Source of the DNA: Candidatus Giovannonibacteria bacterium RIFCSPLOWO2_02_FULL_43_54
GTDB taxonomy: Bacteria; Patescibacteriota; Minisyncoccia; UBA11713; 2-01-FULL-45-33
Direction: 5' to 3'
Assembly (NCBI GenBank): GCA_001778875.1
Contig: MFIK01000018.1
Location: 1 to 33,041 of the forward strand
DNA length: 33,041 bases
Part shown: positions 1 to 33,041 of the stretch, in pieces
Position numbering within the stretch: the first letter of the stretch is position 1
Layout of the letters: every line of letters starts with the position of its first letter
Notes under the pieces: model-generated
Told to the model about the DNA's origin: nothing
The model's database searches: none
Seen by the model: the letters and a program-made list of their open reading frames with translations, nothing else
Position numbers and translations under genes: made by a program

Positions 1-67
1 GCACGGCGGTTAATTAAGCTATTAATTGGGTTTCGACTTTTTTTAGCTTAATACCGCCGTGCTTTTT
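1..67 (+). terminator. Rho-independent terminator of a gene upstream of the window
   Basis: The arm at 1-20 (starting GCACGGCGGT) pairs with the arm at 44-62 (ending ACCGCCGTGC) with a two-base bulge, and TTTTT follows at 63-67. It separates rpsP from whatever lies to the left. Confidence 0.85.
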
Positions 68-106
68 AGTTATCCACCACACTAATAGTTAAAGAACCAT
101 AAATAA

Positions 107-135
107 TTGACTGGCTTTTTTTATTATGCTACTTT
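107..135 (+). promoter_or_regulatory. Promoter of rpsP
   Basis: TTGACT (107-112), 17-base spacer, TACTTT (130-135), with TGC directly before the -10 (extended -10). The predicted start near 142 leaves only about 4 bases before the rpsP ATG at 146, so the mRNA would be almost leaderless. Confidence 0.6.
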
Positions 136-145
136 GATATTCAAT

Positions 146-448
146 ATGTTAATCATTCGGTTACGGCGGGTAGGAAGAAAAAACGATCCCAATTTTCGCC
201 TTGTGGTCGTAGATTCAAAAAGGGCCGCGAAAAGCGGAAGTTTTTTGGAAGTTCTAGGCTCTTATGACCCGAGAAAAAAGAGGGTGGAACTAAAAAACGA
301 GCAAATAAAAAGTTGGCTTTTGAAAGGCGCGCAAGTTTCGGATACCGTGCATAATTTGCTCGTGAACGCTAAAATAATCGAATTGGCGAAGATAAACGTG
401 GCAAAATCGCCGAAAAAGGCGGTAGCAGAGGCGCCGAAAGCGGTTTAG
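146..448 (+). CDS. rpsP: 30S ribosomal protein S16
   Basis: Small-subunit ribosomal protein S16, 100 residues, within the family's usual size. The N-terminus MLIIRLRRVGRKNDPNFRLV, then the segment DSKRAAKSGSFLEVLGSYDP, is the S16 signature. The lysine- and alanine-rich tail is variable in the family. I start at the ATG at 146 because the S16 fold begins there; an in-frame TTG at 107 would add 13 non-conserved residues and lies in the -35 box. No Shine-Dalgarno is visible, in keeping with a near-leaderless transcript. Neighbours khpA and trmD are the usual partners of rpsP in bacteria. Confidence 0.96.
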   Translation: MLIIRLRRVGRKNDPNFRLVVVDSKRAAKSGSFLEVLGSYDPRKKRVELKNEQIKSWLLKGAQVSDTVHNLLVNAKIIELAKINVAKSPKKAVAEAPKAV

Positions 449-457
449 GTTTTGAGG

Positions 458-486
458 TTGACAAGCGATAAATAAGAGAGTATAAT
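458..486 (+). promoter_or_regulatory. Perfect consensus sigma70-type promoter of khpA
   Basis: TTGACA (458-463), exactly 17 bases, TATAAT (481-486): no mismatch to the housekeeping consensus. Predicted start near 493 gives a leader of about 50 bases. This allows khpA to be transcribed independently of rpsP. Confidence 0.88.
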
Positions 487-542
487 ACCAACAATAAACG
501 AAAAGGTCGCATTCAGTATTAATGGATTCAAAGAACACATAA

Positions 543-875
543 ATGGCAAGAACAACCGCATCATCTGCGAGCTCTGACCAAGACTTTTTGGAGTATGTCG
601 TGAAGGCTCTGGTGGACAACCCGGGCGCAGTAAAGACTACAAGGAAAGTCGATGAGATGGGCGTTCTTCTTTCGGTACAAACCGACAAAGAAGACGTAGG
701 CAAGCTCATTGGTCGCCAGGGCAACACCGCCAAAGCTCTACGAACCTTGCTCCGCGTAGTTGGAATGAAAAACCACTCCCGCGTGAACTTGAAGATCGAA
801 GAGCCTGAAGGTTCCACCCACGTTCGCACACCGCGCGCAGGCGCAGTAGACGACATGGACGACTTGAAACTCTAA
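543..875 (+). CDS. khpA: KH-domain RNA-binding protein (KhpA/YlqC family)
   Basis: Single KH-domain protein of 110 residues. The KH signature GKLIGRQGNTAKALRTLL carries the GxxG loop (GRQG, residues 57-60). KhpA proteins bind RNA and, where studied in Firmicutes, form a complex with KhpB that affects cell division and cell wall growth. The common KhpA is about 75-80 residues; this one has extra serine/alanine-rich residues at the N-terminus and an acidic tail. Position after rpsP is the classical context. There is no Shine-Dalgarno; a six-codon ORF (522-542) ends directly against the ATG. A strong bidirectional terminator follows. Confidence 0.92.
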   Translation: MARTTASSASSDQDFLEYVVKALVDNPGAVKTTRKVDEMGVLLSVQTDKEDVGKLIGRQGNTAKALRTLLRVVGMKNHSRVNLKIEEPEGSTHVRTPRAGAVDDMDDLKL

Positions 876-892
876 TTTTTGTCGACAGGCAA

Positions 893-932
893 AATAATCA
901 AAAACCCGCAGAATTGCGGGTTTTTGATTATT
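893..932. terminator. Perfect 18-bp bidirectional terminator after khpA
   Basis: Arms 893-910 and 915-932 are fully complementary, with GAAT as loop. The stem has a GC core (ACCCGCA/TGCGGGT) and A/T outer parts that give a U-run on either strand. Confidence 0.92.
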
Positions 933-956
933 GTAAAAATATGTTAACATTCCAGT

Positions 957-1277
957 ATGAGAATAGCCTTAATAACACTCATTGTTATCGTATCTATTTT
1001 TTTGATTGCTAACATTTTATCAGACATATCAGGTTATTTAGTAAAAAATTATAAAATCCCGGGTTTTTATTGGATTTGGTTATTTATATTTCCAATAGTT
1101 GCTATTTCATTAATACCGTTATCGGTTATCCCGGACTTCTCTTTCTTACAAAATAGCAACGGATTCGTTCCTTTGTGGATTGTTAATTTAACTATTCTAG
1201 GATTCTATTTTGCCATATTAGTATTGCTTTGCATAATATTATATAAATATTTTTCAAAGCCCACGGCACATCCATAA
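957..1277 (+). CDS. Small hypothetical membrane protein
   Basis: 106 residues with three hydrophobic stretches (about residues 3-20, 38-60 and 75-97), so probably three membrane helices. I do not recognise a family. It sits between khpA and the trmD remnant, with 2 bases to the trmD start, so the two are probably co-transcribed. TGT-TAACAT (945-950) ends six bases before the ATG, predicting a leaderless transcript beginning at or beside the start codon. No Shine-Dalgarno is present. Confidence 0.7.
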   Translation: MRIALITLIVIVSIFLIANILSDISGYLVKNYKIPGFYWIWLFIFPIVAISLIPLSVIPDFSFLQNSNGFVPLWIVNLTILGFYFAILVLLCIILYKYFSKPTAHP

Positions 1278-1279
1278 CA

Positions 1280-1510
1280 ATGCCAAGTATTAGATTTGAT
1301 ATTATCACAATCTTCCCGGAACCATTTAAGACTTATTTTAATGAGTCGATTTTGAGGCGTGCTCGGGAGAAGAAATTGATAGATATTAAAATTTGGAATC
1401 TGCGGGATTTTACAAAAGACAAGCACCGCAAAACGGATGACAGGGCTTATGGTGGAGGGCCGGGGATGGTTATGAAAATTGAACCGCTTGTAAAAGTACT
1501 TGAAAAAATA
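1280..1510 (+). pseudogene. trmD: tRNA (guanine37-N1)-methyltransferase TrmD, N-terminal fragment
   Basis: The first about 77 residues are typical TrmD: FDIITIFPEPF at the N-terminus, then the segment DDRAYGGGPGMVMKIEPL. TrmD is normally about 220-250 residues; the SAM-binding trefoil knot and the C-terminal tRNA-binding domain are missing. Homology stops near 1510; the frame runs through unrelated DNA to a stop at 1601-1603. Next come a palindromic element (1529-1584) and an IS110-family transposase fragment on the other strand. No C-terminal half of trmD is found to the right, so this is a deletion or rearrangement, not a simple insertion. The fragment cannot be active. Because m1G37 methylation is usually essential, another trmD, a variable population or an assembly join should be considered. 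Confidence 0.88.
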
Positions 1511-1528
1511 ATAATCCTCTTAATCTCC

Positions 1529-1584
1529 CTTACTTTAAGGGGGACAAAAAAGAAACGTTCCGATAGCGCCCCACTTAAGGTAAG
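1529..1584. repeat. Imperfect palindromic element at the trmD/IS110 junction
   Basis: CTTACTTTAAGGGGG (1529-1543) is nearly the reverse complement of CCCCACTTAAGGTAAG (1569-1584), with single-base bulges. It lies exactly between two broken genes and resembles the oligopurine/oligopyrimidine repeats at 20876-20999. Confidence 0.65.
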
Positions 1585-1947
1585 TTCGTCCGTGTCGCGA
1601 TAAGTATATCCCTTTCCTTGCCCGGTAAGCGTCCGGATGATTCTCGCGTCTTTTTTATCGGTCTTTACGCGCCGCAGAGAGTCGTTTTGTATGGCCCGGG
1701 ACGAAATGAGAGGGTTGATAACAGCAATATTCCAGGACTCGCGGGAAAGCGTCGCAACAAGAGGAAGGTGGTAAACGCCGGTTGATTCGACGCCAATTCT
1801 TGTTTTCTGTTTGATGTGTTTTTTCTCTTCCAATGATTGCATCAAATAGCTGATTCCTTCTTTTGTATTTTCAAATTCAACGATATGTTTATCGCTGAAA
1901 GAAACATGGAAGCTATCTTTGCCCATGTCAATTCCGATATTCCTCAT
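1585..1947 (-). pseudogene. IS110-family transposase, N-terminal fragment
   Basis: Starts at the ATG at 1947 with MRNIGIDMGKDSFHVSF, the opening of the IS110 DEDD (RuvC-like) domain with its first acidic residue (D7 in GIDMGKD). ESTGVYHLPLVATL and the motif VKTDKKDARIIRTL, which carries further acidic residues, follow. About 120 of the 300-400 residues of a full recombinase remain; the C-terminal domain with the catalytic serine is absent. The frame stays open to 1447, but beyond about 1585 it is antisense to the palindrome and to trmD. Non-functional. Confidence 0.85.
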
Positions 1948-2168
1948 AATAGTTTGGGTTTTAAGAAATAATTTAAGAGAGAAAAAGAAAAAAGAAAAAG
2001 AGAGAAGAGCGTGCCAAATGATCTCATTTTTGCTATCTTGTTTATGCAGGTTCCCATGCATCCGCGGCTTTACCGCAACAAGGTGATCCGCATCCTGCAA
2101 GAATATATGTGAGATCCGTAGGTTTTTTACCGCGCCTTTCGCGCAACCCGCAGACGACGGCCGCTCAC
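1948..2168 (-). other. IS110 upstream non-coding region, candidate bridge-RNA remnant
   Basis: About 220 bases upstream of the transposase start without a credible ORF. Two potential stem domains are visible: TGCAGG (2045-2050) pairs with CCTGCA (2094-2099) around an inner GCGG/CCGC hairpin (2064-2076), and GTGAG (2109-2113) pairs with CTCAC (2164-2168) around a GCGC/GCGC hairpin (2132-2144). In IS110-group elements the non-coding end upstream of the recombinase encodes the bridge RNA, with two internal loops that read target and donor. Assignment here rests on position and helices only. Confidence 0.4.
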
Positions 2169-2170
2169 AG

Positions 2171-2200
2171 AAAAAGCATACCATTACTGGTATGCTTTTT
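2171..2200. terminator. Bidirectional hairpin terminator
   Basis: AAAAAGCATACCA (2171-2183) and TGGTATGCTTTTT (2188-2200) pair perfectly over a TTAC loop. It can end transcription from the trmD side and of the minus-strand gene 2251-2505. It may have been the original terminator of the trmD operon. Confidence 0.88.
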
Positions 2201-2250
2201 GATTATAGGAACCCCCGCATGCAGCGAGGCACTTATCAATGAAAGATTTG

Positions 2251-2505
2251 TTATCTGAAGCGAATTACTCTAAATATGTGTTTGGCGTTAGATTCGGAAA
2301 GTTTTAGCGCAATCCACCCGTTTTCGATAGATACAGCGCCGTTAGTAACTGCTTGAATTTTGACAACAGCTTGGTGTAGAGTCATGCTTTTGCCGTTCAG
2401 TTTTCTCGCTACTTTCTTTACCTTGTCCGGTATAGGAATGGTTGCGCCGGCAAAACCCAGATGCGGATCAAAGAATGTTTTTATCGCATTGGTTTTTTGG
2501 GCCAT
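2251..2505 (-). CDS. Small hypothetical protein
   Basis: 84 residues, soluble and basic, no recognisable domain. It starts MAQKTNAIKTFFDPHLGF and ends KHIFRVIRFR. It is supported as a gene by a good promoter (2534-2562), an AGGATG sequence shortly before the ATG that could act as a Shine-Dalgarno, and the downstream terminator at 2171-2200. Confidence 0.65.
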   Translation of the reverse strand: MAQKTNAIKTFFDPHLGFAGATIPIPDKVKKVARKLNGKSMTLHQAVVKIQAVTNGAVSIENGWIALKLSESNAKHIFRVIRFR

Positions 2506-2533
2506 TTATACATCCTGTGAATTTTCTTTGCCA

Positions 2534-2562
2534 AGTATAGCATCATATAAAATTTGCATCAA
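2534..2562 (-). promoter_or_regulatory. Promoter of the 2251-2505 gene
   Basis: Read on the minus strand: TTGATG (2557-2562), 17-base spacer, TATACT (2534-2539) preceded by TGC (extended -10). The leader would be about 20 bases. Confidence 0.72.
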
Positions 2563-2643
2563 TTACTTCGCTGTTTTTTGCGGGCTTTCCACAGGTGGCG
2601 TGTTCCCAAAAATTGAAATATGCTATCATTAAAAGGTTACTCT

Positions 2644-3255
2644 ATGAAACTGGCGAATATTTTGAAAAAGTTGTTGTTGGGCATCGTTCTTTCGACGCTG
2701 CCCCTTTTTGCGTTTTCCGCGACATCCGCAAATCAGCCTACTGTCCGGCAAGTAAGAGTTGAAATTCAGGAAAAGCGCGCGGAGATGCGGGCGGAAATAA
2801 AAGAAAAGCGCGAGGCTTTTCAAAACGAGGCCAAAGACCGGGTTGAGGCTTTAAAAAAACATTTCGGGGAAGCGCGTGCGAAAAGAATAGAAGGATTTTT
2901 CAACAATATGGTACGCAAGTTTGAGAACGCGATAGACAGGCTTGATGCGCTCGCTGATAGAATAAAAAATCATCTGGATAAATTGGCGGACCAGGACAAG
3001 GATACGGCGGAATTAAATTTAAAATTGGATGTTGCGAAAAATAAAATAACCGACGCCGAAAATTCACTTTCCGATGCAAAAGCAAAATTCGACGCCATGT
3101 CTTTAAGTTCCGACCCTAAACAGTCATTTAAGGACGTAAAAATATTAGTTCAAAATGTCGCTAAAAAAATTAAGGAAGCGCACGCCGCGCTGGTCGACGT
3201 AATTAACTCAATGAAAGACGCTTCTGACAAAGCCACCACAACGCCGACCCAATAA
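2644..3255 (+). CDS. Secreted or membrane-anchored coiled-coil protein
   Basis: 203 residues from the ATG at 2644, preferred over 2620 because it gives a clean signal peptide: basic MKLANILKK, then a hydrophobic core and an AFSA-like cleavage region near residue 25. The rest is charged and helical, rich in K, E, A and D, with heptad-like repeats (for example EKRAEMRAEIKEKREAF), and ends in a Thr/Pro-rich tail. No family recognised. A TGC-TATCAT extended -10 lies about 20 bases upstream. It is followed after 12 bases by a small membrane protein and then nth, probably one transcript. Confidence 0.75.
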   Translation: MKLANILKKLLLGIVLSTLPLFAFSATSANQPTVRQVRVEIQEKRAEMRAEIKEKREAFQNEAKDRVEALKKHFGEARAKRIEGFFNNMVRKFENAIDRLDALADRIKNHLDKLADQDKDTAELNLKLDVAKNKITDAENSLSDAKAKFDAMSLSSDPKQSFKDVKILVQNVAKKIKEAHAALVDVINSMKDASDKATTTPTQ

Positions 3256-3267
3256 ACAATTAAATCA

Positions 3268-3522
3268 ATGGAAAATTTTAACCAGCAGCCGGCAAATGAC
3301 GACAAAAACAAATTGATTTGGTGGGTCATTATTATTCTTGTGGTTTTACTCACCGCGGCATTCGTTGTTTTTTTCTGGCGGTCCATCCCTTATTCTTCGG
3401 TAGTTGATTTTTCGGTGTTTAAAAAGGACAGTATTTCTGCCATTGAGCGAGACCTAAATGCAGTCGAAATGGACAATTTGGACAGCGAACTTGCCGATAT
3501 TGAGAAAGAGATAAATCAATGA
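3268..3522 (+). CDS. Small single-pass membrane protein
   Basis: 84 residues: a polar N-terminus of about 15 residues, one membrane helix (WWVIIILVVLLTAAFVVFFW), then an acidic helical tail ending DSELADIEKEINQ. No family recognised. Its stop overlaps the nth start by four bases, so translation is probably coupled. Confidence 0.72.
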   Translation: MENFNQQPANDDKNKLIWWVIIILVVLLTAAFVVFFWRSIPYSSVVDFSVFKKDSISAIERDLNAVEMDNLDSELADIEKEINQ

Positions 3523-4193
3523 TAAGTTTTGAGATAGCTAAAAAAGAAACTCTTCAAGCCCGCCGAAAGCGGGCTTCGCAAATATTAGCGCGCCTGAAAC
3601 ATGCATATCCCAATGCGAAAATCGCGCTAAATTATAGCAACAATATCCAGCTTTTGGTCGCGGTCATAATGTCCGCGCAATGCACGGATAAAAAGATAAA
3701 TGAAATTACGGCTGCATTATTCAGGAAATACAAAACAGTTGACGATTTTGCGGATGCCGACCAGAAAAAATTTGCGCTAGAAATTAAGTCTGCTGGTTTT
3801 TATAACGCCAAATCAAAAAATATAATAGCGGCGTGCAAAATGATAAGAAAAGATTTTGGCGGGAAATTGCCAAAAACCATGCATGAGATAATGCGCCTGC
3901 CGGGCGTTGCAAGAAAAACCGCGAGCATTGTTTTGGGCAATGCCTATGGCGTAGTTGAGGGGATTGCGGTAGACACTCATGTCCGGCAATTCGCCAATTA
4001 TTGCGCGCTATCTTTTGAGCGTGATCCGGTAAAAATCGAGCAAGATTTAATGAAAGTCATTCCGAAAAAAGAATGGTTCAATGCGACCTATCGCATAATC
4101 GGTTTCAACCGCGAAATGCGCTCCCGCGCCTCCCGCGAGGCCGCGAAATTAAAAATAGTTTTGCAGGACTTATGTCCGGCTTCACCGATATAA
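3519..4193 (+). CDS. nth: Endonuclease III-like DNA glycosylase lacking the Fe-S cluster
   Basis: Base-excision repair glycosylase/AP lyase for oxidised pyrimidines. The helix-hairpin-helix LPGVARKTASIVLG contains the catalytic lysine (K133) and the catalytic aspartate is D152 in VDTHV. LLVAVIMSAQCTDKKIN is the conserved N-terminal helix. Length 224 is normal. The usual C-terminal four cysteines (C-x6-C-x2-C-x5-C) are absent: the region reads NREMRSRASREAAKLKIVLQ and has only one Cys near the end. Known cluster-less relatives show that catalysis can persist. The N-terminus contains a palindrome (3556-3576) coding for QARRKRAS. Overlaps the previous gene by four bases; a terminator follows at 4247-4269. 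Confidence 0.92.
   Translation: MISFEIAKKETLQARRKRASQILARLKHAYPNAKIALNYSNNIQLLVAVIMSAQCTDKKINEITAALFRKYKTVDDFADADQKKFALEIKSAGFYNAKSKNIIAACKMIRKDFGGKLPKTMHEIMRLPGVARKTASIVLGNAYGVVEGIAVDTHVRQFANYCALSFERDPVKIEQDLMKVIPKKEWFNATYRIIGFNREMRSRASREAAKLKIVLQDLCPASPI
3556..3576. repeat. Palindrome inside nth
   Basis: AAGCCCGC (3556-3563), loop CGAAA, GCGGGCTT (3569-3576). It is read in frame in the poorly conserved N-terminus of nth and looks like a small REP-type insertion. Confidence 0.65.
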
Positions 4194-4246
4194 ATTAGGG
4201 GTTCGGCGATAAGCAAGCTCAACAAGTAAGTGCAACACTTTGACCT

Positions 4247-4269
4247 GCCTGCCGGTAGGCAGGCTTTTT
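4247..4269 (+). terminator. Terminator after nth
   Basis: GCCTGCC (4247-4253), loop GGTA, GGCAGGC (4258-4264), then TTTTT (4265-4269). The CCTGCCTGCC type of sequence resembles a mobile palindrome doing duty as terminator. Confidence 0.78.
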
Positions 4270-4281
4270 GTATTTTTGGGC

Positions 4282-4287
4282 TACAAT
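4282..4287 (+). promoter_or_regulatory. -10 box of murD (leaderless)
   Basis: TACAAT ends six bases before the murD ATG, so transcription should start at the A of the start codon. No clear -35 box, which would fall in the preceding terminator stem. Confidence 0.5.
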
Positions 4288-4293
4288 TAAACT

Positions 4294-5544
4294 ATGAAGA
4301 TTGCTATTTTAGGCTACGGAGTGGAAGGGAAATCGGCAGAGAAATTCCTGAAATCATCACTTAGCTGTCGGACAGCTAAGTGCTGGATTGAGATTCGCGA
4401 TGTGAAAAAACAAGGGAAGGGTTATCTTAAAAATCTGGATAAATTTGATATGGTTGTGCGCTCGCCGGGGATACCGTTTTTATCGCCGGAAATTCAGAGG
4501 GCGAAGAAGGCCGGCGTTGAAATTACCAGCACCACCAAGTTGTTTTTTCAAAACGCCAAAGGCATTTTGGTGGGGATAACTGGGACGAAAGGGAAAGGAA
4601 CTACCGCGACTTTGCTTTATAAAATTCTAAAAGCTAGCCACTTGGCAACCGGGTTGCCAAGTGGAAGCGTTCATCTAATCGGAAATATGGGAATTCCGAT
4701 GCTGGACGAATTACCGAAGCTTAAGAAGAATTCCATCAGCATTTTAGAGCTTTCCAGTTTTCAATTGCAGGATTTAGATGTCTCTCCGCATATTGCCGTT
4801 GTTTTGGATATTTCGCCCGACCATTTGAATTACCATAAAAGCTTCAAGGAGTACCTTGAAGCTAAATTTCCAATTTGCAATTTTCAATTTTCAAAAAATA
4901 AAGCGTTTTATTTTTCAGATAATCGCTATTCAGAAAAAATCGCTATGCGCGGCCACGGCAAGAAAATCCCTGTTTTGTCGGATAAAAATTTAAAGCTAAA
5001 AATTCCCGGAGCTCACAACTTAAAAAACGCATCAATGGCCGCCGCCATCGCGCGTGCGCTCGGCGCGGAGGAAAGCATTATTAAGAAAACCATAAGAAAT
5101 TTCAAAGGTTTGCCTCACCGCCTGGAATTTGTCCGTGAGATCAATGGTATAAGATTTTATAATGATTCTGCTTCTACAAACCCCGCGGCGACTGTGGCGG
5201 CTATTTCCGCTTTTAAAGAACCGAAGATATTGATAGCCGGAGGAGCCGGGAAAAATTTGGATTACCGTCCGATAGGCAAAGTTCTAAAAAATTCAAATAC
5301 TAAACTAATCATATTGAATGGGCAGAACAGAAAAGAGATCGGCAGAGCGATCAGCGGCGCGGAAAGTAGTGCTCCGCACATTATTTATGTGAAGAACTTA
5401 AGATCAGCAATAAATTTAGCATACAAAAATGTCCAAAAAGGCGGCGTCATAATTTTTTCGCCGGCTTCAACCGGCTTTGATCAATTTTCAGGTTACGGCG
5501 AGCGCGGCGAATTTTTCAAACACGCTGTAGTAAAACTAAAATAA
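4294..5544 (+). CDS. murD: UDP-N-acetylmuramoylalanine--D-glutamate ligase
   Basis: Cytoplasmic ATP-dependent ligase that adds D-glutamate to UDP-MurNAc-L-Ala. N-terminal Rossmann-like domain starts MKIAILGYGVEGKSAEKFL; the ATP-binding loop is GTKGKGT (97-103); LDISPDHLNYH and the C-terminal ligase domain segment IRFYNDSASTNPAAT are typical. At 416 residues it is near normal length but carries three odd inserts: SLSCRTAKC near residues 23-30 and HLATGLPSG near 116-124, each encoded by a palindrome of the same family, and FPICNFQFS near 193-201, encoded by an AT-rich oligomer repeat. All leave the catalytic motifs intact, so the gene is probably functional. murD is separated from the mraY-ftsW-murG block. 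Confidence 0.95.
   Translation: MKIAILGYGVEGKSAEKFLKSSLSCRTAKCWIEIRDVKKQGKGYLKNLDKFDMVVRSPGIPFLSPEIQRAKKAGVEITSTTKLFFQNAKGILVGITGTKGKGTTATLLYKILKASHLATGLPSGSVHLIGNMGIPMLDELPKLKKNSISILELSSFQLQDLDVSPHIAVVLDISPDHLNYHKSFKEYLEAKFPICNFQFSKNKAFYFSDNRYSEKIAMRGHGKKIPVLSDKNLKLKIPGAHNLKNASMAAAIARALGAEESIIKKTIRNFKGLPHRLEFVREINGIRFYNDSASTNPAATVAAISAFKEPKILIAGGAGKNLDYRPIGKVLKNSNTKLIILNGQNRKEIGRAISGAESSAPHIIYVKNLRSAINLAYKNVQKGGVIIFSPASTGFDQFSGYGERGEFFKHAVVKLK
4358..4382. repeat. Palindromic element copy 1 inside murD
   Basis: CACTTAGCTGT (4358-4368), triloop CGG, ACAGCTAAGTG (4372-4382): 11 perfect base pairs, 25 bases. Translated in codon phase 2 as SLSCRTAKC. Confidence 0.85.
4639..4663. repeat. Palindromic element copy 2 inside murD
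   Basis: CACTTGGCAAC (4639-4649), triloop CGG, GTTGCCAAGTG (4653-4663); one further C-G pair at 4638/4664. Same ends, GC step and loop as copy 1, with compensatory changes at stem positions 6, 9, 10 and 11. Read in codon phase 1 as HLATGLPSG. Confidence 0.87.
4864..4904. repeat. AT-rich oligomer repeat inside murD
   Basis: Tandem units of the type AATTTCCAATTTGCAATTT, then CAATTTTC twice, translated as KFPICNFQFSKNK. The same kind of sequence lies in gltX (26908-26943). Confidence 0.6.
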
Positions 5545-5655
5545 ATTTTGAGTCGCGTCGCCTGCCAGCAACGCTTCGTGTAGCGATGCGGGCGGTGAGC
5601 CCCTGAAGAGAGAGTTAAGCGCGAAAAATTTACTTTAGTTTTGTGACGGGTTTGA
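5545..5655 (+). other. Intergenic stretch with a possible hairpin
   Basis: No gene seen. CGCCTGC and GCGGGCG (within about 5563-5605) can pair around a small inner hairpin. There is no following U-run, so it is not an obvious terminator of murD. Confidence 0.3.
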
Positions 5656-5684
5656 TTGACAAAATCAGATTATTCTGCTAGATT
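5656..5684 (+). promoter_or_regulatory. Strong promoter of the class IV aminotransferase
   Basis: TTGACA (5656-5661), 17 bases, TAGATT (5679-5684) preceded by TGC. The predicted leader of about 26 bases contains GGAGAG (5707-5712), a Shine-Dalgarno five bases before the ATG at 5717. Confidence 0.8.
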
Positions 5685-5716
5685 CCCGTTAGATAGTTTC
5701 TTAAACGGAGAGTCTT

Positions 5717-6604
5717 ATGATTCAGACTGTTTATTGCAAAGGTTCCTGGAGGCCTTGGGTAAAAATTGGCAGCGATCTCGGGCTTTGGCGGGCGGATGGC
5801 GTCCTTGAAGTTTTGGAGGCGCAGGGAGGAGTATTGTTCCATTGGGAAGATCACTTTGAAAGGTTGGTGAAATCCTGCTGTGGATACAAAAACCTTGATA
5901 TGGCTCAATTGCCTCCGGAAGCGGAGGTCCGCAAGCAAGTGGAAAATCTTTTAAAAAAAGAAAGCTCGAGTGCTATCGTCCACCTTCTTGTCACGCCCGG
6001 GACTTCATCTGACCTGAAAAATGCCGATGGTTTTCCGGAAATGGTAATTAATGTAAGTAGATTAGAGAATTCCTTTGACGATCCGCCACTCAAGCTGGTA
6101 ACCAAAAATGTCAGGCGTTATTTTCCTGAGTTTAAGCTTACGGCGGGTTATGGCTATGCCAGGAGATTCCATGCCGAAGCGGTTGCGGAAGGCTATGACA
6201 GCTTTCTTTATTGGGGCGAACGTACTGGTATTTTGGAAGGGCCTTATGAAAATTTTTTTGTCGTAACAAAAACGGGATGTTTGTACACGCCGGCAAATGA
6301 TGTGCTCAAAGGTGTCACACGCAAGATATTTCTGGAACTTGCTGAAAAATCGGATATTTTTACTGAAGTTTGCGAAGTTCCGTGGGCTATTCATCTGGGT
6401 TATTTGGAACAGTGCAGCGAGGCATTTCTTTCCTCAACGACCAAAGGCGGGATTCCTGCGAAAGAATCCGGTGATATTTCGCAGATCCGTCGGATAGACG
6501 AATACGATCATTTTGAGGTGGGCGCCGATACGTGGAGCGCAAAGCTCAAAAGACTTTTCCTTGAATACCGTGAAAATTATTTTAAAGAGCGCGGAGCAGC
6601 TTAA
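5717..6604 (+). CDS. Class IV PLP aminotransferase (branched-chain aminotransferase/ADC-lyase family)
   Basis: 295 residues of fold-type IV PLP enzyme. The segment EFKLTAGYGYARRFHAEAVA aligns with the region that carries the PLP lysine in IlvE, so the lysine of EFKLTAGY is the likely Schiff-base residue; GILEGPYENFFVV matches the conserved EGxxxNxF phosphate-binding motif, and LKGVTRKIFLELA the usual G(V/I)TR helix. Substrate (branched-chain amino acid, D-alanine or aminodeoxychorismate) cannot be decided by reading; no biosynthetic genes lie beside it. It is one of only three genes here with a strong Shine-Dalgarno, which may mean separate origin or regulation. Confidence 0.85.
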   Translation: MIQTVYCKGSWRPWVKIGSDLGLWRADGVLEVLEAQGGVLFHWEDHFERLVKSCCGYKNLDMAQLPPEAEVRKQVENLLKKESSSAIVHLLVTPGTSSDLKNADGFPEMVINVSRLENSFDDPPLKLVTKNVRRYFPEFKLTAGYGYARRFHAEAVAEGYDSFLYWGERTGILEGPYENFFVVTKTGCLYTPANDVLKGVTRKIFLELAEKSDIFTEVCEVPWAIHLGYLEQCSEAFLSSTTKGGIPAKESGDISQIRRIDEYDHFEVGADTWSAKLKRLFLEYRENYFKERGAA

Positions 6605-6629
6605 CAAGTCCGCGTTTTTCTTTTAATAT
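6601..6629 (+). promoter_or_regulatory. Leaderless promoter of rsmI
   Basis: TTAACA (6601-6606), exactly 17 bases, TAATAT (6624-6629), then six bases to the rsmI ATG. The -35 box overlaps the stop codon of the upstream gene. Confidence 0.68.
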
Positions 6630-6635
6630 TGCACT

Positions 6636-7325
6636 ATGTCAAAGCTATATATAGTGGCAACGCCGATAGGCAATTTGGGCGATATCACATTGCGGGCGAT
6701 AGAAACGCTAAAGTCCGTAGATTTTGTTTTGGCCGAAGACACAAGAGTTACAAAAAAACTGCTTTCGCATTTTGGTATTTTCAAACCGCTGATATCGTTT
6801 CAGGAACACTCATCGCCCAAGATTTTAGAGAAAATCTTGCAGCTGCTTGAGGAAGACAAAGATTTGGCGCTCGTTACGGACGCGGGGACTCCCGGGGTTT
6901 CTGATCCAGGGCAGAGATTAATTCAAGCCATAAGCCTACACGACCGGCAGGCGGGCCATAAGCCATACGTCGCAGAAATAATTACAATCCCCGGCCCATC
7001 GTCGCTTGCCGCAATGATATCGCTTTCCGACATTGATCTGTCAAAATTCACTTTTTTGGGCTTCCCACCGCACAAAAAGGGTCGCGAAAAGTTTTTTACA
7101 AACCTCGCGGCAAGCAGGAACCCGATCATTATTTTTGAATCGCCACATCGCATTTTGAAAACGCTTTCCCAGCTCCGGAAATTCTGCGGCGACCGGCGCG
7201 CGAATATCGGAAGGGAACTTACAAAAACGTACGAAGAAGTTTTTCGCGGCACGCTATCTGAAGCAGAAAAGTATTTTACGGGAGAAAAACAAAGAGGGGA
7301 GTTTGTGATAGTTATAAATATATGA
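6636..7325 (+). CDS. rsmI: 16S rRNA (cytidine1402-2'-O)-methyltransferase
   Basis: Tetrapyrrole-methylase-fold enzyme that modifies C1402 in the decoding centre. MSKLYIVATPIGNLGDITLRA at the N-terminus, LAEDTRVTKKLLSHF, LVTDAGTPGVSDPG and ITIPGPSSLAAMISLS are family motifs; FLGFPPHKKGR follows. Length 229 is a little short of the usual 270-290, mainly at the C-terminus. The segment SLHDRQAGHKPYVAE before the PGPSS motif looks like an insert of about ten residues and is encoded by a repeat-like stretch with a 10-bp direct repeat (6927-6964). Stop overlaps a repeat that carries the rsmE promoter. Confidence 0.93.
   Translation: MSKLYIVATPIGNLGDITLRAIETLKSVDFVLAEDTRVTKKLLSHFGIFKPLISFQEHSSPKILEKILQLLEEDKDLALVTDAGTPGVSDPGQRLIQAISLHDRQAGHKPYVAEIITIPGPSSLAAMISLSDIDLSKFTFLGFPPHKKGREKFFTNLAASRNPIIIFESPHRILKTLSQLRKFCGDRRANIGRELTKTYEEVFRGTLSEAEKYFTGEKQRGEFVIVINI
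6927..6964. repeat. Small insertion with direct repeats in rsmI
   Basis: GCCATAAGCC occurs at 6927-6936 and again at 6955-6964, flanking 18 bases that include CCGGCAGGCGG, half of a CCTGCC-type palindrome like that at 4247. Confidence 0.5.
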
Positions 7326-7419
7326 TGCTAATATGCAAATCAAATGCTAATCTGCGAATTGCGAATGAATTTATTAGCAATTAGCATTATTGGCATAAAA
7401 TTCGCATATTGGCATAATA
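7324..7419. repeat. AT-rich inverted oligomer repeat, copy A
   Basis: Begins GATGCTAATATGC, identical to the start of copy B at 31391. Units of GCTAAT and GCGAATT in the left half are mirrored by ATTAGC, ATTCGC and ATTGGC units in the right half. It supplies the rsmE promoter. Confidence 0.7.
7390..7418 (+). promoter_or_regulatory. Leaderless promoter of rsmE within a repeat
   Basis: TTGGCA (7390-7395), 17 bases, CATAAT (7413-7418) preceded by TGG, five bases before the ATG. Confidence 0.58.
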
Positions 7420-7423
7420 AAGT

Positions 7424-8134
7424 ATGCATCGTTTTTATTTTCCGCAGCAAATAGACAAAGATATTTTGGTTTTGAAAGAAAAGCCGATTTTGCACCATGT
7501 AAAAAATGTTTTGCGTCTAAAGAAAGGCGAGAAGGCCGCGTTTTTCTCGGACAAGGGCGAATACGCGGGGTATGACTTTGTATTTGAGTTAAAAAATATA
7601 GATGGAGGTTCTGCCAACTTCATGTTCAGAGAGCGCGTTGAGAATACGCGCGAGCCATCGCGTAAACTCGTCCTTTTCCAGTCGCTTATTAAAAAAGATA
7701 AATTCGAATGGGTTTTGGAGAAAGCGACGGAAGTTGGGGTTTCTGAAATTGTGCCGGTAATTTCCGCAAGGAGCGAGAAAAAAAGCTTGAATCAGGAAAG
7801 GTGCGAAAAAATATTAAAAGAAGCAGCCGAGCAATCTGGACGGGCTTTCATTCCAAGACTTCATCCGGTAACTAGTTTTGATCGGGCGGTTTCAAAAGTT
7901 CGAGAGCTAGGAACCAAGACCTACTTTACTTCGCTTTCAGAGAAAGAAAATATGATAAGGGGCGTGGGTGACAGAGCAATTAACCTTTTCATAGGTCCCG
8001 AGGGCGGATGGGAAGAGCGTGAGGAATTCGCCGCCCACCACCACCAAAATTTTGAAATTATCTCACTTGGCCGCTTAACCCTCCGCTCCGAAACCGCGGC
8101 TATTGCTGCTTCATATACTCTGCTTTGGGGATAA
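7424..8134 (+). CDS. rsmE: 16S rRNA (uracil1498-N3)-methyltransferase
   Basis: SPOUT-class methyltransferase for U1498. It starts MHRFYFPQQI, continues HHVKNVLRLKKGEKAAFFSD (PUA-like N-terminal domain), then KKDKFEWVLEKATEVGVSEIVPV, KILKEAAEQSGRAFIPRL and the SAM-binding knot LFIGPEGGWEEREEF with LTLRSETAAIAASYTLLW at the end. Length 236 is normal. Follows rsmI, so two 16S modification genes are paired. Confidence 0.95.
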   Translation: MHRFYFPQQIDKDILVLKEKPILHHVKNVLRLKKGEKAAFFSDKGEYAGYDFVFELKNIDGGSANFMFRERVENTREPSRKLVLFQSLIKKDKFEWVLEKATEVGVSEIVPVISARSEKKSLNQERCEKILKEAAEQSGRAFIPRLHPVTSFDRAVSKVRELGTKTYFTSLSEKENMIRGVGDRAINLFIGPEGGWEEREEFAAHHHQNFEIISLGRLTLRSETAAIAASYTLLWG

Positions 8135-8150
8135 TAAAAAAAAAGCGGCC

Positions 8151-8178
8151 TTGCGTTATTTTACCTATCTGCTAACCT
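8151..8178 (+). promoter_or_regulatory. Promoter of the rplJ-rplL operon
   Basis: TTGCGT (8151-8156), 16 bases, TAACCT (8173-8178) with TGC before the -10. Start near 8185 puts the whole L10 leader into the transcript. Confidence 0.6.
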
Positions 8179-8186
8179 AATTTCAT

Positions 8187-8243
8187 AAGCCGAAGACGGG
8201 AGGCGGGTATATCATAAGTCCTCTCCAGGTGTCGAAGCGGCTT
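8187..8243 (+). ncRNA. Ribosomal protein L10 leader
   Basis: The sequence CCGAAGACGGGAGGCGG (8190-8206) matches the hallmark of the L10 leader. GGGAGG pairs with the later CCTCTCC, and AAGCCG (8187-8192) with CGGCTT (8238-8243) closes the structure. L10, alone or with L7/L12, binds this leader in other bacteria to control rplJL. Confidence 0.75.
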
Positions 8244-8260
8244 TCAGCCGTATTTTTTTT
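8238..8260 (+). terminator. Attenuator hairpin before rplJ
   Basis: CGGCT (8238-8242), loop TTC, AGCCG (8246-8250), then TATTTTTTTT. Its left arm is the same CGGCT that closes the L10 leader, so leader closure and the terminator are mutually exclusive. Confidence 0.68.
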
Positions 8261-8263
8261 ATT

Positions 8264-8770
8264 ATGATCACAAGAAAACAAAAAGAAGAGACCGTAAAAG
8301 CTATCAAAGATAAATTGACCACGGCGAATTTTATCGCTTTCGTTAATTTTCACGGACTTTCCGTCGCGAAAGGCCAGCAATTGAGGCGCTCTTTGAGGAA
8401 GGCCGGCGCCGAATATATGGTGGCTAAAAAAACACTTTTAGGCGTTGCAGCAAAAGAGCTTGGTTTGGAAATTGATAAGAAAAAATTGGAGGGAGAGGTG
8501 GCCATGACGGTAAGTTCACAGGGAGAAGATATGGTATTGGCTATTGCCAAAGAAATCGTGATTTTCGCGAAAAAAAATGCCGATATGTTAAAGATAATCG
8601 GCGGACTTTGGAACAAAGTTTGGATGGATCAGGCGGAGATAAAGAATCTTGCCTCGATACCGTCACGAGAAGTTTTATTAACCCGGTTGGCATTTATGTT
8701 GTCACAGCCGGTGGCTAGCTTAGTGAGGGTGCTTAATTCTGTTGGAGAAAAATTAAAAGAAAATAAATAA
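8264..8770 (+). CDS. rplJ: 50S ribosomal protein L10
   Basis: Stalk base protein, 168 residues, normal length. MITRKQKEETVKAIKDKL, then FIAFVNFHGLSVAKGQQLRRSLRKAGAEY (in two conserved parts) and MVAKKTLLGVAAKELGL are family signature; the C-terminal helix that carries L7/L12 dimers ends VLNSVGEKLKENK. No Shine-Dalgarno; the eight-base T-run of the attenuator lies directly upstream. Followed by rplL after 45 bases. Confidence 0.96.
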   Translation: MITRKQKEETVKAIKDKLTTANFIAFVNFHGLSVAKGQQLRRSLRKAGAEYMVAKKTLLGVAAKELGLEIDKKKLEGEVAMTVSSQGEDMVLAIAKEIVIFAKKNADMLKIIGGLWNKVWMDQAEIKNLASIPSREVLLTRLAFMLSQPVASLVRVLNSVGEKLKENK

Positions 8771-8815
8771 GGTCGAAGTTTAAAATTATAAATTATCAAT
8801 TAGTAATTAACTAAA

Positions 8816-9184
8816 ATGGCAGATTTAGAAAAAATAGTAGAAGAGGTATCAAAGTTAAGCGCTTTGGAACTTTCCGATCTCGTAAAAAAGATTGAAGAAA
8901 AATTTGGAGTTTCTGCGGCAATGCCGGTCGTAGCGGCTGCGGCAGGCGGAGGCGAGGAAGCAAAAGAAGAAAAATCAACTTTCAATCTTGAGTTGAAATC
9001 GGCAGGAGGCACAAAGATTGCCGTTATTAAAGTATTGCGCGAGGCTTTGGGTCTCGGATTGGCGGAAGCAAAGGGTGTGGCGGATGCGGCTCCTAAGGTG
9101 GTAAAGGAGGGCATGGATAAAGCTGCGGCGGATGAATTGAAGGGCAAGCTTGAAGCAGCCGGAGCGACAGTTGAATTAAAGTAA
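8816..9184 (+). CDS. rplL: 50S ribosomal protein L7/L12
   Basis: Stalk protein, 122 residues. N-terminal dimerisation helix pair ([20 protein letters not shown]), alanine/glycine-rich hinge (about 38-50), then the factor-binding C-terminal domain with [20 protein letters not shown] and GATVELK at the end. The 45 bases before it are an AT-rich oligomer repeat (units of ATTA and AATTA) and contain no Shine-Dalgarno. A terminator follows. Confidence 0.97.
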
Positions 9185-9196
9185 TATGAACAAGGA

Positions 9197-9234
9197 ACGA
9201 ACCCCGTATAGAAAATTTACTGGGGTCGTTTTTT
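9197..9234 (+). terminator. Terminator of the rplJL operon
   Basis: ACGAACCCC (9197-9205) pairs with GGGGTCGT (9222-9229) with one bulged A; T-run to 9234. Confidence 0.82.
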
Positions 9235-9303
9235 GTATTAGACTACTACCATGAGCATAAAAGTCGTAAGTTCGTCAGTATTAGATGTAAATTTTCTAAC
9301 GGG

Positions 9304-9936
9304 GTGAACACCTTAGAAAAACTTTTCGGTTCGGCGGCAAGGGTGAAGCTTTTACGGCTTTTTTTGCTGTCTCCGGATAAAGTTTTCGCGTCAGCTGAGA
9401 CGACGAAAGTTTTGAAGATATCAAAAACAGCCGCTAAAAAAGAGATAAGGTTTCTTTTATCTATTGGTTTCGTAAAAAAAGCAGTTCGCAGGGATATTCT
9501 AATCGTCAAAAATAGGAAAAAAACTAAAAAGATTAAAGTGGCTGGTTTTATGCTTTCACAGACATTCCCTTTTATATTGGCGCTTCGCAGTCTTTTGGTA
9601 ACCGCTTCCCCGATTTCCAGAGAAAAGATGCTTCAATTTTTCAAAAGCAAAGGAAAGATAAAGCTTGTGGCTTTAGGCGGCATATTTTCAGACGACCTTA
9701 CCGGCGGCTTTCCAAGCGACGATTCCAGGCTTGATTTGGTCGTTGTCGGCGCGCTGAAGCGTGCGAAAGTTGAGAATTTTATAAAAAATCTTGAATCGGA
9801 AATAGGCAAGGAGCTGAATTGGACGCTTTTGTCTCCACCCGAATTCGACCACCGCATGGGCATGCATGACAAACTCCTCCGCGACCTCTTCGACTACCCG
9901 CACGAATTTTTGATAAATAAACTTGCGTTGGATTAG
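9304..9936 (+). CDS. Winged-helix / nucleotidyltransferase-like regulator
   Basis: 210 residues. The first half (LEKLFGSAARVKLLRLFLLS through KEIRFLLSIGFVKK) looks like a winged helix-turn-helix of the ArsR/MarR type; the second half (VALGGIFSDDLTGG, then SRLDLVVVGAL) resembles a minimal nucleotidyltransferase fold with GG and D-x-x-V strands, but the usual GS-x10-DxD pattern is degenerate, so catalysis is doubtful. Proteins with this plan are frequent in Parcubacteria. Start is GTG at 9304; no ATG gives a complete HTH. It sits alone between rplJL and tRNA-Val. Confidence 0.7.
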   Translation: MNTLEKLFGSAARVKLLRLFLLSPDKVFASAETTKVLKISKTAAKKEIRFLLSIGFVKKAVRRDILIVKNRKKTKKIKVAGFMLSQTFPFILALRSLLVTASPISREKMLQFFKSKGKIKLVALGGIFSDDLTGGFPSDDSRLDLVVVGALKRAKVENFIKNLESEIGKELNWTLLSPPEFDHRMGMHDKLLRDLFDYPHEFLINKLALD

Positions 9937-9964
9937 AGCCCCGTTTTCGCCAGTTAGATTTCTT

Positions 9965-10036
9965 GGACACTTAGTTCAGTGGCAGAACGCTCCGTTCACA
10001 TCGGAGAGGTCGCAGGTTCGATCCCTGCAGTGTCCA
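9965..10036 (+). tRNA. tRNA-Val (anticodon CAC)
   Basis: 72-base cloverleaf: acceptor GGACACT pairs with AGTGTCC; D arm GTTC/GAAC; anticodon stem CTCCG/CGGAG with loop TTCACAT, giving anticodon CAC; T arm GCAGG/CCTGC with TTCGATC. Discriminator A at 10036. The CCA end is not encoded (TAA follows), so it must be added by tRNA nucleotidyltransferase. Confidence 0.96.
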
Positions 10037-10091
10037 TAACACATATTTTAGCTTATCCACAACCTATCCACGGAGTAGGACTATTTCATGA

Positions 10092-10097
10092 TAAAAT
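10092..10097 (+). promoter_or_regulatory. -10 box upstream of the channel-like gene
   Basis: TAAAAT preceded by TGA (extended -10). Predicted start near 10104 gives a leader of about 127 bases, the longest of the window. No good -35 box. Confidence 0.45.
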
Positions 10098-10105
10098 GAA
10101 ACTAA

Positions 10106-10230
10106 AGGCCTGAAGTTAGCTTATAGGTCGATATTTATGGCTAAATAAGGCTAGAAAACGAGGGGTTCTCGAGGCCTCTTGTTGCAAATTATTAGAAATT
10201 AGATATTAGAAATTAGTAATTAAAAAATAT
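10106..10230 (+). other. Possible structured leader plus AT-rich repeat
   Basis: AGGCCT (10106-10111) can pair with AGGCCT (10172-10177); inside, TTAGC (10116-10120) pairs with GCTAA (10140-10144) and CGAG (10159-10162) with CTCG (10168-10171). The rest (10187-10230) is a tandem ATTAGAAATTAG-type repeat up to the start codon. I recognise no known riboswitch. Confidence 0.3.
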
Positions 10231-10917
10231 ATGATAGTACAAACATGGGGCGATGTTTTGAATCAGTCGCTCCAAGAACTTTGGGGAGGAGTTTTGATGT
10301 TCGTTCCTAAGTTCGTAATTGCCTTGATAATCTTTATTATCGGCTGGGTAATAGCAGTCGCTTTGGGCAAGATTGTTGAGCAAATTGTAAAGGCGCTCAA
10401 AGTTGATTTGGCTTTGAAGAGCTTGGGAGTTGAAGAACCGCTGGACCGCGCCGGAATGAAATTGGATGCAGGCGCATTTCTTGGCGGACTCGTAAGATGG
10501 TTTGTTATCTTGGTGTTTGTCCTTGCTGCGATTGATGTATTCGGTTTGACGCAAGTTACAGAATTTTTGAGAGGCGTTGTGTTGGTATATATTCCTCAAG
10601 TAATTGTTGCCGCTTTGATTTTGGTTGCCGCCGCGTTATTAGCTGATGTGGCCAACCGCGTTGTGCAGGGCTCGGCAAAAGCCGCTCACCTTCCTTCAGC
10701 GGGACTTTTGGGAGGAATGGCGAAATGGGCGATTTGGGTTTTCGCGATATTGACCGCCTTGTACCAATTGGGTATTGCCGGACCATTCGTCCAAACCTTG
10801 TTTACCGCATTCGTGGCAATGCTCGCTTTGGCCGGTGGCTTGGCTTTCGGTTTGGGAGGAAAGGACACTGCTGCAAAATTCCTGGAGAGACTCCGCAACG
10901 ACATTTCATCGAGATAA
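10231..10917 (+). CDS. Mechanosensitive-channel-like membrane protein (TM-helix repeat)
   Basis: 228 residues, about five membrane helices: near 18-45, 88-108, 118-143, 162-183 and 188-210. The pattern with GKIVEQIVKAL after the first helix, FLGGLVRWFVILVFVLAAID and the glycine/alanine-rich last helix LALAGGLAFGLGGKDTAAKF resembles the pore-lining part of small-conductance mechanosensitive channels, but the MscS beta domain is absent. Proteins of this type, with conserved TM_helix repeats, are common in CPR genomes. Probably works in osmotic release. Strong terminator follows. Confidence 0.8.
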   Translation: MIVQTWGDVLNQSLQELWGGVLMFVPKFVIALIIFIIGWVIAVALGKIVEQIVKALKVDLALKSLGVEEPLDRAGMKLDAGAFLGGLVRWFVILVFVLAAIDVFGLTQVTEFLRGVVLVYIPQVIVAALILVAAALLADVANRVVQGSAKAAHLPSAGLLGGMAKWAIWVFAILTALYQLGIAGPFVQTLFTAFVAMLALAGGLAFGLGGKDTAAKFLERLRNDISSR

Positions 10918-10934
10918 AGTCTCAACTCATAAAC

Positions 10935-10963
10935 AAAAAGCCGCTCTTGACGAGCGGCTTTTT
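10935..10963. terminator. Terminator after the channel-like gene
   Basis: AAAAAGCCGCTC (10935-10946), loop TTGAC, GAGCGGCTTTTT (10952-10963): perfect 12-bp stem with U-run on both strands. Confidence 0.93.
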
Positions 10964-10977
10964 CTTACATGAAAAAC

Positions 10978-11340
10978 CACCGGCTTTAGCCGGTGTGTGC
11001 GTTTAAAGCGTAGCGCGTAAGCATCTGCTAAAATCACTTTGGTCGAATTAACAGCCAAAGTGATTTTTCCTTTATGGCCAACAGACGTTTATATCAGTTG
11101 AGCCATTGCACTTACATCTGCGAATACCATGTGGTCTGGACTCCCAAGTACCGCGGAAAAGTGCTGGCCGACAAGTGCATTAAAGAAGAATTCAAGCGTC
11201 TATTCAAGCAGATCTGCGCATGGAAGAGACTTACCATCCGAGCCTGGCACGTTGGAGATGAACACATTCATCTTTACATCTCTATTCCGCCCAAATACTC
11301 CATAGCCTATGCCATTGCAATACTGAAAGGCAAATCATCA
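10978..11340 (+). mobile_element. IS200/IS605-family element, right side missing
   Basis: A subterminal hairpin CACCGGCT/AGCCGGTG (10978-10995) fits an IS200-type left end. A 13-bp inverted repeat (11030-11042 with 11055-11067) lies just before tnpA; in IS200 such a hairpin insulates the transposase from outside transcription. The right end is lost at about 11340. Confidence 0.75.
11074..11340 (+). pseudogene. tnpA: IS200-type Y1 transposase TnpA, truncated
   Basis: 89 residues of TnpA remain: LSHCTYICEYHVVWTPKYRG, then the HUH metal site as HIH in [15 protein letters not shown]. After LKGKSSA the homology ends. The helix with the catalytic tyrosine (near residue 125 in intact TnpA) is absent, so it is inactive. 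The open frame runs on to 11550 antisense to the GIY-YIG gene and is not meaningful there. Confidence 0.87.
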
Positions 11341-11560
11341 GCTTTCGACCAAGCCGTTTCAATTCGGCCTCTCTTGTGCGAGTCTTTTTCAAGGTCGCAA
11401 ATTTTTCGGAATAGCGCAAGACAACGGGTCGGCGGATTTTGGTGTAATGTGCGCCTGACTTCATGGTGTTGTGCGCCTTTAAGCGTTTTTGCAGGTCGTT
11501 CGTTGACCCCACATAGAGCGTCTTATCCGCGCATTCCAAGGTGTATGTAAAAAAAGCCAT
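11282..11560 (-). CDS. GIY-YIG nuclease-domain protein, altered C-terminus
   Basis: Starts [20 protein letters not shown], with TYT and YVG in the places of GIY and YIG, then [11 protein letters not shown] and the catalytic arginine region. [16 protein letters not shown] and [11 protein letters not shown] are typical of the UvrC-like stand-alone family of 80-100 residues. After about residue 70 the protein reads [15 protein letters not shown], which is antisense to the IS200 fragment, so the natural end was replaced. The core nuclease fold is largely present; activity is uncertain. Leaderless promoter: TATAAT (11568-11573, minus) seven bases before the ATG. Confidence 0.8.
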
Positions 11561-11567
11561 GATGCCT

Positions 11568-11619
11568 ATTATAAAATATTTTTCATTCGGTTGACAACAC
11601 ATGGTGGTTGTAGTACACT
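11568..11619. promoter_or_regulatory. Divergent promoters with overlapping -35 boxes
   Basis: Plus strand: TTGACA (11591-11596), 17 bases, TACACT (11614-11619), serving the SDR gene. Minus strand: TTGTCA (11592-11597), 18 bases, TATAAT (11568-11573), serving the GIY-YIG gene. The -35 boxes share five bases, so only one polymerase can bind at a time. Confidence 0.78.
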
Positions 11620-11683
11620 AAAAAAAGAACATTTTGTCAATCTGGGGAATAATTTAGTATTGACACAAACCACGGAGGAAACA

Positions 11684-12823
11684 ATGAAAATGTTGCTAAC
11701 AGGCGCAACCGGAACATTGGGATCCGTTGTATTGGAAAAGATTAGCGGCAACGGACAAATTTATTGCTTGATAAGAAACAAGCATGGAGATGATGCTGGT
11801 AATCGTCTAGGAGAAAACGGCAGAGCGATTGTGATACCAGGAGATATTACTTTGCCGCTTTGTGGCGTATCTGCAGAAAATATCGAATTACTCAAAGGCG
11901 TTGATGTCGTTTTGCATTGCGCTGCTTCAATTGATTTTGGCTTGTCGAGAGCAATAACGACCTCAAATATCAACATTAATGGCACGAGGAATATTTTGGA
12001 GCTTTCTTTGAAAGCGGCGGCAAAAAAATTTATTCACGTAAGCACTTCATATGTGGCCGGCGGCGCTGAGTTTTTTTCAGAAGACGACCATGATATTGGT
12101 CAGCAGTTAAGGAATCCTTATGAAAAATCAAAATCGCAAGGCGAGGAAATGGTGCGGATTTTTGCGTCAAAATCTAACATGCCTTTTGCAATATTGCGCC
12201 CTAGCGTAATTGTAGGTGATTCCAAAACAGGCAAGATCATGTCGTTCGAAGGATATTATGGATTTTTCAAATACCTGATATCTTTGCGCGACAAAGTAAA
12301 AAAATCCTCCAAAAAAAGTGTCCTTTCAGAATTGGTTAACGGAGAAAAAGTATTTTTGCCGGTTACCGTTCGTTGCTCATACACTTCGACCATTAATCTT
12401 GTGCCAATTGATTGGGTGACAAATTGCATATGTTATTTTCTGAAACAAGGCACCATGGAAAACCGCGCATATCATCTCGTCAATGAAGATCCGCCACATG
12501 TGCGCCAAGTTATCGAAAAAACCCTCGAGCTCGTCGGTGTCAATTGTTATCTTCGGGAAACGTCTGAGCCGTTGAAAAACGGATTTCCAAAGAATATTAT
12601 AAAGATCGCAGAAACAATGCAAAAGGGCTTTGAACTGACAGAGAATTTGTACTGGCCATATGTGACCAAAGAGCCAAAATTTTCGGTAAAAGAACTGAAG
12701 CGCATAATGGGAAAGGATTACTCGCCCGCTCCGCAAACCGACAATAAACTACTTGAGACACTGCTCTCGTATGCAGAGAAGGAAAAGTGGGGACGGAAAA
12801 AAGGCGAATTGACTTTGCCTTGA
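11684..12823 (+). CDS. Extended SDR, thioester-reductase/NAD-binding-4-like
   Basis: 379 residues from the ATG at 11684, chosen because GGAGG (11674-11678) sits five bases upstream and the Rossmann fold starts there: MKMLLTGATGTLGS with GxxGxxG at 7-13. DVVLHCAASIDFG, FIHVSTSYVAG and the catalytic YxxxK as YEKSK are typical of extended SDRs, and ILRPSVIVGDSKTG of the fatty-acyl/thioester reductase group. Substrate unknown; no synthetase neighbours. C-terminal part (about 280-379) is not recognisable. It is one of three genes with a long leader and true Shine-Dalgarno. Confidence 0.85.
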   Translation: MKMLLTGATGTLGSVVLEKISGNGQIYCLIRNKHGDDAGNRLGENGRAIVIPGDITLPLCGVSAENIELLKGVDVVLHCAASIDFGLSRAITTSNININGTRNILELSLKAAAKKFIHVSTSYVAGGAEFFSEDDHDIGQQLRNPYEKSKSQGEEMVRIFASKSNMPFAILRPSVIVGDSKTGKIMSFEGYYGFFKYLISLRDKVKKSSKKSVLSELVNGEKVFLPVTVRCSYTSTINLVPIDWVTNCICYFLKQGTMENRAYHLVNEDPPHVRQVIEKTLELVGVNCYLRETSEPLKNGFPKNIIKIAETMQKGFELTENLYWPYVTKEPKFSVKELKRIMGKDYSPAPQTDNKLLETLLSYAEKEKWGRKKGELTLP

Positions 12824-12837
12824 CAGGAGATTCGGTT

Positions 12838-12868
12838 GGCCGTAGCGTTTATGCCACGGTCTTTTTTT
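12838..12868 (+). terminator. Terminator after the SDR gene
   Basis: GGCCGT (12838-12843) pairs with ACGGTC (12856-12861, one G-U pair), then seven T. Confidence 0.72.
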
Positions 12869-12883
12869 ATACACAGCGATTGC

Positions 12884-12889
12884 TATAAT
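12884..12889 (+). promoter_or_regulatory. -10 box of the histidine kinase gene
   Basis: TATAAT with TGC directly before it (12881-12883); the leader would be about 10 bases. Confidence 0.6.
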
Positions 12890-12906
12890 TAGATAATAAA
12901 TTTTTT

Positions 12907-14544
12907 ATGCTTAATACATTTGCTGTTTCGGGAATTTTAATTGTCATTGCGTGCAGTTTGATGGCTATTGTCATGCTTGTCCGCGCATCAAGCAAGCTAC
13001 ATTACATTTGGGGCATTTTTTGCTTAACTGTGCTCCTTTGGGGAATAGGAGCTTACCGCATCGGCATAGCGACTGATCAGGCAAACGCCGTATATTGGTG
13101 GAAATTTGCTTATATTGGCGTAATTTTTATTCCGATAATGTTCGCTCATTTCGTATATGTATTTTTAAATCGACGGATTAATCTTGTTATTCTGCCTTTA
13201 TATGCTCTCGGTGTTTTTTATTTGTATTCTAACTTATTTGGAAATAATTTTATTAATTCGGCCCATTTGATGTTTGGCAAGATCTATTTTCTTACTCCAA
13301 CGCCGTTATACAATTCATTTTTCGCGCTTTTTCTCTTTCTTGTTATTTATTCTCATATTATCCTTTTTAAGGAATATAAAATAGCGCAGGGATTGAGAAA
13401 ACAGCAGATACAATATTTTTTTGTCGGATCGTTTCTTGGATTTTTCGGCGGCAGTTTTAGTTTTTTGCCGGAATATCAAATCAATATATATCCTTTTATG
13501 AATCTAACGGTTTCTTTTTACCCCATAATTATGGGGTTTGCAATTCTGCGTTATAGGTTGATGAATATCAATATCATCACTACGCAATTACTAATTGCAT
13601 CGTTGTGGGTATTTATTTCTGTTCGCGCTCTAATATCCGAATTTGGAAGCAATGAACAGCTCATTAATATTCTTTTGCTTTTTATTACAGTTATTGTAGG
13701 AATCCTGCTTTATAAAAGCGTGCTTCGGGAAATTGAATCACGCGAAGAAATCGAGCGTCTGGCGCGGGATTTGGAGCGGGCAAATATCGAATTAAAACGG
13801 CTTGATGAGGCAAAGTCGGAATTTATTTCCATTGCGTCGCATCAGTTGAGAACGCCGCTTTCTATAATCAAGGGCTATATCTCAATGATTCGCGAAGGAA
13901 GCTACGGCAAGGTGAGCCCCGAAATAGGCACTACGATGAACAAAGTTTATCTCTCAAATGAACGCCTGATAAAACTTGTGAACGACCTGCTTGACCTTTC
14001 GCGGATGGAATCTGGCAGGATGAAATATGAATTCGCCGAGATGGATTTAAGAGCTTTGGTAGATTCGATAGTTGATGAATTCCAGTTACCCGCGAAAGAT
14101 AAGGGTATCAGGATTTTATGGATTCCTTCACGAGTAGGAAGCCTTCCTAAAATTTTCGGGGATGCGTGGAAATTGCGCCAGGTAATTTTTAATTTGATAG
14201 ATAATTCTTTAAAATATACCAACGCCGGGGACATTGAAATTAAGCTCGAAAAAGAGGATGATAGCCTTAAGCTTTCGGTAAAAGATTCCGGAATAGGCAT
14301 GTCGCGAGAAACCGCAGTTTCCGTTTTTCATAAATTTGTAAGAGGCGGCAAAGATGCTTCTCGCGCGAATGCCGGAGGTACGGGCCTTGGGCTATATATC
14401 GCAAAAAGAATAGTGGACGACCACAAGGGTGAGATCTGGGCGGAGTCCAAAGGCGAAGGCAAGGGAAGTACGTTTTTTGTGACACTACCAATTACGAATC
14501 ATTACGAATATACGAATAAATTTAATGAGAACAAACATAATTGA
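12907..14544 (+). CDS. Sensor histidine kinase with 7TM-type N-terminus
   Basis: 545 residues. About eight hydrophobic helices fill the first 270 residues (the histidine-kinase 7TM sensor plan), followed by a short coiled coil (EIESREEIERLARDLERANI). HisKA: ISIASHQLRTPLSIIKGYIS with phospho-acceptor H312. HATPase: N box VIFNLIDNSLKYT, G1 DSGIGM, F box VFHKFVRG, G2 GGTGLGLYIAKRIV. No response regulator is adjacent, so it is an orphan kinase. The last residues ITNHYEYTNKFNENKHN are encoded by an ATTACGAAT-type repeat and extend beyond the normal end. The 3' end overlaps aspS by 20 bases. Confidence 0.94.
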   Translation: MLNTFAVSGILIVIACSLMAIVMLVRASSKLHYIWGIFCLTVLLWGIGAYRIGIATDQANAVYWWKFAYIGVIFIPIMFAHFVYVFLNRRINLVILPLYALGVFYLYSNLFGNNFINSAHLMFGKIYFLTPTPLYNSFFALFLFLVIYSHIILFKEYKIAQGLRKQQIQYFFVGSFLGFFGGSFSFLPEYQINIYPFMNLTVSFYPIIMGFAILRYRLMNINIITTQLLIASLWVFISVRALISEFGSNEQLINILLLFITVIVGILLYKSVLREIESREEIERLARDLERANIELKRLDEAKSEFISIASHQLRTPLSIIKGYISMIREGSYGKVSPEIGTTMNKVYLSNERLIKLVNDLLDLSRMESGRMKYEFAEMDLRALVDSIVDEFQLPAKDKGIRILWIPSRVGSLPKIFGDAWKLRQVIFNLIDNSLKYTNAGDIEIKLEKEDDSLKLSVKDSGIGMSRETAVSVFHKFVRGGKDASRANAGGTGLGLYIAKRIVDDHKGEIWAESKGEGKGSTFFVTLPITNHYEYTNKFNENKHN

Positions 14545-15940
14545 TGTTCCGGAAAATTTAAATAGCGAAATCGAGCTTTGCGGATGGATAGATGTTCGCA
14601 GAGATCACGGCAAGCTCATTTTTTTTGATATGCGCGACAGATCGGGAAAAGTTCAGCTCGTTGTTCCTCCCTCGGATAAAGTAGTGCACGAAATTGCAAG
14701 CATATTGCGCCCCGAATGGGTTGTAAAAATTAAAGGCACGGTAAACCCGCGCCCGGAAGCGATGAAAAATCCGAAGGAAGGTCCGGCTGGCGGAATAGAA
14801 GTTAAAGTTTCTTCTATCGAAATAATTTCCGAGGCGAAAACCCCGCCGTTTGAAGTTGGAACGGACGGATACGAGGTCGGGGAGGATGTTCGGATGAAAT
14901 ACCGCTATGTTGATATCCGCAGAGCGAGAATGATGAATAATTTGGCAAAACGCTCGCAGGTAACAAAATTCATCCGCGATTTTCTTATCGAAAAAAGCTT
15001 TATTGAAGTTGAGACGCCGTCTCTTTCCAAGTCTACTCCTGAAGGCGCGCGCGATTACCTGGTGCCATCACGCGTGGAGCCGGGTAAATTTTACGCGCTT
15101 CCGCAGTCTCCCCAGCAATATAAGCAGTTGTTGATGGTGGGCGGTATTGAGCGTTATTTTCAAATAGCACGGTGCTTCCGCGACGAAGACACGAGAGGCG
15201 ACCGCCAGCCAGAATTTACGCAGCTAGACCTTGAGATTAGTTTTATCGAGGCGGAAGATGTCATCGCGCTAAATGAAGAACTTTTAATAAAAATAGTTGA
15301 GGCGCTTTACCCTGAGAAAAAGATACAGGAAAAGCCATTTCCACGCCTTACATATAAGGAAGCGGTGGAAAAATATCAGACGGACAGGCCGGATTTGAGA
15401 AAAGATAAGAATGATAAAAACTTGCTCGCTTTTTGCTGGGTGGTGGATTTTCCGTTTTTCGAATTGGCTGACTCTTCAACAAGCTCAGGGCAAGAGGCAT
15501 GGACCTTTACCCACAATCCTTTCTCCGCGCCAAAGCCAGAGCATATGGACTGGCTGATGAAAAAAGAAAAAATACCGGAAATTCTGGCCACACAATATGA
15601 TATTGTGCTGAACGGCTGCGAGATCGGCGGAGGCTCTATAAGGAACCATAAGCCCGAAGCCCTAAAAAAAGTTTTTGAGATAATGGGTTTTTCCGAAGAG
15701 AGAATTTTAAAAAATTTCGGGCATATGCTGGATGCCTTGTCATATGGGGCGCCTTCGCATGGGGGAATCGCCTGGGGTTTTGACCGTTTAATGATGCTTT
15801 TGCAAAATGAACCCAACATTCGCGAAGTAATCGCTTTCCCGAAAACCGGCGAAGGGCACGACCTGATGATGAACGCTCCTTCCAAAGTGAAAAAAGCGCA
15901 GCTGAAAGAATTACATCTCTCCGCAGAAGAACTTCACTAA
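14525..15940 (+). CDS. aspS: Aspartyl-tRNA synthetase without GAD domain
   Basis: Class IIb aminoacyl-tRNA synthetase. N-terminal OB fold (LCGWIDVRRDHGKLIFFDMRD), motif 1 around SFIEVETPSLSKSTPEGARD, motif 2 FRDEDTRGDRQPEFTQLDLE, motif 3 GIAWGFDRLMMLL. It is 471 residues against about 590 in typical bacterial AspRS: after FPRLTYKEAVEKYQTDRPDLR the sequence jumps to VVDFPFFEL, so the roughly 120-residue GAD insertion domain is missing. Just there lies SSTSSGQ, encoded by a copy of the widespread TTCGACAAGCTCAGG-type repeat (15470-15494). Whether it also charges tRNA-Asn cannot be told. No Shine-Dalgarno. Confidence 0.96.
   Translation: MRTNIIDVPENLNSEIELCGWIDVRRDHGKLIFFDMRDRSGKVQLVVPPSDKVVHEIASILRPEWVVKIKGTVNPRPEAMKNPKEGPAGGIEVKVSSIEIISEAKTPPFEVGTDGYEVGEDVRMKYRYVDIRRARMMNNLAKRSQVTKFIRDFLIEKSFIEVETPSLSKSTPEGARDYLVPSRVEPGKFYALPQSPQQYKQLLMVGGIERYFQIARCFRDEDTRGDRQPEFTQLDLEISFIEAEDVIALNEELLIKIVEALYPEKKIQEKPFPRLTYKEAVEKYQTDRPDLRKDKNDKNLLAFCWVVDFPFFELADSSTSSGQEAWTFTHNPFSAPKPEHMDWLMKKEKIPEILATQYDIVLNGCEIGGGSIRNHKPEALKKVFEIMGFSEERILKNFGHMLDALSYGAPSHGGIAWGFDRLMMLLQNEPNIREVIAFPKTGEGHDLMMNAPSKVKKAQLKELHLSAEELH
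15470..15494. repeat. In-frame repeat copy inside aspS
   Basis: CTTCAACAAGCTCAGGGCAAG differs by one base from the common TTCGACAAGCTCAGG repeat found dispersed in many bacterial genomes. Translated SSTSSGQ here and CPELVEE on the other strand. Confidence 0.65.
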
Positions 15941-15966
15941 CGCAATAATATGTCAAGCAATAACAG

Positions 15967-16890
15967 CTATAACTCTAAAAAAATCCATTGAAATTTTTCC
16001 CCGCCAGGCCAACAAACCGACACAAGCTCTTCTAATCTAGAGGCGGCGGTTTCTAATTGGGCTCCGATAGCGCCATAAATTGCAAAACCGGGGCCATTTA
16101 TTGTTAAATTACAAGTAGCAGGATCCCAATATAAAGGAACCGGTTTGCCGCTTGCGTCAAAGTATGCTTCATAAAAATAAAAATAGCCGCTGCCAAACCC
16201 TCCAATTGAATTAATCGGGTCAATTGGTAATTTGGATATATATGGCGCCAATTCCTGTTCAAGGTCTGCCCAAAATCTTACATAACCGCCAGCGGATGCG
16301 CCCTCGTCGTTGCTATAAGAATTTACGACATAAACTATTCCTCCAGAATAATCAGTAGCTGCTTTATTGGTTGTATTTGCAAGAGGATAATTATTGTTGG
16401 TAGTAACATACAGAGCGAACGCTTTTTCAATTTGTTCAAGAGCAAGCATTCTTGACGCGTCTCTGGCTTTCATGCGCGCGCTTGAAAGAGAAGCCAGGAC
16501 GATGCTTGCCAAAAGGCTTATTATAGAAATAACCACCAGTAATTCTATAAGCGTAAAACCTCTTTGTCTGAAACCGTTGAATTTTGGAGCATCGGCGGGA
16601 ATGTTGCCTTTGAATTTTGCTGGAGTTTTTGACGGCTCGTGAAATGACAGCCATAACAAAATTATTGATGCCGCGAAAAAAAAACTTGATATTCCGATTA
16701 AAAAAAAATTTGCCTGTCGCTCATTTTTTATAAGTCCATTTGAATATTTGATTGTCCAATGCATTAACCTTGATTCAGGCCGCAAATAAGAGTCTGCATT
16801 AAAAGATTTGGGCTTTAGGGTTAAACTTACATTTTTAAGCCTGTCGCTGAAATCTACTGGTTGTTCGTTTTGTGGTTCTGTTTCTGCCAT
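15967..16890 (-). CDS. Type IV pilin-like protein fused to an N-terminal membrane segment
   Basis: 307 residues. Residues 1-108 are a polar region (RPESRLMHWTIKYSNGLIKN) and one membrane helix (NFFLIGISSFFFAASIILLW). Then comes a complete prepilin signature RQRGFTLIELLVVISIISLL with the G/F cleavage site and conserved Glu+5, followed by a pilin/pseudopilin globular domain. Normal prepilin leaders are under about 30 residues. No ATG, GTG or TTG codon lies in frame in the roughly 20 codons before RQRGFTL, so the pilin has no start of its own there. Export and assembly would need an unusual topology. A TATAAT at 16941-16946 (minus) could be its promoter. Convergent with aspS, with no clear terminator between. 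Confidence 0.85.
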   Translation of the reverse strand: MAETEPQNEQPVDFSDRLKNVSLTLKPKSFNADSYLRPESRLMHWTIKYSNGLIKNERQANFFLIGISSFFFAASIILLWLSFHEPSKTPAKFKGNIPADAPKFNGFRQRGFTLIELLVVISIISLLASIVLASLSSARMKARDASRMLALEQIEKAFALYVTTNNNYPLANTTNKAATDYSGGIVYVVNSYSNDEGASAGGYVRFWADLEQELAPYISKLPIDPINSIGGFGSGYFYFYEAYFDASGKPVPLYWDPATCNLTINGPGFAIYGAIGAQLETAASRLEELVSVCWPGGEKFQWIFLEL

Positions 16891-16954
16891 TTTTTATTGC
16901 TTTAATTTGCGCCTTTTATCCAGTTTAACTCTCAAGAGGAATTATAACAAATAA

Positions 16955-16980
16955 AAAAAGCCGAGGCTAATCAGCTTTTT
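16955..16980 (-). terminator. Probable terminator of the tryptophanase-like gene
   Basis: On the minus strand AAAAAGC (16974-16980) pairs with GCTTTTT (16955-16961), followed by T. The left arm overlaps the last codons of the gene. Confidence 0.55.
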
Positions 16981-18341
16981 ATAAGTCGGAATTTTGACGT
17001 AAAATGCCTCATCGGGTAGGTTTCGCGGACGAATTCAACTCCGCGGACGGAAGAACGTTTTTCCGAAAGCTTTCTAAAAACATCCGCCACATAATCCAGA
17101 TGTTCTTTTACGTAAAGACGATGGGGGATAGCGAGGCGAAGTAACTCCCATTTTGCCCGGCGGTTTTCGCGTGTTTTCGGATCGCGGTTTTCAAGCAGAG
17201 AACCGATTTCCACCGCGCGCACTCCGCCTTCCAGATAAAGAGCGCAGGCGAGAGAATGCCCCGGAAAAAGATTCCACCGAATTTGCGGTAGCCATTCGCC
17301 CGCATTTACAAATACTGCGTGTCCGCCGATCGGTAGAACAATAGGAACGCCGATTTCGCGAAGTTTATTTCCTAAATATTCTATCTGCGCGACGCGATAT
17401 TCCAAATACCGCTCTTTTACCCCCTCCTTCAGACCTACCGCGAGGGATGCCATCGCCTTTCCGGACATAGCGCCGTATTGAATGCCTCCGGCGAACAATG
17501 CACCATAAGGCTGTAATATTTCAAAAAGTTCCTTATTTCTCAAAAGTATCAGTCCTCCGGATTGGTTCAACGCGTTTTTTTTTGCGCTCATAAGCGCGCC
17601 GTCCGCGTATGACATCATTTCGTCAATAATACTTTTGATGCTTCTTTTGCCGAAACCTTTTTCGCGTTTCTTGATGAAATATGCGTTCTCGGCAAAACGC
17701 GCGACATCCAGAAAAAATCTGATCCCGTATTTTTTGCAAAGCGCCGAGGATTCTTTCAGATTTTTCATGGAGACCGGCTGACCGCCGACTTGATTGCAGG
17801 TTATTGTTGAAAGAACATAGGGAATTTTTGTGCCGTGTTTTTTCAGAATTTTTTCCAGCCTCGGCAAATCTATGTTGCCCTTGAAAGGAAGTCCCGAAGA
17901 CGGATCATAGGCTTCCGATATTGTGCAATCAATCGGTTTTCCGCCCATGACCTCTATATTCGCTTTTGTAGTGTCAAAGTGCGCGTTTCCGGGAACAAGC
18001 GACCCCTTTTTTACAAGAACGAAATCAACCACGTGCTCCGCGCCTCTGCCCTGATGGACCGGAATTACGTATGGAAACCCGAGAACGCTTTTGGCCGAAT
18101 GTTCCAGAGCGCGCCAGCTTTTGGAACCGCAGTATGTTTCGTCCCCTTCTTCCTCCGCCGCGCACTGTTCCTGCGACAGCGCTCCGGTACCGGAGTCGGT
18201 CAGCAGGTCAACTGCTATATCTTCGGAATGAAGCATGAACGGGTTGAAATCCGCTCTCTTGAGGCTTTTCAATCTTTCCGATCTTGAGATTAGGCGTATC
18301 TCTTCAACAACCTTTTGTTTATAAAGCGGCAAAGTTGCCAT
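16971..18341 (-). CDS. Tryptophanase/tyrosine phenol-lyase family PLP lyase
   Basis: 456 residues, the normal length of the beta-eliminating lyase family (TnaA, Tpl). Family motifs: SGTGALSQEQCAAEEEGDE near 50, PVHQGRGAEH, FDTTKANIEVMGG, TITCNQVGGQPVSM, FFLDVARFAENAYFI with the PLP-contacting Asp, and MSAKKNALNQSGG with the Schiff-base lysine; FPGHSLACALYLEGGVRAVEIGS lies near the C-terminus. The reaction is cleavage of tryptophan or tyrosine to indole or phenol, pyruvate and ammonia; substrate choice cannot be settled here. A catabolic amino-acid lyase is unusual for a reduced CPR genome. No permease is adjacent. No Shine-Dalgarno. Confidence 0.93.
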   Translation of the reverse strand: MATLPLYKQKVVEEIRLISRSERLKSLKRADFNPFMLHSEDIAVDLLTDSGTGALSQEQCAAEEEGDETYCGSKSWRALEHSAKSVLGFPYVIPVHQGRGAEHVVDFVLVKKGSLVPGNAHFDTTKANIEVMGGKPIDCTISEAYDPSSGLPFKGNIDLPRLEKILKKHGTKIPYVLSTITCNQVGGQPVSMKNLKESSALCKKYGIRFFLDVARFAENAYFIKKREKGFGKRSIKSIIDEMMSYADGALMSAKKNALNQSGGLILLRNKELFEILQPYGALFAGGIQYGAMSGKAMASLAVGLKEGVKERYLEYRVAQIEYLGNKLREIGVPIVLPIGGHAVFVNAGEWLPQIRWNLFPGHSLACALYLEGGVRAVEIGSLLENRDPKTRENRRAKWELLRLAIPHRLYVKEHLDYVADVFRKLSEKRSSVRGVEFVRETYPMRHFTSKFRLIKS

Positions 18342-18383
18342 TTTTATTTTCTTATCTATATTTGGATTAGCACAAAATACCGA

Positions 18384-18412
18384 TTGTGCAAATATGGAAA
18401 ATGGGCTAAAAT
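18384..18412 (+). promoter_or_regulatory. Promoter of scpAB
   Basis: TTGTGC (18384-18389), 17 bases, TAAAAT (18407-18412); nine bases to the scpA ATG, so the transcript would have about three leader bases. Confidence 0.5.
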
Positions 18413-18421
18413 TCTTTAATC

Positions 18422-19141
18422 ATGTACAGCATAGCTTTGGAAAAATTCGCGGGCCCTTTGGATATGCTTTTGGGCCTAGTGGAGGAAGAGAAATTATCCA
18501 TCAACGAAATATCCCTTTCACAGGTCGCGGATCAGTATATTTCGTATCTAAAGTCGCTTGAGGAGATGCCCAAGGAAGAGCTTGCGGCTTTTTTGGTCAT
18601 CGCCTCCACTTTGATATTGATCAAATCACGTTCTTTGATGCCTGGCCTCAAAATCTCCGAAGAGGAGGAAATGGATATCAAAGACCTTGAGAGGCGGCTC
18701 AAAATGTATAAATTCTTCAAAGAATTGTCTTTGAAACTCCGTGATATCAACAAGCAAGGAAGGCATTTATTCGGAAGGGAAGCATATCTTGGAATGAGTT
18801 CGGTATTTTTTCCGCCACAGGATATCGGCACAGAAAATCTGGCTCAGGTCTTAAAAGAGATATTAACGGCAATACCACAGATCGAAAGCTTACCGGAAGA
18901 TTCGATAAAAAAAGCAGTCTCATTGGAAGAAAAAATGAATGAGTTAAAGGAGAGGCTGGAAAAAATGATAAATGTGAATTTTTCCGCTCTAGGCGGATCC
19001 GCCTTTGGCGGAGAAGAAAAAAAAGACAAAATAGAAATAATCGTCGGATTTCTTGCGCTGCTTGAGCTTGTTCGACAGGGATTCGCGATATTTGAACAAA
19101 ATGGTGTATTTGGTAGTATTGAAATGAAAAAAAATGAGTGA
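18422..19141 (+). CDS. scpA: Segregation and condensation protein A (kleisin)
   Basis: Kleisin that bridges SMC heads. N-terminus MYSIALEKFAGPLDMLLGLVEEEKLSINEISLSQVADQY is the signature, LVIASTLILIKSRSLMP follows, and the C-terminal winged helix is KIEIIVGFLALLELVRQG. Length 239 is normal. Between the central linker and the winged helix it has LGGSAFGGEEK, coded by a palindromic GGCGGATCCGCC-type element (18992-19012). The end overlaps scpB by eight bases, so translation is coupled. No smc gene in the window. Confidence 0.95.
   Translation: MYSIALEKFAGPLDMLLGLVEEEKLSINEISLSQVADQYISYLKSLEEMPKEELAAFLVIASTLILIKSRSLMPGLKISEEEEMDIKDLERRLKMYKFFKELSLKLRDINKQGRHLFGREAYLGMSSVFFPPQDIGTENLAQVLKEILTAIPQIESLPEDSIKKAVSLEEKMNELKERLEKMINVNFSALGGSAFGGEEKKDKIEIIVGFLALLELVRQGFAIFEQNGVFGSIEMKKNE
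18992..19012. repeat. Palindromic element inside scpA
   Basis: GGCGGATCCGCC (18992-19003) is self-complementary and TCCGCC/GGCGGA (18998-19012, loop TTT) forms an alternative hairpin. Coded peptide GGSAFGG lies in a variable linker. Confidence 0.65.
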
Positions 19142-19682
19142 ATTAGCTAAAAAAATCGAGGCGTTGCTTTTTGTCGGAGGCGAGGGGATGACCGTCTCGC
19201 GCCTTTCGACGGCGTTAAAAAAGAGCGACGCGGAGATAAAGAAGGCACTAGAAGAACTCGAGGCACACCTTGCGGAAGCGCACGCTTTGGAGCTTTTAAA
19301 GGACGAAGACCATGTGTCTTTGGTAACAGCAAGCGAAGTCTCCAAAATAGTTGAAGATTTCGCCAAAGAGGAATTTGACGGAGAGCTCACGCGTGCAGGC
19401 TTAGAAACCCTGGCAATCATTGCTTACAAAGGGCCGATAAAGAGAAGCGAAATAGATTATATTCGCGGAGTAAATTCATCTTTTATGATACGCAATCTTT
19501 TAATGAGGGGGCTTGTGGAGCGGACCCGAGATCACAAAGACGCGCGCGCATATTTTTACAGGATTTCAACTGATTTTTTGAAGTTTCTCGGCATCAGTTC
19601 TATTTCCGAGCTTCCTGAATTCGGCGCATTTGCCGAAAAATTGGACGCTTTCCTCAAAGAAACATCCGCGGAAGCAAAATAA
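19134..19682 (+). CDS. scpB: Segregation and condensation protein B
   Basis: 182 residues, two winged-helix domains. LAKKIEALLFVGGEGMTVSRL opens the first; the segment ELTRAGLETLAIIAYKGPIKRSEIDYIRGVNSS is the strongest family signature; LGISSISELPEF lies near the end. ScpB dimers bind ScpA in the SMC condensin complex. The dacA-like gene starts four bases after the stop. Confidence 0.95.
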   Translation: MSELAKKIEALLFVGGEGMTVSRLSTALKKSDAEIKKALEELEAHLAEAHALELLKDEDHVSLVTASEVSKIVEDFAKEEFDGELTRAGLETLAIIAYKGPIKRSEIDYIRGVNSSFMIRNLLMRGLVERTRDHKDARAYFYRISTDFLKFLGISSISELPEFGAFAEKLDAFLKETSAEAK

Positions 19683-19686
19683 TTTT

Positions 19687-20589
19687 ATGATAGAAAAAGA
19701 CAATTTATACATTTTCGCGTCGGCGCTCCTGTTATTTTTATTGATATTGCTTCCTTCGGGAAAAACCGACACGAATTTGTCAAAAAATTTGCAGGCGAAT
19801 GTTATGGGAGCGCTTGTGATACACGCGCCGCCGGAGGTTGAATCAAAGTCCGCGTACGCTATAGATCTTTTTTCCGGAAAAATAATTTATGAAAAAGAAA
19901 AAAATCTGGTTCTGCCTTTGGCCAGTATTGCAAAAATAGTAAGTACTTTGGTTATTTTGGACGCGTTGGATTTGAATGAAGAAGTTGCCGTATCCCGAAC
20001 GGCGGTTTCCACTCCGGAGCCTTCCTCGCTCAAAGTAGGAGAGCATTTTTTGGCACGCGATCTTTTGGCGATGGCAATGGTGGAATCTTCGAACGACGCG
20101 GCAATGGCTTTAGTTGAAGCCGCGGCCCAAAAAAATACGGCGCCGCAAAGCGAATCGGAAGCGTGGTTCATCAATCTGATGAATTTAAAAGCGAATAGCT
20201 TGGGTGCTTTTACAATGAATTTTCATAACGCGACAGGGTTGGATATTTCGACAACCGAATCCGGCGCCTATGGCTCCGCGGAAGACCTTATGAATATCGC
20301 AAAAGCAACGATTGATTCGGAGCTTTGGCAATTTGGGGAAATTACAGAAGTTCAGTCAAAGGAAGGATTTATTCACCCGCTTCATCCGACTAATTTATTA
20401 AAAAGCGAGATCACAGGACTAATCGGCGGAAAGACCGGGTTCACTGATCTCGCCGGAGGCAATCTGCTCGTTATCGTTCAATACCCGTATCCCGGCGGAC
20501 ATCTCTACGGCATCGTCGTTTTGGGCTCATCCGAGAAGGGCAGATTTGAGGATGTTAAGAAAATCCTAGAATATATAAAATCATTGTAA
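19687..20589 (+). CDS. D-alanyl-D-alanine carboxypeptidase (PBP5/DacA-like, S11 family)
   Basis: 300 residues from the ATG at 19687, four bases after scpB; an upstream in-frame ATG at 19630 lies in scpB and would put a basic tail before the signal anchor. One N-terminal membrane helix (NLYIFASALLLFLLILL), then the penicillin-binding fold: SxxK as SIAK (S80, K83), SxN as SSN (134-136), KTG at 249-251. Acts outside the membrane, trimming D-Ala from pentapeptides. The beta-rich C-terminal PBP5 domain and membrane-binding helix are missing. Confidence 0.92.
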   Translation: MIEKDNLYIFASALLLFLLILLPSGKTDTNLSKNLQANVMGALVIHAPPEVESKSAYAIDLFSGKIIYEKEKNLVLPLASIAKIVSTLVILDALDLNEEVAVSRTAVSTPEPSSLKVGEHFLARDLLAMAMVESSNDAAMALVEAAAQKNTAPQSESEAWFINLMNLKANSLGAFTMNFHNATGLDISTTESGAYGSAEDLMNIAKATIDSELWQFGEITEVQSKEGFIHPLHPTNLLKSEITGLIGGKTGFTDLAGGNLLVIVQYPYPGGHLYGIVVLGSSEKGRFEDVKKILEYIKSL

Positions 20590-20608
20590 AATAAGGGTAT
20601 TTTAGGTA

Positions 20609-20637
20609 TTGACTATAGCATTAAAATATGCTATTAT
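20609..20637 (+). promoter_or_regulatory. Strong promoter of the small lipoprotein gene
   Basis: TTGACT (20609-20614), 17 bases, TATTAT (20632-20637) preceded by TGC. Leader about 46 bases with AAGGAGG (20679-20685) before the ATG at 20690. Confidence 0.82.
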
Positions 20638-20689
20638 TCAACTAAGTTCTCTGAAATTTTCATATTGGCGCAAAAAAGAAGGAGGAAAA

Positions 20690-20938
20690 ATGTTGAAAAT
20701 GTTTTTTGTTGTCACTTATGTTATTGCAATTCTCGGCATCATCGCAAGCTGTAATGGCTGGGTAAACTGGCCTAACCCGCGGCCAGTAGATCGTCGAGTA
20801 AAACTGGAAAAGATTCAGCCGGTTTCTGTGGAGATTCAAAAAAGAGTCTTTGCGGGAGCCGGTGTTTTTTGTTTAACCTCACCCCTCGTAAGAACGAGCC
20901 CTCTCCTTCGTAAGGAGAGGGAATTTGTAGAATTTTAA
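20690..20938 (+). CDS. Small putative lipoprotein, C-terminus extended by repeat
   Basis: 82 residues from the ATG at 20690; the ideal Shine-Dalgarno AAGGAGG a few bases upstream fixes the start. N-terminal hydrophobic segment MFFVVTYVIAILGIIASC ends in a plausible lipobox (IASC). The middle NGWVNWPNPRPVDRRVKLEKIQ is unrecognised. From about residue 63 the reading enters the repeat at 20876 and the peptide LTSPLVRTSPLLRKEREF is coded by that repeat, so the natural end has probably been lost or extended. Confidence 0.6.
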   Translation: MLKMFFVVTYVIAILGIIASCNGWVNWPNPRPVDRRVKLEKIQPVSVEIQKRVFAGAGVFCLTSPLVRTSPLLRKEREFVEF

Positions 20939-20999
20939 AATATACATTGCTCCTTTCCTTTAGAAGGAGAGGATTCGCTTTAGCGAAAGGTGAGGTAAG
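20876..20999. repeat. Nested palindromic repeat upstream of mraY
   Basis: Outer arms CCTCACC (20878-20884) and GGTGAGG enclose several hairpins: CTCGT/ACGAG, CTCTCCTT/AAGGAGAG (just after 20900), CTCCTT/AAGGAG near 20951-20972, and TTCGC/GCGAA near 20975-20988. Confidence 0.75.
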
Positions 21000-21027
21000 A
21001 GGGGGTTACTCTTCAAGAAATTTCTGC

Positions 21028-21033
21028 TAAACT
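21028..21033 (+). promoter_or_regulatory. Extended -10 of mraY (leaderless)
   Basis: TGC-TAAACT ends six bases before the mraY ATG. A weak GTTACT lies 17 bases upstream (21005-21010). Confidence 0.55.
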
Positions 21034-21039
21034 ATTTTT

Positions 21040-22107
21040 ATGCAGAGCGAGCTGATTTTAAATATCTATAAAGTTTTGGGGCTCGGCGGGGTAGCTTTTT
21101 TTCTTGGAATAGTTTTGACGCCGGTGCTCGCGCATTATTTGTATAAATATAAAATGTGGCGCAAAGACGCGCGAACGCTGTCGCCGGACGGATCGGGGAC
21201 TCCGATATTCAACGCGCTCCACAAAGAGCGCGAAGTGCGCGCTCCGCGCATGGGCGGGATATTGATCTGGGGAACTACACTGATAGTCGCCTTGCTCTTT
21301 TGGTTTTTTGGCGCGTATTACGATGGGCCGTTTTTCACAAAATTTAATTTTTTGTCGCGCGGGCAAACATGGGTGCCATTGGGAATTTTATTAGCCGGTT
21401 CCATGGTTGGATTATTGGATGATTTGCTTTTAGTTTTTCAGAAAGGCGGATATGCCGGCGGAGGACTTACTTTTACTCGCAGGATAATTTTAATAACTTT
21501 AATAGCCGCTCTCGGCGCATATTGGTTTTATTTTAAATTGGGAACAGAGGTGATTTTTATTCCCGGATTAGGCGACTGGAGTCTTGGGGTATTGTTTCCG
21601 ATATTTTATATTTTAGTGACTTTGGCGGTTTTCAGCGGGGGAGTGATAGATGGTCTGGACGGGCTTTCCGGAGGAGTTTTCGCCAATATTTTTGCCGCAT
21701 ACGCCGGAATAGCTTTTTTCCAGAATCAAATCGATATAGCCGCGTTTTGCGCGGTGATAGCGGGCTCGATCCTGGCTTTTTTGTGGTTCAATATCCCGCC
21801 AGCCAGATTTTACATGTCGGAGACAGGCATTATGGGTTTAACGACATCTCTTGCGGCGGTAGCATTTTTAACCAATGCAGTCGTGGTATTGCCCATAATC
21901 GCTTTGCCGCTAGTGATCGAATCCTTGTCCGTGATCATTCAACTTTCTTCCAAGAGATTTTTTGGAAGAAAAGTTTTTCTAGTCGCGCCAATTCATCATC
22001 ACTTTGAGGCCATCGGCTGGCCGGTGGAGAAGGTTGTCATGCGTTTTTGGATATTGTCCGCTGTTTTTGCTGCCTTTGGGATGATCTTACAATTGATAAG
22101 TCGCTGA
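21040..22107 (+). CDS. mraY: Phospho-N-acetylmuramoyl-pentapeptide-transferase
   Basis: Integral membrane enzyme that makes lipid I from UDP-MurNAc-pentapeptide and undecaprenyl phosphate. 355 residues, about ten membrane helices. Motifs: ARTLSPDGSGTP and RAPRMGGILIW near the N-terminus, MVGLLDDLLLV with the DD pair, VIDGLDGLSGG with the catalytic Asp region, and PIHHHFEAIGWPVEKVVMRFW with the HHH motif. Starts a block with an amidohydrolase, ftsW and murG. Confidence 0.97.
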   Translation: MQSELILNIYKVLGLGGVAFFLGIVLTPVLAHYLYKYKMWRKDARTLSPDGSGTPIFNALHKEREVRAPRMGGILIWGTTLIVALLFWFFGAYYDGPFFTKFNFLSRGQTWVPLGILLAGSMVGLLDDLLLVFQKGGYAGGGLTFTRRIILITLIAALGAYWFYFKLGTEVIFIPGLGDWSLGVLFPIFYILVTLAVFSGGVIDGLDGLSGGVFANIFAAYAGIAFFQNQIDIAAFCAVIAGSILAFLWFNIPPARFYMSETGIMGLTTSLAAVAFLTNAVVVLPIIALPLVIESLSVIIQLSSKRFFGRKVFLVAPIHHHFEAIGWPVEKVVMRFWILSAVFAAFGMILQLISR

Positions 22108-22118
22108 CCGCCATATGC

Positions 22119-22124
22119 TATAAT
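22119..22124 (+). promoter_or_regulatory. Extended -10 before the amidohydrolase
   Basis: TGC-TATAAT, perfect hexamer, eight bases before the ATG at 22133; transcription would start within 0-2 bases of the start codon. Confidence 0.62.
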
Positions 22125-22132
22125 TTTAAAAT

Positions 22133-23686
22133 ATGACCTATTCCATTCTAATCAAAAACGGGACCGTCATTGATGGGCTTGGAGTTCACCCAAGAAAAGC
22201 CGATGTCGGAATTTCCGGAAATTATATAAAAGATGTCGGCGATCTATCGAGCGCTTCCGCTGAAAAGACCATTGATGCAACGGGGCATATTGTCGCCCCG
22301 GGATTCATCGACCTTACGAATCATTCCGATACTTACGCGACTATTTTTTCAAATCCCTCGCAGGACAGCATGATTCGTCAGGGCGTAACAACCATTCTTT
22401 TCGGAAATTGCGGAGAATCGTTGGCACCGATCACAAAAAAAGAAACTCTCATGGATCTCAATAAATGGGTCGCCGCATCCGCGATAAATCTGGACTGGAA
22501 TTCAATGAGCGAATATTATGATGTGCTAAAGGACATCCACCCCGGGGTAAATATCGCGTCTTTGGTCGGGCACGAAACTCTGCGGAGGAACACCGTGGTC
22601 GCGGATGAAATGGCCATACTTTTGGAATCAGCGATGGTCCAAGGGGCATGGGGCCTATCCTCCAATTTTTCTTTTCGCGATTGGGGAAAAACGCTTGCTG
22701 AAACGATCGATCTTTTAAAAGTTGTCAAAAGTTTCGGCGGGCTTTATAAAATCCATCTCCGCGATGAGGGGAAAAATTTTCTGCCATCCGTTGCGGCGCT
22801 GATCGATGCCGTAAGAACCACCGGCGTCCGAACCGTCATTTCGCATATTAAAGCGATAGGAAGAAGTTCGTGGGGAGATTTTACAAAAGCTTTGCGGATG
22901 ATCGAGAACGCGAAAGGAAGCGGGCTCGAAATTTATTTCGATTTTTTCCCTTATTTGCGCACCGGCTCAATGCTGATGAACCTTCTGCCGGAATGGGCGA
23001 GGGAGGGAAACGACGAAGTAATTCTAAAAAGAATAAGCGACCCGTCTGAATCCGCAAAAATATTAAGAGACCTCAAGGTCATAACTTTGCATGCCGACCG
23101 CATTTTTATCGCATCCGCGAAAGCTGATAAAAATATCGTTGGAAAAACCCTGCTGGAGATAGCGCTCAAGGTTTCCATGCCGCCGGAAGAGGTTATTTTA
23201 GAAATTCTAAAGATAAATTCTTTAAATATAACTTTTTTTGGCAAGACCATAGCCGCCAAAAACCTGATTTTTGCGTCGCGCCATAAAGATTCGGTGCTTG
23301 CTTCGGACGGAGCAGGATACAATATTGAATTTCAAAGATCGGGAGATTTGGTCCACCCGCGTTCATACGGCGCTTATCCGCGATTTTTTAGCGTGGTTTC
23401 TCCAAAGGCAAAATTGAAGCCGGAAGAAGCAATTGAAAAAATGACATCTCATCCGGCGAAAATTCTAGGACTTGACGACAGAGGTAGGCTTAGCAAAAAC
23501 CATTTGGCTGATATTGTGATTTTTGATGAGAATGGTTTCCGCGACAGGGCAACATATAAAAATCCGTTCCGCTATCCCGACGGCATGAAGTGCGTAATTG
23601 TGAACGGGAAAATTGCTTTTGCAGATGACGGCGACAAGAAGATCATGAGAAACGGTGTAATCCTTAAACGGAATATTAATGCGTAA
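22133..23686 (+). CDS. N-acyl-D-amino-acid deacylase-like amidohydrolase
   Basis: 517-residue metal-dependent hydrolase of the D-aminoacylase branch: ILIKNGTVIDGLGVHPRKAD, APGFIDLTNHSD, LFGNCGESLAPI (bridging Cys, C93), KIHLRDEG and VISHIKAIG (zinc His residues), LASDGAGYN (catalytic Asp), and the small C-terminal beta domain GRLSKNHLADIVIFDENGF. The usual HxH after the first strand reads TNH (residues 62-64), so one ligand of the second metal site is Thr; D-aminoacylases work with one tightly bound zinc. Lying between mraY and ftsW, it may act on D-amino-acid peptides from peptidoglycan, which is inference. Overlaps ftsW by eight bases. Confidence 0.85.
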   Translation: MTYSILIKNGTVIDGLGVHPRKADVGISGNYIKDVGDLSSASAEKTIDATGHIVAPGFIDLTNHSDTYATIFSNPSQDSMIRQGVTTILFGNCGESLAPITKKETLMDLNKWVAASAINLDWNSMSEYYDVLKDIHPGVNIASLVGHETLRRNTVVADEMAILLESAMVQGAWGLSSNFSFRDWGKTLAETIDLLKVVKSFGGLYKIHLRDEGKNFLPSVAALIDAVRTTGVRTVISHIKAIGRSSWGDFTKALRMIENAKGSGLEIYFDFFPYLRTGSMLMNLLPEWAREGNDEVILKRISDPSESAKILRDLKVITLHADRIFIASAKADKNIVGKTLLEIALKVSMPPEEVILEILKINSLNITFFGKTIAAKNLIFASRHKDSVLASDGAGYNIEFQRSGDLVHPRSYGAYPRFFSVVSPKAKLKPEEAIEKMTSHPAKILGLDDRGRLSKNHLADIVIFDENGFRDRATYKNPFRYPDGMKCVIVNGKIAFADDGDKKIMRNGVILKRNINA

Positions 23687-24782
23687 TATCCAGCTTCGAC
23701 AATACGATCAAGTATTTCTGCTTCTTTTCGCAACAATGGTTATTTTCGGTTTTTTTATTTTGGCCTCGGCGTCTTTGGGAATTTCGTCGGAAAAATACGG
23801 GGAAGCTTATTATTTTCTCCTGCACCAGATGCTCTACGGATTATTGCCGGGGGCGATATTATTTTATTTCGCGCTTATGACCCCATACAAATATTTGCGG
23901 AATTTAGCTCTGCCGATCCTGCTTGTCGGAATTTTTCTAATGTTTCTGGTTTTTGTACCGGGGATAGGTTTTTACCACGGCGGAGCAAAAAGGTGGCTTA
24001 GTTTCGGGGTGATATCTTTTCAGCCGTCTGAATTTATGAAATTCGCGTATATCGTTTATCTTGCCGCGTGGCTTGAAACAAGGGGTAAAGAACTTCGCTC
24101 TTTCAAATTCGGGTTTCTTCCTTTTATAATCATGAGCGTTTTTATTGCTTCTTTTCTTGTTTTTCAGCCGGACATCGGGACCCTGGGAGTTCTGATGATA
24201 TCTGTTTTTGCATTATTTTTTTATAGCGGAGGGCCGGTTCGGCAGCTCGCCATATTTGCGGGCATCGGGCTTTCGGCATTTGTTGGTTTAGTTTTAATCG
24301 AACCCTACAGACTTGAGAGGGTAAGTACGTTTTGGAACAGTTCTGCGGACCCGGTTGGCGCCGGGTATCAAATCAATCAGGCACTCATCGCGGTTGGTTC
24401 AGGTGGGTTATGGGGCAGGGGATTCGGGTTGTCTCGCCAAAAATTCAGTTATTTACCGGAGCCCGTGGGCGATTCCGTTTTCGCGATATTATCCGAAGAG
24501 CTCGGTTTTATTGGAGCAATAATTTTACTGGCGCTTTTTTTACTCTTTTTTATCAGGGGCATCAAAATAACAGGGAGAGCTCCTGATGCGTTCGGAAGGC
24601 TGCTGGGTGCCGGACTTCTTTTTTTGATCATATTTCAGGCGCTAATCAATATCGCGGCAATCACAGGCCTGATACCTCTCACCGGGATTCCTTTGCCGTT
24701 TGTTTCTTACGGCGGCTCTGCTATAATGATGACGCTAATAGAGGTCGGTATAATTTTAAATATCTCAAAAACTAAATCTTAA
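23679..24782 (+). CDS. ftsW: Lipid II polymerase FtsW (SEDS family)
   Basis: 367 residues, ten predicted membrane helices. SEDS signatures: GGAKRWLSFGVISFQPSEFMKFAYI, the segment FQPDIGTLGVLMISVFALFF with the catalytic-region Asp, GAGYQINQALIAVGSGGLWGRG, and LPFVSYGGSAIMMTLIEVGI at the end. It polymerises glycan strands at the division site or, if this is the RodA-type paralogue, in the side wall; position next to murG favours FtsW. Confidence 0.94.
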   Translation: MRNIQLRQYDQVFLLLFATMVIFGFFILASASLGISSEKYGEAYYFLLHQMLYGLLPGAILFYFALMTPYKYLRNLALPILLVGIFLMFLVFVPGIGFYHGGAKRWLSFGVISFQPSEFMKFAYIVYLAAWLETRGKELRSFKFGFLPFIIMSVFIASFLVFQPDIGTLGVLMISVFALFFYSGGPVRQLAIFAGIGLSAFVGLVLIEPYRLERVSTFWNSSADPVGAGYQINQALIAVGSGGLWGRGFGLSRQKFSYLPEPVGDSVFAILSEELGFIGAIILLALFLLFFIRGIKITGRAPDAFGRLLGAGLLFLIIFQALINIAAITGLIPLTGIPLPFVSYGGSAIMMTLIEVGIILNISKTKS

Positions 24783-24791
24783 CATAAATAT

Positions 24792-25916
24792 ATGAAAATT
24801 TTATTGGCGGGAGGAGGATCGGGCGGGCATTTTTATCCACTGATCGCGGTTGTGCGCGCGCTACGAAGGACGGCGGAGCAGGAGAATATAGCAAAGATCG
24901 AATTTTTCTTAATGTCCGACGACCCGATCGACGCAGATATGCTTTTGGAAGAAAGGATCCGTTTTATAAAAATTCCCGCTGGTAAACTAAGACGCTATTT
25001 TTCGCTGCGGCATTTCGGTGATTCAATTAAAACTTTTGCCGGCATCTTTTCCGCTTTCTGGAAATTATATAAATTGGTGCCGGATGTTATTTTTTCAAAG
25101 GGAGGCTATGCAAGTTTCCCGACTTTAATCGCGGCAAAAATATTGGGAATTCCGGTAATGATCCATGAGTCGGATACGGTGCCCGGCCTCGTCAATCAGT
25201 GGGCTGGAAACTGGGTCAACCGCATAGCTGTTTCATTCGAAGAATCTCTGCAATATTTTGAGAGTAAAAATGTCGCGCTTGTAGGAAATCCTATACGCCC
25301 GCAAGTTGTAGGCGGAAATATGCTTGAAGCAATAGATTATTTCAAATTGGAAGAAGGGTGCCCGACAGTGCTTGTGCTCGGAGGATCTCAGGGCTCCGAG
25401 AGGATAAATGAAACAATACTATCCGGCCTTGCTGAAATGGTAAAAAAATACCAAATCATCCATCAAACCGGAAAAAATAATTTTGCGGACGTATCGGGAA
25501 GAGCAGATATACTTTTGGAAAAGATGGATTTAAAGCATAGGTACCATGTTTTCTCTTTTCTGGATGAGGGCGAATTGAGGAATGCGTCAAAAGCCGCATC
25601 CATTGTAGTTTCCCGCGCGGCTGCAGGAGCAATATTTGAAATATCAGCATGGGGAGTTCCGGCAATTTTGATTCCTCTGCCGTCCGCGGCGCAAGATCAT
25701 CAGCGCGAGAACGCCTATGCTTACGCGAGATTCGGGGCTTGTGAGATTATTGAGGAAACAAATCTCACGCCGCATCTTCTTATGGCGCAGATCGATAAAA
25801 TATTGGCTGACAAGGAAAGGGTCGCGAAAATGAACAAGGCAGCGCAGATCTTTTCTCGCTTGGACGCCGCCGAAAAAATAGGCAGAGAACTTTTGAAACT
25901 GGGGATTCACGAATAG
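24792..25916 (+). CDS. murG: UDP-GlcNAc:MurNAc-pentapeptide-lipid GlcNAc transferase
   Basis: Membrane-associated GT28 glycosyltransferase that makes lipid II. MKILLAGGGSGGHFYPLIAV has the glycine-rich loop; DVIFSKGGYASFPTLIAAKI, MIHESDTVPGLVN, VALVGNPIRP, VLVLGGSQGSERIN and VVSRAAAGAIFEISAWGVPAILIPLP are all family motifs, and QDHQRENAYAY follows. 374 residues, normal. Ten bases after ftsW, so one transcript. Confidence 0.97.
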   Translation: MKILLAGGGSGGHFYPLIAVVRALRRTAEQENIAKIEFFLMSDDPIDADMLLEERIRFIKIPAGKLRRYFSLRHFGDSIKTFAGIFSAFWKLYKLVPDVIFSKGGYASFPTLIAAKILGIPVMIHESDTVPGLVNQWAGNWVNRIAVSFEESLQYFESKNVALVGNPIRPQVVGGNMLEAIDYFKLEEGCPTVLVLGGSQGSERINETILSGLAEMVKKYQIIHQTGKNNFADVSGRADILLEKMDLKHRYHVFSFLDEGELRNASKAASIVVSRAAAGAIFEISAWGVPAILIPLPSAAQDHQRENAYAYARFGACEIIEETNLTPHLLMAQIDKILADKERVAKMNKAAQIFSRLDAAEKIGRELLKLGIHE

Positions 25917-25928
25917 CAAATAATGCGC

Positions 25929-25934
25929 TAAAAT
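25929..25934 (+). promoter_or_regulatory. -10 box of gltX
   Basis: TAAAAT nine bases before the ATG at 25944; leader of about three bases predicted. No good -35 box. Confidence 0.42.
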
Positions 25935-25943
25935 AAGCGCTAT

Positions 25944-27326
25944 ATGCGTGTAAAGACAAGGATTGCGCCTTCGCCGACAGGATATTTGCATGTGGGGACC
26001 GCCCGCACGGCACTTTTTAATTATTTATTTGCGAAACACAACAGCGGAGAATTTATTTTGCGCATTGAAGATACCGATATTGAGCGTTCGGAGGCGAAAT
26101 TTGAAGACGATATTGTCGCGGGACTCAAATGGCTCGGGATCAATTGGGACGGCGAGATAACCCGGCAAAGCGAGCGGATAGATATTTACGAAACATATTT
26201 AAAAACATTGCTTGCCGATGGGATGGCTTTTTATTGCCCGCACTCGCAGGCAGAATTGGACGAAGAAAGGAAAAAGCAGGTGGCAAATAAATTTTCTCCG
26301 CAGCATACCTGCGACGCGCGCGGAAAAAAACTGGGAAAAGGCTTGATTCGCTTCAAGAACGACACCGAAAAGACCGTTAAATTCAAAGACGAAATAAGGG
26401 GCGAAATAGAATTTGATCCGGCGCTTTTGGGCGATTTTTCTTTGGCAAAGGATTTGAGGACGCCGTTATATAATTTTGCTGTTGTTGTGGACGACGCCAC
26501 AATGGAAATTTCACATGTTATAAGAGGAGAGGACCATATTTCAAATACCCCGAAGCAAATTTTGCTCGAGGAGGCACTTGGGCTCCAGCAACCTATATTT
26601 GCCCACTTGCCGCTGATACTCGGAAAAGATCGCTCAAAACTTTCAAAAAGGCATGGGGCGACTTCGGTAATTGATTATAAAAATGAAGGTTATTTACCCG
26701 ATGCTTTGTTTAATTTCATGGCGCTCTTAGGCTGGAATCCCGGCAGGGAACAAGAAATTTTTTCAAAGAAAGAATTGATAAAAGAATTTTCAATTGACCG
26801 CGTGCAGGGTGCGGGTGCGATCTTTGATATGACTAAACTAGACTGGATGAATGGAGAATACATAAGAAAAAAACCTTTAAAAGAATTAGTAGAATTGAGT
26901 AAAGGTTTTTTCCAATTTCCAATTTCCAATTCTCAATTTTCAATGCTTGAAAAAGTAATCGCGCTGGAACAGCCGCGGCTCAAAAAACTTTCCGAACTTC
27001 CGGAAAAAACGGATTCTTTTTTCAAAGAACCGGAATATGACGCAGAACTTTTGAAATGGAAACAGATGGATAATTTAACCATTAAGAATTCTTTAGAAAC
27101 AGCAAAATCTATTTTGCAGTTGGTTGCCGAGAACGGCATGACAAAAGAAAATCTGGAAAAACTCTTTTTGGCTAAAGCCGGTAAAGATAGGGGAGAGCTA
27201 TTGTGGCCGTTGCGCGTAGCGCTCTCCGGTAAAAAATTCTCCCCTGGCCCTTTCGAAATAATGGAAGTTTTAGGGAAAGATAAGTCAATTTTGCGTATAA
27301 ATGCCGCGATTTTCATGTTAAAATAA
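25944..27326 (+). CDS. gltX: Glutamyl-tRNA synthetase
   Basis: Class I synthetase, 460 residues. RIAPSPTGYLHVGTARTALF is the HIGH region; EFILRIEDTDIERSE and VVVDDATMEISHVIRGEDHISNTPKQ are typical; KDRSKLSKRHGATSV is the KMSKS-type loop. The C-terminal anticodon-binding domain contains FFQFPISNSQFSMLEK (about 320-336), coded by an AT-rich oligomer repeat, in a variable linker. No Shine-Dalgarno. The last codons contain the -10 box of the next gene. Confidence 0.96.
   Translation: MRVKTRIAPSPTGYLHVGTARTALFNYLFAKHNSGEFILRIEDTDIERSEAKFEDDIVAGLKWLGINWDGEITRQSERIDIYETYLKTLLADGMAFYCPHSQAELDEERKKQVANKFSPQHTCDARGKKLGKGLIRFKNDTEKTVKFKDEIRGEIEFDPALLGDFSLAKDLRTPLYNFAVVVDDATMEISHVIRGEDHISNTPKQILLEEALGLQQPIFAHLPLILGKDRSKLSKRHGATSVIDYKNEGYLPDALFNFMALLGWNPGREQEIFSKKELIKEFSIDRVQGAGAIFDMTKLDWMNGEYIRKKPLKELVELSKGFFQFPISNSQFSMLEKVIALEQPRLKKLSELPEKTDSFFKEPEYDAELLKWKQMDNLTIKNSLETAKSILQLVAENGMTKENLEKLFLAKAGKDRGELLWPLRVALSGKKFSPGPFEIMEVLGKDKSILRINAAIFMLK
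26908..26943. repeat. AT-rich oligomer repeat inside gltX
   Basis: Tandem units CCAATTT, CCAATTT, CCAATTC, TCAATTTT, CAATG; same type as murD 4864-4904. Coded peptide QFPISNSQFS. Confidence 0.62.
27319..27324 (+). promoter_or_regulatory. Extended -10 of the M23 gene overlapping gltX stop
   Basis: TGT-TAAAAT seven bases before the ATG at 27332. The box is formed by the last Leu-Lys codons and the first base of the stop codon of gltX. Confidence 0.5.
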
Positions 27327-27331
27327 GGCCA

Positions 27332-28615
27332 ATGAAGCGAAACATAAAAATCGTTTTTTTAGGCTTATTTTTGGTGTTCACGGCCTCTTTTTATGCGCCA
27401 GCGTACGGAGCCGATATAAATGATTTAAAGAGCCAAATTGACGCCAAAAATGAGGAAATCCGGAAACTGGAAGAAGAAATGAGGCAATATAAGGGAAGCA
27501 TCGAAGGAGCGCAGTTATTAGCGAAAACGCTGAACGCGCAGATCGCCAAATTAAACGCCGAAATTAAGGCATTAAACACACAGATCGTCCTGACATCCAA
27601 GAAAATTTCGAAAAAAGAACTGGAAATACAGCAGCTGGCATATGAGATCAAAAATACGGAAACGGCGATGATAGAGAGGCAAAAAGCAATAAAAGGGATA
27701 TTGATAAGTTTGAATCAGTCCGAAGAAAATACCGCGTTCGAAGCTTTTTTGAAATTCTGGACCATTTCCGATTTTTTTACGGAGCTTGAAAATATCGAGG
27801 TGCTGAACGGAAAGATACGGGAAAATTTTGATAAGCTGGCAGGCCTGAAAATCGAGCTGGAAAGCAAAAAGGGTTCAGCTGAGGTCGCCAATAAAGACCT
27901 TCAAAATTTAAAAAACGATCTTGTCGATCAAAAATTGATTCAGGAGCAGGGGAAAACAGAAAAAAAATCCATATTGAAGGCAACTAAAAATCAGGAAGCG
28001 GAATATCAAAAATTATTAAAGGACCGGCAGGCCAAGAAAGAGGCTTTTGAAATGGAATTGTTTCAATTTGAATCGCAGTTAAAATATGAGCTGGATAAGT
28101 CCAAATTACCTCAGGTAGGAAAGGGCGTTTTGGCTTGGCCTTTGGATAATGTTTTTATAACTCAATACTTCGGTAAAACAGTTGATTCGGTAAGATTATA
28201 CAGATCAGGGACTCACAACGGGATTGATTTGCGTGCGCGCAACGGAACGCCGATTAAATCGGCCGGACCGGGCAAAGTCACGGCAACCGGCAATACTGAT
28301 CTTCAGTTTGGTTGCTACTCATACGGCAAATGGATATTGATTGATCACCAAAATGGGTTGGCCACTTTGTATGCTCATCTAAGCATAATTAAAGTAGTCG
28401 CCGGAGACCAGATCGCTTCAGACCAAATAATCGGATATTCCGGTTATACGGGAGCCGTTGAGCCTGCCGGAATACTTGGCGCCCATCTTCACTTAACAGT
28501 TTTTGCATCAAGCGCGGTTACGATTCAGCGATATACAAGTAGTATGAACTGCAAAAACGTTTCAATTCCTGTAGCCAACCCAAACGCCTATCTCGACCCA
28601 TTGCTTTACCTGTAG
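27332..28615 (+). CDS. Secreted M23 peptidase with coiled coil (EnvC/NlpD-like)
   Basis: 427 residues. Signal peptide in residues 1-27 (basic start, hydrophobic core, cleavage near AYGA). Long coiled coils about 28-120 and 155-245. C-terminal LytM domain with zinc ligands H295 and D299 (HNGID) and H387, and catalytic H349 (LYAHLS) and H385 (HLH), so the site is complete. Likely an endopeptidase of peptidoglycan cross-links. EnvC-type proteins with a complete site and coiled coil can be enzymes or amidase activators. Follows gltX by five bases; a small membrane protein follows. Confidence 0.92.
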   Translation: MKRNIKIVFLGLFLVFTASFYAPAYGADINDLKSQIDAKNEEIRKLEEEMRQYKGSIEGAQLLAKTLNAQIAKLNAEIKALNTQIVLTSKKISKKELEIQQLAYEIKNTETAMIERQKAIKGILISLNQSEENTAFEAFLKFWTISDFFTELENIEVLNGKIRENFDKLAGLKIELESKKGSAEVANKDLQNLKNDLVDQKLIQEQGKTEKKSILKATKNQEAEYQKLLKDRQAKKEAFEMELFQFESQLKYELDKSKLPQVGKGVLAWPLDNVFITQYFGKTVDSVRLYRSGTHNGIDLRARNGTPIKSAGPGKVTATGNTDLQFGCYSYGKWILIDHQNGLATLYAHLSIIKVVAGDQIASDQIIGYSGYTGAVEPAGILGAHLHLTVFASSAVTIQRYTSSMNCKNVSIPVANPNAYLDPLLYL

Positions 28616-28621
28616 TATAAT
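28616..28621 (+). promoter_or_regulatory. Perfect -10 box of the 28628 gene (leaderless)
   Basis: TATAAT six bases before the ATG; TCGACC lies 17 bases upstream (28593-28598). Confidence 0.6.
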
Positions 28622-28627
28622 ATAAGC

Positions 28628-28903
28628 ATGGCTAAACAGCATGGATTCGTACAAATCATCATCATAATCGTACTTTTGGTCGTTATTTTAAGTCTTTTGG
28701 GCGTATCTTTAAGCTCGCTTTTTTCAAACCCGCTTTTAAAAGACAATTTCGGATTCATAGGAAATTGGCTTTCCTCGCTCTGGAATAATTATCTTGCGGC
28801 TTCCGCTTATCATCTTTGGAATATTCTTAAAGAGGTGATATGGAATCCTTTTGTAGAAACAATGAGAGGACTGGCCTCTGGCGTTAATCCTTTCGTGAAG
28901 TAA
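28628..28903 (+). CDS. Small membrane protein
   Basis: 91 residues: short basic start MAKQHG, one strong helix (FVQIIIIIVLLVVILSLLGV), then a Trp/Asn-rich amphipathic part (WLSSLWNNYLAASAYHLWN). No family recognised. The HG-FVQ start followed by a hydrophobic helix loosely resembles a prepilin but lacks Glu+5. It may work with the M23 protein encoded just before. Confidence 0.7.
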   Translation: MAKQHGFVQIIIIIVLLVVILSLLGVSLSSLFSNPLLKDNFGFIGNWLSSLWNNYLAASAYHLWNILKEVIWNPFVETMRGLASGVNPFVK

Positions 28904-28956
28904 TATAGTGTCGGAAAAGCCCGCAATATAAAACGTCGGAAAATAGACATTGTGCG

Positions 28957-29439
28957 TCACTTTGTATAAGGTTGGTTTTTATATCCCCTGTGCATTTTAC
29001 TTTTATACAACTTCATTTTTTCTCGAATATTTACTAACTCCTGATGTTGCTTATCGCTGTAATTACGATTATTGTAGATATTTTTAGAAATAAGCTGCGC
29101 CGCCTCTTTCCAAAGGATAAAGTCATTGTATTTCTTAGCTTGTAACTTGTACTTATCAAAAAAAGGTATAATTTTTTCTAATATATCGGTGATATTTTGA
29201 ACATTGAATCGAACCTGATTTTGAGTATATGATATTGTGCCACACCCAACCGTGTGTTTGATTTTTTCTAATATTTCCCTGTCGTCTTCCCGTAGAACTA
29301 TCGCAAAATAAGGCACCCATCTGTGGTAGATTGGCTGGCCCGGTCTGCTATATTTTTTTTCACTTCTATATGTCAGATAAAAACATCCTTCGCCATCAAC
29401 AAATCCTGCAATATAATCGCCTGCTAACTTTTGTTCCAT
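28957..29439 (-). CDS. LAGLIDADG homing endonuclease, free-standing
   Basis: 160 residues from the ATG at 29439. The single LAGLIDADG motif is IAGFVDGEGCF near residues 9-19 with the catalytic acid; FAIVLREDDREILEKIKHTVGCG and FNVQNITDILEKIIPFF are typical of the alpha-beta-beta fold. One motif implies a homodimer. I chose 29439 over 29475 because TGA-TACGAT (extended -10) ends seven bases before it. No intron or intein surrounds it; it lies between the murein block and a divergent nuclease gene. Confidence 0.88.
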   Translation of the reverse strand: MEQKLAGDYIAGFVDGEGCFYLTYRSEKKYSRPGQPIYHRWVPYFAIVLREDDREILEKIKHTVGCGTISYTQNQVRFNVQNITDILEKIIPFFDKYKLQAKKYNDFILWKEAAQLISKNIYNNRNYSDKQHQELVNIREKMKLYKSKMHRGYKNQPYTK

Positions 29440-29509
29440 AATTAATATCGTATCAATTATGTCGCACAAAGACAATGGTCGAATCCTTCTAAAATTCGGT
29501 TTATTTGTA

Positions 29510-29515
29510 TATGAT
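29510..29515 (+). promoter_or_regulatory. -10 box of the Fe-S nuclease gene
   Basis: TATGAT six bases before the ATG at 29522, again predicting a leaderless mRNA. Confidence 0.42.
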
Positions 29516-29521
29516 TTTTAA

Positions 29522-30703
29522 ATGCGCACATCATATTCAAATATTCAAACATTCAAGCAATGCCCGCAGAAATTTAAATTTCAGGTCATAGATAAGATCA
29601 AGGCGACGAAGACCGTGCACACGGTTTTTGGCAGTTCGGTCCACGCGGCGCTCAAATTCATGTTCTCGCACGACCCTGTGTTCCCTACCATGGACGAGAT
29701 ATTGGCAAACTTTACGGAGGCTTGGGCGACATCAGTATTAAAAATCGTCCCAGCGCTCGATAATAAATTAATTTCAATTTATGAAGAGAGCGGAAAATCC
29801 CTGCTCAAAAATTTTTATAAAAATAATCCGCCGTGGAATTTCTCCGTGGTCGACACCGAATCGAAGTTCGAACTGCCAATTGAAGACTCAAATGGCGGCG
29901 TGCACGTCTTGGCGGGCATCATCGACCGTGTCGATAAATTATCCGACGGAGTTTACGAAATAATCGATTACAAAACGAACAGAAAACTTCCTTCTCAAGG
30001 CGCGGTGGACGGAGATCTACAAATGTCAATTTACCATATGGCGCTAAACCGCCGCTGGCCTTCGCTTGATCCTGCGAAAATAAAACTTTCGCTTTATTTT
30101 TTGAAGCACGGCGAAAAAATATCGTCTTCGCGAGAATCATCTTCCATTGCCGCGACAAAAGACGCGGTACTTGCAACTATCAAACAGATGGAAAAAAATA
30201 TCGCGGAGAATGCATTTCCCGCGATTATCTCAATACTTTGTGATTACTGCGCGTACAAACCCATTTGCCCTGCATGGAAGCATCTTTATAAAAAAGCGGA
30301 TATTTCGGCGCCGGACGAAGCCCAGCTCCAGCAGGTGCTTCAGGAATATTTTGCCATTAAAGAGTCGGAAACAAATAATGATAAGCGCGTAAAAGATTTG
30401 CAGGCGATCATTAAAGCGTACATGGAAGCAAACAAAGTTGACCGCGTATTCGATGAGCGCGGGTATTATGTGTCAAAAAAACTTCAACAGCGCTTTAAAT
30501 ACGACTTTGATAAGGTAAAAGCAATATTGGCTGAAGCCAATCTCATGGATAAATGGAACGCAATTTTGGAGGCCGACGAGAAGAAATTGAAGGAAATTAT
30601 GGTTTCTCTCCCCTACTCTATCCGCGACCAAATTTCCGCGCAAAAAAATCTCTCCAAAGAATTCATCACTCTCACCGCCTCAATAAAACCCGCGAAAAAA
30701 TAA
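29522..30703 (+). CDS. PD-(D/E)XK nuclease with 4Fe-4S cluster (RecB/AddB/Cas4-like)
   Basis: 393 residues. SYSNIQTFKQCPQKFKF starts the fold with C14; GSSVHAALKFMF gives the conserved His; D135 in IIDRVD and D149-Y-K151 in IIDYKTN are the nuclease residues; QMSIYHMAL is the QxxxY motif. C240, C243 and C249 (CDYCAYKPICP) with C14 form the typical Cas4/AddB 4Fe-4S set. An extra C-terminal region of about 140 residues (VKDLQAIIKAYMEAN onwards) is helical. No CRISPR array or helicase gene is nearby, so a role in DNA repair is more likely than CRISPR adaptation. Confidence 0.92.
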   Translation: MRTSYSNIQTFKQCPQKFKFQVIDKIKATKTVHTVFGSSVHAALKFMFSHDPVFPTMDEILANFTEAWATSVLKIVPALDNKLISIYEESGKSLLKNFYKNNPPWNFSVVDTESKFELPIEDSNGGVHVLAGIIDRVDKLSDGVYEIIDYKTNRKLPSQGAVDGDLQMSIYHMALNRRWPSLDPAKIKLSLYFLKHGEKISSSRESSSIAATKDAVLATIKQMEKNIAENAFPAIISILCDYCAYKPICPAWKHLYKKADISAPDEAQLQQVLQEYFAIKESETNNDKRVKDLQAIIKAYMEANKVDRVFDERGYYVSKKLQQRFKYDFDKVKAILAEANLMDKWNAILEADEKKLKEIMVSLPYSIRDQISAQKNLSKEFITLTASIKPAKK

Positions 30704-30724
30704 AAAACCGGGACGCCGGTTTTT
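30703..30724. terminator. Bidirectional terminator
   Basis: AAAAACCGG (30703-30711), loop GACG, CCGGTTTTT (30716-30724). Serves the nuclease gene and the minus-strand gene that ends at 30740. Confidence 0.87.
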
Positions 30725-30739
30725 AAATGATATTCATTT

Positions 30740-31165
30740 TCAATTGAGGCTGACGACACAAATCCAAATTCCTAAGAAGATGAATATATCTCCTATGCTT
30801 ATCAACGTGTTGCCGCCAAGCCATATCCAATCGCCAAGAAAATTAAGCCTAGTTTCGTCTGTCATGAGAACATAACTATTATCCGGCGGAGTTGTGCACG
30901 CAGGCATTTTCAACTTATTAGCCGCCATAACAATCGAATTAAAAACAACGCCCAAGAACCACAGTATTGGGCCATATGGTCCGAGCTCCGGATTAAAAAT
31001 AGCTAAAATAAAAATATAACATCCGTAGAATAATTTGAATGAATAGTCCGCTACAAGCCCTAGCTTTTCGGTCGGGAACAATATCAGTAAAAAAGGAGCC
31101 GCAAGCCACGAATTATTTAATGACAAAGGCAATCCAATCAAAAAAAACAGAACACCCAAAGACAT
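30740..31165 (-). CDS. Hypothetical membrane protein, DUF5317-like
   Basis: 141 residues from the ATG at 31165 (a TTG at 31180 is possible). About four membrane helices. The C-terminal region TDETRLNFLGDWIWLGG and ISIGDIFIFLG resembles the conserved DUF5317 motif (LGD then SxGD). Function unknown. Ends at a shared terminator. Confidence 0.68.
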   Translation of the reverse strand: MSLGVLFFLIGLPLSLNNSWLAAPFLLILFPTEKLGLVADYSFKLFYGCYIFILAIFNPELGPYGPILWFLGVVFNSIVMAANKLKMPACTTPPDNSYVLMTDETRLNFLGDWIWLGGNTLISIGDIFIFLGIWICVVSLN

Positions 31166-31213
31166 CAAAACTGATATCAAGTCATATCCGATTCTGCTGA
31201 AAAAATAGCAGTT

Positions 31214-31321
31214 TTATCTTATTTCGTCAATCTTTATCGGCTCCTTTGACGGAGTAAGCGTTTTTAGACGCCAGAGGCCAATAAGAGCCGTAATTGTGAG
31301 GATAATGATAAGAATGGCCAT
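31214..31321 (-). CDS. 35-residue single-helix membrane protein
   Basis: ATG at 31319-31321 (minus), stop at 31214-31216. The sequence MAILIIILTITALIGLW is a membrane helix, followed by a basic, Pro-containing tail ending KIDEIR. Too short for most gene finders. Support is the clean topology and its fit in an otherwise empty stretch (31181-31390). Confidence 0.45.
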   Translation of the reverse strand: MAILIIILTITALIGLWRLKTLTPSKEPIKIDEIR

Positions 31322-31390
31322 AATATCGAAAAAATGCCTATTTATGAGACTTTTTAGGATCCGGAATGTGGACTTGATTTTATTAAATAA

Positions 31391-31477
31391 GATGCTAATA
31401 TGCGTATGTTATGCTAATGATGCGAATTGCCAATATTCGCAATTTGTAGATTAGCATGAGATTAGAAGATTAGCATC
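31391..31477. repeat. AT-rich inverted oligomer repeat, copy B
   Basis: Ends GATGCTAAT (31391-31399) and ATTAGCATC (31469-31477) are perfect inverses; internal GCTAAT, GCGAATT and ATTCGC units as in copy A at 7324. It supplies TAGCAT (31471-31476) as a -10 box for rpmA. Confidence 0.72.
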
Positions 31478-31484
31478 ATATTTC

Positions 31485-31757
31485 ATGGCACATACAAAAG
31501 CTGGAGGCTCTACGCAGAATAATAGGGACTCAGGACCAAAATATTTAGGAATAAAGCTTTACGCCGGCGAGAAAGCAAAGCCGGGCTCTATTTTGATACG
31601 CCAGCGCGGGACAAAATTTACGGCCGGAGCCGGAGTAAGGCTCGGTAAAGACGACACCATTTATGCGATACGCGAAGGCGTGGTTAAATTTGAAGTAAAA
31701 AGAAAAACCAAATTCGACGGCTCCAAAAAACACATCAACCAAGTTTCGGTGGTTTAG
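31485..31757 (+). CDS. rpmA: 50S ribosomal protein L27
   Basis: 90 residues, normal length. [20 protein letters not shown] is the conserved N-terminal arm that reaches the peptidyl-transferase centre; [20 protein letters not shown] and [20 protein letters not shown] follow. The family's usual GGGSTRNGRDS reads [12 protein letters not shown]21 (rplU), the common partner, is not adjacent. No Shine-Dalgarno. Confidence 0.96.
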
Positions 31758-31929
31758 GAAAAAACATTTATGAGAACAACCGATGAGCTCTTAAACGGGT
31801 TTTGCGGCTTTTTCAGCATGGTCTCCCGATTCATATCGGGAGTGAAAAAGCCTAGCAACCCTCGGAGTTCGGCGCTGGCCGGACGAGAATGAGTTTAAGA
31901 GCTGTAGCGGTTGGTCGAATGTTTTTTTC
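31758..31929. other. Large three-way-junction inverted structure between rpmA and rplI
   Basis: Fills the space between two convergent ribosomal protein genes. Helices: outer AAAAAACATT (31759-31768) with AATGTTTTTT (31918-31927); CAACCG (31777-31782) with CGGTTG (31908-31913); AGCTCTTAAAC (31786-31796) with GTTTAAGAGCT (31893-31903); GGG, TTGC and GGCTTTTTCA (31797-31815) with TGAAAAAGCC, GCAA and CCC (31843-31861); CTCCCGAT (31823-31830) with ATCGGGAG (31835-31842); GTTCGGC (31867-31873) with GCCGGAC (31878-31884). Could be a bidirectional terminator, a small RNA or a palindromic mobile element. Confidence 0.75.
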
Positions 31930-31932
31930 TTC

Positions 31933-32385
31933 CTATTCCCCTTTAACCTCAATCTTCAATTTGATATCTTCGCCTCCCATGGCGAGTTTTGCTTCGTGGG
32001 AGCCCACGGTTTTTATTGGTTTCTCGATAAATATAGATTTATCATCTAAAGCAGACGGCACGGGAAAATGCAAAGCGCGCAATGCCTCCAGAATTTCTTT
32101 TGGAGAAACTCCGGCATACAGTTCACCATTCTCGTTAGCTTTTTTCTTGATCACTATTCCACGCTCCATAAGTGCCGCGCGGAGCGCGTGAAAATCGCCT
32201 ATTGCTCTTTCCTCCCGCGCTTTTTTGCTTTTCATTTGCTCCTCCAATTGCTTGATGTTCCCTTTGGTCGCAAGCGACGCCAGATTGTTTTTCAGCAAAA
32301 AATTCCGCGCATAGCCGTCGGAAACATCTTTAGACTCCCCCTTTTTCCCGAGTGTATGGATGTCTTTGAGTAATATAACTTTCAT
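31933..32385 (-). CDS. rplI: 50S ribosomal protein L9
   Basis: 150 residues, full length: N-terminal domain [20 protein letters not shown], then [20 protein letters not shown], a long connecting helix, and a C-terminal domain with [23 protein letters not shown]9 is reported missing in part of the CPR, so its presence is a useful lineage marker. No Shine-Dalgarno seen. Convergent with rpmA across the structured region. Confidence 0.96.
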
Positions 32386-32411
32386 GCGTGGCTATATTCT
32401 TAGCATATTCG

Positions 32412-33041
32412 TTATCGGGATTTCAATACCTCTATCGCCTTCTCCATTACCGGGTCGCGGCCCGCGTCCATATCTTCTTTTTTAAATTCAACGTTTATGT
32501 CCGGTTCGAGTCCTTTCTCGGAAATGGATGTTCCATTCGGGGTAAGCCATTTGGCGATCGTTATTTTCAGGGATGTGTCGGCGGTAAGAGGCAATAATTC
32601 TTGAACTGAGCCTTTGCCGAATGTTTTTTGGCCGATGAGCCGGGCTTTGCCGTGGTCGCGCAACGCTCCCGCAAGAATTTCCGACGCGGAAGCCGAACCC
32701 TCGTTCACAAGTACGACCATCGGCAGATCTTTAAAAATATTATATCCTCTGCTCCGATGGTCCGTTTTTTCTCCTTTGCCAAAATCTTCCGTTACGACAA
32801 TGTCTCCCTGCGGCAGAAACCAGCTTGCAATATCAACCGCCGCTTCCAGATAACCGCCTGGGTTATTGCGCAGGTCCAATATCAATTTTTTGTTCCCGCT
32901 CAAAATAAATTGCCTTAATGCCTCGCGGAATTTTAGCGGAGAAGTTTCCGAGAAATTATATAATTTAATGACGAATATCCCGTTTTTTTCGGCATCCGTT
33001 TCTTCGACCGGTTTCCCGTTTTCTTTGGAGATCTTGGACGA
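32412..33041 (-). CDS. C-terminal processing protease (S41), 5' part outside the window
   Basis: 209 residues from the window edge to the stop; the frame is open to base 33041, so the N-terminus is missing. VIKLYNFSETSPLKFREAL follows the PDZ region; LILDLRNNPGGYLEAAVDIAS, VVLVNEGSASASEILAGALRD (catalytic Ser) and LIGQKTFGKGSVQ (catalytic Lys) are S41 motifs. Probably membrane-anchored with the active site outside. Ends 26 bases before the start of rplI, so the two are likely co-directional in one unit. Confidence 0.94.
   Translation of the reverse strand, partial: SSKISKENGKPVEETDAEKNGIFVIKLYNFSETSPLKFREALRQFILSGNKKLILDLRNNPGGYLEAAVDIASWFLPQGDIVVTEDFGKGEKTDHRSRGYNIFKDLPMVVLVNEGSASASEILAGALRDHGKARLIGQKTFGKGSVQELLPLTADTSLKITIAKWLTPNGTSISEKGLEPDINVEFKKEDMDAGRDPVMEKAIEVLKSR

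Follow-up and report, generated by a model that had tools for sequence, protein, structure and literature searches.

A branched palindrome between rpmA and rplI of a Giovannonibacteria genome belongs to a dispersed, probably mobile repeat family

A large branched palindrome separates rpmA and rplI

The stretch of DNA analysed here (33,041 nucleotides of Candidatus Giovannonibacteria bacterium RIFCSPLOWO2_02_FULL_43_54, hereafter the window) carries at 31758-31929 a gap flanked by the convergent genes rpmA (bL27) and rplI (bL9), as assigned by Pfam. The initial annotation, made from the letters alone, had proposed that a 172-base three-way-junction structure fills this gap, and folding bore this out. 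The + strand of 31758-31929 folded at -79.1 kcal/mol compared with -45.7 +/- 4.0 for shuffled sequences (z -8.30), with 0 of 200 shuffles folding as well, and the - strand folded at -68.8 kcal/mol (z -8.69), again equalled by no shuffle. The outer A/T stem, the perfect 11-bp stem and, in arm 1, the one-sided 7-nt bulge (AGCAUGG) and the 8-bp hairpin cap that had been described were all present in the computed fold. The GC-rich arm 2 was also found, but its supposed 10 continuous base pairs resolved into 7 bp, an internal loop and 2 bp. The locus is organized as follows:

31485..31757, + strand: rpmA (bL27), convergent neighbour (Pfam PF01016, E 4e-30)
31758..31929, + strand: whole palindromic element (fold z -8.3; model core 31774-31914)
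31758..31784, + strand: 5′ arm of the outer stem, an A-run plus a copy-specific stem, pairing with 31904-31928
31786..31797, + strand: 5′ half of the inner 11-bp stem (model helices 1 and 2, both covarying), from the fold
31798..31861, + strand: arm 1, with lower helices, a one-sided bulge holding a conserved GGCAUGGU-like motif, and an apical 8-bp hairpin, from the fold and alignments
31861..31893, + strand: arm 2, conserved CTCGGAG-stem-GCTG-stem-CGAGAATGAG, near-invariant among copies
31892..31903, + strand: 3′ half of the inner 11-bp stem, from the fold
31904..31929, + strand: 3′ arm of the outer stem, with a T-run at its end, from the sequence and fold
31933..32385, - strand: rplI (bL9), convergent neighbour (Pfam PF01281/PF03948)

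Elsewhere, the window holds an IS200-like Y1 transposase gene at 11074-11343 (+ strand) whose Pfam match covers only positions 1-78 of 121 and which is probably truncated, and a truncated trmD-like open reading frame at 1280-2184 that runs into the remnant of an opposite-strand IS110-type transposase (Pfam DEDD_Tnp_IS110). A free-standing LAGLIDADG endonuclease gene with no obvious host intron occupies 28957-29475 on the - strand (Pfam E 1e-24). Around 7320-7430 and 31390-31480, inverted ATGCTAAT/ATTAGCAT motifs lie in two AT-rich stretches just upstream of genes that possibly represent another repeat family.

The core covaries, whereas the outer stems are copy specific

A covariance model (R1) of 139 positions was built from 14 copies of the element; it matched the window copy at 126.6 bits (E 1.3e-31), a score obtained with the window sequence in the training set. 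The core common to the copies is a three-way junction in which two arms stand on the 11-bp stem. Arm 1 carries the one-sided bulge GGCAUGGU, with the motif GGC(A/G)(U/C)GGU, and arm 2 follows the consensus CUCGGAG-stem-GCUG-stem-CGAGAAUGAG. Checking the structure against other genomic copies with a covariance model, as had been suggested at the outset, revealed very strong covariation of this core. Among 65 distinct copies, two-sided changes were found at 36 of 38 pairs, including every pair of the 5′ side of the inner stem, 93% of paired cells were standard pairs, and 525 cells held two-sided changes compared with 158 in shuffles. The covariation score was 0.533, as against 0.175 when shuffled, and it never exceeded 0.088 once the pairings were slid; the 65-copy alignment was fitted to the structure and all of these figures thus lean towards it, although the margin is very large. 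The model strand was also the better folding strand in 60 of 63 copies, and the G-T pairs of the outer stems numbered 129 versus 85 by strand. This preference is a mild sign that the folded form of one strand matters.

The outer stems behave differently. The 5′ outer arm of the window copy is unrelated in sequence to the outer stems of most other copies, and the outer 16 bases show 32% identity between copies compared with 30% in shuffles. The two outer arms of the same copy nevertheless pair with a mean of -28.4 kcal/mol, compared with -8.6 when arms are exchanged between copies, and a copy's own arm was its best pairing partner in 46 of 57 cases. Within one genus (G102 and G036) the outer stems are alike (GAYTTAYGCG...), so they are fast-diverging, still complementary terminal repeats and not unrelated host hairpins. 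Either selection on folding or palindrome-correcting mutation may keep the arms complementary. The idea that the outer stems derive from a terminator palindrome already in place before insertion was unsupported at atpG, grx, map, mfd and virB4, whose orthologous sites in the (diverged) relatives compared hold no such palindrome. A hammerhead-like reading of CUGAUGA, found in some outer stems, was discarded on inspection because the GAAA partner is out of place.

Copies are dispersed and patchily distributed

A DNA search located another copy in the window's own genome (C8:950-1047) and copies in relatives at unrelated places, a dispersal that the initial annotation missed because other genomes are needed to see it. 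R1 matched 22 of 112 related genomes, with 1-17 copies per genome, and 7 of 380 genomes spread across the phylum. The family thus occurs in Parcubacteria and, beyond them, in some less closely related genomes of the phylum, and the same core is present in about 20 independent genomes. Of nine further genomes in the same family, three lack the element altogether. Its length is about 90-170 nt, a shorter form of ~90-100 nt being dominant in G043 and G321; one copy in G036 (L191, G036:C19) has an inverted second arm 2 and matches the model on both strands.

The arm 2 pattern was present in 11 of 19 genomes, where a reversed control pattern gave 0 matches, and no solo arm 2 was detected apart from full copies in these 19 genomes, so no longer version was seen. 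Nor did this search reveal an autonomous parent element with a single arm at another location. No family of Rfam 15 matched the window element, nor any of 13 copies at a lenient threshold, which rules out a known RNA family. The element was absent from the phages and plasmids searched; some IMG/VR contigs matched a core 15-mer, but the covariance model found no element there and these matches are therefore due to chance. A literature search, outside which most subscription journals and preprints lay, returned no prior description of palindromic repeats or structured RNAs of this kind in CPR/Parcubacteria, and the family is apparently undescribed so far.

Marker genes put the window close to Candidatus Giovannonibacteria, and the rpmA-rplI gap of locus L032 is the same as that of genome G005. 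The rpmA-rplI site itself was compared in the nine other same-family genomes. None carries a full element there, so among the genomes examined the full element at this site is specific to the window's species. One species of the same genus has an A/T-rich gap without a hairpin. In a second same-genus species, a palindrome of 100 nt carrying A- and T-runs gave a weak model match (20.3 bits; E 0.001, the search being a small one) and may be a short remnant of the element. In the remaining seven the gap is practically missing or holds just a short simple hairpin. An orthologous, conserved regulatory RNA of rpmA or rplI is ruled out, as the relatives do not have the element. The initial annotation had held that absent covariation, together with simple terminators at this place in relatives, would speak against its proposal; the outcome is mixed: the covariation is strong, but relatives carry no full element at rpmA-rplI.

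Most copies lie behind stop codons and a few inside genes

Placement is strongly polar. Only 3 of 56 intergenic copies lie between divergent genes, and a stop codon is found within 45 nt in 34 of 40 cases on the 3′ side of the model strand, compared with 10 of 30 on the other side (Fisher p 1.4e-5). At most of the G102 and G036 sites read, the element begins ~0-11 bases past the stop codon of the upstream gene. The window copy lies directly downstream of the rplI stop codon, oriented as these placement statistics show the family to prefer. One copy is situated inside an operon, between atpG and atpD. At none of the ten orthologous intergenic sites compared did G102 and G036 both carry the element, and two of the ten showed other large palindromes at the same spot. 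Such palindromes begin at the stop codon after sufB in G036 (L235) and after the c13 gene in G102 (L248), both sites being orthologous to element-bearing sites in the sister genome. The miaA copies and the copies neighbouring rplS are vertically inherited, so part of the family is old.

In-frame copies within genes account for 6 of 62 copies at 4 independent sites:

miaA: in-frame copy at the same site in three species
uvrC: in-frame copy in a linker of variable length
Elp3-like radical SAM/acetyltransferase gene: in-frame copy on the opposite strand
membrane glycosyltransferase gene: in-frame copy

The UvrC linker that holds the insertion contains different palindromes in other species. Palindromic in-frame inserts of the AACCCCTACCCAGCC...GGTTAGGGGTTA type were observed in variable UvrC loops of G000 (L213) and G008 (L220), and another palindromic in-frame insert in that of G001 (L216), which suggests that in-frame palindromes are common in the same family of bacteria. 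Separately, a second, unrelated dispersed repeat of ~45 codons (e.g., SANHASPQIHAYSPSGELLFSRRRAAKGI) lies in frame in many open reading frames of G000, G001 and G002, on either strand; examples include residues ~396-442 of the G002 uvrC product (L212), miaA (L222/L223) and further open reading frames.

A probable mobile repeat explains the data best

We consider the window element to be one copy of a non-coding, probably mobile palindromic repeat family, with a probability of roughly 0.7. A palindromic mobile element was among the options raised by the initial annotation and is the best supported of them. Insertion and spread are suggested by the dispersal of the copies, their patchiness and the fact that orthologous sites are not shared. 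The folded single strand, whether DNA or RNA, would be the substrate recognized and moved by a putative enzyme, and insertions would survive where they are least harmful, either just past a stop codon or within a flexible loop of a protein. With an A-run and a T-run in its outer stem, the window copy may also terminate transcription of rpmA and rplI as a hairpin.

As for the enzyme, Y1 transposases (PF01797) are common in these genomes generally and missing from several element-rich ones: none was found in G102 (17 copies), G043 (9 copies), G036 (4 copies), G091 (4 copies), G045 or G016, all incomplete MAGs. Mobilization by Y1/RAYT is unsupported, given this absence from element-rich genomes. 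No target-site duplication or precise empty site was legible, the compared relatives being too diverged. We tentatively raise the possibility of a new class of mobile element that would be recognized by its branched single-strand shape and moved by an enzyme not related to Y1, with freely diversifying complementary termini and insertion aimed behind stop codons.

A functional structured RNA, acting as a 3′-UTR element or small RNA and dispersed because it is useful, is an unlikely alternative. Such an RNA would act behind stop codons by stabilizing mRNA or slowing trailing ribosomes, with a protein recognizing the three-way junction. It would account for the very strong covariation, the conserved unpaired loop motifs, the tight and polar position behind stop codons, the copy kept within the atpG-atpD operon and the mild strand preference. 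However, orthologous genes lack conserved copies, the host genes are unrelated to each other, most relatives do not have the element, some copies lie in frame within proteins, and mRNA in the preferred orientation bears the less well folding strand. The initial suggestion of an undescribed structured RNA agrees in part with the data, namely with the missing Rfam match and the strong covariation, but a DNA hairpin or palindrome-correcting mutation could produce the same covariation.

It is quite improbable that the element arose at the rpmA-rplI site as an unusually large intrinsic terminator acting in both directions. The convergent position and the terminal A- and T-runs suit both directions, and a same-genus species has its smaller A/T-run palindrome at the same place; in the computed fold, the A/T runs of the window copy are paired within the outer stem. 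On the other hand, homologous copies are dispersed, most members of the bacterial family have no gap or hairpin at rpmA-rplI, and a consensus terminator scan returned nothing at the element. A T-run is present on one strand in 27 of 63 copies and on the other in 19 of 63, and runs of at least 5 on both sides occur in only 14 of 63. These latter counts and the copy inside the atpG-atpD operon make a terminator unfit as an explanation for the family. Judging from its ends, it is plausible that the window copy terminates transcription both ways, and to this extent the earlier proposal of a bidirectional terminator stands, but it does not extend to the family.

Chance or an assembly artefact, for which nothing but the MAG origin of the data speaks, has a negligible probability, since no shuffle folds as well and the core is shared by about 20 independent genomes, whose independent copies already refute it.

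Comparison with known systems

Parcubacteria have tiny, gene-poor genomes in which the persistence of selfish DNA is not expected. A repeat spreading behind stop codons and inside proteins in several lineages would be a parallel to Rickettsia in another phylum of reduced genomes, and the family would serve as a marker of genome dynamics in uncultured bacteria. What enzyme mobilizes a branched hairpin would become a question in its own right, and because the outer stems are specific to each copy yet complementary, the part that structure plays in mobility can be tested directly.

The element shares with intrinsic (bidirectional) terminators an A-run/T-run hairpin between convergent genes in the window, but is far larger and branched, with conserved motifs and dispersed homologues, one also within an operon. 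Like MITEs, it is short, non-coding and dispersed, with terminal inverted repeats (seen as own-arm complementarity). In contrast to MITEs, these terminal repeats vary by copy yet stay complementary, and neither a target duplication nor a parent transposase was identified for the element.

The resemblance to REPs and BIMEs is closer in placement, as the element is palindromic, extragenic, located just behind stop codons and rare between divergent genes; in E. coli, REPs no more than 15 nt from a stop codon affect translation (PMC12306157). REPs are 20-40 bp hairpins marked by a GTAG or CGTC tag (PMC3733652), as a rule in >100 copies per genome (PMC2817692), whereas the element spans ~90-170 nt, shows no invariant GTAG/CGTC tag columns (alignments A1 and A2) and reaches at most 17 copies per genome, and its element-rich genomes are without a detectable Y1 transposase (RAYT).

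The element works most like the Rickettsia palindromic elements (RPEs), which are ~150 bp long, palindromic and dispersed, form multiple families and occupy both intergenic positions and in-frame positions at tolerant places in genes (PMC10969869). By this description, rather than by sequence comparison, the likeness lies in size, palindromy, dispersal and the combination of in-frame and intergenic copies, with a minority of copies inserted in frame in unrelated genes (uvrC, miaA, Elp3-like and glycosyltransferase). The differences are that in-gene copies are few here (only 6 of 62, at 4 independent sites), that the conserved part is a covarying structured core rather than a peptide, that the outer stems are copy specific and that the host phylum is another. 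Taken together, the element is best read as a member of a new family of mobile palindromic repeats, and an RNA function is the chief alternative.
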